From Actinomycetota bacterium (GTDB lineage: Bacteria > Actinomycetota > Acidimicrobiia > Acidimicrobiales > Ilumatobacteraceae): 54,888 nucleotides of DNA. Location of the stretch: contig JAQCJO010000007.1 in assembly GCA_027592925.1 (NCBI GenBank), positions 1 through 54,888 of the forward strand, written 5' to 3'. The notes below the pieces were generated by a model. It saw only the letters and a program-made list of their open reading frames with translations. It was not told where the DNA came from and did no database searches. Shown piece after piece: positions 1 through 54,888 of this stretch; position 1 is the first letter of the stretch, and each line of letters starts with the position of its first letter. A program made the translations under genes and the position numbers.

Positions 1-68
1 TCAACGGAATACGGTGACAGAGGGTTTCGCAAAAACTCGATCCACGCCGAAGTGTCAATAAGGATCAT
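1..68 (-). CDS. vapC: VapC-family PIN toxin, N-terminal fragment (cut by window edge)
   Basis: Only the first 22 codons are present; the gene runs off the left edge. They read MILIDTSAWIEFLRNPLSPY, the typical opening of a VapC ribonuclease, with the first metal-binding aspartate of the PIN domain at residue 5. The ATG at 66-68 overlaps the antitoxin stop codon in an ATGA junction, the usual translational coupling of VapB and VapC. VapC toxins cleave RNA with Mg2+ when not held by the antitoxin. The rest of the active site cannot be checked here. Confidence 0.8.
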   Translation of the reverse strand, partial: MILIDTSAWIEFLRNPLSPYSV

Positions 69-274
69 TGTTTCGTGGTTTTCTGAGTTTCTGGAATATC
101 TCCGTCCCACCCAGTGCCACTCATTGCTGTTGCCTCTTTGAGAGTCATTGGCTCAACGGCTAACTGATTGAGGGCAAAATTGACGGCGTCCTTCATCGTG
201 GTGAGGTTGTACCGCTTCATTACTCTGCGACACGCAACTTCATCGATATCGATATTTGTACGAGCCATAATCAT
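65..274 (-). CDS. vapB: VapB-family antitoxin
   Basis: A small protein of about 69 residues matching the VapB (DUF2191-like) type: a short N-terminal strand (ARTNIDIDE) followed by helices, as in ribbon-helix-helix DNA-binding antitoxins, and a charged C-terminal tail that would bind the toxin. I chose the ATG at 274 because GAGAGG lies 8 bases upstream; an ATG at 268 and a GTG at 283 are also in frame. It directly precedes and overlaps vapC. It should neutralise VapC and repress its own promoter. I saw no clear palindrome upstream. Confidence 0.75.
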   Translation of the reverse strand: MIMARTNIDIDEVACRRVMKRYNLTTMKDAVNFALNQLAVEPMTLKEATAMSGTGWDGDIPETQKTTKQ

Positions 275-371
275 ACGATACACCTCTCATACACATTTGG
301 GTTGTGGAACTTCAATTAACTCTTCGTATCCATGTGGAAATCGAAGTGGATGAAAGTGTGGATGATGGCAT

Positions 372-400
372 AAAAGAAGGGCGACCCTTGCGGGCCGCCC
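372..400 (-). terminator. Rho-independent terminator of the DoxX gene
   Basis: Read on the minus strand, GGGCGGCCC-GCAA-GGGTCGCCC forms a GC-rich hairpin with a tetraloop (one mismatch near the middle) and is followed by TTCTTTT. It lies about 50 bases beyond the stop codon of the DoxX-family gene at 448-867, in the right orientation to end its transcript before the vapBC pair. The rest of 284-447 holds nothing else I can recognise. Confidence 0.75.
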
Positions 401-447
401 ATCTATTTATCTCTTTATCAGCAGGTCGGGGGGTGACCCCGCAGAAA

Positions 448-867
448 TTACTTGGAGAGACTCCAAAGGCTTTCGGTGAGTGCCCAGCCGTAATCAGATT
501 GTGAAGCGGCAATCGCGAAGATGAACAATGCGCCACCGGCCATCGAAATGTTCTTCATGAATCCGATCATCTCAGTCTGTTTAGCTTGTGCATCAGACTG
601 TGTCCAAAAGTCGTGCATCTTGAGCGCCATGATGACAAGCAACGCTGCAAGAACAACAGCGCCAAGGTCGGCATAGACACCGAGGATGACCGAGAGTCCG
701 CCAAGAACCATCAAGATTCCTGACAATGCATTGGCAAGTTTTGGTGCTGGCACTTTTTTGTATGTCGCGTAGCCAACCATTGCCTCGGCTTTTGTGAGGT
801 GATTGAGACCACTTGCTACGAACATAAAGGCGAACAGAATACGCCCGATCAACATAACTGAATTCAT
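448..867 (-). CDS. DoxX-family membrane protein
   Basis: A 139-residue, mostly hydrophobic protein with about four membrane segments and the DoxX-type opening LIGRILFAFMFVASGLNHL. DoxX-family proteins are small integral membrane proteins, often linked to redox or thiol stress, with no firmly established reaction. The start ATG at 867 has AAGGAG seven bases upstream. It is transcribed away from a MarR regulator, and a perfect palindrome sits between them. Such MarR-DoxX pairs are a recurring arrangement, so repression of this gene by the neighbouring MarR is the natural inference. A terminator follows at 372-400. Confidence 0.8.
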   Translation of the reverse strand: MNSVMLIGRILFAFMFVASGLNHLTKAEAMVGYATYKKVPAPKLANALSGILMVLGGLSVILGVYADLGAVVLAALLVIMALKMHDFWTQSDAQAKQTEMIGFMKNISMAGGALFIFAIAASQSDYGWALTESLWSLSK

Positions 868-903
868 TAATTGCTCCTTGTGTTAAGAACCTCATTAGCG
901 AGG

Positions 904-921
904 TAGTTGCGTGCGCAACTA
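904..921. promoter_or_regulatory. Palindromic MarR operator between DoxX and MarR genes
   Basis: TAGTTGCG-TG-CGCAACTA is a perfect 8+8 inverted repeat of the TAGTTGC/GCAACTA type used by MarR-family repressors. It lies in the short divergent gap (868-939). A -10-like TATGCT at 928-933 ends six bases before the marR ATG, so the marR transcript may be leaderless, with the operator covering its -35 region. It would then control both genes. Binding is inferred, not shown. Confidence 0.7.
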
Positions 922-939
922 TCTAGGTATGCTTAAAAT

Positions 940-1398
940 ATGGCAAGTCCAAAGTGGCTAAATGATTCAGAGATGAAGGCTTGGCGCGGATTCGTCACTA
1001 CGTCTCTCGACTTAATGAATGCTATTGAACGAGATTTGGGTGCTTTTGGTCTGGACGCCGGTGACTACCAGTTGCTTGCAATGCTGTCTGAAGCACCAGA
1101 TCACAAACTGAAGATGTGCGATCTCGCCGACACATTGCGGTTGTCGAGAAGTGGTCTGACCCGTCGAATGGACGGTGTGGTGAAAGCCAAATATGTTGAG
1201 CGGATTCAAGACAAGGACGATCGACGAGTTTCATTTGCTCATTTAACTGCAAAGGGTTATGAGTTCCTGAAAAAGGTTGCGCCGTTGCATTTGAAGGATG
1301 TTCGGAGTCGCATGATCGACTTGCTGAATGAGTCGGAGATAAAGGCAATTGGATCTGCATTCGCAAAAATCAATGCTCATCTGCGCGCTACTGAGTAG
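940..1398 (+). CDS. MarR-family transcriptional regulator
   Basis: A 152-residue winged-helix regulator of standard MarR length. The recognition region runs through MCDLADTLRLSRSGLTRRMD (about residues 65-84), and the wing contains the signature DKDDRRVSFAHLT (about residues 95-107). It is divergent from the DoxX gene and has its likely operator at 904-921. MarR proteins bind as dimers and are usually released from DNA by small phenolic ligands or thiol oxidation; the ligand here is unknown. There is no strong Shine-Dalgarno sequence, consistent with a leaderless transcript. Confidence 0.88.
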   Translation: MASPKWLNDSEMKAWRGFVTTSLDLMNAIERDLGAFGLDAGDYQLLAMLSEAPDHKLKMCDLADTLRLSRSGLTRRMDGVVKAKYVERIQDKDDRRVSFAHLTAKGYEFLKKVAPLHLKDVRSRMIDLLNESEIKAIGSAFAKINAHLRATE

Positions 1399-1424
1399 GC
1401 GATGCAAACTGGTAGTTTTGACAC

Positions 1425-1970
1425 ATGGAAATTCGCAAATTTGTAACTACATGTGAAGACATTCAGGCCGAATTGGGTGAGCCAACCGGACGCATTGTGC
1501 GCAAGGCAGTGTGCAGCGCTGTTATTACCAATCCACTGGTTGGTAAGCGACACAAGGATCTCACCATGCTTGAACTCATGGGCGCAGAGATCTCTGGGCA
1601 ACTTGCCGAGCGCGCACTCGCAGCGCTCGGAGTTGAGGCTGGGGAAGTAACCGCATATGGCAAAGCTGCCATTGTCGGCACAGCAGGTGAAATTGAGCAT
1701 GCTGCAGCATTGATTCACCCAAGGTTTGGCGCGCCAGTACGCAAAGTAGTTGTGCAAGGGCTCGACATCATTCCATCGACTAAAAAAGTTGCTGGACCAG
1801 GTGCTTCAATCACTATTCCGATCACGAACAAAGACGACATCTGGTCATTCAATGAGATGGATGCAATCGAAGTATGTATTGGTGATGCACCGATGGCTCA
1901 CGAAATTTTGGTCAGTGTTGCATTAGCGGTTGGTGGCCGACCTTTTGCTCGAACGAACAAAGTGTCATGA
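1425..1970 (+). CDS. Amino acid synthesis (DUF1185) family protein
   Basis: A 181-residue protein matching the AA_synth/DUF1185 family over its full length, with the recognisable stretches GRIVRKAVCSAVITNPL near the N terminus, a central glycine-rich AAIVGTAGE and a C-terminal GDAPMAHEILVSVALAVGGRP. The family name comes from structural surveys and its reaction is not established; members often sit beside small-molecule catabolic genes. Its stop codon overlaps the start of the EthD-domain gene (ATGA), so the two are probably co-translated. The downstream VOC and permease genes may belong to the same operon. Confidence 0.7.
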   Translation: MEIRKFVTTCEDIQAELGEPTGRIVRKAVCSAVITNPLVGKRHKDLTMLELMGAEISGQLAERALAALGVEAGEVTAYGKAAIVGTAGEIEHAAALIHPRFGAPVRKVVVQGLDIIPSTKKVAGPGASITIPITNKDDIWSFNEMDAIEVCIGDAPMAHEILVSVALAVGGRPFARTNKVS

Positions 1971-2278
1971 GCTTCAAAGCAATCATTTTGCTCACTCGCG
2001 CCGCCGACGCGACTCACGAACAGTTTGCAGATTGGTGGCTGAAGAGCCATGCACCATTGGCAAAGCAATTGCCAGAGCTGCGTCGCGGAGTATTCAACTT
2101 GGTAGAAAACCCAGCAGAAGGCGACCCAGACGGCGTGTCTGAGCTGTGGTTTGACTCACAAAGCGATTTTGAGGCTGCATATGCAAGCGAAATCGGCAAG
2201 TCAGTCGTGGCCGATTCACTGTCAAACGTTTCTGGCAGGCGCCGCATGTTTGTCGTTGAGAACACCATTCATTCGTAA
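1967..2278 (+). CDS. EthD-domain protein
   Basis: A 103-residue ferredoxin-fold protein of the EthD type: a first strand KAIILLTR, then the family's EQFADWWLKSHAPLA segment with the conserved tryptophan and histidine, and a closing FVVEN strand. EthD was first described next to an ether-degrading P450, but members also act as small isomerase- or cyclase-like enzymes; the substrate here is unknown. The gene overlaps the DUF1185 gene by four bases and is followed 30 bases later by a VOC gene, which suggests a small catabolic operon. Confidence 0.75.
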   Translation: MSFKAIILLTRAADATHEQFADWWLKSHAPLAKQLPELRRGVFNLVENPAEGDPDGVSELWFDSQSDFEAAYASEIGKSVVADSLSNVSGRRRMFVVENTIHS

Positions 2279-2308
2279 TCCTTCGAGCACCTCAACTGTG
2301 ACTAACAA

Positions 2309-2701
2309 ATGAGCCGGCTCGGATTGGTCACCTTTGTTGCCCGCGAATATGACGAAGCAATTGGTTTCTTTGTCGGGAAACTTGATTTTGATCTAGTGGA
2401 AGACACTGATACGGGCGACGGCAAGAGATGGGTGGTTGTTGCTCCAACTAGTGGATCAAATAGCGGCGCATCATTGCTCATTGCTCGTGCAGTAACTGAG
2501 GCCGAGAAGGCAAGTGTTGGTAATCAGGCCGGTGGTCGCGTTGCATTCTTTTTGAATACCGACAACTTTGATCGTGACTTTGCGAATTGGTCGGCCCGCG
2601 GGGTGAAATTTCGTGAACAGCCGCGACACGAGGTGTATGGCACTGTTGCCGTATTCGAAGATCTGTATGGTGCACCATGGGATTTGATCCAACCAGCATG
2701 A
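2309..2701 (+). CDS. VOC (glyoxalase/dioxygenase superfamily) protein
   Basis: A 130-residue single VOC domain: the start RLGLVTFVAREYDEAIGFF and the end VFEDLYGAPWDLIQ are the paired beta-alpha-beta-beta-beta units of the fold. The family includes glyoxalase I, extradiol dioxygenases and antibiotic-binding proteins. The usual first metal histidine is replaced here (LGLVTFV), so metal binding cannot be assumed. It starts 30 bases after the EthD gene and is followed within 10 bases by a permease gene. Specific function unknown. Confidence 0.75.
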   Translation: MSRLGLVTFVAREYDEAIGFFVGKLDFDLVEDTDTGDGKRWVVVAPTSGSNSGASLLIARAVTEAEKASVGNQAGGRVAFFLNTDNFDRDFANWSARGVKFREQPRHEVYGTVAVFEDLYGAPWDLIQPA

Positions 2702-2711
2702 CGTTGGGTGC

Positions 2712-3623
2712 ATGACACAATCGAGGCTCTTTGAGCGACTCACCCCATGGATTTTTGTGGCGTTATGGAGCACTGGCTTCGTGGTTGCCCGATACAGCAC
2801 GCGTAATGCTGGCCCACTGACCTTTCTTACGGTGCGCATGTTGTGCGCGGCATTGGTGTTGTCGGTCATCGCTCGTGTCGTAAAAGCACCAAAGCTTCCC
2901 AAAAGCTCGTGGTCAACATCCGCAATTGTCGGTATCTGCATGCACGCCATTTATCTAGGTGGAGTTTTCTATGCGATTAAGTGCGGATTGCCTTCTGGTC
3001 TCAGTGCATTGATTGCTGGATTGCATCCCGTCGTTACATCTGTTGCAGGTCGAGTAATTCTGAAAGAACGGTTACGAACAAGTCAGTGGGTTGGCGTGTT
3101 GCTTGGCATCTGCGGAGTACTAGTTGTAGTAGTTGACAAAGTTCGTGACGGTGTGGGCGACGTAACAAGACCGGCATTGATCGCAATGGTCGTCTCAATT
3201 ATTGGAATGTCAACGGGAACATTGGTGCAACGTGCTCGCGGTAAAGATATGCCTTTAGTAAGTGGAACAACCGCTCAGTATGTTTCGGCTGGAGCAGTGT
3301 TGCTCGTGGCATCAAGCCTGTTTGAGAAGTGGGAGTTTCATCTCAACGCCGAGTTGCTGTTTGCGCTGTTGTGGTCGGTATTCGTACTTTCAATATCTGC
3401 AGTAATGCTGATGATGCTGCTGATCTCGCGACACTCGGCTGCACGCGTGAGCAGCCTGTTCTTTTTGACGCCTGCATTGAGCGCAATCGAAAGTGCGATC
3501 CTTTTTGGCGAAAGGCTGAGTGTGCTCTCACTGGTGGCTTTGGTGGTCGCGCTTACGGGGGTGTACCTAACTATGCGAAACCCAATGAGTGAGCCAGTTG
3601 AGCGAGCCTTCCTCGCCGATTAG
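2712..3623 (+). CDS. EamA/DMT-family permease
   Basis: A 303-residue integral membrane protein with about ten hydrophobic helices arranged as two EamA repeats, the usual size for the drug/metabolite transporter superfamily. The recognisable motifs are WSTGFVVARYS at the first helix, the ends of each repeat (LGICGVLVVVVD and VALTGVYLTMR) and a second-repeat FFLTPALSAIESAILFGE. Such proteins export amino acids, nucleotide-related compounds or drugs across the inner membrane; the substrate cannot be told from sequence. It follows the VOC gene by ten bases and is probably co-transcribed. Confidence 0.85.
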   Translation: MTQSRLFERLTPWIFVALWSTGFVVARYSTRNAGPLTFLTVRMLCAALVLSVIARVVKAPKLPKSSWSTSAIVGICMHAIYLGGVFYAIKCGLPSGLSALIAGLHPVVTSVAGRVILKERLRTSQWVGVLLGICGVLVVVVDKVRDGVGDVTRPALIAMVVSIIGMSTGTLVQRARGKDMPLVSGTTAQYVSAGAVLLVASSLFEKWEFHLNAELLFALLWSVFVLSISAVMLMMLLISRHSAARVSSLFFLTPALSAIESAILFGERLSVLSLVALVVALTGVYLTMRNPMSEPVERAFLAD

Positions 3624-3657
3624 GCACCACCCAAATCCCTTGTAATCTCTGGGTCTG

Positions 3658-3678
3658 AACTTTATGTATTGTAAAGTT
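3658..3678. promoter_or_regulatory. Inverted repeat upstream of the aminotransferase gene
   Basis: AACTTTA-TGTATTG-TAAAGTT is a perfect 7+7 inverted repeat with a 7-base spacer, just before a -10-like TAATAT at 3682-3687 and the SD-like GGGGGA at 3706-3711. It could be a repressor operator for the aminotransferase/dehydrogenase pair. It has no U-run, so it is a poor terminator candidate for the permease gene. Confidence 0.35.
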
Positions 3679-3715
3679 TGGTAATATATCAGTGACATAT
3701 CATCTGGGGGATTGC

Positions 3716-4909
3716 ATGGCTTTAGCGACACGCTTAGAAAAACTTGGGACCGAGACGGCGTTCGCAGTTTCACAAGCCGCAGCAGAGTGGGGTGCAAAGG
3801 GAAACCATATTTTTCCATTCCACTTAGGCGATCTCAATATCGCGACATCGAGAAACATCGTTGACGCAATGAATCGTGCAATTGCTGATGGAAAAACTGG
3901 ATATTGCCCTGCAGCAGGAATTCCTCAGTTGCGCGAAGCGCTTGCAAACGATGTTGGTGCGCGTCGGGGACTTAATTTTTCGCCAGCCAATGTTGTTGTA
4001 CAACCAGGCGGCAAACCAGTAATTACAAAGTTCATCCAGGCAGTGATGAACCCAGGTGACGAAGTGTTGTATCCAAACCCTGGTTACCCGATTTATGAAA
4101 GTCAGATCGAGTATTTTGGCGGTGTTGCCAAGGCCTATCGCTACTTGCCATCGTCGACCGGATTCAGCATTGACATCGATCAGATCAAGGCATCAATCAC
4201 GCCGAAAACCATTGCAATAATTTATAACGACCTGCAAAACCCGATCGGTGCAGAGTCGACCGATGCCGAGCGCGAAGCTATTGCAGAATTAGCGATCAAG
4301 CACAACTTGTGGGTGTTATCGGATGAGGCATATTTTGAAATGCGTTACTCAGGCACATCAAAGTCGATTGCATCGCTGCCAGGAATGTTGGAGCGCACCG
4401 TCATCTTGTATACGTTCTCTAAAAAGTTTGCGATGACTGGCTGGCGACTCGGCGCTTCAATTGCACCCGTCGAAGTTTCAAACATGATTGCAAAACTCAA
4501 TACCAACGACGAGTCGTGCACAACACACTTTGTGCAGTACGGCGGGGTCGAGGGATTGACCGGGGATCAGTCGGGCACGGCAGTCATGCTCGACACTCTT
4601 CGTGAGCGACGAGATGTTGCTGTCAACATGCTCAATGCAATGCCTGGTGTCAGCGTGCATTCGCCAGAGGCTGCGTTCTATCTGTTTCCCGATGTAACCG
4701 GTGCAATGCAGAACAAAGGAATTGACGACTTGGCAGTATTTGCCGAGCAAGCACTGCATGCAACTGGCGTATCGTTTTGCACACGTCGCCACTTTGGGCG
4801 ACCTCAGCCAGGCGAAGAGCGCAACTATGTTCGGTTTGCATTTTCGGGCATTAACAAAGATCAGATTGAAAAGGGAATGACACAGCTTGGTGATTGGATC
4901 AAGAAGTAG
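3716..4909 (+). CDS. Class I/II PLP-dependent aminotransferase
   Basis: A fold-type I aminotransferase of 397 residues. The PLP lysine is in FSKKFAMTGWRLG (Lys236), the ring-nitrogen aspartate in LSDEAYFE (Asp203), and the YPNPGYPIYES block is typical. The usual NPNNPTG loop reads NDLQNPIGAE (171-180), a departure from the canonical motif. I chose the ATG at 3716 because GGGGGA precedes it closely; a GTG at 3692 is also in frame. The next gene starts two bases after the stop, so the pair may interconvert an amino acid, a keto acid and a hydroxy acid. Substrate unknown. Confidence 0.82.
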   Translation: MALATRLEKLGTETAFAVSQAAAEWGAKGNHIFPFHLGDLNIATSRNIVDAMNRAIADGKTGYCPAAGIPQLREALANDVGARRGLNFSPANVVVQPGGKPVITKFIQAVMNPGDEVLYPNPGYPIYESQIEYFGGVAKAYRYLPSSTGFSIDIDQIKASITPKTIAIIYNDLQNPIGAESTDAEREAIAELAIKHNLWVLSDEAYFEMRYSGTSKSIASLPGMLERTVILYTFSKKFAMTGWRLGASIAPVEVSNMIAKLNTNDESCTTHFVQYGGVEGLTGDQSGTAVMLDTLRERRDVAVNMLNAMPGVSVHSPEAAFYLFPDVTGAMQNKGIDDLAVFAEQALHATGVSFCTRRHFGRPQPGEERNYVRFAFSGINKDQIEKGMTQLGDWIKK

Positions 4910-4911
4910 CC

Positions 4912-5871
4912 ATGTCAAAGGTTGTTGTCACTGGCAAAATTCCATCTGGAGCACTGACTCGGCTGCGCGCAGAACACGACGTATTGGCTTGGGAAGATTC
5001 AACTCCAATCAGCCGAGAAGAGTTGCTGAAGCGAGTAAGGGGCGCTGACGCAATTGTGAGCTTGCTGACCGAAAAGATTGATGATGAGCTTCTGGCTGCA
5101 GCCGGAGTACAACTTGGGTCAGTTTCAAACGTGGCCGTGGGCTACAACAACATTGATGTGCCTGCGTGCAAGGCGCGATCGGTATTGGTCACAAATACGC
5201 CCGGTGTGCTTACTGAAGCAACCGCTGATATTGCAATGTCGTTGATCTTGATGGTGACGCGTCGGCTCGCTGAAGGCGAACGCGTGATTCGCGCCCAGCA
5301 GCCTTGGCAGTGGGGCATGTTTTATATGTTGGGCTCAAGTATTCAGGGTCGACAGTTGGGCATTGTAGGTATGGGGCAAATTGGTGTGGCAGTGGCTCGC
5401 AGGGCACGCGCTTTTGGAATGACTATTGCGTATACAAAGCGCACGCCGCTTGACGCCGCAACACACAAAGAACTGGATGCAAAGCATGTTGAGTTAGACG
5501 AATTGCTTGCGACAAGCGATGTGGTTTCGTTGCACTGCCCGTATTCACCAGAGACACATCACTTTATGAACGCAACGCAATTGGCAAAGATGAAGTCGAG
5601 TGCTTATCTCGTTAACACTGCGCGTGGCCCAGTTGTTGACGAGGCAGCATTGGCAGATGCATTGCAGCGCAATGTGATTGCCGGCGCAGGATTGGACGTA
5701 TTTGAAAAAGAACCTGTCGTGCACGAGGGTTTACTCGGTCTTGACAATGCCGTGCTGATTCCGCACCTTGGTTCGGCCACTGTCGAAACGCGTGCAGCAA
5801 TGGCCGACTTAGCCGCAACGAATGCACTGGCAATTTTAAACGGCAAGACCGCTCCAAACTTGGTTGGCTAA
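4912..5871 (+). CDS. D-isomer-specific 2-hydroxyacid dehydrogenase (glyoxylate/hydroxypyruvate reductase-like)
   Basis: A 319-residue NAD(P)-dependent dehydrogenase. The nucleotide-binding GMGQIG lies at 153-158, the substrate arginine in NTARGP (Arg238), the glutamate in DVFEKEP (Glu267) and the catalytic histidine in IPHLGSAT (His285). The pattern is closest to glyoxylate/hydroxypyruvate reductases. The start at 4912 lies right after the aminotransferase stop, so the two are almost certainly one transcript; serine or glycine to hydroxypyruvate or glyoxylate to glycerate or glycolate would be a reasonable route. Convergent with sufU, three bases away. Confidence 0.85.
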   Translation: MSKVVVTGKIPSGALTRLRAEHDVLAWEDSTPISREELLKRVRGADAIVSLLTEKIDDELLAAAGVQLGSVSNVAVGYNNIDVPACKARSVLVTNTPGVLTEATADIAMSLILMVTRRLAEGERVIRAQQPWQWGMFYMLGSSIQGRQLGIVGMGQIGVAVARRARAFGMTIAYTKRTPLDAATHKELDAKHVELDELLATSDVVSLHCPYSPETHHFMNATQLAKMKSSAYLVNTARGPVVDEAALADALQRNVIAGAGLDVFEKEPVVHEGLLGLDNAVLIPHLGSATVETRAAMADLAATNALAILNGKTAPNLVG

Positions 5872-5874
5872 AAA

Positions 5875-6321
5875 CTATTTGTCAGATTCGACGAGTGCGT
5901 CGAGCAAAGTATTCCAACCCAGTGTTGCGCATTTGATGCGTACCGGAAACTTGACAACACCTTGTAGTGCCTCGAGGTCGCCCAAATTGATTGACTCATC
6001 GATTGAAGAGTTTTCGTCTTCATCGATAGTCATCATTTGTTTGAAACGCTTAACAATTGCGCGAACCTGTTCGACTGGCTTGCCCTTCACCGCAGTGGTC
6101 ATCATGGATGCAGAACTTTGGCTGATCGAGCAACCCGAACCGTTAAATCGAACATCGCTAACAAGACCATCTTTGACATCAATAAAGATCCGAATCTCGT
6201 CGCCACACAATGGGTTGTGTCCTTCAGCGCTCACTGCTGGAGCCTCGAGTTCGCCACGATTGCGTGGCGTGCGGTAGTGGTCAAGAATGATTTCTCTGTA
6301 GAGATCTTCTAGCCCGGCCAT
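5875..6321 (-). CDS. sufU: SufU-type Fe-S cluster assembly sulfurtransferase
   Basis: A 148-residue SufU. The three zinc-binding cysteines are Cys39 (NPLCGDE), Cys64 (GSGCSIS) and Cys131 (RIKCATLGW), with Asp41 as the fourth ligand. The internal insertion (about residues 99-112) separates SufU from IscU. In Gram-positive bacteria SufU takes the persulfide from SufS by zinc-ligand swapping and passes it to the SufBCD scaffold. It lies 23 bases after sufS in the order sufC-sufS-sufU. sufB and sufD are not in this window. Confidence 0.92.
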   Translation of the reverse strand: MAGLEDLYREIILDHYRTPRNRGELEAPAVSAEGHNPLCGDEIRIFIDVKDGLVSDVRFNGSGCSISQSSASMMTTAVKGKPVEQVRAIVKRFKQMMTIDEDENSSIDESINLGDLEALQGVVKFPVRIKCATLGWNTLLDALVESDK

Positions 6322-6344
6322 GATGTGCTCCCTTATACGCCTAG

Positions 6345-7571
6345 TTAGAAGATATCTGATGCGCTATCGAGCGCGTCAGCCAACGCGTCGACTTCTTGGG
6401 TGGTGTTGTACAAGTAAAAACTTGCGCGCACGGTGGCATTGGCGCCGAGGATCTTCATCAGTGGTTTAGCGCAATGGTGACCTGCGCGAACACAGACATT
6501 GGTTTGATCAAGAACTTGGCTGAGATCGTGTGGGTGAATGCCGCGAAATGCAAATGAAAAGGTGGCACCACGAAGTTCAGGATTAATTGGGCCGTGGATG
6601 GTGATGTCATCGCCAAAACGGGCATTCAGCGTATTGAGTACGTATGTGCTCAGTTCGATTTCGTGCTGACGCACATTGTGCATGCCAACTTGTGTCAAAT
6701 ACTGGACTGCAGATGAAAGGGCAACCACCTCTGCAATTGCAGGAGTGCCTGCTTCAAACTTTGCTGGAACTTCTGCAGTAGTGAAACCGTCGAGACGCAC
6801 ATCGGCAATCATGTTGCCTCCACCCAAAAACGGTGGCATTGCTTCTAAGAGCGACTCGCGACCCCACAACACACCAACTCCCGAAGGTCCACACATTTTG
6901 TGCGAACTAAAGACCATGAAGTCTGCGCCCAGCTTTTGCACATCGGTGGGCTGATGCGGCACCGACTGACACGCATCGACGATGGTGATTGCGCCTGCTT
7001 TGTGAGCAGCAGCACACAGGTGTTGCACGGGATTGATTGTTCCAAGCACGTTTGACATTGAAGTGAATGAGAACGCTTTTACGCCTTTGAGCAACTCGTC
7101 GAGATTGGTGAGATCAAGTTGTCCGTCAGAGGTAAGTGGCACCCAGCGCAATTGAATGCCGCGCTCGGCTACGAGCATGTGCCAAGGAACGATGTTGGCG
7201 TGATGCTCCATGTGTGTGAGTAACACCGTGTCGCCAGCCTTGAGATTGGCTTGGCCCCAAGACATGATGACCAGGTTGAGCGCCTCGGTGGCATTTTTGG
7301 TAAAGACAACCTCGTTGGCTTTAGGCGCATTGATAAATGTGGCAAGTGCGCTGCGAGTTGCCTCGTAGGCATCTGTTGCTTTGGCGGCCAGTTGGTATGC
7401 ACTGCGATTGATCGGTGCATAACCGGTTTCCATAAAGTGTGAAAGCGCATCAATCACTACTTGAGGTTTTTGCGAGGTGTTTGCACTATCGAGATAGACA
7501 AGTGGTTTGTCGTTGACGAGTCGATGTAAGACTGGAAAATCTTTGCGAATTGTGGTTACATCAAAAGTCAT
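6345..7571 (-). CDS. sufS: Cysteine desulfurase SufS
   Basis: A 408-residue group II cysteine desulfurase. The PLP lysine is Lys225 in FSSHKMCGPSG, the cofactor-stacking histidine region is THMEHHANIVPW (120-130), and the persulfide cysteine is Cys367 in RAGHHCAKP. It removes sulfur from cysteine, leaving alanine and an enzyme-bound persulfide that SufU accepts. It starts nine bases after sufC ends, so sufC, sufS and sufU form one minus-strand operon. The length is normal and all key residues are present. Confidence 0.93.
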   Translation of the reverse strand: MTFDVTTIRKDFPVLHRLVNDKPLVYLDSANTSQKPQVVIDALSHFMETGYAPINRSAYQLAAKATDAYEATRSALATFINAPKANEVVFTKNATEALNLVIMSWGQANLKAGDTVLLTHMEHHANIVPWHMLVAERGIQLRWVPLTSDGQLDLTNLDELLKGVKAFSFTSMSNVLGTINPVQHLCAAAHKAGAITIVDACQSVPHQPTDVQKLGADFMVFSSHKMCGPSGVGVLWGRESLLEAMPPFLGGGNMIADVRLDGFTTAEVPAKFEAGTPAIAEVVALSSAVQYLTQVGMHNVRQHEIELSTYVLNTLNARFGDDITIHGPINPELRGATFSFAFRGIHPHDLSQVLDQTNVCVRAGHHCAKPLMKILGANATVRASFYLYNTTQEVDALADALDSASDIF

Positions 7572-7580
7572 GATCGGTAC

Positions 7581-8330
7581 TTATTCTTTGTACGACTCGT
7601 AGCCAGATTTTTCGAGCTCTTCTGCGATCTCCATGCCACCCGATTTGACGATGCGGCCATCGATCAAGATATGTACGAAATCAGGCTGCAGTTCGTCAAG
7701 CAGTCGTTGATAGTGCGTGATGAGCACAATGCCCATCTTTGGTCGCTCTTTGCGAACTTCACGGATACCTTGCGCAACGATGCGCAATGCATCAATGTCG
7801 AGACCAGAATCTGTTTCATCCAAGATTGCAAGCTCTGGCTCAAGGATTGCCATCTGCATGATCTCGTTGCGCTTCTTTTCGCCGCCCGAAAAACCTTCGT
7901 TGAGATAACGATCAACGAATGTCGAATCCATTCCCAATCGTTTCATCCATGACATTGCAGAGAGTCGCAGCTCGAGAACCGACAAGTCGATGCCTTTGCG
8001 AGCCGAGAGTGCCTGACGCAAAAATTGAATGACTGACACACCTGCGATTTCTTGTGGGTACTGAAAACCTAAAAAGATGCCGGCCTTGGCACGAGCATCG
8101 GTAGGCCACTGGCTGATGTCGTCGCCTTTGTAAAACACGCGACCTGAAACAACTTGGTATTCGGGGGAGGCTAGAAGTGTGTTCGCAAGAGTGGATTTAC
8201 CAGAGCCATTTGGCCCCATGATCGCGTGAACTTCACCCTCGTTGACCGTGAGAGAGAGACCGCGCAAGATCTCGGTATCGCCCTCAATTGGCTTGGCATG
8301 GAGTTCGTCAACTCTGAACAATTCGGTCAC
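7581..8330 (-). CDS. sufC: Fe-S assembly ATPase SufC
   Basis: A 249-residue cytosolic ABC-type ATPase without membrane segments. Walker A is GPNGSGKST (39-47), the SufC-type signature is FSGGEKKRNEI and Walker B is LAILDETDSG, all hallmarks of SufC rather than a transporter. SufC drives the SufBD scaffold during Fe-S cluster assembly. The start appears to be GTG at 8330. Actinobacterial suf operons normally carry sufB and sufD just upstream; here that place is taken by a desaturase gene, so sufBD must be elsewhere or missing. Confidence 0.92.
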   Translation of the reverse strand: MTELFRVDELHAKPIEGDTEILRGLSLTVNEGEVHAIMGPNGSGKSTLANTLLASPEYQVVSGRVFYKGDDISQWPTDARAKAGIFLGFQYPQEIAGVSVIQFLRQALSARKGIDLSVLELRLSAMSWMKRLGMDSTFVDRYLNEGFSGGEKKRNEIMQMAILEPELAILDETDSGLDIDALRIVAQGIREVRKERPKMGIVLITHYQRLLDELQPDFVHILIDGRIVKSGGMEIAEELEKSGYESYKE

Positions 8331-8364
8331 GGAGTCAAGTGTATTCAGGCGCTTGGGGGATTAG

Positions 8365-8380
8365 CACTACCTGCGTAGTG
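8365..8380. repeat. Perfect hairpin between desaturase gene and sufC
   Basis: CACTAC-CTGC-GTAGTG forms a 6-bp stem with a tetraloop in the 54-base gap between the desaturase stop and the sufC start. It has no T-run on the minus strand, so it is a weak terminator at best; it could also be a regulator site for the suf operon. Confidence 0.35.
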
Positions 8381-8384
8381 TTAA

Positions 8385-9359
8385 TTATTTCGCACTGGCA
8401 ATGGCTTCAGGTCGCGAGCGAAGGGCGCGCCAGATGGCCAGATAACTGCCGTATTCGTAGGTGTCTGTGACGAAACCGGATGCTCGAAGCTGGTGGTGAT
8501 ATTTGGGCAATGAGCGAAATGGAATGCCAGAGTCGGTGTGGTGCGCGATGTGCCAACCAAGGTTGAACGGCACAAAATAGAAACTTGAAAACAGGTGTTG
8601 TTTGACGGAATGCGTGGTGACTCGGCGATCTGAGTCGGCGCGCAAGCCACCGTGCTCGGCAATCGATCGCAGTCCGTTATCGGCGCAGGCTTACGTGATG
8701 TACGGCACAAGCCACAACATCACGTATGCCCAAGGGTTTACATAGATCACGGAAAGTATGAGTAGCACGGCGTGTAGGCTAAATATTTTGTGCTGAGTAT
8801 TCAGTTGCTGTGGGTCAGTCGTAAATATCGACATGAATTGTCCGCGCAACATTCGAAAACCTGTGCTGCCAAGCCCATCGCGACGCATCTTGCGCCAAAA
8901 ACTTGCGCGAGTGATCGGGTAGTTGGCATACAGCGGAATGTCTGGTTCGTTTGGGCCAAACTCTTCGCGGTGATGCGCCATGTGTACGTAGCGATAGCCG
9001 TCGGTATTTACAAATGACATGTACCCAAGCAACCAACGCCCCGCGAAGTCATTGAGTTTGCGATTGCGAAACAACAGTCGGTGCACCGACTCGTGCATGA
9101 GCGCAAGCAGTTGCGCATGAGCACGACCCATGAGCAAAAACGCTACGACGTAAGAGATGGGGTTATGCAATGCGAGTGCAGCCCAAATGATGCCGATGGT
9201 TTGCACGTAGATAGATGCAATAGATATTGCGTTACGAAAATTTGGAATGTGTCGCAACTCGGTGCGCCACTGCGAAGTTGGGTGTCCGTTCGCAAGAATC
9301 TTGTCGTTGCCATCGATCCGGGTAAAGACCGATGTGTCAGGAACCATATTCATAAACAT
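8385..9359 (-). pseudogene. Fatty acid desaturase interrupted by an in-frame TAA
   Basis: One reading frame of 325 codons encodes a membrane fatty acid desaturase, but codon 223 is TAA (8691-8693). Before it are histidine boxes one (HESVH, 89-93) and two (HMAHH, 126-130) and membrane segments; after it, in the same frame, is the conserved LRSIAEHGG stretch and the third box (GWHIAHH, about 268-274). The diiron site needs all three boxes, so the truncated product should be inactive. The spacing fits an intact homologue, which favours a point mutation or base error over an indel. It starts three bases after the MBL gene, in its operon. Confidence 0.75.
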
Positions 9360-9362
9360 TGT

Positions 9363-9980
9363 CTACCAGCCTCGATCAACCCACGTTTGCAGGTGTGGTC
9401 GCTCGGCGCCAATGGTGGTATCGAGGCCGTGTCCAGGCAACACAATGGTGTCGGGCGGAAACGTAAAAAGTTTGTTGTCGATTGACTGAATGATGGTCGT
9501 GAAGTCGCCACCCTCTAACGCTGTATTGCCAGGACCACCAGGAAACAGTGTGTCGCCCGTAAACAACAGTGGGGTATCGGCAACAGCAAACGAAATTGAA
9601 CCCTCTGTATGACCGGGGTTGTGAATTGCGTGTAGACGCAAGTTGCCAACTTCGATCACTTCGGCATCGTCGATAAACACGTCGTAACCGACATCTTTGA
9701 GGCGTGGCGAGTCGGCTGCAGTAACCGCAACTTCGTAACCTGCTTCACGCATGGCGGGTATTGCCTGAATGTGATCCCAGTGGCCGTGGGTTTCGAGAAC
9801 CCGACGAACTCCGAGTTGAGTACACAATTCGAGCAACTTCTCGTGCTCGTTGGCCGCATCAATCAGCACTGCGTCACCAGTTGCTCGGCATCGAATGACA
9901 AAAACATTGTTGTCAAACGGACCAACGACAAGTTTGTGCACTTCGACGTTGGTGTCGTGCCAGTGCAGGGTTGTTGTCAT
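9363..9980 (-). CDS. MBL-fold hydrolase (glyoxalase II-like)
   Basis: A 205-residue metallo-beta-lactamase-fold hydrolase. It has the metal-binding signature THGHWDH, a second-site histidine in NPGHTEGS, the bridging aspartate in FTGDTLFPGG and the final histidine in LPGHG, the order seen in glyoxalase II-like thioesterases. It may hydrolyse S-D-lactoylglutathione-like or other thioesters; since actinobacteria often use mycothiol, the natural substrate is unclear. Its start overlaps the vapC stop in an ATGA junction and the desaturase gene follows, so it reads as part of the toxin-antitoxin transcript. Confidence 0.85.
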   Translation of the reverse strand: MTTTLHWHDTNVEVHKLVVGPFDNNVFVIRCRATGDAVLIDAANEHEKLLELCTQLGVRRVLETHGHWDHIQAIPAMREAGYEVAVTAADSPRLKDVGYDVFIDDAEVIEVGNLRLHAIHNPGHTEGSISFAVADTPLLFTGDTLFPGGPGNTALEGGDFTTIIQSIDNKLFTFPPDTIVLPGHGLDTTIGAERPHLQTWVDRGW

Positions 9981-10381
9981 GACGACACCACTTCAAAACC
10001 GAGTGACATTGCTACTGGAATTTGGGCCGGATCAAACGTCACAAATTTGACGGGCTTTGGCAAACGAGTTGCTGCTGCTAAATGAATTGCATCGGAGATG
10101 TGCAGGGGTTGTTGGCGCACGAGAAGTGCCGCATCATCGAGGCAGCGTTGGTCAACAGGCACAACAGCAACATAATCCCAAGTGTGGCGAATTGCATTTT
10201 CAAGATCGTGTCGAATGAATTCTTGTTCTGACATACGATCGATGATGGCCATTGCTTCAGTGAGCGCAAGTGCGCTTGCACACCAATCTGCATCGTGTTT
10301 GAGTGCTTCATGGGTAATTGTGCGCGCAGTACCGCTTGTGTGTAACGCAACGAGTGCGCTGGTGTCGAGCATGATCGTCAT
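9977..10381 (-). CDS. vapC: VapC-family PIN-domain toxin
   Basis: A 134-residue PIN-domain ribonuclease of normal VapC length. The first acidic residue is in MLDTSALVAL near the N terminus, the central glutamate lies in ALALTEAMAI, and the third acidic residue is in HISDAIHLAAA, a typical PIN pattern. It overlaps the antitoxin gene upstream and the MBL gene downstream, each by four bases, so three genes are translationally coupled. It should cleave RNA when freed from its partner. The target cannot be predicted. Confidence 0.85.
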   Translation of the reverse strand: MTIMLDTSALVALHTSGTARTITHEALKHDADWCASALALTEAMAIIDRMSEQEFIRHDLENAIRHTWDYVAVVPVDQRCLDDAALLVRQQPLHISDAIHLAAATRLPKPVKFVTFDPAQIPVAMSLGFEVVSS

Positions 10382-10656
10382 CCGCGCACCTCGCGCAATG
10401 TTTGGTCAATGCGTGAACCGCTATGAATCGTGACGGCTGCTGGTAGTTGGTATTTGTCGCGTCGGCGCGATGCAATGACTGAACCATTGTTGATGAGGTC
10501 CATCAAAGAAATAGCCCGCGTTTCGAGTGGTGTCAGAGGACCCAGCGTGGCAATTGGTTCACCGCTGACTGTGATGATCATCTGTTCACCCGCGCCGGCA
10601 CGTTTAATAAATGTGGCCGAGCGTTCACGGAGTTCGCGGATACCTAGGGTGCGCAT
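10378..10656 (-). CDS. Phd/YefM-family antitoxin
   Basis: A 92-residue antitoxin. The N terminus MRTLGIRELRERSATFIKRA is the Phd/YefM DNA-binding fold, and EQMIITVSGEPIATLGPL is the family's second conserved stretch; the C-terminal half, rich in charge and serine, would wrap the toxin. It overlaps vapC by four bases. A perfect inverted repeat (10686-10707) lies 30 bases upstream and probably binds this protein. A -10-like TAGCCT seven bases before the ATG suggests a leaderless transcript. Confidence 0.82.
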   Translation of the reverse strand: MRTLGIRELRERSATFIKRAGAGEQMIITVSGEPIATLGPLTPLETRAISLMDLINNGSVIASRRRDKYQLPAAVTIHSGSRIDQTLREVRG

Positions 10657-10685
10657 TGCTTACAGGCTAGCCCACTGGCCTGAAA

Positions 10686-10707
10686 TTGTGTACGCCTGTG
10701 TACACAA
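10686..10707. promoter_or_regulatory. Inverted-repeat operator of the phd-vapC operon
   Basis: TTGTGTAC-GCCTGT-GTACACAA is a perfect 8+8 inverted repeat with a 6-base spacer, built around GTAC like many Phd/VapB operators. It sits upstream of the antitoxin start at 10656, over its likely -35 region, and about 45 bases from the acyl-CoA dehydrogenase start at 10751, which it might also influence. Confidence 0.65.
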
Positions 10708-10750
10708 CGCGATTGGCGCGGGTGCAGTGCGGTAGGGCAGAATTGTCTTC

Positions 10751-11866
10751 ATGAACTTTGCCTTTTCAGAAGAACAAGAAGAACTCCGTAAAACAGTCCG
10801 CGCATTTTTGGAGAGCAAGTCTCCAGAAACCGCCGTACGCGAGCAGATGGAAACCGAAAACGGTTTTGATCCCGCCGTGTGGTCACAGATGGGCGATCAA
10901 ATGGGCCTACAGGGCTTGTCGATTCCAGAAGAGTTCGGTGGTTCAGGTTTTAGTTTCATCGAACTTGGTGTTGTGTTGGAAGAGATGGGACGCGCGTTGT
11001 TGTGTGCGCCATTTTTCTCGAGCGTTGTGCTCGCAGCAAACGCATTGTTGTTGAGTGGCGATGACGCAGCAAAGAAAAAGTATTTGCCAGGCATTGCTGC
11101 AGGAGAAACAGTTGCAACTCTGGCAACTACCGAGCCATCTGGCAAGTGGGACGAAAAGGGCATTACAACGAAAGCAGAAGGATCTGGCAGTGATTGGAAA
11201 ATCACCGGAACCAAGATGTTCGTGATTGATGGTTCAACTGCAAGTTTGATCATTGTTGGAGCACGCACGAGCAAAGGCGTCTCGTTGTTCTCAGTAGATG
11301 GCGATGCAAAGGGACTTACCCGCACATCACTTTCAACAATGGACCAAACCCGCAAGCAAGCCAAGTTGGAGTTCAATGCAACTCCAGCAACATTGATCGG
11401 CACAGACGGCAAGGGTTGGGACGTGCTGAGCCAAGTGTTTGACTTGGCCGCTGTTGCACTCGCTGCAGAGCAAGTTGGTGGAGCACAAAAAGTGCTGGAG
11501 ATGGCAGTTGAGTACGCCAAGGTGCGTGTGCAATTTGGTCGCCCAATCGGTTCATTCCAGGCCATTAAGCACAAGTGCGCAGACATGTTGCTCGAAGTCG
11601 AGTCAGCAAAGTCGGCTGCGTATTACGGCATGTGGTGTGCAGCAGAAATGAACGACGAGCTTGCATCGGTCGCATCATTGGCTAAGGCGTACTGCTCGGA
11701 GGCTTACTTCCACGCTGCCGCCGAAAACATTCAGATTCACGGTGGTATCGGCTTTACATGGGAACACCCAGCGCACTTGTACTTCAAGCGCGCAAAGTCG
11801 AGCGAGTTGCTCTTCGGTGATCCGACGTATCACCGCGAGTTGCTCGCACAACGCATCGGCATCTAA
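10751..11866 (+). CDS. Acyl-CoA dehydrogenase family protein
   Basis: A 371-residue flavoprotein of the acyl-CoA dehydrogenase fold. It opens with MNFAFSEEQEELRKTVRAFL and has the ATLATTEPSG flavin/substrate loop, the RVQFGRPIGSFQAIKHKCAD helix and the C-terminal QIHGGIGFTWEHPAHLYFKR motif. The glutamate in TWEHP fits the catalytic-base position of the FadE-like subgroup common in actinobacteria that degrade steroids or branched acids; such proteins often act as heterodimers. No electron-transfer or partner gene is adjacent. The substrate is unknown. It is divergent from phd-vapC. Confidence 0.85.
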   Translation: MNFAFSEEQEELRKTVRAFLESKSPETAVREQMETENGFDPAVWSQMGDQMGLQGLSIPEEFGGSGFSFIELGVVLEEMGRALLCAPFFSSVVLAANALLLSGDDAAKKKYLPGIAAGETVATLATTEPSGKWDEKGITTKAEGSGSDWKITGTKMFVIDGSTASLIIVGARTSKGVSLFSVDGDAKGLTRTSLSTMDQTRKQAKLEFNATPATLIGTDGKGWDVLSQVFDLAAVALAAEQVGGAQKVLEMAVEYAKVRVQFGRPIGSFQAIKHKCADMLLEVESAKSAAYYGMWCAAEMNDELASVASLAKAYCSEAYFHAAAENIQIHGGIGFTWEHPAHLYFKRAKSSELLFGDPTYHRELLAQRIGI

Positions 11867-11911
11867 TCAGTCGGCGGTTGGGCTATTTTTGCAATTGGCT
11901 CCATTAACTGG

Positions 11912-12361
11912 GTGACAGTTGTTTTTGCAATTGTTGCGGCACTTGCAGTATTTGTTATCGCAGCAACCGTAATTGGTCGCGAAGCACATCGCCTTGATGC
12001 GTTAGCGCCGCGAGTCATCTACGACATTGACGAAGCAACATCATTTGTGGCTGACAGACTGCCCAGCGATTCTCAGGCGCGACTGACGTATGCCGAGTTG
12101 CGCAAGATGTTGGTGCTGCACATGGGCTGGTTGCATTCCAAAGGCTTACAACCACAAGACGTGACCGATCTCCGACAAAACATCACTGAATCGGTGGTGT
12201 TTGGCGAAGAGACATTGACTGCGTTTTTAATGGGAGAAGCAATGGAAGCGCGCATTGAAGTGTTGGACGATGTGGACATTGTGCATGTGGTGCGTGCACA
12301 CCTGGATTATTTTGAGGCAATAGGCGCAGTTGGGCCAAGTGCGTCAAGCACTGACCTCTGA
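11912..12361 (+). CDS. Hypothetical membrane-anchored protein
   Basis: A 149-residue protein I do not recognise. An N-terminal hydrophobic segment (about residues 3-22) should anchor it in the membrane; the rest is acidic and helical with a conserved-looking RLTYAELRKMLVLHMGWL segment (about residues 58-75). The start is a GTG at 11912, 45 bases after the acyl-CoA dehydrogenase. Its 3' end overlaps the convergent glycosyltransferase gene by 55 bases, so either the two C termini share DNA or one real end is shorter. Confidence 0.6.
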   Translation: MTVVFAIVAALAVFVIAATVIGREAHRLDALAPRVIYDIDEATSFVADRLPSDSQARLTYAELRKMLVLHMGWLHSKGLQPQDVTDLRQNITESVVFGEETLTAFLMGEAMEARIEVLDDVDIVHVVRAHLDYFEAIGAVGPSASSTDL

Positions 12362-13860
12362 CCCATCACATTCTCTTTCCAGATATTGGTATATCGCTCG
12401 AGGTGCGGATTGAAATAAGGATCGTCTTCCAATTTGTCGCGCCAGCGTGCACCAATGTTCACCACTTCGGATGGATGCATTTTGGTGGACCTAGTTTTTG
12501 ACTCAAAGTGGTGAAACTTGGCGTGTGGTGTCCACACAACGCGGTAACCGGCATCTTGCATTTTTAGACCAAAATCAACATCATTAAAGTTTGATGGAAA
12601 TAGTGTGCAGAGTCCACCCAGTTGCTCGAACACATCCCGTTTGACTAGTACGCAGGCCGCAATGATCCCGGATGTCTCTCGCTGAACTTTGAGAATATTT
12701 TGAGCACCAGAAAGTGTGCTTGAGTAACCTCGATAGAGGTCAATTGGAACAGGGTTTAAGATATGTCCAGCAGACTGTATTGCAAGATCCTCATAGAGGA
12801 GCATTGGGCCAGCCATGGCAACGGATGGGTCTTCAAGAATCGAGGAAAGTGTTTCGAGCGCATCCGGAGAAATGATTTCAGTATCATCATTAAGCAACAA
12901 AAGTAAATCACTATCGCTACATACAGCGCCCAAGTTGATTTTTTCTGCAAAATTGAATGGCCGGTCGTAGTCAACAACCTTGAGACGATCGCCACCAGCC
13001 TTGACGATGGCCTGGCGACCTTCGCTTGGGGTGTCGCTATCGAGCACTGCAATGACATCGAAATTTTGGTAAGTGCTGTTGTTAATCAGTGCCTCAATGG
13101 TGTGCGCAGCCAGTACAACCTGCTTTCCTTTAATCGTTTCAGCGGTGCCACGAGTGGGGACAATCACACTGATCTTGGGTTGCGAGTGCAGTCGGCGAGA
13201 AACACGCACTGACTGGAGTTCTTGACTAATGCTGCATACAGCATCGATGCCGGTGCGTGCACAGTGTTGTTGCACGGCGTCGAGAGATGCGGTTGGAGTC
13301 ATACGCTCTTGGCTTGAGTGATACAGCACATCAGCAATCCGGTGTGGAGACGTGCATGCTTCAAAGATCCGAAGTGATCGATCGTGCTCATGCAGAGTTG
13401 CGAGAGTTGGGATTCCGCCGGCAGCAGCAATTACCGACTGTGGAGCGGCCAGCAAGTCGCCAACGTAATTATGTGAGCGCAGTCGCTCCGGTGACCATTG
13501 TGGTCGACGTACCTTGGATAGTTCGTCGAACCTACTCGCGCGACCGTGTGCTGAGTCGCCATAAATGACGTCGTGCAGATCGGTGTGTTGCGCGATGAGT
13601 GAAAGCGCATCAGGTGCAAGAGTGTCGCCAGCACGCAGAAACACAACAGTCGAGTGATCGGGATCGGACAATTTGTCTGTGATCGTCATGCTTGACTTTC
13701 GCAGCAAGCGATGGTTTTGAATCTTTAAAAGTTGCATTGGTGAGCCACTGATAAGCCAATGGGTTGGGCGAATTGAACTGGTCAATAATGACTTGCCGGT
13801 ATTGAGCAAGTCACGAAATGAGCAATTGCTTGCGTCACTGACAATGATGAATTTGCTCAT
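12307..13860 (-). CDS. Family 2 glycosyltransferase
   Basis: A 517-residue protein with a C-terminal GT-A domain: KISVIVPTRG starts it (about residue 228), LLLLNDDTEI is the nucleotide-sugar/metal DXD-type motif, and FNDVDFGLKMQDAGYRVVWTP is the acceptor-side motif with the catalytic-base aspartate. The N-terminal part (about 60-140) contains GDTLAPDALSL and WSPERLRSHNYVGDL, seen in WbbL/rhamnosyltransferase-like enzymes. It probably builds a cell-surface polysaccharide; donor and acceptor are unknown. A small basic protein gene overlaps its start by four bases. Confidence 0.85.
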   Translation of the reverse strand: MSKFIIVSDASNCSFRDLLNTGKSLLTSSIRPTHWLISGSPMQLLKIQNHRLLRKSSMTITDKLSDPDHSTVVFLRAGDTLAPDALSLIAQHTDLHDVIYGDSAHGRASRFDELSKVRRPQWSPERLRSHNYVGDLLAAPQSVIAAAGGIPTLATLHEHDRSLRIFEACTSPHRIADVLYHSSQERMTPTASLDAVQQHCARTGIDAVCSISQELQSVRVSRRLHSQPKISVIVPTRGTAETIKGKQVVLAAHTIEALINNSTYQNFDVIAVLDSDTPSEGRQAIVKAGGDRLKVVDYDRPFNFAEKINLGAVCSDSDLLLLLNDDTEIISPDALETLSSILEDPSVAMAGPMLLYEDLAIQSAGHILNPVPIDLYRGYSSTLSGAQNILKVQRETSGIIAACVLVKRDVFEQLGGLCTLFPSNFNDVDFGLKMQDAGYRVVWTPHAKFHHFESKTRSTKMHPSEVVNIGARWRDKLEDDPYFNPHLERYTNIWKENVMGQRSVLDALGPTAPIASK

Positions 13861-14141
13861 GCAAAGAGCTTCTTAATCGCAAAGCGAATTGGTTTGGGGA
13901 TAAGTCGATAAAAAAGCCGGATCGGTCGCAGCCAATTTTGGTGGACCCAGTCAACGCGTCGGCTGACTTGGTCGCGTTTGGCAAACGAGTCACTGAAGTC
14001 GTAGGTGCCAAGCGAACTCGTTGCGGTTGATCCATAGATTTTGGCAACTCTGAGCTTTGCTCGTTCTCCAATTTCGCTATCTCGCGCAATGAGTGAATCA
14101 AGCGCTTGGCTTATGCGGGCAGCCTCGGCGTCCATACTCAT
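13857..14141 (-). CDS. Small basic protein coupled to the glycosyltransferase
   Basis: A 94-residue protein I do not recognise. The first half is a helical, mixed-charge region and the C-terminal third (LRPIRLFYRLIPKPIRFAIK) is strongly basic and amphipathic, resembling peripheral membrane-binding tails found in surface-polysaccharide proteins. Its stop codon overlaps the glycosyltransferase start (ATGA), so it is co-translated and may help place that enzyme at the membrane. That role is inference from position only. Confidence 0.55.
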   Translation of the reverse strand: MSMDAEAARISQALDSLIARDSEIGERAKLRVAKIYGSTATSSLGTYDFSDSFAKRDQVSRRVDWVHQNWLRPIRLFYRLIPKPIRFAIKKLFA

Positions 14142-14174
14142 GGTGCCAAGCCTAATGAATGTGCCTGATAAGTA

Positions 14175-14208
14175 TTGACCGACACAACAGTGCGACTAGA
14201 TTTGTTCC
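14175..14208 (+). promoter_or_regulatory. Leaderless promoter of the 14209 gene
   Basis: TTGACC (14175-14180), a 16-base spacer and TAGATT (14197-14202) form a good sigma-70-type promoter. Only six bases separate the -10 box from the ATG at 14209, so transcription should begin at or next to the start codon. No Shine-Dalgarno sequence is present, as expected for a leaderless mRNA. Confidence 0.55.
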
Positions 14209-14439
14209 ATGTCGTCAAACCGTCCAACCAAATTTGAACACTTTCGTTTCATGGGTGACAAGCGCACGCAACTTGTCTATGACCTAGATAGCTGGAGCGA
14301 TATCGCAGTCACAACTGAAATTGCAGATTCTGGTGTCGGTTTATGTTTTGGTCCCGACACGCTCGCCGAGGCTCGCAACAGGGGCTACACATTGGCAACT
14401 CCCGGCACAACTCGCCGTTTGCGTAAGCCGCGCGCCTGA
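14209..14439 (+). CDS. Hypothetical small protein
   Basis: A 76-residue soluble protein I do not recognise. It has an N-terminal KFEHFRFMGDKRTQLVYDLD segment, a middle part with several acidic residues and a very basic C-terminal tail (TTRRLRKPRA). A leaderless promoter directly upstream argues that it is a real gene. An alpha/beta hydrolase gene follows 35 bases later on the same strand and may be co-transcribed. Confidence 0.55.
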   Translation: MSSNRPTKFEHFRFMGDKRTQLVYDLDSWSDIAVTTEIADSGVGLCFGPDTLAEARNRGYTLATPGTTRRLRKPRA

Positions 14440-14474
14440 CAATCACACCTACTTCGTCTCATGAGTCGACAAAG

Positions 14475-15233
14475 ATGAACGGATCGTTTCTCTCTGGCGG
14501 ACTTAATCTTGCAAGGTATTTGGCACAACCAAGTGGCAAGAGTGGTGCGCTGCCGGCGATGGTGTTGTGTCATGGGTTTCCAAGCGGTGGCATCGACTCA
14601 CGGCAATCTGGTGGAACTTTTCCCGAACTAGCAGAGCAAGTTGCGAGCGAAATTGGTTGGAACGCGATGACATTTACGTTTCGCGGTTGCGGCACCAGCG
14701 AGGGCGATTTCTCGATACAGGGGTGGGTTGACGACTTGCGTGCCGCGATTAGTCATGTGGTTGCCGAAACTTCACCGAGCGGCATTTGGCTGGTTGGCAA
14801 TAACACGGGTGGTGCGCTCGCGTTGTGTGTTGCCGCTGATGATCCACGAGTAAATGGATGCGCACTACTTGGTGCCCGAGCCGACTTTGATGACTGGGCC
14901 GAACAACCCCGCAGGTTTCTTGAACATGCTCGAGAAATTGGCACCATTCGTCATCCAGGATTTCCGTCGTCGACACAAGAGTGGGGGCGCGAGTTGCGCA
15001 GGTTTAGACCTGCCGATGCTGCAAAAAGGTTTGCGCCGCGGCCGTTGTTTTTGATGCACGGGTCGGACGATGAAATCGTTCCAACTGCAGACTCGCGCGT
15101 ATTGGCCGAAGCACACGGAAGTGCCGAGCTACAAATAATCAGCGGTGCGGGTCATCGTTTGCGACATGATCCTCGTGCGATGGCGATCTTGCTTGGATGG
15201 TTAGACAGGCAACGTACGCTCGCTGCAATGTAG
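14475..15233 (+). CDS. Alpha/beta hydrolase-fold protein with atypical nucleophile elbow
   Basis: A 252-residue alpha/beta hydrolase. The oxyanion region AMVLCHGFPSGG, the strand-loop FTFRGCGTSEGDF, the acid in HGSDDEIVP and the catalytic histidine in ISGAGHRLRHD are in the usual order. The nucleophile elbow, normally G-x-S-x-G, reads GNNTGG (residues about 104-109), leaving asparagine where serine belongs. Either the neighbouring threonine serves, or the protein is not a serine hydrolase, as in some non-hydrolytic members of the fold. The start is ATG 14475, 35 bases after the small gene upstream. Convergent with galE. Confidence 0.75.
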   Translation: MNGSFLSGGLNLARYLAQPSGKSGALPAMVLCHGFPSGGIDSRQSGGTFPELAEQVASEIGWNAMTFTFRGCGTSEGDFSIQGWVDDLRAAISHVVAETSPSGIWLVGNNTGGALALCVAADDPRVNGCALLGARADFDDWAEQPRRFLEHAREIGTIRHPGFPSSTQEWGRELRRFRPADAAKRFAPRPLFLMHGSDDEIVPTADSRVLAEAHGSAELQIISGAGHRLRHDPRAMAILLGWLDRQRTLAAM

Positions 15234-15239
15234 AGAGCT

Positions 15240-16208
15240 TTATTTGGCCGACGAACTGTGCCATTTCCATGCGCTACCAATAATGTCGCGCAAATCATGA
15301 TTTGCTTTCCAACCGAGTAGCGCACGCGCCAATGTGGGGTCTGCAAATACAGAAACTGGGTCGCCTGCTCGTCTGCTTGAAATAATGTGTGGAACTTTTT
15401 GCCCACTCACTTGTTCGGCGATGCTGATTACTTCGAGCACTGATGTAGCAATGCCGGTACCAACATTGCATGCCAAGGTCTTGCCGCCACCGTTGAGATA
15501 GTCGAGTGCTTTGATGTGTGCAGCAGCCAAGTCTTCGACGTGAATGTAGTCGCGCGTGCAGGTGCCGTCGGGGGTTGGATAATCGTTGCCAAATACATTG
15601 AGTGGTCCACTAAATCCGAGTAGCGCTTTCATCACGAGTGGCACCAGGTTTTGCGACATCGACCAGTCTTCGCCGATGGTTGCATCGGCACTTGCACCAG
15701 CGGCGTTGAAGTAGCGCAGACTTACCGAACGTAAGCCGATTGATTCGCATGATGACAAAAACTTTTCCACGATCGCTTTGGTTTCGGCATACACACTCTC
15801 GGGTCGTAATGGTGCGTCTTCGGTGACAGGCACATGATCGGGGTTGCCATAAACCGCCGCTGACGAAGAAAAGACAATCTTTTCGACACCATTGGCCATG
15901 AGTGCGCGCACAAGTGCGATCGTGCCAGCAACGTTGTTGTTGTAGTAACGCAATGGTTGCTCCATCGACTCACCGACTGCTTTGTAGGCAGCAAAATGGA
16001 TGACTTCGGAAACTTCAAACTTGCGACAAACCTTGTCGATGATCTTTGCGTCGCTGATGTTGCCCTCGACGAATGGGACGTTGCCAACCCGACTTTTGTG
16101 ACCAAGCTCAAGTGAGTCAAGCACCACAACGTCGCGACCTTGGGCGACAAGTGCACGCACGGTGTGTGATCCGATGTAGCCAGCGCCACCGGTGACAAGA
16201 ACAGTCAT
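15240..16208 (-). CDS. galE: UDP-glucose 4-epimerase
   Basis: A 322-residue extended SDR. The NAD-binding motif GGAGYIG is at residues 7-13, the serine region is IVFSSSAAVYGNP and the catalytic pair is in VYAETKAIVE, with a YFNAAGA stretch typical of GalE. It interconverts UDP-glucose and UDP-galactose, feeding galactose units to surface glycans, which fits the glycosyltransferase a few kilobases away. It ends seven bases from the convergent hydrolase gene. Related 4-epimerases acting on N-acetylated or uronic sugars cannot be fully excluded. Confidence 0.85.
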   Translation of the reverse strand: MTVLVTGGAGYIGSHTVRALVAQGRDVVVLDSLELGHKSRVGNVPFVEGNISDAKIIDKVCRKFEVSEVIHFAAYKAVGESMEQPLRYYNNNVAGTIALVRALMANGVEKIVFSSSAAVYGNPDHVPVTEDAPLRPESVYAETKAIVEKFLSSCESIGLRSVSLRYFNAAGASADATIGEDWSMSQNLVPLVMKALLGFSGPLNVFGNDYPTPDGTCTRDYIHVEDLAAAHIKALDYLNGGGKTLACNVGTGIATSVLEVISIAEQVSGQKVPHIISSRRAGDPVSVFADPTLARALLGWKANHDLRDIIGSAWKWHSSSAK

Positions 16209-16217
16209 GAAATAACC

Positions 16218-16829
16218 CTAACGACGGGGACGGTCTTGTTTGTCAACATCTTGCGCCCGTTGCATCTGCTTGAAGCCACGTACTTTGAGTAGAGAAGCTT
16301 GTGAGTGAATGTCGGCAACCGATCGGGGTTTGGCATCGCTAAACACACCAGCGGCCTTTTTCCATCCGGTGGGGCGAACTCCAAATGTTTTGCCAAGTAG
16401 AGCGATAAAGATCTCAGTTTTTTCTTCGCCATAGCCAGGTAATTCTCGAAGACGCTTGCGCAATTCCTCTGCGTCTTCAATCTTCTTCCACACGTTTGAT
16501 CCTTTGCCTTTGTATTCGGCGGCAAGAATCACGCACATCTGATGAATCCGTTTTGCCATTGATGCTGGAAACCGATGTATCGCTGGTTTCTCGCAGCAAA
16601 TCGAAACGAACTTCTCTTCTTTCATTGCAGCGATTTTTGACGCGTCGCAATGACCGAGTCGTTGTTTGATCGTGTACGGGCCAGTGAACGCCCACTCCAT
16701 GGGCACTTGCTGATCGAGCAGCATGCCAATGAGCAACGCCGTTCCGTTGCTGTTGAGCAATGCATCGGCCTTTGGGATTCCCGTGATGAACAGGACGCGA
16801 GTTGGGGGAGATGATGTAGTTGCAGTCAT
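16218..16829 (-). CDS. HhH-GPD-type base excision repair-like protein
   Basis: A 203-residue protein of the actinobacterial HhH-GPD family (TIGR03252-like). The helix-hairpin-helix is LRELPGYGEEKTEIFIALL (about residues 130-148), preceded by the DNA glycosylase-like helical region LLIGMLLDQQVPMEWAF. The usual glycosylase catalytic aspartate downstream of the hairpin is not in its normal context (GVRPTGWKKAAG), so activity is uncertain. It lies 9 bases before galE and 15 bases after aceE on the same strand. Confidence 0.75.
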   Translation of the reverse strand: MTATTSSPPTRVLFITGIPKADALLNSNGTALLIGMLLDQQVPMEWAFTGPYTIKQRLGHCDASKIAAMKEEKFVSICCEKPAIHRFPASMAKRIHQMCVILAAEYKGKGSNVWKKIEDAEELRKRLRELPGYGEEKTEIFIALLGKTFGVRPTGWKKAAGVFSDAKPRSVADIHSQASLLKVRGFKQMQRAQDVDKQDRPRR

Positions 16830-16844
16830 AGCTACAAGTATCGC

Positions 16845-19565
16845 TTATGAATAGAGCGGGCCGATGCCTTCTGGGTTGATTGCGTATGCGGTGATTGCCG
16901 CTTGCACCACTTCTGACTTGATAGTGCCGGCCAAAGCAAGTTGGTGCAAGACCGTGACAACCACATGGGGCATGTTGACTTCGAAGTGTTGGCGCAATGC
17001 TTCTCGGGTGTCGCTACGACCCATTCCGTCAGTGCCAAGAGGAGTAAACGATCGGCCGGGGATAAACCTTGCAACCTGCTCGGGCACTGCGCGCATAAAG
17101 TCGGTGACCGCGACAATTGGACTAAATGGGTTTGGTGTGTCGCCGAGTAAGCGGGTCACGAGCGGCTGGCGTGGTGCACCTAAAGGGTGCAGTTTGTTCC
17201 AACGCTCGACTTCGAGCGCCTCTTCACGCAATGTTTTGTATGAAGTAGCAGACCATAAGTCGATGCCAACATCATATTTCTCGAGAAGTTCTGCGGCTGC
17301 TGCTCGCGCAGCACCTTGGGCAGCACCTGAAAACAAAATTGTTGCGCGGTGCTTGCCGCCAGTGGCCTCTTGCCACTTGTATAAACCCTGCACAATGTCG
17401 GCTTCAATTGCTGGCGACACTGGTCGCGCTGGCATTTGATAATTCTCGTTGTACAGCGTGATGTAATAAAAAATGTCTTCAGGTGTATCGCCGTACATGC
17501 GATTGAGACCATTTTTAACAATCGCGGCAACTTCATATGCAAATGCGGGGTCATATGCCTGGCAGAAGGGAACTGTGCTCGCGAGCAGCAGGCTGTGTCC
17601 GTCTTGATGTTGTAAACCTTCACCCATGAGTGTTGTGCGACCAGCAGTTGCTCCAAGCAAAAATCCACGCGTGCGTGCATCGGCTGCTTGCCAAATGAGG
17701 TCACCTACGCGTTGAAAACCAAACATGGAATAAAACGTGTAGAACGGAACCATTGGTACACCACGCGTTGCGTAACTTGTGCCTGCTGCAATAAAACTGG
17801 CCATGCTGCCAGCCTCGGTGATGCCTTCTTCAAGAATTTGGCCCGATGTTGACTCGGCGTAGCTCAGCAACAGTGCGTGATCAACGGGCTCGTACTTTTG
17901 CCCCTGCGACGCGTAGATCTTGAGTTCGCGGAATAACGAATCCATTCCAAATGTGCGAGCTTCGTCGGGGATGATTGGCACGACACGCGCACCAAAATCT
18001 TTGTCGCGAGCCATGTTGCGCAAAAGGCGAGTAAAGACCATGGTGGTGCTCACCGCTTGCTCGCCGCTGCCAGAGTCAAACTCGCTAAACGCATCTGGGC
18101 TTGGCAATACAAGTGGCTTGCGTGCAGTGGTTGTGCGCTTTGGAACCGAGCCGCCGAGTGCGCGACGTCGCTCCATCATGTATTGGTATTCAACACTGTC
18201 CTCGGCAGGACGGAAATACGGTGGATCGTCACCGCTGAGTGCTGAGTCTGGGATCTCGTCATTGAGGCGCAGAGTGTCACGCAAAGTACGCAACTGTTCA
18301 TCGGTCATTTTTTTGATCTGATGCGTGGCGTTACGACCTTCGATCTCGTGACCGAGTGTCCAACCCTTTACTGTTTTGCACAAAATGGCTGTGGGTCTGC
18401 CTGAACCAATGTTTTCACTCGCTGCTTTAAACGCAGCAAACAACTTGCGATAGTCGTGCCCGCCACGGGGAAGCATCTCGAGTTCTTCATCGCTCAGGTG
18501 CGAGACCATCTCGCGCAATCGTGGGTCTGGACCAAAGAAGTTTTCGCGAATGTAGTTGCCATTTTCAATGATGTAGCGCTGAAATTCGCCATCGACGGTG
18601 TTGTTCATCTTGTTGAGTAACACACCAGTCGTATCGCGCGCGAGTAGCTCGTCCCATTTTGAACCCCAAATAACTTTGATGACGTTCCAGCCTGCGCCAC
18701 GAAACACGGCTTCGAGTTCTTGAATAATCTTGCCATTGCCACGCACCGGACCATCGAGGCGTTGCAAGTTGCAGTTGACAACAAACGTGAGGTTGTCGAG
18801 TTGTTCTCGTGCGGCAAGCGAGATTGATCCGAGAGTTTCTGGCTCGTCGCATTCTCCGTCGCCTAGAAAAGCCCACACCCGACTATTGGAAGTGTCATCG
18901 AGTTGTCGGTTTTGTAAGTATCGATTAAATCTGGCGTGATACAAAGCGGTGAGCGGACCAAGACCCATTGAGACCGTTGGAAACTCCCAAAACTCTGGCA
19001 TCAGTCGTGGATGCGGATAGCTCGAGAGACCTTGACTATTGCGGCCGATCTCACGCCTGAAATGATCGAGATCGTCTTCGTCTAAACGGCGCTCAATAAA
19101 TGCTCTGGCATAGACGCCAGGTGCTGCGTGACCTTGAAAATAGATGTGGTCACCCGGAGTGCCGCTGTCTTTGCCGCGAAAGAAGTGATTGAAACCAACT
19201 TCGTACAAACTTGCCGACGACGCAAATGTTGAGAGGTGACCGCCGATGCCTTCGGCGTTGGTGTTGGCGCGCACCACCATCACGGCAGCATTCCAGCGGA
19301 TGTATGCGCGGATGCGTCGCTCAATGTGTTCGTCGCCAGGAAACCACGGTTCTTGCTCGCGAGGAATGCTGTTGACATACGGAGTCGAAACTGTTGCTGG
19401 AAAACTCACTTGCGATTCGCGTGCGCGCTCGAGAAGTCGGGACAACAAATATCTTGCGCGTGTTTTGCCTTGCACATCAACGACGGCGTCAAGTGAGTCG
19501 AGCCACTCTGCAGTTTCACCAGGGTCGGTATCGGGCAACTGGTGCATCGAACCGTCAAAGATCAT
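16845..19565 (-). CDS. aceE: Pyruvate dehydrogenase E1 component, homodimeric
   Basis: A 906-residue AceE, close to the 887 of E. coli. The thiamine diphosphate motif is GDGECDEPETLGSISLA, the opening DPGETAEWLDSLDAV is typical, and the HQDGHSLLLAS and VTVLHQLALAGTIK stretches belong to the C-terminal half. It decarboxylates pyruvate and acetylates the lipoyl group of E2. Actinobacteria commonly pair a free AceE with a shared E2; here E3 and E2 lie at 30.4-33.1 kb. The gene is divergent from rnhA with a 68-base gap. Confidence 0.93.
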   Translation of the reverse strand: MIFDGSMHQLPDTDPGETAEWLDSLDAVVDVQGKTRARYLLSRLLERARESQVSFPATVSTPYVNSIPREQEPWFPGDEHIERRIRAYIRWNAAVMVVRANTNAEGIGGHLSTFASSASLYEVGFNHFFRGKDSGTPGDHIYFQGHAAPGVYARAFIERRLDEDDLDHFRREIGRNSQGLSSYPHPRLMPEFWEFPTVSMGLGPLTALYHARFNRYLQNRQLDDTSNSRVWAFLGDGECDEPETLGSISLAAREQLDNLTFVVNCNLQRLDGPVRGNGKIIQELEAVFRGAGWNVIKVIWGSKWDELLARDTTGVLLNKMNNTVDGEFQRYIIENGNYIRENFFGPDPRLREMVSHLSDEELEMLPRGGHDYRKLFAAFKAASENIGSGRPTAILCKTVKGWTLGHEIEGRNATHQIKKMTDEQLRTLRDTLRLNDEIPDSALSGDDPPYFRPAEDSVEYQYMMERRRALGGSVPKRTTTARKPLVLPSPDAFSEFDSGSGEQAVSTTMVFTRLLRNMARDKDFGARVVPIIPDEARTFGMDSLFRELKIYASQGQKYEPVDHALLLSYAESTSGQILEEGITEAGSMASFIAAGTSYATRGVPMVPFYTFYSMFGFQRVGDLIWQAADARTRGFLLGATAGRTTLMGEGLQHQDGHSLLLASTVPFCQAYDPAFAYEVAAIVKNGLNRMYGDTPEDIFYYITLYNENYQMPARPVSPAIEADIVQGLYKWQEATGGKHRATILFSGAAQGAARAAAAELLEKYDVGIDLWSATSYKTLREEALEVERWNKLHPLGAPRQPLVTRLLGDTPNPFSPIVAVTDFMRAVPEQVARFIPGRSFTPLGTDGMGRSDTREALRQHFEVNMPHVVVTVLHQLALAGTIKSEVVQAAITAYAINPEGIGPLYS

Positions 19566-19633
19566 GGGCTCATTCTCGCAGACTTACTGGTGGGTACCTG
19601 CCGAACGGCTTCAGATCAGCAAGTATTTAGGTC

Positions 19634-20068
19634 GTGATTGTTATCTACACCGATGGAGCGTGTTCGGGAAACCCAGGCCCTGGTGGCTGGGCGTGGGCAA
19701 CATTTCCAACAGGTGAACCTTGTGCAACGGGTGGCGAAACTCATACGACAAATCAACGTATGGAATTGATGGCAGCGTTGGAAGCATTGCGCGCGCACGC
19801 CGATCATGCGGGTCCAATAGAAATTCGTTCTGACAGCACCTATGTGGTGCATTGTTTTCGAGACTCGTGGTGGGTTGGTTGGCAAAAACGTGGATGGAAA
19901 AATTCGCAGCGTCAGCCAGTGGCCAACCGTGATATTTGGGAGCTGCTGATAGATGCAGTAAATAAACGCGGTGATGTGACCTTTACGTGGGTCAAGGCGC
20001 ATAATGGCGAGCCAATGAATGAGCATGTAGACGCACTTGCTGTGGCGGCGTCGCTCGGCTTTGCTTGA
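19634..20068 (+). CDS. rnhA: Ribonuclease HI
   Basis: A 144-residue RNase HI of standard length. The four acidic residues are present: the aspartate in IYTDGACSGNPGPGGWA, the glutamate in NQRMELMAALEAL, the aspartate in IRSDSTYVV and the one in NEHVDALA. The basic handle segment WVGWQKRGWKNSQ is also conserved. It removes the RNA strand of RNA-DNA hybrids such as primers and R-loops. The start is GTG at 19634. An SDR gene follows 30 bases downstream. Confidence 0.93.
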   Translation: MIVIYTDGACSGNPGPGGWAWATFPTGEPCATGGETHTTNQRMELMAALEALRAHADHAGPIEIRSDSTYVVHCFRDSWWVGWQKRGWKNSQRQPVANRDIWELLIDAVNKRGDVTFTWVKAHNGEPMNEHVDALAVAASLGFA

Positions 20069-20098
20069 TGCATACCAACTTGCGTAGAGTTGCACTTC

Positions 20099-20875
20099 AT
20101 GGAACTCAACGGAGCAAGCGCAATAGTCACAGGTGGAGCATCAGGAATTGGTGAGGCATGCGTTCGCTTGCTGGCCAAGCGTGGTGCCAAAGTCGTTATC
20201 GCCGACATTCAAGAAGAAAAAGGTCAGGCGCTAGCAAAAGAAGTTGGCGGAGCGTATTGCAAAGTTGACGTGACAAACACGCAAGACATCATCAATGCTG
20301 CAGAGATGGCTAAGTCGATGGGTCCAATTCGCGCACTTGTCAACTCGGCTGGCATTGGTTGGGCACAACGCACTGTTGGCAAAGACGGTTCATACGAGTC
20401 GGCTGCCAACTTGGACGCATTCAAAAAAGTTGTGGCCATCAACTTGGTTGGCACGTTTGATTGCATTCGCATCATCGGCACTGCAATGAGCACAAACGAA
20501 CCACTTGAAAACGGCGAGCGTGGTTCAATCTGCAACATGGCATCAGTCGCTGCATTTGACGGACAAATTGGTCAGGCCTCGTACTCGGCATCCAAGGGTG
20601 GCGTTGTTGGTATGACATTGCCGATTGCTCGTGACCTTTCGGCCATCGGTATTCGCGTCAACACCGTTGCACCAGGTCTTATTGACACACCGATTTATGG
20701 TCAGGGCGAAAACAGCGAGTTGTTCAAAGCCAATTTGCAAAAGGGTGTGCTTTTCCCGCAACGACTTGGTTACCCAGAAGAACTTGCAAGCATGGTGGTC
20801 GAATGCATCACCAACAGTTATATGAATGCCGAGACGATTCGCGTTGACGGTGGCATTCGCATGACACCTAAGTGA
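20099..20875 (+). CDS. Short-chain dehydrogenase (3-hydroxyacyl-CoA dehydrogenase type 2-like)
   Basis: A 258-residue classical SDR. The cofactor motif TGGASGIGEA (about 12-21), the NSAG motif, the catalytic serine in NMASVAAFDG and the YSASK tyrosine-lysine pair are all present, as is the VAPGLIDTPIYG C-terminal loop. The sequence resembles HSD17B10-type 3-hydroxyacyl-CoA dehydrogenases, which oxidise 3-hydroxyacyl-CoA in beta-oxidation. I chose ATG 20099 over the in-frame TTG at 20090. With the acyl-CoA dehydrogenases in this window it points to fatty or branched acid catabolism. Confidence 0.85.
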   Translation: MELNGASAIVTGGASGIGEACVRLLAKRGAKVVIADIQEEKGQALAKEVGGAYCKVDVTNTQDIINAAEMAKSMGPIRALVNSAGIGWAQRTVGKDGSYESAANLDAFKKVVAINLVGTFDCIRIIGTAMSTNEPLENGERGSICNMASVAAFDGQIGQASYSASKGGVVGMTLPIARDLSAIGIRVNTVAPGLIDTPIYGQGENSELFKANLQKGVLFPQRLGYPEELASMVVECITNSYMNAETIRVDGGIRMTPK

Positions 20876-20910
20876 TCTGACGTTGAGCGCGCGGTAATGA
20901 GCGTGCAATC

Positions 20911-21783
20911 ATGACTCACGTACTGCATCAACATCCGTTTACGCCCTACGACGAGTTGCCCACAATTGATTTCACCTCGTTTAAGGCGCTACCAATGGCC
21001 GACTCGATGCTGCCGGCAGAAATGACCAATGAGTTTCGGCATCGTGTGGGAACACGCCCGCTCGACATGGCGCAATGGTTGCCAAGTGATGAAGAGACCG
21101 CGCCGACAATTGCTATGAAGCGGGAATTACTTCGCACTCGGCGCGACGAAGTGGTTTCACTGCATCCAGGCGGCGAGGTAGTTGCGCAAGAAGCAGCACA
21201 ATTGGTGGCTGATTTTGTTGGTACGAAGCTGCAGTCGACAGGTATCGACGCCCTTGTCGAGGCAGCCCTAATGGTTGCTGACGACTTGGTGGTCATGAAC
21301 CAAGTCGTTGTTGCCGGTGTGGTGTGCTCGCCAAGCCGATGGAGGTTGAGCTCCAAGTTGGGACAAGACATGCTGGCCGTGCATCGACCGGTCGCACGAT
21401 ATGCAGAGCAAGTAGGCGGTGCGGTAGATACAACAATGGCAAGACTGAAGGCCGACCAACCTATGGTTCGATCTAATTGGACGATCGAAGATCACTGCGC
21501 ATTGTTTCAACCAATTGGACCCAGTGCGCCGCTTTTGAGTGACCCATCACAACTGTGGGTGCGCATGGAAAGACAGACGCTTCGTGCTCTGCCGCTCAGC
21601 GGCGGATCACTGTTTACGATTCGCACCTATCAGCAACCGATCACGCAGTACGTTGCGAGAGGCGCCGACAAGGCACGAACCTTGCACTCGCTGATACAGC
21701 GTCTTCCAGATGATGTGGCCAAATACAAATCACTGTTGCACTACCGCGAATCGCTCTTGGCTTGGTTGGAGAGTTATATCTAA
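20911..21783 (+). CDS. DUF3445 heme-dependent oxidative N-demethylase-like protein
   Basis: A 290-residue protein of the DUF3445 family. The conserved block VCSPSRWRLSSKLGQDML (about 143-160), followed by VHRPV, the RSNWTI motif and the C-terminal RMERQTLRALP motif identify it. Characterised members are heme-dependent oxidative N-demethylases acting on small amines such as dimethylamine or N-methyl amino acids, but many are untested. It follows the SDR by 35 bases. No partner reductase is adjacent, so the substrate and electron donor remain unknown. Confidence 0.78.
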   Translation: MTHVLHQHPFTPYDELPTIDFTSFKALPMADSMLPAEMTNEFRHRVGTRPLDMAQWLPSDEETAPTIAMKRELLRTRRDEVVSLHPGGEVVAQEAAQLVADFVGTKLQSTGIDALVEAALMVADDLVVMNQVVVAGVVCSPSRWRLSSKLGQDMLAVHRPVARYAEQVGGAVDTTMARLKADQPMVRSNWTIEDHCALFQPIGPSAPLLSDPSQLWVRMERQTLRALPLSGGSLFTIRTYQQPITQYVARGADKARTLHSLIQRLPDDVAKYKSLLHYRESLLAWLESYI

Positions 21784-21798
21784 CTCACTGCGCAAGAA

Positions 21799-22959
21799 TT
21801 AGGTGGTGTATTCGGCGTTAATGCGCACATAACCATCGGTGAGATCGCAGCCCCACACAGTTGCATCGCTCGTGCCGGTAGCCAGACTGACATGAATGCG
21901 CACATCTTTTCCACGCATGTATTGACTTAAGTTTGCGAGACCTTCTGCGTCCACTGGGGTGGGGTACACCTCTTGCGAGCCAAACCGAATCACCACATTG
22001 TCTTGATTGATATCTAGGTATTGACTGCACTTGCCAACTGCCATTGCCACACGACCCCAGTTTGGGTCTGCACCGTGCACCGCAGTCTTTACAAGGGGAG
22101 AGTTAACGATTGCCTTGGCAACTGTTTTGGCCTGATCACGATTTTTTGCAGCATCAACGTGAACCTCGATAAGTTTTTCGGCACCTTCGCCGTCTCGCGC
22201 TACTTGTTTGGTGAGTGACAGCGCAACTTCGTACAACGCCTGCTCAAATGCGACAAGGTCAACGACGCCAGCGGCACCGCTCGCCATCACAATCGCCGTA
22301 TCGCTTGTAGAAGTATCGGTATCTACCGAAACGCAATTGAACGTTTGGTCGATGACTTTACGAAACACGTGGTCGAGATTGGCTGGCGCAATGAGTGCGT
22401 CGGTAAAAATCATGGTGATCAGGGTCGCCATGTTTGGCTCGATCATGCCAACACCTTTTGCTACGCCTACGACGCGGGCGCTCGAGCCGCTAACAGTGGC
22501 TTGCGCAACCTTGGAAACCGTGTCCGTCGTCATGATTCCTCGCGCCACAGCGTCTGCCGAAGTTTCGGCGCAAGGCTGAGGGATGGATGTAAGGCCCATA
22601 CGAACATTGGTCATTGGGTACTGACGGCCAATCACGCCTGTCGAAGCAATGAGTACTTCTGTGGTGGCGCAATTGAGAGTTGACGCAACGTTGGCAACAA
22701 TTTCGCGGGCATTTGCCATTCCCTCAGCGCCAGTTGCGACGTTGGCATTTTTGGAGATCACTACTACGGCGCGAGCAGAAAGATTGGCGATGTGCTCGCG
22801 ACTCACTACGACACTTGGGCCAGCAAAACGACTTTGTGTAAACACGCCAGCAGCCGAGCAAGTACCGTCGGCAACAACGAGCGTGAAGTCGTCAGTTGTG
22901 TCCTTGATGCCAATGTTTGCCACGTGGGAACGAAAACCAAGTGGAAGCTGGACTGTCAT
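21799..22959 (-). CDS. argJ: Glutamate N-acetyltransferase ArgJ
   Basis: A 386-residue ArgJ. The autocleavage site is Thr179 in GMIEPNMATLITMIF; cleavage there yields the alpha and beta subunits and the new N-terminal threonine is the nucleophile. LIASTGVIGRQYP and the C-terminal HGADPNWGRV motifs are also typical. It transfers acetyl groups from N-acetylornithine to glutamate in cyclic arginine synthesis; whether it also uses acetyl-CoA cannot be told. No other arg gene is in the window. It is last in a minus-strand run that starts at kimA or the SDR. Confidence 0.92.
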   Translation of the reverse strand: MTVQLPLGFRSHVANIGIKDTTDDFTLVVADGTCSAAGVFTQSRFAGPSVVVSREHIANLSARAVVVISKNANVATGAEGMANAREIVANVASTLNCATTEVLIASTGVIGRQYPMTNVRMGLTSIPQPCAETSADAVARGIMTTDTVSKVAQATVSGSSARVVGVAKGVGMIEPNMATLITMIFTDALIAPANLDHVFRKVIDQTFNCVSVDTDTSTSDTAIVMASGAAGVVDLVAFEQALYEVALSLTKQVARDGEGAEKLIEVHVDAAKNRDQAKTVAKAIVNSPLVKTAVHGADPNWGRVAMAVGKCSQYLDINQDNVVIRFGSQEVYPTPVDAEGLANLSQYMRGKDVRIHVSLATGTSDATVWGCDLTDGYVRINAEYTT

Positions 22960-22976
22960 GATGGGCTTTGCGGTGC

Positions 22977-23426
22977 TTACTTGCCTGCGAAGTGCTTTTC
23001 AAGATTTTCAAGAGTTTTAGTCATGAACTTCTCATTGCTTTTCATTGAACCCCTGAGCTTGAGAATCAGAATTGACTTGCTTCCGTTGTAATCAAATTGC
23101 TCAACAACTTTTGTACCGCCATCAACTGGTTCAAGGATGTAGCGCCAAATGTGACCACCAAGGTGTCGCCAAGCAATATGTCGATTTTCTTCAAATTCAA
23201 CAACGGTGTTGGTCATCTTGTACGGAACGCCGATCTTCATATCCATCGTAAACTTTGCGTCGAGTGATAAACGTGGTGGAGCAGAAACTCGCGCGGCTTT
23301 GACACTGCCCGATCCATCGATCTTTGAATGTTGACGCGGGTCTGCAAGAACTTCAAAAATGAGTCCAGGGGCTGCGGACACAAAGCGCTCGACTGAAACT
23401 ATTTTGGTTTTTGTGTCGTGAGTCAT
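22977..23426 (-). CDS. SRPBCC-superfamily protein
   Basis: A 149-residue SRPBCC (polyketide cyclase/START-like) protein. The start VSVERFVSAAPGLIFEVLADPRQ is the common beta-alpha opening, with the family's WRHLGGHIWRYILEP strands in the middle and a long C-terminal helix (SMKSNEKFMTKTLENLEKHF). These proteins form a hydrophobic cavity that binds lipids or aromatic compounds; function varies. It lies 9 bases after an FAD oxidoreductase and 17 bases before argJ, in one operon-like run. Confidence 0.75.
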   Translation of the reverse strand: MTHDTKTKIVSVERFVSAAPGLIFEVLADPRQHSKIDGSGSVKAARVSAPPRLSLDAKFTMDMKIGVPYKMTNTVVEFEENRHIAWRHLGGHIWRYILEPVDGGTKVVEQFDYNGSKSILILKLRGSMKSNEKFMTKTLENLEKHFAGK

Positions 23427-23435
23427 GTATTCAGG

Positions 23436-24692
23436 CTAGGCGAGCGAACGCACTACAGCCTCGCCGCATCGCCGACCTGAATAGAGGGCGCCTTGGATGG
23501 AGCCTGTGTCGCGATGGTCGCCACAAACAAATCGGCCATTGCCAAGTGACACTCGTTGCTTGGGTGAGAACGGCGCAGATTGCACTGGGCCACCGTGGCT
23601 AATCGCATAGGTGCGCAAATGTTTCCATGTGTCAACTTGTGGCCCCCACCATTTGCGCAATTGTTGTCGGGCAAGTTGCTCAAGATTTCCAGAGATCACA
23701 CCAGGTAGCGCTGCAGCAATGAGGTGTTTATTGGGCGGTGCGTACGACGGCGCAACATTACTGATAATTGCGACATTGAGTACGGGGCCTTTGCCGGAGC
23801 CATCGAGGATGACATATTTCTTGTCGTTTGGTGGAGTGTCGGCCGAAAAATATACGCAGCCGGCGGTGCGGGATTGTACGGGTGGCAAATTTAGCAAGAT
23901 CGATGCACTTGGGCCGTCGGTAGCGACGACAACAGCACGTGCTGCAATGCGCTCGCCACTGCGCAGAATCACCACCGTTCCGTCAAGTGATTTGACAGGT
24001 GAATTGAGGTGGATGGTGTTGGGGTGCAGACGGGATGCCAGTTGCTCGGGAAGAGCCTGCATGCCATGCGCTGGCAACACGCTTTGACCTTCGCTCAGTG
24101 AGCGAAAAATGATGTCGAACATGCGTCGCGATGTCGCCAATTGTGGGTCGAGTTGGACGCCGCCAAAGAGTGGTTTGAAGAACGTCTCAATCATGCGGTG
24201 CGAAAAACCGGCACTGCGAAGTGCGTCGAGTGTTGACATGTCTGCATTGCGCAATAATTTGGGAGCAACACCACGCAATACGCGCAGTCGCAACAACACG
24301 ATGCGCAATTTGTCAATCACCGTGCCAATCGGGGCAAAGGTAGTGGCGAGCAATGTCGAAGGCTTACGAAATGGATCTGAAACCACATGACCTTTTCCAG
24401 GACCACCATTTTTGTTTTTGATCCAAACAAGTGCGCCAGGGTCAAAAGCTTGTAGGTCGAGTGCCTCCATATCAACTTGTGTGTCGAGTTCTGGATACGC
24501 AGTGAGCAATACCTGAAATCCTCGATCGAGTAAAAACCCATCCACGTTGTCAGTGCGCACACGTCCACCGACCGCATCTGAAGATTCGACAATCACAACA
24601 CTCAATCCACTCTGTTGAATCTGTTGTGCAGCAGCCAGACCGGATAGACCAGCGCCGATGACAACGACATCAACCTGTGTGGGAAGCGTCAT
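23436..24692 (-). CDS. FAD-dependent amine oxidase/desaturase-like oxidoreductase
   Basis: A 418-residue flavoprotein of the amine oxidase/phytoene desaturase superfamily. The dinucleotide-binding motif VVVIGAGLSGLAAAQ (10-24) is followed by ESSDAVGGRVRTD, the GG doublet of the FAD site, and the C-terminal RFVCGDHRDTGSIQGALYSG closes the flavin pocket. It may oxidise a polyprenyl, porphyrin or amine compound; it is not clearly CrtI or HemG. It sits between a TIGR01777 SDR and an SRPBCC gene, a grouping that hints at lipid or isoprenoid chemistry. Confidence 0.8.
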   Translation of the reverse strand: MTLPTQVDVVVIGAGLSGLAAAQQIQQSGLSVVIVESSDAVGGRVRTDNVDGFLLDRGFQVLLTAYPELDTQVDMEALDLQAFDPGALVWIKNKNGGPGKGHVVSDPFRKPSTLLATTFAPIGTVIDKLRIVLLRLRVLRGVAPKLLRNADMSTLDALRSAGFSHRMIETFFKPLFGGVQLDPQLATSRRMFDIIFRSLSEGQSVLPAHGMQALPEQLASRLHPNTIHLNSPVKSLDGTVVILRSGERIAARAVVVATDGPSASILLNLPPVQSRTAGCVYFSADTPPNDKKYVILDGSGKGPVLNVAIISNVAPSYAPPNKHLIAAALPGVISGNLEQLARQQLRKWWGPQVDTWKHLRTYAISHGGPVQSAPFSPKQRVSLGNGRFVCGDHRDTGSIQGALYSGRRCGEAVVRSLA

Positions 24693-24718
24693 ATTTTTTT
24701 AACTTTTCAGCTTTTTAG

Positions 24719-25612
24719 CTATTTTTTAAGCAATGCGCGCAGCGCTACTTCAAGTGTTGGATGCACGAATTGGTAACCACTGGCATTGAGTGCTGCAGGG
24801 ATAACTCGTTGCCCAGTAAACAGCAATGCGTCAGCAAGTTCTCCGCCAAGTATTGCTTTTGGTGCAAATGGCGGGATTGGAAGAAAAGCTGGGCGCTTGA
24901 CTACTCGTGCGAGCGTGCTCGTGAACTCGGCATTCGTCACCGGGTTTGGGGCAGTGAGGTTGACAGCGCCACTCACGTTAGCAGTCAACAGATGCTCAAT
25001 CGCACCGACTTCATCATCGATCGAGATCCAACTCTGCCACTGCTTGCCATTGCCAAACTTGCCGCCAAGACCAAGTTGAAATAACGGCAACTGTTTTTTG
25101 AGCGCACCACCCTGCGGGGTGAGCACAATGCCGGTGCGTAACAACACGGTACGAACTCCAGCATCGGATGCAGGCTTTGCCTCATGCTCCCATTGCTCGC
25201 AAACGTCGGCAAGAAAACTCGTGCCATGGGTACTGACTTCGGTGAGTTGCTCTTCGCCACGTGGGCCGTAAATACCTATTGCCGAACCAGACAAAAATAC
25301 CGAGGGTTTTTGGTTCATGCTGCCAATTGTGGTTGCGAGCAAATTGGTGGTGACGGTACGACTCTCCAAAATCTCACGCTTATATGACGATGTCCATCGC
25401 TTGTCACCGATGCCGGCACCCGACAGATGGATCACTGCGCCAGCACCCTCAAGTGCCGATGCGCTCAGCACACCAGCCTTTGGGTCCCACATGATTTCGC
25501 CAGTGCTGGCGGCGCGACGAACAAGTCGCACAACATCGTGGCCGTGCTGTTGTAATTGCGTGACGAGACTTTTGCCGATGAGCCCACTGGCTCCAGAGAT
25601 AATAATTTTCAT
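24719..25612 (-). CDS. TIGR01777-family NAD-dependent epimerase-like protein
   Basis: A 297-residue atypical SDR. The N-terminal GASGLIGKSLV NAD motif, the FLSGSAIGIYGPRGEE block, RTGIVLTPQGGALK and the C-terminal GQRVIPAALNASGYQFVHP are the conserved parts of the TIGR01777 family (YfcH, SDR39U1). No reaction is established; roles in envelope or isoprenoid metabolism have been suggested. Actinobacteria often keep this gene near the lip genes; here the lip genes are about 8 kb away. It follows kimA by 21 bases. Confidence 0.85.
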   Translation of the reverse strand: MKIIISGASGLIGKSLVTQLQQHGHDVVRLVRRAASTGEIMWDPKAGVLSASALEGAGAVIHLSGAGIGDKRWTSSYKREILESRTVTTNLLATTIGSMNQKPSVFLSGSAIGIYGPRGEEQLTEVSTHGTSFLADVCEQWEHEAKPASDAGVRTVLLRTGIVLTPQGGALKKQLPLFQLGLGGKFGNGKQWQSWISIDDEVGAIEHLLTANVSGAVNLTAPNPVTNAEFTSTLARVVKRPAFLPIPPFAPKAILGGELADALLFTGQRVIPAALNASGYQFVHPTLEVALRALLKK

Positions 25613-25633
25613 GTAGTCAGACTACGCAGCAAA

Positions 25634-27526
25634 TTACGGAATAACGATTGGCACCGATGTGACAACAGTATTTGGCCTAAACAACAAACGGGCCTTGATG
25701 GCAAGTGCCGATTGGTTGTGGAGCCACTGGGATCGCACGCTGGTGACGAACTCGGGGATGATGACCGTAATGAGGTCATCGTCGTATTCGGCATCTAGTT
25801 CGTTAATACGATTGAGGATCGGCTCAGTGAGGTCGCGATATTCGGAAGTAACTGTTTGAAGTTCGACATCGGACAGATTGAATTTCACCCACGCTTCGTC
25901 AATCTTTTGTCGGTCCTCTGCAGTCTCTACTATCGAGATCGCAATCAGTCTGTCTGGGCGCAGACTTTGTGCATAACGAATTGCCTGAAGGGTTCCCTGA
26001 TTGACCGAACCAACGAGCACAATGACGAAGTGTGTATGGAATGGTGCTGTATAACCCTCTTGTACATTGAGGAAACTTCGAACTCGTGTGTAGTGACGAT
26101 TAATTGCCACAAAGCAAAAGACAAGAGTTGGGATTACTACTGCAGGAATCCATGCTCCATCGGCAAACTTGACAACAACAACAACGCCTGCAACAAGCGC
26201 GGTTGTCGATGCACCAAATGCGGACATCACGGCACGCGGAATCCAGCCGGGTTCTTTGAGTTTGCGGTGACGTACGAACATTCCCGCTTGGCTCAATGTG
26301 AAACCGGTAAATACTCCAACGGCATAGAGCGGAATGAGTGCGTTGACGAGTCCACCGAAAATGACGACGAGTGCGCCAGATGAGACTCCAAGAAAAATCA
26401 CACCGTTAGAAAAGACGAGTCGGTCGCCACGATTCATGAACTGCCTAGGCATGTAGTTGTCTTTAGCAATGATCGACGACAACCGCGGGAAGTCTGCATA
26501 GCCCGTGTTGGCAGCAAGTATCAAGATTCCAAACGTGGCAAATTGTGAAACGAAGAAAAAGATGTTTCGACCGCCATAGACCTGCTCTGCCAACTGGGCG
26601 AGCACGGTATCTTTAATCAGACCCTCATGGTCTTTGAGTGGCTGAAGGTTTTGTGCGAGAACACTGAGCCCAAAGAAACTCGTGCCAAGAATGAAAGCCA
26701 TGATCACGAGAGTGATGGAAGCATTTTTGGGTTCTGGTTTTTTGAATGCAGGCACACCATCGGCAACTGCTTCAATACCAGTGAGTGCAACTGCTCCCGA
26801 AGAGAAAGCCTTAAGGAAGAAAAATAATGTCACGCTATTTGTTTGGGAAAGGAGTTCTTTGGCCACTTCGGAATCATGACTGATCGGGGGTAGGTCCATA
26901 AAGAAAACTTTAAAAAGTCCGACCCCGATGAGGGAAAAGAGACAGATGATGTACAGGTATGTTGGCGGCGCAAAGAGTGATCCGGATTCTTTGAGGCCAC
27001 GAAGATTGGCAATCGTGATCAGTGCAATAAAGCCCACACATAACTCAACTCGGTACGGCGCCATTCCATTGAAAGCCGAGATGATTGCAGCACAACCACC
27101 GGCAACAGAGACCGCAACGGTGAGGATGTAATCGACGAGCATTGATCCACCCGCGACCAATGAAGGATATTTGCCTAAATTTTCTCGCGAAACTACGTAT
27201 GAGCCTCCACCATTTGGGTAGGCGAAAATAGTTTGGCGATAACTACTCACAACGATGGCAAGCAAGATCACCACCATGATGGACAATGGGACGAGATTGT
27301 TATACGCGGCGACACCTGCACCAGCCAGCGCCAAAAATACGATCAGGATCTCTTCGGTTGCATAAGCGGTAGACGAGATGGCATCGCTTGCAAACACGGG
27401 CAAGGCAATTTTCTTGGGCAAGCGGTGGTGGGCGTCGTCAGCGGACGAGATTGGTTTACCGATGAAGAACCGCTTCATCGCACTGGATTTAGTTGATGTA
27501 GCCATAAGCGTTGTAAAGCCTGCCAC
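25634..27526 (-). CDS. kimA: KimA-type potassium/proton symporter (APC/KUP superfamily)
   Basis: A 630-residue membrane protein with about 12 helices and a C-terminal cytosolic domain of about 150 residues. The opening MKRFFIGKPISSADDAHHRL and the stretches DAISSTAYATEEIL, FAYPNGGGSYVVSRENLG and VDYILTVAVSVAGG match B. subtilis KimA, a c-di-AMP-inhibited K+/H+ symporter. It is divergent from two TrkA genes, the same arrangement as Rv2690c with the mycobacterial TrkA pair. The GTG at 27526 has AGAGG seven bases upstream; ATG 27505 is the alternative. Confidence 0.82.
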   Translation of the reverse strand: MAGFTTLMATSTKSSAMKRFFIGKPISSADDAHHRLPKKIALPVFASDAISSTAYATEEILIVFLALAGAGVAAYNNLVPLSIMVVILLAIVVSSYRQTIFAYPNGGGSYVVSRENLGKYPSLVAGGSMLVDYILTVAVSVAGGCAAIISAFNGMAPYRVELCVGFIALITIANLRGLKESGSLFAPPTYLYIICLFSLIGVGLFKVFFMDLPPISHDSEVAKELLSQTNSVTLFFFLKAFSSGAVALTGIEAVADGVPAFKKPEPKNASITLVIMAFILGTSFFGLSVLAQNLQPLKDHEGLIKDTVLAQLAEQVYGGRNIFFFVSQFATFGILILAANTGYADFPRLSSIIAKDNYMPRQFMNRGDRLVFSNGVIFLGVSSGALVVIFGGLVNALIPLYAVGVFTGFTLSQAGMFVRHRKLKEPGWIPRAVMSAFGASTTALVAGVVVVVKFADGAWIPAVVIPTLVFCFVAINRHYTRVRSFLNVQEGYTAPFHTHFVIVLVGSVNQGTLQAIRYAQSLRPDRLIAISIVETAEDRQKIDEAWVKFNLSDVELQTVTSEYRDLTEPILNRINELDAEYDDDLITVIIPEFVTSVRSQWLHNQSALAIKARLLFRPNTVVTSVPIVIP

Positions 27527-27593
27527 ACGAAGGCCTCTTATGGCGAGTAATTCGCCTACGCTGATTGACTGTCAAGGAAACTAGGAGACCAAA

Positions 27594-28259
27594 GTGCATG
27601 TAGTCATAGTTGGATGCGGGCGGGTTGGCTCGACACTGGGTCGAGAGCTCACTGCTACTGGTCACACCGCGGCTGTCATTGATCGCAAGCCAGAAGCGTT
27701 TTCGCGGCTAGGCGAATCGTTCACTGGTCAGAAGATCACCGGAATCGGTTTTGATCGCGAGGTTTTGATCGCTGCTGGTATTGAACGAGCAGGCGCACTT
27801 GCAGCGGTTACTAACGGCGACAACTCAAACATTTTGATTGCCCGTGTTGCTCGTGAAGAGTTTGGGATTGAGCGAGTGGTGGCACGTATTTATGATCCGA
27901 AGCGCGCCGAAATTTATGAGCGACTTGGTATCGCGACCGTTGCCACCGTTAAGTGGACATCTGAGCGCATCTTGCGACGTATCTTGCCAGAGTTACCGGC
28001 AGTTGAGTGGACAGACCCGAGTGCTTCGGTCGTGCTTGTAGAACGCGAGATGCCAAAACATTTGATTGGGCAACGAGTTACAACTATTGAAACAGCATCA
28101 GCCCGTGTTGTTGCTGTGCGCAGACTCGGCTTGGCAATGATTCCAAATGCTGACACCATTGTTCAAGAAGGTGATGTTGTGTATGTCGCATCAGAGATTG
28201 CTTCGCTGAGCCAATTTGATGCAAGCCTTGCATCAGCACCAAACGGAAAGGGTCACTGA
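27594..28259 (+). CDS. trkA: TrkA-family potassium channel regulatory protein (first)
   Basis: A 221-residue TrkA protein: an N-terminal RCK/Rossmann domain with GCGRVGSTLG (7-16) and an acidic strand end (AVIDRKPE), then a TrkA_C domain starting around residue 140 (SVVLVEREMPKHLIG). RCK proteins bind NAD(H), ATP or c-di-AMP and gate K+ uptake. The GTG start at 27594 has AGGAGA closely upstream. A second TrkA gene starts three bases after its stop, and kimA is divergent, so the three may form one regulated potassium uptake unit. Confidence 0.88.
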   Translation: MHVVIVGCGRVGSTLGRELTATGHTAAVIDRKPEAFSRLGESFTGQKITGIGFDREVLIAAGIERAGALAAVTNGDNSNILIARVAREEFGIERVVARIYDPKRAEIYERLGIATVATVKWTSERILRRILPELPAVEWTDPSASVVLVEREMPKHLIGQRVTTIETASARVVAVRRLGLAMIPNADTIVQEGDVVYVASEIASLSQFDASLASAPNGKGH

Positions 28260-28261
28260 AC

Positions 28262-28930
28262 ATGAAAGTGGTCATTGCGGGTGGGGGCAGTGTTGGCAGG
28301 TTTACTGCACAACAACTTTTTGAATCTGGGCATGAAGTAACGATTATTGAAAGTGATCGCGCAGTCGTGCGCGAGTATGGGCAGTCGAGTACAACAACTG
28401 GAGTTAAGTGGCATCAAGGTGATGCATGCGATGTGGCGGTGCTTGCTGCAGCCGGAGCAACACTTGCTGATGTTGTTGCGTCTGTAACTGGCGACGACGA
28501 AGACAATCTTGTCGTATCACTCCTTGCAAAGCAAGAGTTTGGTGTGCCACGCGTGGTTGCTCGAGTCAACAACCCAAACAACTATTGGATGTTTAATGAC
28601 ATGTGGGGCGTGGATGTTTCGGTGTCGACGCCGCACCTCATCACGAGCCTGGTGCAAGAAGCAGTGACTGTCGGAGCATTTGTGCGCTTGATGCAACTCA
28701 AGGGTGGCAAGGCAGAGCTCGTTGAGGTCACGTTGGCAGAGTCATCGCCTGCCAAAGACAAAGCACTTTCCGAGTTGCAGTTTCCACGCAGCGCAACTGT
28801 TGTTGCCATTGTGCGCGACGAGCGCGTGCTGGTGCCCGACAAAGCCACTGTGTTGCGCGTGGGCGACGAAGTAATGGCGCTGATCTCTGAAGACGCCGAA
28901 GCCGCAGTGCAAAAAATATTGGTTGGCTAA
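28262..28930 (+). CDS. TrkA-family potassium channel regulatory protein (second)
   Basis: A 222-residue paralogue of the preceding gene with the same two-domain layout: GGGSVGRFTAQQLF (7-20) and EVTIIESDRAV in the Rossmann domain, then a C-terminal TrkA_C domain with AELVEVTLAESSPAKDKALSE. Two adjacent single-RCK proteins are usual in mycobacteria (ceoB/ceoC) and probably form a heteromeric ring. No TrkH/TrkG channel gene is adjacent; the divergent kimA is the likely partner in this locus, which is inference from gene order. It is convergent with the OB-fold gene. Confidence 0.88.
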   Translation: MKVVIAGGGSVGRFTAQQLFESGHEVTIIESDRAVVREYGQSSTTTGVKWHQGDACDVAVLAAAGATLADVVASVTGDDEDNLVVSLLAKQEFGVPRVVARVNNPNNYWMFNDMWGVDVSVSTPHLITSLVQEAVTVGAFVRLMQLKGGKAELVEVTLAESSPAKDKALSELQFPRSATVVAIVRDERVLVPDKATVLRVGDEVMALISEDAEAAVQKILVG

Positions 28931-28942
28931 CCGGCAACTCTT

Positions 28943-28963
28943 GCTGCAGAGTTACTCTGCAGC
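28943..28963. terminator. Convergent-gene hairpin with a stop codon in its loop
   Basis: GCTGCAGAG-TTA-CTCTGCAGC is a perfect 9-bp stem with a three-base loop between the convergent trkA and OB-fold genes. Read on the minus strand the loop is TAA, the stop codon of the OB-fold gene. There is no U-run on either side, so it would be an I-shaped bidirectional terminator, a type reported in actinobacteria. Termination is inferred from position and symmetry. Confidence 0.55.
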
Positions 28964-29317
28964 GTGCGGCAATAGTGTGTATCCGGGGTTAAGAAAAACC
29001 ATACTGTTGTGTTCTCGATAAGCGACACCTTCAACTGCGATGCATCCACCGTGTTCGATGCCAGCGATGTGGCGACGACCACTGAAAATAACAGTGACCT
29101 GACCTGTCCCATCGTTGATCACAATTTCCATTGATGGGATACCAGACCTTGGTTTCATGGTCATGCGCTTCACTTCACCGCACACCTTGACCTTGGTGCG
29201 TACAACAACTTCTCCGAGCGGTGTCAGATTGAGGTCGATGAATTTGTCGACGAGACGTTCGGCGTCCAACTCTCTGATGCCTTTGTTGGCCGCCTTCAAC
29301 ATATTTTTCAGACCCAT
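28952..29317 (-). CDS. OB-fold nucleic acid-binding protein
   Basis: A 121-residue OB-fold protein like Rv2694c, which also lies next to the TrkA pair in mycobacteria. After a short helical N terminus, VVVRTKVKVCGEVKRMTM begins the barrel, and EIVINDGTGQVTVIFSGRRHIAGIEHGG resembles the RecG/aminoacyl-tRNA synthetase anticodon OB motif. It presumably binds nucleic acid; its role is unknown. The ATG overlaps the stop of the upstream thioredoxin-like gene (TGATG) and AGGGGG lies six bases upstream, so the two are translationally coupled. Confidence 0.78.
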   Translation of the reverse strand: MGLKNMLKAANKGIRELDAERLVDKFIDLNLTPLGEVVVRTKVKVCGEVKRMTMKPRSGIPSMEIVINDGTGQVTVIFSGRRHIAGIEHGGCIAVEGVAYREHNSMVFLNPGYTLLPHAAE

Positions 29318-29835
29318 CAGGATCCCCCTAATTTATTGAGCATCGCCGTCAAGGTTACTTCGTCCATTGCACCCACATTTGTTTCGGATGTTCCGTCTTG
29401 TCGGATAAACACCCAAGCTGGTTGATAAGGCACTTCAAACTGCGCAAAAATTAGACCATCATTGTCTTTGATGTTTGCAAATGTGAGTTGGTGCTTGGAA
29501 ATAAAATCTTGCATCGATTGATCTGAGCCATTCCAGGCCACACCAATGATGTGTACTTTGCCTGCAAGTTGTTTGTTTGCCGCCTCGACCGAGGGTGCTT
29601 CATAGTTGCACGTGGCTCAACCAGGCGCCCAGAACCACAATGCAACAGGAGACTTTTGTAATTCGGATTGCAAATTGATTTCGCCACCGCCAACAAAGGT
29701 CGCATTGAAATCAGTGGTTGATGTTGATTGTGATTGACTCACCGAATCAGTTGTCTGTGTGGATGTATCGGCTCCACATGAAACCGAAGCAATGGCAAAA
29801 GCTCCTACGAAAAGTGCTGTGCTCAATGTACGCAT
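29317..29835 (-). CDS. Candidate selenoprotein: DsbF/TlpA-like thioredoxin with a UxxC motif
   Basis: One 173-codon frame with a single internal UGA at 29617-29619. Translated through UGA it reads FWAPG-U-ATCNYEAP: the UGA (residue 73) falls exactly on the first cysteine of the thioredoxin CxxC, with Cys76 as the second. The later VPYQPAWVF holds the cis-proline (139), and the downstream part resembles secreted mycobacterial DsbF/Mpt53. The N terminus is a signal peptide with a possible lipobox (ASVSC, Cys20). A GGUC-loop hairpin 26 bases after the UGA may be a SECIS. The 3' end is coupled to the OB-fold gene, which argues for full-length translation. A point-mutated Cys gene is the alternative. 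Confidence 0.65.
29578..29616 (-). promoter_or_regulatory. Possible bacterial SECIS element
   Basis: Immediately after the in-frame UGA on the minus strand, CCTC-GGTC-GAGG (29583-29594) forms a 4-bp stem with the apical loop GGUC, extended by a 2x2 internal loop and two GC pairs. The loop begins 26 bases from the UGA, inside the spacing range of bacterial SECIS elements (roughly 16-37), and has guanines at its first positions as SelB recognition generally requires. The stem is short, so this is only suggestive. Confidence 0.45.
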
Positions 29836-29889
29836 GTGACTGATAGTACTCAAACAAACAATGGCGCACTGATCTAGACTGATCTTTTC

Positions 29890-30318
29890 ATGAGTACTCG
29901 TAAATTAATTTTGTGGGCGCTGATATGTGGCGTAGTGATTCTGATTGCGGGCACTGCCAAGTTGTTTCAAACGTCACAAAAACCAGTTGAAGTGCAGCTG
30001 CTTGCCTTGGGCGACTCGGTGACGCTTGGCGATATGACCGTGAGTGTGACGGCATTGCGTGACACTGCAGATCGAACATTGGTGGACGTGACGATGGTGG
30101 GGGTTGCAGAGGCTCAGGCAATGGAAGGATGGAAGATGCTTGCAGCGGGCGAAGTGTCTGACCCGGTGATGCTGCCAGTTGGTGCAGGCACCGAATGCAC
30201 GCTCACAAAACTTGCCGAAACGCTTACGTGTACCGTTGCATTCCCTGTGTCTGAAGGCACGCGCACCGTTGCCTATATTCGTGCAGGTGAGCAACGACAA
30301 TGGGCAACAGCGCCCTGA
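29890..30318 (+). CDS. Hypothetical membrane-anchored extracytoplasmic protein
   Basis: A 142-residue protein I do not recognise. One N-terminal transmembrane segment (LILWALICGVVILIAGTAKL, about 6-25) anchors a beta-rich domain in which ALGDSVTLGDMTVSVTAL, ADRTLVDVTMVGV and TRTVAYIRAG look like strands of an immunoglobulin-like or DUF4352-like fold. Two cysteines (about residues 105 and 114) could form a disulfide outside the cell. It is divergent from the DsbF-like gene, which makes a redox link possible but unproven. Confidence 0.6.
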   Translation: MSTRKLILWALICGVVILIAGTAKLFQTSQKPVEVQLLALGDSVTLGDMTVSVTALRDTADRTLVDVTMVGVAEAQAMEGWKMLAAGEVSDPVMLPVGAGTECTLTKLAETLTCTVAFPVSEGTRTVAYIRAGEQRQWATAP

Positions 30319-30360
30319 TGCTCAAGCGTTATCGTTAACAATGACGATTCGTTGGAGGTG

Positions 30361-31767
30361 GTGAGTACGGTCGAGCAATTTGATCTCGTGGTCATTGGTG
30401 GTGGCCCAGGTGGCTACGCCGCTGCTTTTTATGGCGCGTCGGCAGGTCTCAACGTTGCGTTGATTGAGCGCGACACAATTGGTGGTACATGCTTGAACCG
30501 CGGTTGTATTCCGGCCAAAGCCTTTTTGGAAACTGCTGCCGTCAACAGACACGTGATACACGCTGCGGATTTTGGCATCAATGCCACCGCAACTGGTGTT
30601 GACTTTGGTGTTGCACAAAAGCGCAAACAAACAATCGTCAACAATTTAGTAAAAGGTCTTACAGGTCTTACTAAATCAAAAAAAGTTACGTACATTCTTG
30701 GCACTGGTTCACTTGGCGCAAACCGCACGGTGAGTGTGCAATTGTCGGCAGGCGGTACTCAAGAGTTGCAAGGTCGCAACATTGTGTTGGCTGCTGGTTC
30801 GGTACCGCGCATGATCCCTGGCTTTAGTGATGGCGGGCCAATTATGACGTCGGACGAAGTGCTGATGCTCGACAAAATTCCTGCGCGCATCGCAGTTATC
30901 GGTGGTGGCGCAATTGGTTGTGAGTTTGCATCCACATTTGCCGACCTCGGTTCAACGGTGACGATTCTTGAAGGTCTGCCAAAGATTCTTCCTGGTCTTG
31001 ACCCTGATGTTGCTGCGGTCGTTGTCAAGAGTTTCAAGAAGAAGAACATTGATATTCGCACTGGCGTCAAAGTTAATGGTCACGAACCAACGACTAGTGG
31101 TGGTACCACGGTGTTGTTTGGTGAAGGCGAGCGACTCGATGTTGATGCAGTCATCGTGTCGGTTGGTCGCAAACCGTTCACTGATCATCTTGGGTTGACT
31201 GGTACTGCAGTAAAAGTTACTGATCGTGGGTTCGTCGATGTCGACGGGTTTTGTTTGACAGGTGAACCAGGTGTGTATGCGGTTGGAGACCTCATCAACA
31301 CTCCACAACTGGCGCACGTTGCTTATGCCGAAGCGATTGTGGCAATCAAGCACATGCGCGGCGAAAAGGTATATCCCGTGATGTATGACAGAGTGCCGTG
31401 GGCAATTTATTGTCACCCTGAAGTTGCGTGGTCTGGGCCGTCTGAAGAAGAGGCGCGCGCAAAGGGGCACGATGTCGTTGTTGCCAAGCACCAGTTTCGG
31501 GCGAATAGTCGCGCGATGATTATCGGTGAGACCGAGGGACTTGTGAAAATCATTGCCAAGAAAAACGCCGATGGTACGGCAGGCCAAGTGCTTGGAGTGC
31601 ACATGGTTGGCCCGTGGGTAACCGAACAGTTATCGGGTGGTTACTTGGCGGTCAACTGGGAAGCAACAGTGGAAGAAATCTCAGAATTCATCATGCCGCA
31701 CCCTTCATTGTCAGAGTTGTTTGGTGAAACTGTGATGTCGCTGACTGGCCGCAGCATCAATGCCTAA
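30361..31767 (+). CDS. lpd: Dihydrolipoyl dehydrogenase (E3)
   Basis: A flavoprotein disulfide reductase of about 468 residues. It has the FAD motif VVIGGGPGGYAAAF, the redox pair Cys44/Cys49 in GGTCLNRGCIPAK, a second nucleotide motif IAVIGGGAIGCEFAS, the AVGDL flavin motif and the C-terminal HPSLSE carrying the catalytic histidine-glutamate pair. It reoxidises dihydrolipoyl groups with NAD+. The start is unclear: GTG at 30361 or 30358, or TTG at 30352, with GGAGG at 30354-30358 partly overlapping. It is followed by the E2 gene 29 bases later, forming a lipoic acid operon. Confidence 0.92.
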   Translation: MSTVEQFDLVVIGGGPGGYAAAFYGASAGLNVALIERDTIGGTCLNRGCIPAKAFLETAAVNRHVIHAADFGINATATGVDFGVAQKRKQTIVNNLVKGLTGLTKSKKVTYILGTGSLGANRTVSVQLSAGGTQELQGRNIVLAAGSVPRMIPGFSDGGPIMTSDEVLMLDKIPARIAVIGGGAIGCEFASTFADLGSTVTILEGLPKILPGLDPDVAAVVVKSFKKKNIDIRTGVKVNGHEPTTSGGTTVLFGEGERLDVDAVIVSVGRKPFTDHLGLTGTAVKVTDRGFVDVDGFCLTGEPGVYAVGDLINTPQLAHVAYAEAIVAIKHMRGEKVYPVMYDRVPWAIYCHPEVAWSGPSEEEARAKGHDVVVAKHQFRANSRAMIIGETEGLVKIIAKKNADGTAGQVLGVHMVGPWVTEQLSGGYLAVNWEATVEEISEFIMPHPSLSELFGETVMSLTGRSINA

Positions 31768-31796
31768 GAAAACTCATACGCTATTACGGGGGAACC

Positions 31797-33137
31797 ATGG
31801 CTGACATCACACTTCCACAACTTGGAGAAACAGTCACCGAGGGAACTATTACCAAATGGTTTAAAAAAGTTGGCGACACAGTTGCTGCTGACGAACCACT
31901 CTTTGAAGTCTCGACCGACAAGGTGGACACCGAAGTGCCATCACCAATTTCTGGAACACTCACCGAAATTAGGGTTGCCGAAGGCGACACCGTGCCAGTT
32001 GGAACAGTGATTGCCGTTGTTGGAGTCGCTGGTGCTGCACCCGTGCCAACTCCTGCACCAGCGCCTGTTGTTGCTGCACCTGTTGTTGCTGCGCCCGTGC
32101 CAACTCCTGCAGCTGCGCCTGTTGTTGCTGCGCCAGTTATAACTTCTAACAAGTTGCTCTCGCCAGTCGTGCGCAGGTTGGTTGCCGAGCACGGCATTGA
32201 TGTAAACGCATTGGTTGGCAGCGGGCCAGGTTCACGAATCACGCGCGAAGATGTGCTCGATTACATCGATCGCAACGGTCTCAAAGCAACGCCTGCTGCT
32301 GCGCCTACATCAGTTGTTTCTGCACCAGTTATTGCGGCACCTGCGCCTGTTGCGCCAGCACCAGTGGTTCACGCGCCCACACCCGCACCCGCACCGGTGT
32401 CGCGTCCGGCTGTGGTGTCAAGCGAGCGCGAGCAAGTCATTGCGCTGACGAAGATTCGCAAGCTCACTGGCTCACACATGATCATGTCGAAGAGCACGAG
32501 CCCACACGCATTCAGTGTTGTTGAAGCTGACTACGCCAATGTCGATCGCACGCGTGCTGCAATCAAAGAATCTTGGAAAGCCGGAGAGGGATTTAGCCTT
32601 ACGTATCTTCCATTTATTTCGCGCGCAATAATTGATGCACTTCGCGAGTTTCCGCACCTCAACGCATCCATTGACGGAGACAACTTGATCGTGCACAGCT
32701 ATGTCGACTTGGGGGTTGCTGTCGACCTGGATTACACAGGTTTGCTTGTGCCAGTGGTGAGAAATGCAGATGGCAAACGAATTCGGGCCATCGCGCGCGA
32801 GATCAATGACCTTGCATCACGTGCGCGCAATCGCAAATTGTTGCCAGACGAAATTCAGGGTGGCACGTTCACCATTTCTAATAATGGTTCAGCAGGGTCA
32901 GTACTCACCATGCCGATCATTAATCAGCCTCAAGTCGCGATCATGTCAACCGATGCCATTGTGCGAAAGCCAGTTGTGGTTACGTCTTCGGATGGCAGCG
33001 AAAGCATCGCAATTCATCCTGTAGGCAACTTATCAATGTCGTGGGATCATCGCGCATTCGACGGTGCATACGCAGGCAGATTCTTGGCACGCGTCAAACA
33101 GATTCTTGAAACACAAGATTGGTCAGCCGAACTCTAA
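31797..33137 (+). CDS. sucB: 2-oxoacid dehydrogenase E2 acyltransferase (SucB/DlaT-like)
   Basis: A 446-residue E2 with one lipoyl domain (residues 1-78, lipoyl-lysine 42 in STDKVDTEV), an Ala-Pro-Val linker, an E3/E1-binding domain (about 121-157, SPVVRRLVAEHGIDV), a second linker and a catalytic domain ending in SMSWDHRAFDG with His418 and Asp422. It moves acyl groups from E1 to CoA. In actinobacteria a single E2 may serve both pyruvate and 2-oxoglutarate complexes; its place between lpd and lipBA resembles mycobacterial dlaT. AceE at 16.8-19.6 kb is a likely partner. Confidence 0.88.
   Translation: MADITLPQLGETVTEGTITKWFKKVGDTVAADEPLFEVSTDKVDTEVPSPISGTLTEIRVAEGDTVPVGTVIAVVGVAGAAPVPTPAPAPVVAAPVVAAPVPTPAAAPVVAAPVITSNKLLSPVVRRLVAEHGIDVNALVGSGPGSRITREDVLDYIDRNGLKATPAAAPTSVVSAPVIAAPAPVAPAPVVHAPTPAPAPVSRPAVVSSEREQVIALTKIRKLTGSHMIMSKSTSPHAFSVVEADYANVDRTRAAIKESWKAGEGFSLTYLPFISRAIIDALREFPHLNASIDGDNLIVHSYVDLGVAVDLDYTGLLVPVVRNADGKRIRAIAREINDLASRARNRKLLPDEIQGGTFTISNNGSAGSVLTMPIINQPQVAIMSTDAIVRKPVVVTSSDGSESIAIHPVGNLSMSWDHRAFDGAYAGRFLARVKQILETQDWSAEL
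32040..32140 (+). repeat. Degenerate direct repeats encoding the E2 linker
   Basis: Within the E2 gene, near-identical units such as CCTGTTGTTGCTGC and CCGTGCCAACTCCTGC recur in tandem and encode the flexible Ala-Pro-Val linker after the lipoyl domain. Such coding repeats can expand or shrink by slippage, so linker length probably varies between relatives. Confidence 0.6.
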
Positions 33138-33151
33138 GAGCGGAATAAGCC

Positions 33152-34825
33152 ATGAGTAACTCATCGATAACGCTTCATAGCAGGTGGCTCGGTCGTGTGC
33201 CATATCGCGAAGCCCTCGCATTGCAATCTGGATTGTTCGAACAGGGCGTAGATCAACACTTGTTGTTGCTTGAGCATCCACATGTTTTTACTTACGGGCA
33301 CACCGCCGACTTGGCAAATAATTTGCGCTGCGAGCCAGTGACGGTCGGTGCAGAGTTGGTGCAGGTGCAACGCGGTGGCGACATCACCTATCACGGGCCA
33401 GGTCAGTTGGTTGGCTACCCGATATTGAGTTTGCAACCAAAGCATGGCACTGATGGCCCTGCTGATACTCGCTCCTATATATATGACGTTGAGCAATTGA
33501 TCATTGACACACTGACCCAACTTGGCGTTCACACTGCCGGGCGAATGGGTGAGTTTCCCGGCGTGTGGCTAGATCCAAATACTGATGAGGCTCGAAAGAT
33601 TTGTGCGATCGGTGTGCGGGTGGGCAGTGGGTCAACGGATCGCCGCACGATGCACGGATTTGCACTCAATGTCTCGACCGACATGACATTTATGCGCGAG
33701 CACATCGTGCCGTGCGGAATTGCCGACTATGCGGTTACGTCCTTGTTGGAAGAGGGCTTTGACGTGTCGATGAACGATGTTGTTGACATCGTTGTGCGAT
33801 TGGCTCAATTGAGATGGGGTTCGCAACACAGCACGCGAGCTGATGTGGCATGGAAGCACAACCCGCAAGATCTCTCCGCATTTTCGAGAGGCGAAGGCGC
33901 AGGAGAACCAGTGCGCATGATCAAGCGACTCGAACAAGCGGGCGTTACGGACGGCTTAAGCATTTCGGTGCGTAAGCCAGAGTGGATTCGTCCACACGTG
34001 CAACACACCGATGAAGTGTTGAAAACAAAGCGCACACTTCGCGATCTCAATTTGGTGACTGTCTGTGAACAAGCAGGCTGCCCAAACTTGAGTGAGTGCT
34101 GGAACGACGGCACTGCAACATTTATGGTGCTGGGCGAGCGGTGCACGAGGGCGTGTGGGTTTTGTTTGATTGACACGCAAAAACCTCTGCAGCCCGATAC
34201 CGACGAACCGCGCCGAGTGGCCGAAGCAGTGCAGCGAATGGGTCTTGAGTTTGCCGTGCTCACCATGGTGGCTCGAGATGATTTGATCGATGGCGGAATG
34301 CAACATGTGGTTGACACTGTTCGCGCAATTCGAGCGATGAATGTGTCTGCAAAAGTAGAGACATTGATTTCTGATGTCAAAGGCACCGATGCGCTCGACA
34401 TTCTGATTGCCGAGCGACCCGACGTCTTTAATCACAACATTGAAACAGTTGCCAGATTGCAGCGCGCAGTGCGACCATCGGCTGGGTATGCGCGTAGCCT
34501 TTCGGTGCTGGCACGAGGTCGTGCTGCTGGTCTTACGACAAAGTCGGGAATGATTGTGGGCATGGGTGAGACGCGCCAAGAAGTAGAGGCAACCCTGATA
34601 GATCTTGCAAGTGTTGGCGTGCAAATTGTCACCATTGGGCAGTATTTGCGACCTACAACCAATCATCTTCCTATTGCTCGCTTTGTAGAGCCCGAAGAGT
34701 TTGATCATTACAAGGCTTTTGGCGAGAGTCTTGGTATGCAACATGTGCAGTCAAGCCCGCTCACTCGCTCGAGTTATCATGCCAAACACGCACATGGGCA
34801 GTCGCAACTCGTACTCCATGCATAG
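33152..34825 (+). CDS. lipB-lipA: Fused octanoyltransferase-lipoyl synthase (LipB-LipA)
   Basis: One uninterrupted 557-residue frame joins two enzymes. Residues 1 to about 235 are LipB, with RGGDITYHGPGQLVGYP (74-90), Lys149 in RKICAIGVRV and the catalytic Cys188 in VPCGI. Residues about 255-557 are LipA, with the auxiliary cluster cysteines 305, 310 and 316, the radical-SAM cysteines 331, 335 and 338 (CTRACGFC) and the C-terminal RSSYHA serine ligand. LipB moves octanoyl from ACP to the target lysine and LipA adds two sulfurs. The genes are usually separate neighbours. It directly follows its substrate, the E2. Confidence 0.92.
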   Translation: MSNSSITLHSRWLGRVPYREALALQSGLFEQGVDQHLLLLEHPHVFTYGHTADLANNLRCEPVTVGAELVQVQRGGDITYHGPGQLVGYPILSLQPKHGTDGPADTRSYIYDVEQLIIDTLTQLGVHTAGRMGEFPGVWLDPNTDEARKICAIGVRVGSGSTDRRTMHGFALNVSTDMTFMREHIVPCGIADYAVTSLLEEGFDVSMNDVVDIVVRLAQLRWGSQHSTRADVAWKHNPQDLSAFSRGEGAGEPVRMIKRLEQAGVTDGLSISVRKPEWIRPHVQHTDEVLKTKRTLRDLNLVTVCEQAGCPNLSECWNDGTATFMVLGERCTRACGFCLIDTQKPLQPDTDEPRRVAEAVQRMGLEFAVLTMVARDDLIDGGMQHVVDTVRAIRAMNVSAKVETLISDVKGTDALDILIAERPDVFNHNIETVARLQRAVRPSAGYARSLSVLARGRAAGLTTKSGMIVGMGETRQEVEATLIDLASVGVQIVTIGQYLRPTTNHLPIARFVEPEEFDHYKAFGESLGMQHVQSSPLTRSSYHAKHAHGQSQLVLHA

Positions 34826-34859
34826 TTGTGTCTAGTTTGGCAATAAAGTAGTAACGAAC

Positions 34860-35978
34860 ATGACACAGACCATCGCATCCACATCTGATTACGCCGCACG
34901 CATTGCAAAAGTGCGCGCCGCAATGGTGTCCAAGCAAGTCGATGCTGCATTATTGTCTGTCGGTCATGATCTTCCGTACTTGTCGGGTTATTTTGCAATG
35001 CCACTCGAACGACTGACCATGTTGGTGATTCCACAAAGTGGCGAAGTGACGATGGTGGTGCCACGACTCGAGGTCGCACGCGTAACACCGCAACCCGGAG
35101 TTTTTTCGATCACTGCGTGGGGAGAAACTGAAAACCCTGTGGCAATTGTTGCCAAGTTGCTGGGCGGTGCAAAGTCGATTGCGGTTGGCGATCAAATGTG
35201 GGCCAGATTTTTAGTTGAGTTGCTACCACTCGTGCCCGGTGCAAACTTTGTTCGTGCAGTTGATGTTGTTGGTGCACTTCGGATGAGCAAAGACGCAAGC
35301 GAGATCGCAGCACTTGTTACCGCAGGCGCAGCAGCCGACAGAGTGGCAACTCAATTGCATTCTGGGCTGATTCCCCTCATCGGTCGCACCGAAGCCCAGG
35401 TGTCCGCCGACATCTCGGCACGATTGATTGCAGAAGGTCATGACGTCGTTAACTTTGCAATTGTGGCAGCTGGCGAAAATGCTGCGAGCCCGCACCATCA
35501 CGCAGGCTCGCGTGTCATCACAAAAAACGAGATTGTGTTGTGCGACTTTGGTGGCACGATGAATGGTTATTGCAGTGATATTACGCGTTGCGTATTTACG
35601 GGCAAGCCAGCAGCCGATGTGGCAGCGGCGTATGAAGTGTTGTTTGCATCACAAGCAGCCGGTGTTGCTGCGGGTGTAGTTGGCGCAGCGTGTCAAGACG
35701 TCGACAGTGCATCACGACGTGTGATTGAAGCAGCAGGATTTGGTGAATACTTTGTGCACCGCACCGGACACGGCATTGGCATGGAGGCGCACGAGGAGCC
35801 ATATATGGTCAGTGGAAATACTTTGCCTATCGCTGCTGGTCATGCATTTAGCGTTGAGCCAGGCATTTACATTGCGGGCAAGTGGGGCATGCGCCTAGAA
35901 GACATCGTTGTAGCAACGCATGCGGGACCAGTGTCGATGAATGCTGTCAACCATGCGCTTGTCACGGTTGAAGCCTAA
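34860..35978 (+). CDS. M24-family aminopeptidase (Xaa-Pro peptidase-like)
   Basis: A 372-residue protein with an N-terminal creatinase-like domain (1 to about 130) and a C-terminal pita-bread catalytic domain. The metal ligands are in CDFGGTMNGYCSDITR (two aspartates), RTGHGIGMEAHEEP (histidine), VEPGIYI (glutamate) and MRLEDIV (glutamate); the substrate histidine is in SPHHHAG. It probably removes N-terminal residues preceding proline from small peptides in the cytosol. It lies 34 bases after lipBA and 15 bases before a membrane protein gene. Confidence 0.87.
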   Translation: MTQTIASTSDYAARIAKVRAAMVSKQVDAALLSVGHDLPYLSGYFAMPLERLTMLVIPQSGEVTMVVPRLEVARVTPQPGVFSITAWGETENPVAIVAKLLGGAKSIAVGDQMWARFLVELLPLVPGANFVRAVDVVGALRMSKDASEIAALVTAGAAADRVATQLHSGLIPLIGRTEAQVSADISARLIAEGHDVVNFAIVAAGENAASPHHHAGSRVITKNEIVLCDFGGTMNGYCSDITRCVFTGKPAADVAAAYEVLFASQAAGVAAGVVGAACQDVDSASRRVIEAAGFGEYFVHRTGHGIGMEAHEEPYMVSGNTLPIAAGHAFSVEPGIYIAGKWGMRLEDIVVATHAGPVSMNAVNHALVTVEA

Positions 35979-35993
35979 GTTCCAGTAATCACA

Positions 35994-36737
35994 ATGATTC
36001 TTCTCGACGCCGCAACTGTGCTGTTGCAATGGGCAGTTGGCGGTCTGGCTTTTTTGTGGTTTACCACTCGCCGTCACGAAATTGGTCTTGGGTATGCAAT
36101 GTTGCTGCGCATTACCTACGGCGTGTTTGCCGCTGGCGCGTGTGGATTTGGGTTGCGCTACGGCGTTGAGCCGGTGCGAGAAGTATCGGCAGTTGCTGTT
36201 GCGGTCGCAGCATTTGCGCTCATTCGCAACAAGCGTTCGCGGTTTGATCTCATTGCGCCGTTGTTGGGTATTCCTGGCATCATCGTTGCTGGTTTTGCTG
36301 CTGTTGTCGATGGCGGCGCAGGGGACTATGCGGTATCTATCATCAGAGTGGTTGTGGGCACATTGTTTCTTGGCGCGGTCAGCGACACGATGCTTCTTGG
36401 TCATTGGTATCTCGTGCAGCCAGGAATGCCACGCAAACTCATCAACGAAATTGTTAACGCTGTGATTTACCTGTGGCCGCTCGAAGTTATCGCGCTATTA
36501 TTGCCAACGGGCATGATCAGTGTGCTCAACGGAACGATTGACGATGGCTGGGACGGTGTGCTTGGGTGGTTTTGGCTGGCATCGGCAATCGTCACTGGAG
36601 TTTTGGCGATGGTTACTCGGGCGGCATTGAAAGAGCGCAGTTATTCAGCGGTGATGGCTGCGACCGGCTTAATGTATTTGGCTATTTTGACTGCGTTCTG
36701 CACAGACATTGTTGCACGAGCACTGCTCGCAGTCTGA
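35994..36737 (+). CDS. Hypothetical polytopic membrane protein
   Basis: A 247-residue protein with about seven or eight membrane helices that I do not recognise. A conserved-looking loop, MLLGHWYLVQPGMPRKL (about residues 131-147), contains a histidine and tryptophans that could bind a ligand or cofactor. There is no retinal-lysine signature, so it is not a rhodopsin. It follows the peptidase gene by 15 bases. A weak hairpin (TGAGA-TAGG-TCTCA, 36751-36764) followed by TTATTT lies after its stop. Confidence 0.6.
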   Translation: MILLDAATVLLQWAVGGLAFLWFTTRRHEIGLGYAMLLRITYGVFAAGACGFGLRYGVEPVREVSAVAVAVAAFALIRNKRSRFDLIAPLLGIPGIIVAGFAAVVDGGAGDYAVSIIRVVVGTLFLGAVSDTMLLGHWYLVQPGMPRKLINEIVNAVIYLWPLEVIALLLPTGMISVLNGTIDDGWDGVLGWFWLASAIVTGVLAMVTRAALKERSYSAVMAATGLMYLAILTAFCTDIVARALLAV

Positions 36738-36830
36738 ATTGTTTCTGATGTGAGATAGGTCTCATTATTTAGGGTGTAAATCCCTGATTTTGGCACAAAG
36801 TTTGTCTATTCTTGAGTCTCGGAGGAAGGT

Positions 36831-37019
36831 ATGAAACCACAAACGATTTTGAAGGCGACAACACTGTTGGCTGCAGCGGGAAGTTTGGCCATGAGCGTAT
36901 TTTTGTATTTTAAGGGAACTGGTGAATTTCACCGGTTAGACGGCATCTATGTCGGAGTGTGGGTTCCATCGATTTTGGCACTTGGTGCATTTTTGGTTGC
37001 TGGACAAGAAAAGGCTTAG
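36831..37019 (+). CDS. Small two-helix membrane protein
   Basis: A 62-residue protein with two hydrophobic segments (about 9-26 and 40-56) joined by the short loop KGTGEFHRLDG. I do not recognise it. GGAGGA stands just upstream of the ATG, one of the few strong ribosome binding sites in the window, which argues that it is genuinely translated. A 37-codon membrane-protein gene starts five bases after its stop, so the two may be expressed and act together, for example as subunits of a respiratory or transport complex. That is speculation. Confidence 0.6.
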   Translation: MKPQTILKATTLLAAAGSLAMSVFLYFKGTGEFHRLDGIYVGVWVPSILALGAFLVAGQEKA

Positions 37020-37024
37020 CCGCG

Positions 37025-37138
37025 ATGTCGACTGGTGCACTGTTTGGTTTCGGATGCGTCATATTTTTCATCGTGATGACCGGAGTATTTTTGTGGGGTC
37101 TCGAGACTGTTAAGGCAATTGCAGAGCGAGACAAATAA
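37025..37138 (+). CDS. Very small single-helix membrane protein
   Basis: A 37-residue frame, ATG at 37025 to TAA at 37136-37138. It begins MSTGALFGFGCVIFFIVMTG, a single hydrophobic helix (about 5-26), and ends in a charged tail (KAIAERDK). It starts five bases after the preceding small membrane protein and looks like a single-helix accessory subunit. I do not recognise it. It would be missed by most length cut-offs. Confidence 0.5.
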   Translation: MSTGALFGFGCVIFFIVMTGVFLWGLETVKAIAERDK

Positions 37139-37162
37139 TTCTGTTGTCAATCAAGTAGGTAC

Positions 37163-38566
37163 TTAGAGTGGCGAGTTGGGTGCAACAAGAGCCCACGGGC
37201 GAGTGTGTTCCATTGCCAGACCAAGATCGAGCAACAGTTGCTCACTAAAATGACCACCGTTGATCTGCAACGACACAGGCAAGCCATCGATTAATCCAGC
37301 AGGTAGCGAAATTGCTGGGTTGCCATACATGTTGGCGGGAAACGTGAGTTTGCCGTTATTTCTTGCGCCGGCTTTCACGCCACCGAATGCTGAAGGCAAC
37401 GGGCCCTCGGCATTAAACGCAATATCGGGGTTGCTCGCAGTGATCACAAAGTCAACTGCATCAAATACCTCTGCCATTCGCTGATTCAATATTGCACGTC
37501 GTGCCTCAATTTTGGCGCGTGCCTCGGTTCCGTATTTTCCAAATGTGGCTTCAATACCAAAACGCATTTCCGGTGTGAGTACATCGGCACATGCAGGCCA
37601 GTGGTCGGCGAGTTGGGTGTGAATCTCGACCATTCCGCTGATTGACCACGCAGCACCAATGCGGGGTAGTGAAGTATCGACAGTAATAATGCGAAGCCCA
37701 GTTGCGGCGCATAAGTGCTGCGCATATTCCTCAAGTTGTGTCCACATGGCTGGTGACACAACTGCGCCACCCCAGTCGGGTGCGAGCACAGCAGTCTTGC
37801 CACGCAGCGAATCTGCATGTGTGCCCAGTTGTGCTTCCCAGTTTTCTACACGTTGCAAACTCAGTGGGTCGCGAGAGTCGTGACCGTTACACACATCAAA
37901 CCAACGCGCAGTGTCGCGGATGCTTCGTGCCATCACTCCTGTATTGACGGTGAGGTTTCCGAGTTCAGTATGTGGAGCTCGCGGAATGCGACCAAAAGTT
38001 CCTTTGAGTCCGACAAGACCTGTGAACCCAGCAGGAATTCGAATTGACCCGCCGCCGTCGCCACCGGTTGCAATCGTGACGAGTCCGCCAGCAACTGCAG
38101 CAGCGCTGCCACCAGATGATCCACCGGGTGTGCGCCCATGCATCCACGGATTGTGAGTTGCGCCGTTGAGCACAGTGCGCGTGATGTTGACGCCACCAAA
38201 CTCGCTCGCGGTGCACAAACCGATGTGGTTTGCTCCACCAACTTCTGTTGCACGCTGCACCATCACGGATGTGTACGTTGCTTTGCGATCTGCAAAAACC
38301 ACGCATGCTTCGGTGTATGGCCAACCGTTGACAGCATCAAGTTCTTTTACGCCGAGTGGCACACCACCAAATGGTTTGGATATGTCGGCCGACTTTGCTC
38401 TTTCGAGCGCACCCTCTGGGTCGAGAAACGAAAAAGCATTGAGGTCGCTGCGCTCAATCGCTGCAAGCGAGGCCTGCAGTTCTTCGACAGGTGAGCGATC
38501 CTTTGACCGAAATGCGTCAACAAGCGAAACTGCATCACCAAGCCATGGGGAATCTGTTGTAGTCAT
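37163..38566 (-). CDS. Amidase signature enzyme
   Basis: A 467-residue amidase signature protein. The catalytic lysine is Lys74 in GVPLGVKELD, the cis-serine is in the GRTPGGSSGGSAAAVAGG block (about 144-161), and the nucleophile serine is in GGDGGGSIRIPAGF. It hydrolyses a carboxylic amide through a Ser-Ser-Lys triad. The gatB/gatC context of a tRNA amidotransferase is absent, so it is probably catabolic; the substrate is unknown. I chose ATG 38566; the in-frame TTG at 38575 is less likely. It is divergent from the thioesterase gene. Confidence 0.85.
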   Translation of the reverse strand: MTTTDSPWLGDAVSLVDAFRSKDRSPVEELQASLAAIERSDLNAFSFLDPEGALERAKSADISKPFGGVPLGVKELDAVNGWPYTEACVVFADRKATYTSVMVQRATEVGGANHIGLCTASEFGGVNITRTVLNGATHNPWMHGRTPGGSSGGSAAAVAGGLVTIATGGDGGGSIRIPAGFTGLVGLKGTFGRIPRAPHTELGNLTVNTGVMARSIRDTARWFDVCNGHDSRDPLSLQRVENWEAQLGTHADSLRGKTAVLAPDWGGAVVSPAMWTQLEEYAQHLCAATGLRIITVDTSLPRIGAAWSISGMVEIHTQLADHWPACADVLTPEMRFGIEATFGKYGTEARAKIEARRAILNQRMAEVFDAVDFVITASNPDIAFNAEGPLPSAFGGVKAGARNNGKLTFPANMYGNPAISLPAGLIDGLPVSLQINGGHFSEQLLLDLGLAMEHTRPWALVAPNSPL

Positions 38567-38627
38567 GGATTCCAAAGTATCTAAAGTAGTAGATCAAAAC
38601 GCGCTTTCTATTAGTGTGTTTTTGCTC

Positions 38628-39440
38628 ATGAATTCGTCAACATTCCTCGGTCTGAAGCCGGTGAGTAACCACACAGACACATCTGGATCGTGGTCAATGC
38701 TTGTGCAGCCTGGGTTGTGCACTGGCAGTGGTTTTTTGTGGGGTGGTGCAGGCTTGGCGTCGGCCGTGTCGGCAATGGAGCAACTCAGTGGCAGACATTG
38801 TGTTTGGTCGACTGCCCAATACCTGTCGTATGCCCGACCAGGCGATGTGATGCACATCGACATCACACTTGCGGTCGTCGGACATCAGATCACTCAGGCG
38901 CGCGCAATTTGTCATGTTGGCGAGCGCGAGATTCTTACAGTCAACGCCGCTCTTGGCGAGCGCACATTTGAGCATGCACATGTGTTTATACCCATGCCAG
39001 ACGTGCCGGGCCCGAATGAGCTCGCGACCCGCAAGCATCGTCATCCCGTCGACGGCACGATTCATGATCGTCTCGAAGAACGCCTCGTGATTGGTCGCGA
39101 ACTTGAACAACTGGACGGCAAGCCAAACAATGGTCGCACGGTGATGTGGGCGCATATTCCTGACGTCTTGACTGACGTGGACGCCGCAACTCTTGCTGTG
39201 CTTGGTGACTTTGTGCCGATGGGAATTGGTCAGGCACTAGGCGTTCGTGGCGGTGGAAACAGCCTTGATAACACGCTTCGTGTGGTTCGCCTCGTGCCCA
39301 CCAAGTGGGTCTTGTTAGACATACAGATACAAGGTGTCGAGCGGGGGTTCGGTCATGGGTCGGCAAATATGTTTGCCGCAGACGGAACGCTGCTTGCTAC
39401 CGCTAGCCAAAGTTGCATAGCCCGAATGTGGAGAGAGTAA
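38628..39440 (+). CDS. TesB-like acyl-CoA thioesterase family protein
   Basis: A 270-residue double hot-dog protein. The first half carries GFLWGGAGLASAVSAMEQLSG, the second ILTVNAALGERTFEHAHVF and a C-terminal LLDIQIQGVERGFGHGSANMFAADGTLLATASQ, the usual TesB-like ending. It probably hydrolyses acyl-CoA esters. I chose ATG 38628; the same frame stays open far upstream, but that part lies antisense to the amidase gene. The LLM oxidoreductase gene starts four bases after its stop, so the pair is co-transcribed. Confidence 0.75.
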   Translation: MNSSTFLGLKPVSNHTDTSGSWSMLVQPGLCTGSGFLWGGAGLASAVSAMEQLSGRHCVWSTAQYLSYARPGDVMHIDITLAVVGHQITQARAICHVGEREILTVNAALGERTFEHAHVFIPMPDVPGPNELATRKHRHPVDGTIHDRLEERLVIGRELEQLDGKPNNGRTVMWAHIPDVLTDVDAATLAVLGDFVPMGIGQALGVRGGGNSLDNTLRVVRLVPTKWVLLDIQIQGVERGFGHGSANMFAADGTLLATASQSCIARMWRE

Positions 39441-39444
39441 CAAC

Positions 39445-40422
39445 ATGATTCGTCGTAACGGAATGACAGTCCCACTGCCAGGACACCTGCACGCTCAGCG
39501 CGACAAACTTGCACAACTTGCTGACTGGGGCTACAGCGATATTTGGTCTGCCGAGACCGATGGTGCCGATGCGTTTACGCCACTCGCGCTGGCCGCAGCA
39601 TGGGAGCCACGACTTCGTTTGGGCACTGCAATCGTGCCGGCCTACACGCGCACTGCGCCTGTGATTGCCCAAAGTGTTGCGGCACTGGCCGATGCAGCAC
39701 CTGGGAGATTTGCGATCGGCATTGGTTCGTCAAGCAACGTGATTGTTGAAAAGTGGAATGGCGTGCCATTTGTTGACCCGTACAAGAAAGTGCGCGATGT
39801 TGTGCGCTTTATGCACGACGCATTTAGCGGCGAAAAGATCACCAAAGACTACGACACGTTTTCAGTCAACGGCTTTCGTCTCAGCATCAAGCCAGAACAA
39901 AAGCCAACCATCTTGGTAGCCGCACTGCGTGAAGGCATGCTCAAGTTGGGTGCGCGCGAAGCAGATGGCGTGATCATCAACTGGCTGTCGGCGCAAGACG
40001 TGAGCAAGGTCGCGGCAGTAGTGAAGGGTGCCGCCAAAGGTGTTGAAAAAGAAATCACCGCGCGCATTTTTGTGTGCCCAAGCGAAAACACCGAAACGGT
40101 GATGGCCGGCGCCAAGTTTGCAATTGCGGCATATATGAACGTTCCTGTGTATGCCGATTTCCATCGCTGGATGGGTCGCGCGCCGTTGTTGCAGGGCATG
40201 TGGGACGCTTGGGCGGCAGGCGACCGCAAGGCTGCACTCGCTGCCATTCCCAATCAGGCCGTGGATGAACTTGTTGTGCATGGAAGCCCCGCGCACTGTC
40301 GCGACGTCATTAACGAATATTTCAACAATGGTGTAACCACGTCATCGCTCGCGATATTGCCACTCGACCCAGATCTTGACTATTGGAAGGCCGTTGAAAG
40401 CCTTTCGCCAAGTGCTTCGTAA
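39445..40422 (+). CDS. LLM-class (F420-dependent type) oxidoreductase
   Basis: A 325-residue luciferase-like TIM-barrel oxidoreductase. The N-terminal QLADWGYSDIWSAETDGAD, the strand LRLGTAIVPAYTRTAPVIAQ and GRFAIGIGSSSNVIVEKWNG are characteristic of actinobacterial LLM proteins that use F420 or FMN. The start has GGAGAGAG upstream and lies four bases after the thioesterase gene. With a thioesterase and two ABC exporter genes downstream, it may act on a secreted or exported metabolite; this is inferred from context only. Confidence 0.82.
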   Translation: MIRRNGMTVPLPGHLHAQRDKLAQLADWGYSDIWSAETDGADAFTPLALAAAWEPRLRLGTAIVPAYTRTAPVIAQSVAALADAAPGRFAIGIGSSSNVIVEKWNGVPFVDPYKKVRDVVRFMHDAFSGEKITKDYDTFSVNGFRLSIKPEQKPTILVAALREGMLKLGAREADGVIINWLSAQDVSKVAAVVKGAAKGVEKEITARIFVCPSENTETVMAGAKFAIAAYMNVPVYADFHRWMGRAPLLQGMWDAWAAGDRKAALAAIPNQAVDELVVHGSPAHCRDVINEYFNNGVTTSSLAILPLDPDLDYWKAVESLSPSAS

Positions 40423-40437
40423 GTAGCACAGCGAAAC

Positions 40438-42246
40438 ATGTCAACAATCGAGACCGATGCTGAAGTAGCAACGCGTCTTGAGTTTGAACAAACGCAACGC
40501 AGCGAAGGTTGGAAACTGCTGCGAGGAATGTTGCGTGAGCAGCGACGCAATTTACTTCTGGGTGCAGTGATCGGTATCTCGTGGGCAGGCTTCAAAACCG
40601 CAGTTCCGCAGATGACCAAAAATGCAATCAACCAGGGCATCGAAAAAGATGGTCCATTGCTCAAGTGGGTTTTAATCATCGCTGGGCTTGGCGTGCTGAC
40701 TGGTTTGCTCTCGGGTATGCGCCGCTATGTGGCATTTCGTGAAAGTCGATGGGCCGAGACACTGTTGCGAGAGCGTCTCTTTGCCCATCTGATTGGTCTC
40801 AATGTTGGCTATCACGACAAAGCACAGACGGGGCAGTTGATGAGTCGTGCATCGAGCGACCTGATGCAGATTCAAGGCTTCATCGTGATGATTCCGATCA
40901 CGTTGTCCAATGTGATTCAGATCATTGCCGTCACTGCAATTTTGTTTTATACCGACCCGGTCTTGGCACTTGTTGCGCTCGTGCCGCTGCCGTTTGTCAA
41001 CATCTCTGCTCGCAGGTTTAGTAATCGTATTCACCCAGCATCGATTGCTGTGCAAGCCGAGCAAGCGCAACTTGCAAGTGTTGTTGAAGAGAGCGTGTCG
41101 GGCGTGCGAGTGATCAAGGGTTTTGGTGCCGAGCAAGTGCAGTTTGACAAACTACGCAAAGAAGCCGACGACATTTTTGGCGAAACAATGAAGGCAGCAA
41201 AGATTCGCAGTAGTTTTTTGCCTGCTATTGATGTGTTGCCAGCGCTTGGACTTGTGGGTGTGCTCGGCGTGGGCGGTCACCGTGTGTTGAATGGGCAAAT
41301 AACTATTGGCGACCTTGTTGCGTTCAATGTCTATCTCACCTTGTTGATCTGGCCACTTCGCAACATTGGCATGATCGTGGCGCTTGGCCAGCGAGCCGCC
41401 GCTGCACTTGTGCGCATTCACGAAGTATTGAGCACCGAGTCAACCATCGCCGACCCAGCGAATCCGAAACAATTGCCAAGTGTTGCAATTGGTGCGACGA
41501 CACTTGGCGCGGTCAAGTTTGATCATGTGCAGTTTGGTTACAGTCCAGAACAGCCGGTGTTGAGTAACTTCACTATTGATATCGCCGGTGGCGAGTCAAT
41601 CGCAATTGTTGGTGCCACGGGTTCTGGCAAATCGACAGTGGCACGTTTGTTGCTACGGTTTTACGACACCAATTCTGGCCACGTATTTCTTGACGGTGTT
41701 GACGTGCGCAAACTGAAACTGCGCGACTTACGCCAGCAAATCGGTGTCGTATTTGAAGACACCGTGCTGTTTAACGACACAGTTGCCCACAACATTGGGT
41801 TTGCCAAGTCGACCGCAAGTCAACAAGACCTTGAGCGCGCAGCCAAACTTGCAGGTGCTCACGACTTCATCGGCGAGCTTCCAAACGGATACGAAACAGT
41901 GATCGGTGAGCGAGGGTTCTCACTCTCTGGCGGTCAACGCCAACGTATTGCGATTGCGCGAGCAATAATCGCAGACCCTCGAGTGCTCGTGCTTGACGAT
42001 GCAACGAGCGCTGTCGATCCAAGTAAAGAAGGCGAGATTCGTGAAGCGATGCGTACGGTTATGAGCGGACGCACCACGATCGTGATTGCTCACAGACCAG
42101 GCACCATTGCGCTTGCCGACAGAGTTGTCTTGCTCGATGGAGGCACCATTGCAGCAATTGGAACTCACGAACACCTTGCTGCTACCAACACGCGATATCG
42201 GGAAGTGCTTGCCAGCATGGATCAGCCAAAGAAAGTAGCCAACTGA
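40438..42246 (+). CDS. ABC exporter half-transporter with degenerate ATPase site
   Basis: A 602-residue type IV ABC half-transporter: six membrane helices (about 40-330) and a nucleotide-binding domain (about 360-595). Walker A is GATGSGKST, the signature is a canonical LSGGQRQR, the switch is VIAHRPGT, but Walker B reads VLVLDDATSAVD, with aspartate in place of the catalytic glutamate. This matches the degenerate-site subunit of heterodimeric exporters such as TM287/288. The partner starts two bases after its stop. Substrates of such exporters are drugs, lipids or peptides. Confidence 0.88.
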   Translation: MSTIETDAEVATRLEFEQTQRSEGWKLLRGMLREQRRNLLLGAVIGISWAGFKTAVPQMTKNAINQGIEKDGPLLKWVLIIAGLGVLTGLLSGMRRYVAFRESRWAETLLRERLFAHLIGLNVGYHDKAQTGQLMSRASSDLMQIQGFIVMIPITLSNVIQIIAVTAILFYTDPVLALVALVPLPFVNISARRFSNRIHPASIAVQAEQAQLASVVEESVSGVRVIKGFGAEQVQFDKLRKEADDIFGETMKAAKIRSSFLPAIDVLPALGLVGVLGVGGHRVLNGQITIGDLVAFNVYLTLLIWPLRNIGMIVALGQRAAAALVRIHEVLSTESTIADPANPKQLPSVAIGATTLGAVKFDHVQFGYSPEQPVLSNFTIDIAGGESIAIVGATGSGKSTVARLLLRFYDTNSGHVFLDGVDVRKLKLRDLRQQIGVVFEDTVLFNDTVAHNIGFAKSTASQQDLERAAKLAGAHDFIGELPNGYETVIGERGFSLSGGQRQRIAIARAIIADPRVLVLDDATSAVDPSKEGEIREAMRTVMSGRTTIVIAHRPGTIALADRVVLLDGGTIAAIGTHEHLAATNTRYREVLASMDQPKKVAN

Positions 42247-42247
42247 C

Positions 42248-44047
42248 ATGTGGGGTACAGCTGGTGGAGTTACCGACGAAGATCGCCTCAGTAGGGCACA
42301 GGCACGCACCATTATTGGCCGTGTTTTCAAAATGGCAGCGCCATTTCGCAAAACGATGTATGTGGGTTTTGCCTGTGTCATCGTGACAACATGTTGCGCA
42401 CTCGCAGCACCAGTCATCGTGCGCCATGGCATTGATGCCGGAATTCGTGCAAAAAATACACAAGCACTTAATCAGTCTGTCGTCATGTATCTCGCCGTTG
42501 TCACCCTGTCGTACATCTTTGGACGAATGCTTTTCTTATATGTCAATCGCACTGGCGAGATGTTTTTGCGAGTCTTGCGCCTCGCCGTATTTCGTCAGAT
42601 GCAACGACAGTCGATGGCATTTTTTGATCGCAATAAGGCAGGTGTGCTTGTTGCCCGAATGACGGCCGACATCGAATCGATGGCCGAACTCGTGCAGTTT
42701 GGTTTATTGCAGTTTTTGTCTGCTGGCTTGATGCTCGTATTTTCAATAGTTGTGTTGCTACTACTCAGTTGGCAGCTCACTCTCGTTGCCATGTGTGTCA
42801 TGCCAATCATCGTTCTTGCATCAATCAAGTTTCAGCACGACTCCAATAAGGCATACCTCACGGTGCGCGAGCGTGTTGGCGCAAACTTGTCAGCATTGCA
42901 AGAAGGCATCACCACCGTACGAGTCATTCAGGCCTACGCCCAGGAACAAGAGACGAAAGATAAGTTCTTCAAATCAAATCGCGCGTTGTTCGATAGCCAC
43001 GAGCGCAGTGTGCGCATCAGCACGTGGTACTTTGCGCTTGTTGAATTCTCTGGTGTCTTTGCATCTGCACTCATGATCGGTATTGGCGGATGGCTTGTAC
43101 ATCGCGGTGATGTCACGCTCGGCACTGTCGTTGCCTTCACACTGCTGATCTCGAGTTTGTTTGACCCAGTGCAGCAACTTTCTCAGTTGTACAACACCGT
43201 GCAGTCTGCTGGAGCGGCATTGAGCAAACTGTTTGCAATTCTCGATGCCAAACCAGAAGTTGACGAGCATCCTGCAGCAATCACACTGCCCACATCTGGT
43301 GTGCTCAAGGTTGACAACGTTTCATTCACCTACGCAACTGGTGAGCACCCAGCACTGAACGCTGTTTCGATCAGCGTTGCACCCGGTAAGAAACTGGCGC
43401 TCGTTGGCCCCACTGGTGCTGGTAAGTCAACTCTTGCCAAACTCATGGCCCGCATGTACGACCCTGTGTCGGGCACTGTGTCATATGGCGGAGTAGATCT
43501 CACCATGGGGTCCATGGATTCGCTACGTCAACGCATTGTCGTCGTGCCCCAAGAAGGCTTCTTGTTTAACGGCACCATTCGGGACAACCTGCGCATTGCA
43601 AAAATCACGGCTACTGACGCAGAAATAGATGCTGCCGTCGATGCCATCTCTGCAACCGAACACTTCGCACAGTTTCCTGATGGGCTCGAAACTGAAGTGC
43701 GCGAACGAGGTAGCCGTTTGTCGGCGGGCGAGCGCCAACTGGTTGCCCTTGCGCGTGCAGCACTTGTCGACCCAGCGGTGTTAGTGCTCGACGAAGCAAC
43801 ATCCAATCTCGACCCAGGCACCGAAGCCGAAGTAGAGCGCGCACTCGAGCGATTGATGAGCGGTCGCACCGTGATCGTGGTTGCTCACCGCCTATCAACA
43901 GTGCAACGCGCCGACCACATTGCGGTGATTGACGCAGCGCAGGTAGCCGAGTACGGCACACATGCCGAACTCATTGCCAAAAATGGACGCTATGCAGCCT
44001 TGGCTAGCGCCTGGCAAACATCTCAGCTCGTAACCGAGCAAAATTAA
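42248..44047 (+). CDS. ABC exporter half-transporter with consensus catalytic glutamate
   Basis: A 599-residue half-transporter and partner of the preceding gene. It has six membrane helices, Walker A GPTGAGKST, Walker B VLVLDEATSNLD with the catalytic glutamate, and VVAHRLST, but its signature is LSAGERQL rather than LSGGQ. The heterodimer therefore has one full site (its own Walker motifs plus the partner's LSGGQ) and one degenerate site, as expected for asymmetric exporters. The end of the gene overlaps an 11-base tandem duplication (44042-44063). Confidence 0.88.
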   Translation: MWGTAGGVTDEDRLSRAQARTIIGRVFKMAAPFRKTMYVGFACVIVTTCCALAAPVIVRHGIDAGIRAKNTQALNQSVVMYLAVVTLSYIFGRMLFLYVNRTGEMFLRVLRLAVFRQMQRQSMAFFDRNKAGVLVARMTADIESMAELVQFGLLQFLSAGLMLVFSIVVLLLLSWQLTLVAMCVMPIIVLASIKFQHDSNKAYLTVRERVGANLSALQEGITTVRVIQAYAQEQETKDKFFKSNRALFDSHERSVRISTWYFALVEFSGVFASALMIGIGGWLVHRGDVTLGTVVAFTLLISSLFDPVQQLSQLYNTVQSAGAALSKLFAILDAKPEVDEHPAAITLPTSGVLKVDNVSFTYATGEHPALNAVSISVAPGKKLALVGPTGAGKSTLAKLMARMYDPVSGTVSYGGVDLTMGSMDSLRQRIVVVPQEGFLFNGTIRDNLRIAKITATDAEIDAAVDAISATEHFAQFPDGLETEVRERGSRLSAGERQLVALARAALVDPAVLVLDEATSNLDPGTEAEVERALERLMSGRTVIVVAHRLSTVQRADHIAVIDAAQVAEYGTHAELIAKNGRYAALASAWQTSQLVTEQN

Positions 44048-44067
44048 GTCACAATTAAGTCACAATT
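44042..44067. repeat. Tandem duplication AATTAAGTCAC x2 before the photolyase-like gene
   Basis: The 11-base unit AATTAAGTCAC occurs twice in direct succession, followed by AATT. The first copy contains the TAA stop of the ABC gene. It marks a shift to AT-richer sequence that continues into the next gene, so it may be a junction left by DNA insertion or a slippage product. Confidence 0.6.
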
Positions 44068-44092
44068 TTTATCTTTGCAATATCGTGATGAC

Positions 44093-45289
44093 ATGACACA
44101 ACCGCTCATAGACCTCAATCGTGAGGTCTTAGAAATTATTCGTACAGATTTTGGTGGTCTGTATTCTGGCGAACTCGGGCTGAGTTCGATTTCTGGTGGG
44201 CAAAGTGCTGCAAATCTTGCTATTTCAAATCTCGATATCTCTCATTATGCAAATCGCCGTTCAGAAGTATTTCCAAAAAATAAGCGTGGTGCTTCTGTGT
44301 TATCTCCGTATCTTCGCCACAACATCCTTACACTGGATCAGGTTTATCGTGCTGTAAAAACTGCACCGTATAAGGATCGTGAAAAGTTTCGAGATGAACT
44401 TCTGTGGCAAGAATATGCGCGGCATTTATATGCTCGGCTAGGCACGAAGATTTTTGAGAATTTACGTTTTGAAGTCAACACTCACACACAAGGCGACGGC
44501 TGGAACAGGGAAATGCTGTGCGTCGATGAGGTGGTGTCAGAGCTTGAACAAGATGGTTGGCTGGTTAATCAAACAAGAATGTGGCTTGCCTCTCATTGGA
44601 CGGTCAGAAATGAAATGGGCTGGCTCCACGGGCAGGAAAGAATGCATCGAGAATTACTGGATGGTTCTCGGGCAGCCAACATCTTGGGCTGGCAATGGAC
44701 GGTCGGTGCGGGAACTGGCAAGCCCTATGGATTTGCAAAGTGGCAAGTGGACAAGCGAGCGCCAGGTCTCTGCTTGAAATGCCCTTTGAGTAATAATTGT
44801 CCAATTCGAGAGTTTCCTGAAGAGATTGCACCGCGGCAACTCGAGCGCGATCCATTAATTGACCACGACCCTGACGTATCTGCAACCACCGGTCCAGTTG
44901 CTCCCGTAAAAAGTGCTGATGCGGATTATGTGCTTCTTACAATTGACTCGCTCGGAGACAACGATGCTGCACTTGCTGCACATCCCCACCTGCCAGCGGT
45001 GTTTGTTTTTAATGAGTTGGCTTTAAAAAAACTGCAATTGAGTTCACGACGTATCGGTTTCTATTTGCAGACTCTTCAAGACATGAGTACACGTAGACAT
45101 GTACAAACATTTCTTGGCGATCCGTATCAATTTGCCCGCGAGAATGCCGTCGCAATTACCTATGCACCAGTGCCATCATTCAAAAAATTCAGCAACTTGG
45201 CCGAGGTCTTCCCATACCCATGGTTGCGACCCCCGCATGCGGGATCTGTGCAGAGTTTTACTTCGTGGAGAACAAAACTCGGTAAGTAA
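44093..45289 (+). CDS. Photolyase/cryptochrome-like flavoprotein with permuted domain order
   Basis: A 398-residue protein whose N-terminal part (about 30-240) is the photolyase FAD-binding domain: SPYLRHNILTLDQVYRA, RDELLWQEYARH, TRMWLASHWTVRNEMGWLHG and ANILGWQWTVGAGTGKPYGF. The C-terminal part (about 275-398) looks like the alpha/beta domain that opens normal photolyases, with LGDNDAALAAHPHLPAVFVF. Order is thus reversed. Cys143, 227, 230 and 236 (C...CLKCPLSNNC) resemble the cluster ligands of FeS-BCP photolyases. Composition is AT-richer than its neighbours, suggesting transfer. It could be a DNA repair enzyme or photoreceptor. The start is ATG 44093; ATG 44075 is the alternative. Confidence 0.7.
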   Translation: MTQPLIDLNREVLEIIRTDFGGLYSGELGLSSISGGQSAANLAISNLDISHYANRRSEVFPKNKRGASVLSPYLRHNILTLDQVYRAVKTAPYKDREKFRDELLWQEYARHLYARLGTKIFENLRFEVNTHTQGDGWNREMLCVDEVVSELEQDGWLVNQTRMWLASHWTVRNEMGWLHGQERMHRELLDGSRAANILGWQWTVGAGTGKPYGFAKWQVDKRAPGLCLKCPLSNNCPIREFPEEIAPRQLERDPLIDHDPDVSATTGPVAPVKSADADYVLLTIDSLGDNDAALAAHPHLPAVFVFNELALKKLQLSSRRIGFYLQTLQDMSTRRHVQTFLGDPYQFARENAVAITYAPVPSFKKFSNLAEVFPYPWLRPPHAGSVQSFTSWRTKLGK

Positions 45290-45319
45290 TCTGCAAAGCC
45301 TGCTACGCGCGAACGTGTT

Positions 45320-46747
45320 TTAGAGCTGCATGCTCTTGATCTCGAGAAATTCCTCGAAGCCGTAGTCGCCGTATTCGCGACCAACGCCAGACTGCTTGTA
45401 TCCACCAAACGGTGCATTGGCATTAAATGCTCCACCGTTGACTTCAACCTGACCAGTGCGCATGCGACGTGCAATTGCTATTGCATGATCTTTGTCGGCA
45501 GCCCACACGCCGCCGGCTAGGCCGTACACCGTGTCGTTAGCAATGCGAATTGCGTCTTCTTCGTCATTATATGCAATGACGCTCAAGACTGGTCCGAAGA
45601 TTTCTTCTTGAGCAATCGTCATCGACGTTGTCACATTGGAGAAAATTGTTGGCTTGACGTAGTAACCCTTTGACACGCCTTCTGGCACACCAACACCACC
45701 GACAAGAACCTTTGCGCCCTCATCGATTCCCTTTTGGATGAAGCCATTGACGCGGTCGCGCTGTGCAGCCGACGAAAGGGGTCCAAGGTGCGTCGTCTTT
45801 TCAAACGGATCGCCAACTACAACCGCATTGCCCGCTGCGGTCAGAATTGCTTCTGCTTCTTCGAGGCGCGCCTTTGGCACGAGCATGCGGGTGAGTGCCG
45901 AGCATGTTTGTCCGCTGTTGAGAAATGCTTTGCCAACACCCGACGACACAGCCTTAGCAAATGTCTCGGTGTCGAGATCGGCGCAAATGATGTTGGCCGA
46001 CTTGCCGCCCAACTCGAGTGCCACCTTCTTGATTGTCTCAGCAGACACTTGACTGACGCGACGTCCTGCGCGGGTTGATCCTGTGAACGACATCATGTCA
46101 ATATCGGTATGTGCCGACATGGCTTCGCCAACAACTGGGCCGGTGCCGGTGATCATGTTGAACACACCTGCAGGCAAACCAATCTCGTCAATGACCTCGG
46201 CAAGGATGAATGCGTCAAGTGGTGCAATCTCGCTTGGCTTGAGCACCACGGTGCAACCAGCGGCCATTGCAAATGCCACCTTGGCAGCGATTTGGTGCAA
46301 TGGATAGTTCCATGGCGTAATGCAACCAACAACACCAATTGGCTCGCGCACCACAACCGATGACCCAACTTCGCGTGAGTACGAGTAGTTTTCGGCAATT
46401 GCTGCTGCTTGCTTAAATGAGTTGATTGGCAAACCAACCTGAATCATCTGGCTCAAAAACTTGGTCATACCGGTCTCGCGCGAAATGGCCGAGGCAATCT
46501 CGTCCATGCGTGCAGCCAGGCCATCACCAATGCGGCTCATGTACTTGCCACGCTCTTGTGCGTCGAGTGCCGACCACGAATCAAATGCTGCTCGTGCTGC
46601 TTGAGCGGCGAGGTCTACTTCTTTTGCGGTGCATGAAGGAATAGTGGCCATGACCGACTCATCGGTCGAATCCCATACTTCGATCGTGTCGGTGCTGCTT
46701 GGAGCTACCCATTTGCCGTTGATGTACACCTGGCTGTAGTTAGTCAT
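45320..46747 (-). CDS. NAD(P)-dependent aldehyde dehydrogenase
   Basis: A 475-residue aldehyde dehydrogenase. The catalytic cysteine is in [14 protein letters not shown], the general-base glutamate in [13 protein letters not shown], the cofactor motif is FTGSTRAGR, and [16 protein letters not shown] is the usual oxyanion/substrate region. It oxidises an aldehyde to the acid in the cytosol; the substrate cannot be named. I chose ATG 46747, preceded by GGGAGA; the upstream extension to 46795 lacks family similarity. It is divergent from the cobalamin adenosyltransferase gene with a 153-base gap in which I see no defined site. Confidence 0.87.
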
Positions 46748-46900
46748 TTTCGTCTCCCAAGAATCGTGATGTGTCTCAACAGAGTATCTAGCCAAAACGT
46801 CTCAATTCTCATCGCAGGGGCTTTCGGGAGATGCCATGCACGCCAGTGTGGCAAGTATGACCTCAGTGTTGCTGTGGTTGTCAAGTATCGTGAAAGGGTC

Positions 46901-47449
46901 ATGGCACGCGAAAAGGTATATACCCGAGCAGGGGACGATGGAACCACGGGTCTCTTTTATGGCGGTCGCGTGGGCAAAGACTCTGCGTTGCCGCGGGCGT
47001 ATGGCGCGGTTGATGAAGCACAGTCGATCTTGGGTTTGGTGCGCGCCGAAGCTGGCAAAGGCACCGAACTGGATGACATGGTGGTGCATATATGTAGAGA
47101 CCTCTGGGTGTTGATGGCCGAGTTGGCAACGTTGCCCGAAAACCGACACAAGTTGGTTGACGGCAAGACGCGAGTAACAGCCGAAATGGTGACCAACCTT
47201 GAGACGATGATTGACTCGCTTGATGAACGCTTTACGCCGCCAACCGACTTTGTTGTGCCTGGTCAAAACAAAGTGTCTGCTCTGCTCGATGTTGGTCGTA
47301 CGGTGACACGCCGAGCCGAGCGTCATTCGCTTGCTGCCGCTCCACCGCCATCACAGTCGACTCCGTATCTCAACAGGTTGAGCGACTTGTTATGGACACT
47401 TGCTCGTTGGCAAGAGGGCGAGTCGTTGGCAGTGAAAGACGTTATTTAA
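46901..47449 (+). CDS. PduO-type cob(I)alamin adenosyltransferase
   Basis: A 182-residue PduO-type adenosyltransferase. The ATP-binding N terminus YTRAGDDGTTGLFYGGRVGKD, the AYGAVDEAQSILGLVRA helix, the FVVPGQNKVSALLDVGRTVTRRAER motif and the C-terminal YLNRLSDLLWTLARW match the family. It adds the adenosyl group to cob(I)alamin, supplying B12-dependent mutases such as methylmalonyl-CoA mutase. The usual LPGG reads VPGQ here. I chose ATG 46901 with AAGGG upstream. A leucyl aminopeptidase gene follows 34 bases later. Confidence 0.85.
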   Translation: MAREKVYTRAGDDGTTGLFYGGRVGKDSALPRAYGAVDEAQSILGLVRAEAGKGTELDDMVVHICRDLWVLMAELATLPENRHKLVDGKTRVTAEMVTNLETMIDSLDERFTPPTDFVVPGQNKVSALLDVGRTVTRRAERHSLAAAPPPSQSTPYLNRLSDLLWTLARWQEGESLAVKDVI

Positions 47450-47483
47450 ATTTTTCTACAATAAATACACACGAGGAGACAAC

Positions 47484-48953
47484 ATGTCAATCAACTTTGA
47501 AGTGGCGAGCAAGACTCCAGCAGATGTGAGTGTAATCGGCATCGCGGTATCGACAGACGGTGCGATGCCTAAAGAGGTTTCGTTGTCGCGCAAGGCGCTT
47601 GAGACCGTTGGTTTCTCGGGCAAGGTTGGGCAGACATCGGTGATCGCTGCCGATCGTGGTGCGGTGACTGTGGTGATTGGCATTGGCGAGTCGTCGAAGG
47701 TGACTGCCGATTCGTTGCGCAAATCGGCTGCAGCATTTGGTCGTGCGACATCATCGTTTGGATCGGTAGCAACAACGCTTGCTGGCGTGGCAAAAGTGGA
47801 TCGCAAGTTGGCGGCACAAGTAGTGGTCGAGGGCATTTCGCTCGCCGTGCATCGCTACACCGATCTAAAAACTGTTGATAAGAAGGCGCCAAAGTTGGCA
47901 TCGGTCACTCTTGTCGGCACAACGGCCAATGCAGCACAACTGAAGGTTGGTGCAAAGCGCGGCCAAGTGATCGCCAATGCCACCAACATGGCGCGTGATT
48001 TTGCGAGCATGCCACCAGCGCACCTCACCGCAACGATGTTTGCAAACCATGCAGTACGCATCGCGGGCGAGACCGGTATGAAAGTAGAAGTGTTTAATAA
48101 AGATCAGTTGTTGGCAATGGGTTGCGGCGGAATCATCGGAGTTAACCGCGGCAGCGTCGAGCCACCACGAATGGTGCGCTTGACATACAAGCCTGCAGGT
48201 GGTGCAAAGAAAAACTCGAAGCCACATCTGATCATGGTGGGTAAGGGCGTGATGTATGACTCGGGTGGTATTTCACTCAAGCCATCTGACCCTTCGCACG
48301 CAATGATGAAGGGCGACATGAGCGGCGCGGCTGCAGTGTTGTCGTCGATGTCGACGTTGAAAGCGCTCGGCTGCACAAACCAAGTGACTGGATACTTGAT
48401 GTGCACCGATAACTTGCCTTCGGGTAGTGCAATGGCGATGGGCGATGTGCTGCACATGCACAATGGCAAGACAGTTGAGATTTTTAACACCGATGCTGAA
48501 GGTCGATTGATCTTGGCAGATGGTTTGTCGCTCGCTGCAAATCAAAAACCAGACGCCATCGTTGATATTGCGACGCTGACTGGTGCATGCGCTCGAGCAT
48601 TGGGTGAAGGAATGGCTGGCGTGTTGGGCAACAATCAAAAGTGGATCGATCAGTTGACCGCATCAGCAGCGCGTACCGACGAAAAACTGTGGCAGTTGCC
48701 GCTCGAGCGCGAGTATCGCGTTGGGCTCGACTCGGTAGTTGCCGACATGAAAAACGTGGGTGGCGAAGCCGGTGCAATTACTGCAGCATTATTTTTGGAC
48801 GAGTTTGTTGGCAGTGTGCCATGGGCTCACCTGGACATTGCGGGACCAATGTGGTCAAACTCTGACAGTGGTTGGTTGCAAAAGGGTATGACGGCTTATG
48901 GAACGCGACTCTTGATTGACGCCGCGCTCAACTTCAAACGCCCATCCCGCTAG
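47484..48953 (+). CDS. pepA: Leucyl aminopeptidase (M17)
   Basis: A 489-residue M17 cytosolic aminopeptidase. The C-terminal catalytic half has VGKGVMYDSGGISLKPS (catalytic lysine and metal aspartate), MKGDMSGAAAVL and the signature NTDAEGRLILADGL with two metal ligands and the catalytic arginine. The N-terminal third is the variable hexamer-assembly domain. It removes N-terminal residues from peptides with two divalent metals. GAGGAG lies just before the ATG. Its TAG stop overlaps the convergent acyl-CoA dehydrogenase stop at the palindrome CTAG. Confidence 0.9.
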   Translation: MSINFEVASKTPADVSVIGIAVSTDGAMPKEVSLSRKALETVGFSGKVGQTSVIAADRGAVTVVIGIGESSKVTADSLRKSAAAFGRATSSFGSVATTLAGVAKVDRKLAAQVVVEGISLAVHRYTDLKTVDKKAPKLASVTLVGTTANAAQLKVGAKRGQVIANATNMARDFASMPPAHLTATMFANHAVRIAGETGMKVEVFNKDQLLAMGCGGIIGVNRGSVEPPRMVRLTYKPAGGAKKNSKPHLIMVGKGVMYDSGGISLKPSDPSHAMMKGDMSGAAAVLSSMSTLKALGCTNQVTGYLMCTDNLPSGSAMAMGDVLHMHNGKTVEIFNTDAEGRLILADGLSLAANQKPDAIVDIATLTGACARALGEGMAGVLGNNQKWIDQLTASAARTDEKLWQLPLEREYRVGLDSVVADMKNVGGEAGAITAALFLDEFVGSVPWAHLDIAGPMWSNSDSGWLQKGMTAYGTRLLIDAALNFKRPSR

Positions 48954-50224
48954 CCCTTTTGGGTGCCAACCTTGATGTCGCGGAATGGCGACTTAGAGTC
49001 GATACCAACATCTTTTGGCAACCCGAGCACACGCTCGCCGACGATGTTGCGCATTACTTCATCTGAACCGCCTGCAATGCGCATGCCCGGTGCGCCGAGC
49101 AACAACTGACTCCATGCATACGTGCCCCACTCGCCGGTGTCGACAACAAGCTTTGCGCCAAGGATGTGAGCAACGAGATCGTTGAGACGCTTTTGGTTGT
49201 TGACGAGGGCCATCTTGCCGATTGACATCTCGGGCCCTGGCAATTGACCAGCGCGCATTTTGTCGGTGGCGCGTTGGCTCGTAAAGCCTGCAACACGAGA
49301 GTTGATGTAGAGGTCGGCGAGCATGTCGCGCACGATTGGGTCTTTGTCTAGCTCATAATGGCGGATCATTGCAACTAGGCGGGTGTGAATGTTGTTTTCG
49401 CCAGAGTCGGCTGCACCGATGGATGCGCGCTCGTTCATGAGCGTGGTGAGTGCGACATTCCAACCGTTATTGACATCGCCGAGACGGTGATCGTCGGGTA
49501 CACGCACTTCGTTGAAGAACACTTCGTTGAAGCTTGCTCCACCCGTCATTTGGCGCAGTGGGCGAATCTCAACTCCAGGTGCATGCATGTCGACAATGAA
49601 GCCAGTGAGGCCTTTGTGTTTTGGCAGCGATGGGTCTGTGCGACAAATGATTTCTCCGATGTCGGAAAACTGCGCACCAGATGTCCACACTTTTTGACCA
49701 GTGATACGCCACTCGTCACCATCGCGCTCTGCCTTTGCTTGTAGCGACGCCAAGTCGCTGCCTGCGCCAGGCTCGGAAAACAACTGACAGGCCACAACAT
49801 CAGCACGCCACATTGCTTTGAGGTATTTTGCTTTTGCAGCATCGGATGCATGATCCAAGATTGTTGGTGCGACCATGCCGAGGCCAATTTGGAATACACC
49901 AAGTGGCGCGGTGCGGTACTCGCGCTCAACTGCGTTGTATGCGCGTTCATGCACAGGAGTTAAGCCTGAGCCACCAAACTCTTTTGGCCCAGTGATCCAG
50001 GCAAAGCCTGCATCAAAGCGTTTGGATTGCCAATCTTTTGCTTTGGCGAGCATCTCCATCTCGGCCTTGCGACTGCGCTCTTCAAACATTGACACGTTGT
50101 CGGTGCCCTCACCCCATGTGAACTTGGTTTTGACTTGTTTGCGCTCGGCATTGGCCTCAAGAAACTTGCGTGCCGACGTTGCGAAATCCTCGACAGAAAT
50201 AGGTGTAGATGGAACAGTTGTCAT
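48950..50224 (-). CDS. Acyl-CoA dehydrogenase family protein
   Basis: A 424-residue acyl-CoA dehydrogenase. CQLFSEPGAGSDLASLQAKAERDGDEW (flavin and substrate loop), ITGQKVWTSGAQFSD and the C-terminal GGSDEVMRNIVGERVLGLPKD are typical of the FadE group in actinobacteria; the first 50 residues contain a charged linker (RKFLEANAERKQVKTKF). I chose ATG 50224, with GTAGGT just upstream, rather than the in-frame start at 50272. It ends at the same CTAG as the convergent aminopeptidase gene. Substrate unknown. Confidence 0.87.
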   Translation of the reverse strand: MTTVPSTPISVEDFATSARKFLEANAERKQVKTKFTWGEGTDNVSMFEERSRKAEMEMLAKAKDWQSKRFDAGFAWITGPKEFGGSGLTPVHERAYNAVEREYRTAPLGVFQIGLGMVAPTILDHASDAAKAKYLKAMWRADVVACQLFSEPGAGSDLASLQAKAERDGDEWRITGQKVWTSGAQFSDIGEIICRTDPSLPKHKGLTGFIVDMHAPGVEIRPLRQMTGGASFNEVFFNEVRVPDDHRLGDVNNGWNVALTTLMNERASIGAADSGENNIHTRLVAMIRHYELDKDPIVRDMLADLYINSRVAGFTSQRATDKMRAGQLPGPEMSIGKMALVNNQKRLNDLVAHILGAKLVVDTGEWGTYAWSQLLLGAPGMRIAGGSDEVMRNIVGERVLGLPKDVGIDSKSPFRDIKVGTQKG

Positions 50225-50286
50225 ACCTACAACGGTAGTTGGGCGAGGCTGGCTTTGGCGAAGGCGAGTCAACTAGTCTCTAGCCC

Positions 50287-50748
50287 ATGGGTCAACCTGT
50301 TTCCGTCGTTCAAAAGCCATCGGCAACACCTGGTCGGGTTCGTTTTGAGATCAACCGTTCGCTGACCGGTCAGGGCCACGAGCGATACGCAAGCATCTCG
50401 GCTGCAAATGGCGTCAAGCCTGCAGATGTGCTGGCACAGCGCCTTTTTGCAACGGGCAAAGTGAGCGCAGTGCATGTGTATTCCAACGTGATCACTGTTG
50501 ATGTGGCCGAAGGCGCGAGCAACGATGGTTTGGCCAAAGTTGTCGAAGATCTGTATCAATACTGGAAGCCTGGCATGGCTCCAAAGTCGACTGAAGAGCT
50601 GTTGGCAATGGTGCCAAAGAGCGCAGAGACGACAAGTGTGCCAACGGCTGATGCAGGTGGTGCGCCGGTGTCGGCTGCAGCCAGCAAGATTCCTGTTTTA
50701 CTGTTGGTTCGCAGCCAAGCAGCACTGGCAAAGGCTCGCGCTCAGTAA
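50287..50748 (+). CDS. Nfu N-terminal domain-like protein
   Basis: A 153-residue protein whose first 75 residues (TPGRVRFEINRSLTGQG, ADVLAQRLFATGKVSAVHVYSNVITVDV) resemble the N-terminal domain of Nfu/NifU-like scaffold proteins, which lacks the cluster-binding CxxC. The C-terminal half is low-complexity, Ala/Ser/Thr-rich. No cysteine is present, so it cannot itself hold an Fe-S cluster and more likely plays an accessory role. Its stop codon lies four bases before the LexA box that starts the mutasome region. Function uncertain. Confidence 0.6.
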   Translation: MGQPVSVVQKPSATPGRVRFEINRSLTGQGHERYASISAANGVKPADVLAQRLFATGKVSAVHVYSNVITVDVAEGASNDGLAKVVEDLYQYWKPGMAPKSTEELLAMVPKSAETTSVPTADAGGAPVSAAASKIPVLLLVRSQAALAKARAQ

Positions 50749-50751
50749 CTA

Positions 50752-50765
50752 CGAACATATGTTCG
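50752..50765. promoter_or_regulatory. LexA (SOS) box upstream of imuA'
   Basis: CGAACATATGTTCG is a perfect 14-base palindrome matching the actinobacterial LexA consensus (CGAAC-N4-GTTCG). It lies 13 bases before the imuA' ATG and shares its flanks (A before, CTA after) with the second box at 53538-53551. It should place the imuA'-imuB genes under DNA-damage control. Confidence 0.9.
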
Positions 50766-50778
50766 CTACAGTGAGGGT

Positions 50779-51354
50779 ATGTCTAGTTCGCTACCCGTAA
50801 CCCAGGCTTTGCAGTCGATAGTTCCAGACGGGGTGCTGGTGCGGGGACGCACCGTGTTGTGCAGTGGCGATGCCGCAATGTCGACCGCGTTGTTGTTGGT
50901 GTGTGCTGCCACCCAAGCCGGTTCGTGGCTGGCCATCGTGGGTGTGAATGATCTCGGGTTGATGTCGGCATGTGAACAAGGTGTTGCATTGCAACGCACG
51001 GTGTTAGTGACACCAACATCCAACAAAAAAGATTGGACAAGCACAGTTGCTGCTGTTGCCGATGGCTTTGACGTGATGATGCTTGAGGTGCCGCGAGACG
51101 TGAGCGAGTCTGATGCGCGACGTATTCAAACCCGCATTCAGGCGCGACGCAATGTGCTTGTGTTGGTAGAAACATCGCGACATGCAACACCGCGATCAAT
51201 GTTTCAACCCGATGTGGTGTTGCATACACAGACTACAAAGTGGGACGGTATCGAGCATGGGGCTGGCTATGTGCAGGGCCGACACATTGATGTGACGGTA
51301 AGTGGCAGACGCGTGCCGCGAGCGATGCAACACGTGTTGCAACATGTTGGCTAG
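50779..51354 (+). CDS. imuA': ImuA'-like mutasome protein
   Basis: A 191-residue RecA-fold-like protein immediately before imuB, two bases apart, with a LexA box 13 bases upstream. Position and pattern identify it as actinobacterial ImuA': a strand-turn GRTVLCSGDAAMSTALLLV where RecA has its Walker A, but without the canonical GKT, as is usual in this family. ImuA' bridges ImuB and DnaE2 in damage-induced mutagenesis. The sequence is weakly conserved, so the call rests strongly on context. Confidence 0.78.
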   Translation: MSSSLPVTQALQSIVPDGVLVRGRTVLCSGDAAMSTALLLVCAATQAGSWLAIVGVNDLGLMSACEQGVALQRTVLVTPTSNKKDWTSTVAAVADGFDVMMLEVPRDVSESDARRIQTRIQARRNVLVLVETSRHATPRSMFQPDVVLHTQTTKWDGIEHGAGYVQGRHIDVTVSGRRVPRAMQHVLQHVG

Positions 51355-51356
51355 CA

Positions 51357-52466
51357 ATGAATAAGCAGATTGCAACGCGCGTTGCAGTAATTGCGTGTGC
51401 CGACTGGCAGGCAGTTGCTGCCCAATGCGAGTTGTATTCGCGCAAACAATGGTTTGATGCAGTTGCGGTATTGCATGCACAACGCGTAGTGGCGCGCACT
51501 GCTTATGCCGCCAAACAAGGTGTGCAAATAGGTATGCGACGGCGCGAAGCACAGGCCGTGTGTCCCGAGCTGCATATTGCTGCCAACAACAAAGAGCGGG
51601 ACAGATTGATGTTTGAGTCGATAGTGCGCGCGGTGGGCGAACTTGTTCCCCTCGTAGAAGTGAGTACCCCAGGCGTTATTTTGTTGGCTACACGCGGACC
51701 ATCGCGATATGTGGGTGGCGATGATGCATTGGCGCAACACTTGCACGACATCACGCACAATGCACTTGCGCTCTTGGCCGACGGTCGCCCGATTGTGTTT
51801 GGAGTAGGTATTGCCGATGGACGACTCACTGCACTCGTTGCTGCACATGCTGCTGATGGTCGGTATCTAGTGATTGAACCGGGTGAGAGCGCACAATGTT
51901 TGGCGCAATTACCTGTGTCGGTTCTGGCTGACTTTGCCGAGATTGATCGTGACGTGGTGTCGTTGTTGCATCGGCTTGGCTTAAGTTGTGTTGGCGACCT
52001 TGCAACGATGAAGCCATCAGATTTGGTTGGACGATTTGGGCCAGTTGGTTTTGAATTGCATCGCTTGGCACGTGGTTTTGATCGGCATCCACCCATCACC
52101 ATTGCGCCACCACCAGAACGCGCAAGCACGCACCGATTTGAACTCTCGGTAGAGGATGTCAATGTGGTGGTAGCAACGGCTCGCACAGTTGCTGACGAAT
52201 TGGTGACGCACTTAAACAACCAAGGCGTGAGTTGTGTGCGTCTACATATATGTATGCAAACCGATCACGGTGAACAAAGTGATCGTCTGTGGTATCAGCC
52301 GGAAGGATTGACTGCTGCGGCGATGGCCGAGCGCGTGCGTTGGCAGATGGATGCATGGATTGCAACACGCGGGCTGACAAGTGGTGTTGTGTTGTTGCGG
52401 TATTTGCCGGTTGGCTTGCGCGCACGAGAAGGAAGACAGCTTGGGTTGTGGGGCGGCAGCCGATGA
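51357..52466 (+). CDS. imuB: ImuB (inactive Y-family polymerase), N-terminal part before frameshift
   Basis: The 369-residue frame covers the palm, fingers and little-finger-like part of ImuB. The catalytic acidic residues of active Y-family polymerases are missing (PGVILLATRGPSRYVGG where S-x-D-E normally occurs), as expected for ImuB, which acts as an adapter. Near the end is QLGLWG (361-366), equivalent to the QLPLWG beta-clamp motif of mycobacterial ImuB. The frame stops three codons later, and the usual C-terminal domain continues in another frame at 52453-52980. This is most likely one gene with a single-base insertion around the GGGG at 52450-52453. Confidence 0.8.
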   Translation: MNKQIATRVAVIACADWQAVAAQCELYSRKQWFDAVAVLHAQRVVARTAYAAKQGVQIGMRRREAQAVCPELHIAANNKERDRLMFESIVRAVGELVPLVEVSTPGVILLATRGPSRYVGGDDALAQHLHDITHNALALLADGRPIVFGVGIADGRLTALVAAHAADGRYLVIEPGESAQCLAQLPVSVLADFAEIDRDVVSLLHRLGLSCVGDLATMKPSDLVGRFGPVGFELHRLARGFDRHPPITIAPPPERASTHRFELSVEDVNVVVATARTVADELVTHLNNQGVSCVRLHICMQTDHGEQSDRLWYQPEGLTAAAMAERVRWQMDAWIATRGLTSGVVLLRYLPVGLRAREGRQLGLWGGSR

Positions 52467-52980
52467 ATGGGCTGCTCGTGCTGTCGAACGATTGACAACA
52501 ATGCTCGGGTCTGACTCTGTGCGTGTTGCGCAGTGGCGTGGTGGTCGAGATGTGGGTGAAGTATTTGCGTTGACCCCAGCTGCAGTAGTTGACATGGAGC
52601 GACGAGCAGAGTCGGTGGTGATCAAAGAAACAGTGTGGAGTGGGGCATTGCCAACTCCATCACCTTCAATTGTGTACGACGAACCATTACTGGCGGTAGT
52701 AAATGATGCGAGTGGTTGTGTGGTGATCGTCAGCGGCCGACATGAATTGAGTGCATCGCCAGCACATGTAGTGATTGGTCGACACGCGTACAACGTGTTG
52801 TCGTGGGCTGGGCCGTGGCCAGTAGAAGAGCGGTGGTGGGACCCATTGCGTCAACGCAGGGCGGTGCGAATGCAGATGGTGTTGGCGCGCGATGGTGACG
52901 ACATTGCGCACACGACTACACACGCGGTAGTGATGGTGCTTGAGCACGGCGAATGGTGGATGACCGCGCGCTATGGGTGA
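52453..52980 (+). pseudogene. imuB: ImuB C-terminal domain in a shifted frame
   Basis: This frame begins in the ImuB coding region and reads ADEWAARAVERLTTMLGSD, then PTPSPSIVYDEP, VVIVSGRHELSASPAHVVI, WAGPWPVEERWWDPLRQRRA and a closing HGEWWMTARYG. These are the hallmarks of the ImuB C-terminal region that binds ImuA' and DnaE2. It follows the clamp motif in the +1 frame, so removing one base from the GGGG run would restore a protein of about 540 residues, normal for ImuB. It has no convincing start codon or ribosome binding site of its own. Confidence 0.75.
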
Positions 52981-53018
52981 GTGTTCTGGCTAACGGGTAG
53001 CAGTAATACACTCGTGAC

Positions 53019-53555
53019 GTGACTCCTGTCGAGATTGTTGCTCAACTGTGCGCACATTTTGCTGCGGCAACACCGTGCGACGAACGCGAGCGCGAATCAA
53101 TTCAACAATTTTTAGCAATTGCACCAACACTCGAGGCACCGTTTGACGAGCATGCCAATGACACGCACATCACTGGGTCGGCAATAGTCGTTGGCAAGCG
53201 AGGTGTGGTGTTGCACTTGCACAAACGACTCAATATTTGGTTGCAGCCCGGCGGACATATTGAACAGAGAGAGACGCCGGCAGAGGGCGCATTGCGAGAA
53301 GCACAAGAAGAGACCGGACTGAATGTGCGACACCCCGACAACGGCCCGGTGTTGGTGCATCTCGATGTGCACCCTGGCCCGCGCGGGCACACGCACTTAG
53401 ACGTGCGCTACATAGTGATGGCCGATGATGTCAAACCAGCGCCTGGCGCTGATGAGAGCCAAGACGTGGCTTGGTTTGCTTGGGACGACGCAATTGCCAT
53501 GGCAGATAAGGGTTTGGTGGGCGCTCTGAGAGTAGTACGAACATATGTTCGCTAA
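53019..53555 (+). CDS. NUDIX hydrolase within the mutasome locus
   Basis: A 178-residue NUDIX protein. The full Nudix box GGHIEQRETPAEGALREAQEETGL (about 78-101) keeps the REAQEE metal-binding residues; HLDVRYIVMADD follows. It hydrolyses a nucleoside diphosphate linked to another group; a role in cleaning damaged nucleotides would suit its place between imuB and dnaE2, but that is inference. The start is GTG at 53019. Its last codons, CGA ACA TAT GTT CGC (R-T-Y-V-R), form the LexA box of dnaE2, so protein end and operator share the same bases. Confidence 0.85.
   Translation: MTPVEIVAQLCAHFAAATPCDERERESIQQFLAIAPTLEAPFDEHANDTHITGSAIVVGKRGVVLHLHKRLNIWLQPGGHIEQRETPAEGALREAQEETGLNVRHPDNGPVLVHLDVHPGPRGHTHLDVRYIVMADDVKPAPGADESQDVAWFAWDDAIAMADKGLVGALRVVRTYVR
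53538..53551. promoter_or_regulatory. LexA (SOS) box upstream of dnaE2, inside the NUDIX gene
   Basis: CGAACATATGTTCG, identical to the box at 50752-50765 including flanking bases, ends 13 bases before the dnaE2 GTG. It lies within the last codons of the NUDIX gene. It should give dnaE2 its own damage-inducible promoter. Confidence 0.9.
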
Positions 53556-53564
53556 TATGGCGAG

Positions 53565-54888
53565 GTGGCAATTGATGTTTCGCATGCACATGTTCCATAT
53601 GCAGAATTGCATTGCCGATCCAATTTTTCTTTTTTGCAAGGTGCTTCGCATCCCGAACAACTTGTAGAGCAAGCACAGTCATTGGGGTTAGAAGCGCTTG
53701 CGCTGACCGATCGCAATGGCTTGTACGGCATCGTGCGTTTTGCCGAAGCAGCGCGAGTGCTTGGGCTGCCAACAGTGTTTGGTGCAGAGTTGCAACTAAA
53801 TATTGGAAGTGTCGTGATCATTGCTCGCAACCCGCGAGGCTACGCACATTTGTCGAGCGCCATTAGTGCTGGCCAACTTGCTGGCAGTAAAGAACACCCA
53901 GTATTTGTGCTCGAACAACTTGGCGAGTTTTCGGTGGGCGACTGGTGGGTGATGACAGGTGCACGCGATGGTGTGGTGGTGCGCGCACTTAATGAGCAAG
54001 GACCAAGTGCTGCCGAGCGACGAGTACAGCAAATGAAAAGTGCGTTTGGCAATAACAGCGTGGTGATGGAGTTGTGGGATCACGGCGACCCTCTTGACTC
54101 TGCGCGCAACGACGTGCTTGTGCAAATTGCGCATCGCAACAACTTGAACAGTGTTGCCACCAACGATGTGTTGTATGCAACGGCAAAGCAGCATCGTTTG
54201 GCGACTGCTGTTGCAGCAGTACGTGAGCGCAGCAGTTTGGACGATGTGGATGCAACGCTGCCACCGGCTGCGACGGCTTATGTGCGCAGTGGCGCCGAAC
54301 AGCATCGTCGTTTTGCGCGTTATCCGGGCGTGGTGCAGAACGCCGCCGAGATCGGAAAAGATGCGGCCTTCGACTTGCGACTCGTTGCTCCGCGACTACC
54401 ACCGTTTCCTTGCCCGGATGATTTGGATGAGATGTCATATTTGCGGCAACTCGTGCAGGTTGGTGCCACACGCAGATACGGCATACGTCCAAGTGATACG
54501 CGCGAAGATTTGTCACTGCGAGCCCGTGCATGGCGAGTAATTGATCACGAACTAGAGGTCATTGCAACACTTGGCTTTGCCGGATATTTCTTGGTGGTCT
54601 GGGACATCGTGCAATTTTGTCAACGATCCAATATTTTTTCCAAGGCCGCGGCAGTGCGGCTAACTCTGCTGTGTGTTACTCGCTCGACATCACCAAGGCT
54701 GATGCGGTTTCGCTTGGCTTGTTGTTCGAGCGGTTTTTGTCACCAGAGCGAGATGGCCCACCCGACATCGATATTGATATTGAAAGTGTTCGACGAGAAG
54801 AAGTAATTCAGTACGTGTATCAACGCCATGGTCGGCATCATGCGGCACAGGTGGCCAACGTGATTACGTATCGTGCGCGTTCTGCTGT
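53565..54888 (+). CDS. dnaE2: Error-prone DNA polymerase DnaE2, 3' truncated by window and frameshifted
   Basis: The N-terminal PHP domain is clear ([42 protein letters not shown]), and the polymerase core begins with [23 protein letters not shown]. At a T6 run (54634-54639) the frame breaks: ORF1 goes on nonsensically to a stop at 54804-54806, while the expected [20 protein letters not shown] and [20 protein letters not shown] continue in the other frame to the window end. One missing base after the T run (probably TGC for the Cys of CQGRGS) explains it. DnaE2 performs SOS translesion synthesis with ImuA' and ImuB. The start is GTG 53565, 13 bases after the LexA box. Confidence 0.85.

Follow-up and report, generated by a model that had tools for sequence, protein, structure and literature searches.

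The window, a stretch of 54,888 nucleotides that constitutes one contig (C14) of a 1.66 Mb, 98.5% complete assembly from the Ilumatobacteraceae, encodes a thioredoxin-like protein whose reading frame is split by a UGA codon at the active site. This codon was originally predicted to specify selenocysteine (Sec), though no strand was given for the gene; it lies on the minus strand. The features of the locus are as follows.

28952 to 29317, minus strand: downstream OB-fold gene, whose start overlaps the selenoprotein stop (TGATG); a syntenic marker in the genus.
29317 to 29835, minus strand: coding sequence of a predicted Sec-containing DsbE/DsbF-like thioredoxin (172 aa; Pfam AhpC-TSA, E = 2.8e-12; MPT53, E = 3.1e-25).
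29419 to 29421, minus strand: Pro139, within VPYQPAW and presumably the cis-proline that faces the active site (conserved at 90% or more; PWQPA is its counterpart in 1lu4).
29583 to 29594, minus strand: putative SECIS hairpin CCUC[GGUC]GAGG, with the loop starting 26 nt after the UGA.
29608 to 29610, minus strand: Cys76, the second (resolving) residue of UxxC, invariant in the protein alignment.
29617 to 29619, minus strand: UGA for predicted selenocysteine 73, which opens the UxxC redox motif.
29776 to 29835, minus strand: signal peptide ending in Cys20 (ASVSC, followed by G), a likely lipoprotein attachment site on the basis of Cys20 conservation.
29890 to 30318, plus strand: divergent gene (MSTRKL...) on the other flank, which adjoins the OB-fold gene in most genus genomes without the selenoprotein.

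The thioredoxin gene starts with ATG at 29835, ends with a TGA stop at 29319-29317 and comprises 172 codons plus the stop. Codon 73 (TGA, 29619-29617), in the context FWAPG-U-ATC-N, is the sole interruption of the frame and aligns with the first redox Cys of MPT53/DsbE and DsbF, confirming that a single in-frame UGA splits the frame at this residue. The VPYQPAW region and the coupling of the stop to the start of the next gene, both reported previously, are present, the latter as the TGATG overlap. With UGA read as U, the translation is MRTLSTALFVGAFAIASVSCGAD...SPVALWFWAPG-U-ATCNYEAPSVEAANKQ...VPYQPAWVFIRQDG...LGGS (172 aa). ORF calling with table 11, which is standard, truncates such genes at the UGA, as happens in this window.

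Three Pfam families match the 172-residue protein, namely AhpC-TSA (2.8e-12), Redoxin and Thioredoxin. The PF00578 score of 47.1 bits, against a cut-off of 26, together with the UxxC motif, places the protein in the Prx-like oxidoreductase family. Its closest solved homologues are the Mycobacterium tuberculosis proteins DsbE (MPT53, Rv2878c; 1lu4, E = 3.1e-25) and DsbF (3ios, 2.7e-18), with which the active site and cis-Pro region align; these two are described as aiding oxidative folding in vitro (PMC3853704). MPT53 and DsbF carry a CxxC motif with Trp before the first Cys, whereas the protein described here has Sec in first position, preceded by Gly (FWAPG-U); as its motif is UxxC rather than CxxC, it is termed DsbE/DsbF-like and is neither DsbE nor DsbF. 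There is also a resemblance to the ResA/StoA/TlpA family, with ResA (NF002854, E = 1.6e-13) the best NCBIfam profile. Orthology to ResA or StoA is ruled out by the score of 50.9 bits against 170, far under every curated cut-off; no NCBIfam model reached its cut-off and no selenoprotein model in that collection fits. All 16 aligned homologues retain Cys20, the last residue of the signal peptide, which suggests that the product is a lipoprotein, lipidation being predicted from the motif. The Pfam matches, the solved homologues and the Cys20 alignment thus uphold the earlier description of an exported or lipid-anchored protein of DsbF/TlpA type.

All of the Sec machinery sought (selA, selB, selD and tRNA-Sec) was found in the genome. 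The gene for tRNA-Sec lies at C78:18782 (64.2 bits, cut-off 47) and is called tRNA-SeC(tca) by ARAGORN. The same contig carries selA (C78:33637-34770, 396.6 bits) adjoining selB (C78:31921-33606, 302 bits), and selD is encoded on C79 (317 bits); SelA, SelB and SelD are all open frames. The genome encodes a second selenoprotein, formate dehydrogenase alpha (fdhA; L226, G000:C59:10704-12572), whose frame is interrupted once by TGA, at the usual Sec position (CNRT-U-HAPSVVGL). This fdhA would likewise be cut short by ordinary ORF calling.

Downstream of codon 73, the message contains a hairpin of bacterial SECIS type that fits the bSECIS rules and shows covariation, in agreement with what Sec insertion would lead one to expect. 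Bacterial SECIS elements are delimited by a loop of 3-9 nt with G in its first two positions, a stem of 4-16 bp, a spacing of 16-37 nt and a minimum free energy of at most -7.5 (PMC13188914). The hairpin falls within each of these limits, with a loop of 4 nt starting GG, a stem of 4 bp (the shortest that the bSECIS model allows), a spacing of 26 nt and an energy of -11.4 kcal/mol for the 45-nt element. It is nearly invariant in 70 distinct sequences from hosts that range from 46 to 72% GC. The hairpin Val codon is GTC in 70/70 sequences and the Ser codon TCG in 67/67, whereas elsewhere in these genes GTC accounts for 29% of Val codons and TCG for 29% of Ser codons. Third-position entropy is 0 at the hairpin Ser-Val codons and exceeds 1.1 bits at most others not fixed as Cys or Glu; freezing of these synonymous sites is not explicable by protein conservation alone. 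Every stem cell in the alignment of 40 distinct sequences is paired, and five cells show compensatory changes. Two of the four stem pairs vary on both sides, as in CUUC[GGUC]GAAG (L050, L074) and CUGC[GGUC]GCAG (L093), and the covariation score was reached by none of 500 shuffles. Free folding gave values no better than shuffled sequences (z = -0.19 for 58 nt and +1.39 for 101 nt), a measure that is blunt for a 4-bp hairpin.

The fdhA message of the same genome has a SECIS element, GUGGUC[GGUCU]GGCCAC, about 18 nt after its UGA. Although FdhA is an unrelated protein and the fdhA stem measures 6-7 bp against 4 bp in the thioredoxin gene, the two messages have the same GGUC loop core and are therefore presumably served by the same SelB. 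A SECIS model (R1) run across the genome retrieved the thioredoxin gene alone (4.3e-18; next 0.18) and missed fdhA, whose stem differs, so the genome may hold further selenoproteins. As a compact element with a 4-bp stem, the GGUC hairpin can also serve as a reference for how SECIS elements are recognized in the phylum.

Homologues with an in-frame TGA occur in 96 of the 151 family genomes searched, as counted from the search table. In the extracted sequences, where the column itself was verified, TGA occupies the first position of UxxC throughout the homologue group, save in one Cys copy. Six other genomes of the genus, all separate assemblies, have TGA at the same codon. In other families of the Acidimicrobiia, UGA forms occur in six and Cys forms in four; the column at residue 73 is thus filled by UGA or Cys across homologues, the comparison that had been proposed for it. 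A scan of genome contigs in which the UGA was back-translated as a Cys codon returned Cys homologues. In a tree of 122 proteins, built by a quick method, 72 UGA forms and one Cys form grouped together (SH-aLRT 99). This Cys exception, in G016, lies in tandem with a Sec copy but has no hairpin; more generally, the SECIS-like hairpin accompanies UGA forms and is missing from Cys forms. The tandem locus itself (L072, G016:C154:60332-61922), where a Cys and a Sec version of one thioredoxin lie side by side, provides a Sec/Cys comparison pair. Viral contigs searched for a relative yielded none, and the plasmids searched held only distant thioredoxins of less than 60% identity.

Distribution of the gene follows that of the Sec trait. 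Across the family, 79 genomes have both the UGA gene and tRNA-Sec, 17 the gene only, 25 the tRNA only and 30 neither (p = 4e-6, a value that is indicative only, as the genomes are related). Most of the 17 genomes (of 96 with the gene) that lack a tRNA-Sec match are incomplete MAGs. The 25 genomes with tRNA-Sec that gave no good match to the UGA gene (e.g. G007, G011 and G042) should have other selenoproteins. Within the genus, selA is present in seven of the eight genomes with the gene and in none of the 15 without it (p = 3.3e-5). In seven genomes the UGA gene precedes the OB-fold gene, and in every one of them exactly 276 nt separate the hairpin core from the OB-fold start that follows; the eighth genome with the gene is G148. 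One genus member that carries the gene (G031, 89% complete) has neither tRNA-Sec nor selA detected. At the gene-less loci examined, the OB-fold gene stands beside the MSTRKL gene and/or the dihydrolipoamide dehydrogenase gene that the window also carries, with no thioredoxin between them: in genus genomes without the gene, the whole gene has been lost from an otherwise intact locus, and Sec has not been swapped for Cys. The genus therefore constitutes a natural experiment in which the gene and selA are both there or both gone at one locus. Both this contrast and the genome with adjacent Sec and Cys copies allow the contribution of Sec to an extracytoplasmic thioredoxin to be tested.

Taken together, these convergent comparative data indicate that codon 73 almost certainly encodes Sec. 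The proposed Sec insertion is supported by the machinery, the SECIS element, the conserved UGA, the co-presence of selA and purifying selection. SelA and SelD would make Sec on the tRNA-Sec of the genome, and SelB carrying Sec-tRNA(Sec) would bind the GGUC-loop hairpin after the UGA, so that Sec enters at position 73 in place of termination. The product would be exported and probably lipidated at Cys20, adopting a DsbE/DsbF-like (TlpA/ResA-like) fold outside the cytoplasmic membrane. There, Sec73 may act as the attacking, low-pKa nucleophile and Cys76 as the resolving residue, and a mixed selenenylsulfide would mediate electron exchange with disulfides or oxidized groups of exported proteins. 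On general chemical grounds, Sec would lower the pKa and speed exchange. Both this topology and the redox role are inferred from homology; the protein may act as an oxidase, a reductase or a peroxidase, with electrons flowing in either direction.

A possible but less likely variant of this model is that Sec is inserted but serves mainly a thiol peroxidase or repair reductase rather than a general disulfide exchanger. Peroxide reduction is a frequent task of Sec, AhpC-TSA is the highest-scoring Pfam family, and Prx-like selenoproteins, as far as the sources consulted describe them, are mostly known from bioinformatics. The active site nevertheless has a UxxC motif of thioredoxin type with a QP cis-Pro region, and not the TxxU of Sec peroxiredoxins, which speaks against this variant. 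It is far less probable that a tRNA, reassigned or acting as a suppressor, decodes the UGA as a standard amino acid (Trp or Cys). Reassignment of UGA has occurred in other bacteria and would, as read-through, likewise preserve the frame; yet this gene and many homologues end on UGA as their ordinary stop codon, the distribution of the UGA gene follows that of selA and tRNA-Sec, the hairpin accompanies UGA and not Cys forms, and the tRNA with a tca anticodon is called as tRNA-SeC. Least credible of all is a nonsense mutation or sequencing error in a former Cys gene, a change that lies one step from TGC or TGT and that one genome alone would not distinguish from Sec coding: this pseudogene reading is already refuted for the family by the TGA shared with six more genomes of the genus and with almost every family homologue extracted, the frozen synonymous sites of the hairpin, the full Sec machinery and a low dN/dS downstream of the UGA.

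The dN/dS values among seven genus genomes are 0.09 for the 28 codons before the UGA and 0.16 for the 99 codons after it, the latter showing that the part beyond the UGA is selected as protein. Retention of the TGA in six separate assemblies and in the extracted family homologues implies that it is neither a chance stop nor a sequencing error. The original prediction of Sec is supported by every computable check that it suggested, and the absence of Sec machinery that would have spoken against it is not seen in this genome. The gene of the window thus belongs to a lineage-wide selenoprotein family, rather than being an isolated candidate, in a widespread class of environmental actinobacteria.

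Selenoproteins of this kind (UxxC Prx-like/Trx-like) have long been known, as had been stated for bacterial UxxC thioredoxin-like proteins, and Sec is no great surprise in them. Those listed in the sources consulted include UxxC/UxxU Prx-like thiol:disulfide oxidoreductases (PF00578) and several marine-metagenome Trx-like groups (PMC13188914, PMC9312934, PMC1088965, PMC2398784), and Actinobacteria were already recorded as a selenoprotein-rich phylum in 2006 (PMC1794560). Compared at the level of family descriptions, Prx-like selenoproteins (e.g. WP_010940744.1) and the GOS groups Prx-like 1 and Trx-like 1 share with the present protein the PF00578 best match, the UxxC motif, a SECIS-dependent UGA and a thiol-redox site (PMC13188914, PMC2398784). 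The named Prx-like carriers in the sources consulted are mainly deltaproteobacteria or unassigned marine reads, whereas the protein described here is an actinobacterial lipoprotein of DsbE/DsbF type. A literature search retrieved no publication on this Acidimicrobiia lipoprotein subfamily and none that joins selenocysteine with Ilumatobacteraceae, which is weak evidence, as most subscription journals fall outside the search.

Further Sec-containing paralogues are predicted in the lineage. A second group of UGA thioredoxins (L088, L094-L097 and L099-L103), with the motif FWAPHUPxCRREAPDVEQF, carries a longer SECIS-like hairpin, UCGAGC[AGUUC]GCUCGA, of which one copy is compensated (UUGAGC[AGUUU]GCUCAA). 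Its loop begins 34 nt after the UGA, compared with 26 nt in the gene of the window, so hairpin position differs among paralogues. Another sequence, L098 (G112:C184:41274-42105), has two in-frame TGAs in a UxxU motif (WFWAPW-U-PF-U-RREAP), followed by the hairpin CCAC[GGUC]GUGG, and is a candidate diselenide thioredoxin in Ilumatobacteraceae. On balance, these proteins probably represent an undescribed, Acidimicrobiia-wide subfamily of lipid-anchored DsbE/DsbF-type selenoproteins, with paralogues whose hairpin loop lies at 26 or 34 nt, one UxxU double-Sec form and whole-gene loss accompanying loss of the Sec machinery.

Two other observations concern further genes. The OB-fold gene of G139 (L218, G139:C52:14905-15267), a genome without selA, contains an in-frame TGA, which is probably an assembly matter, a misplaced end or a broken gene. 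Elsewhere in the window, a single open frame of 557 aa (33152-34825, plus strand) combines an octanoyltransferase domain of LipB type with a radical-SAM, lipoyl-synthase-like domain, an apparent LipB-LipA fusion.
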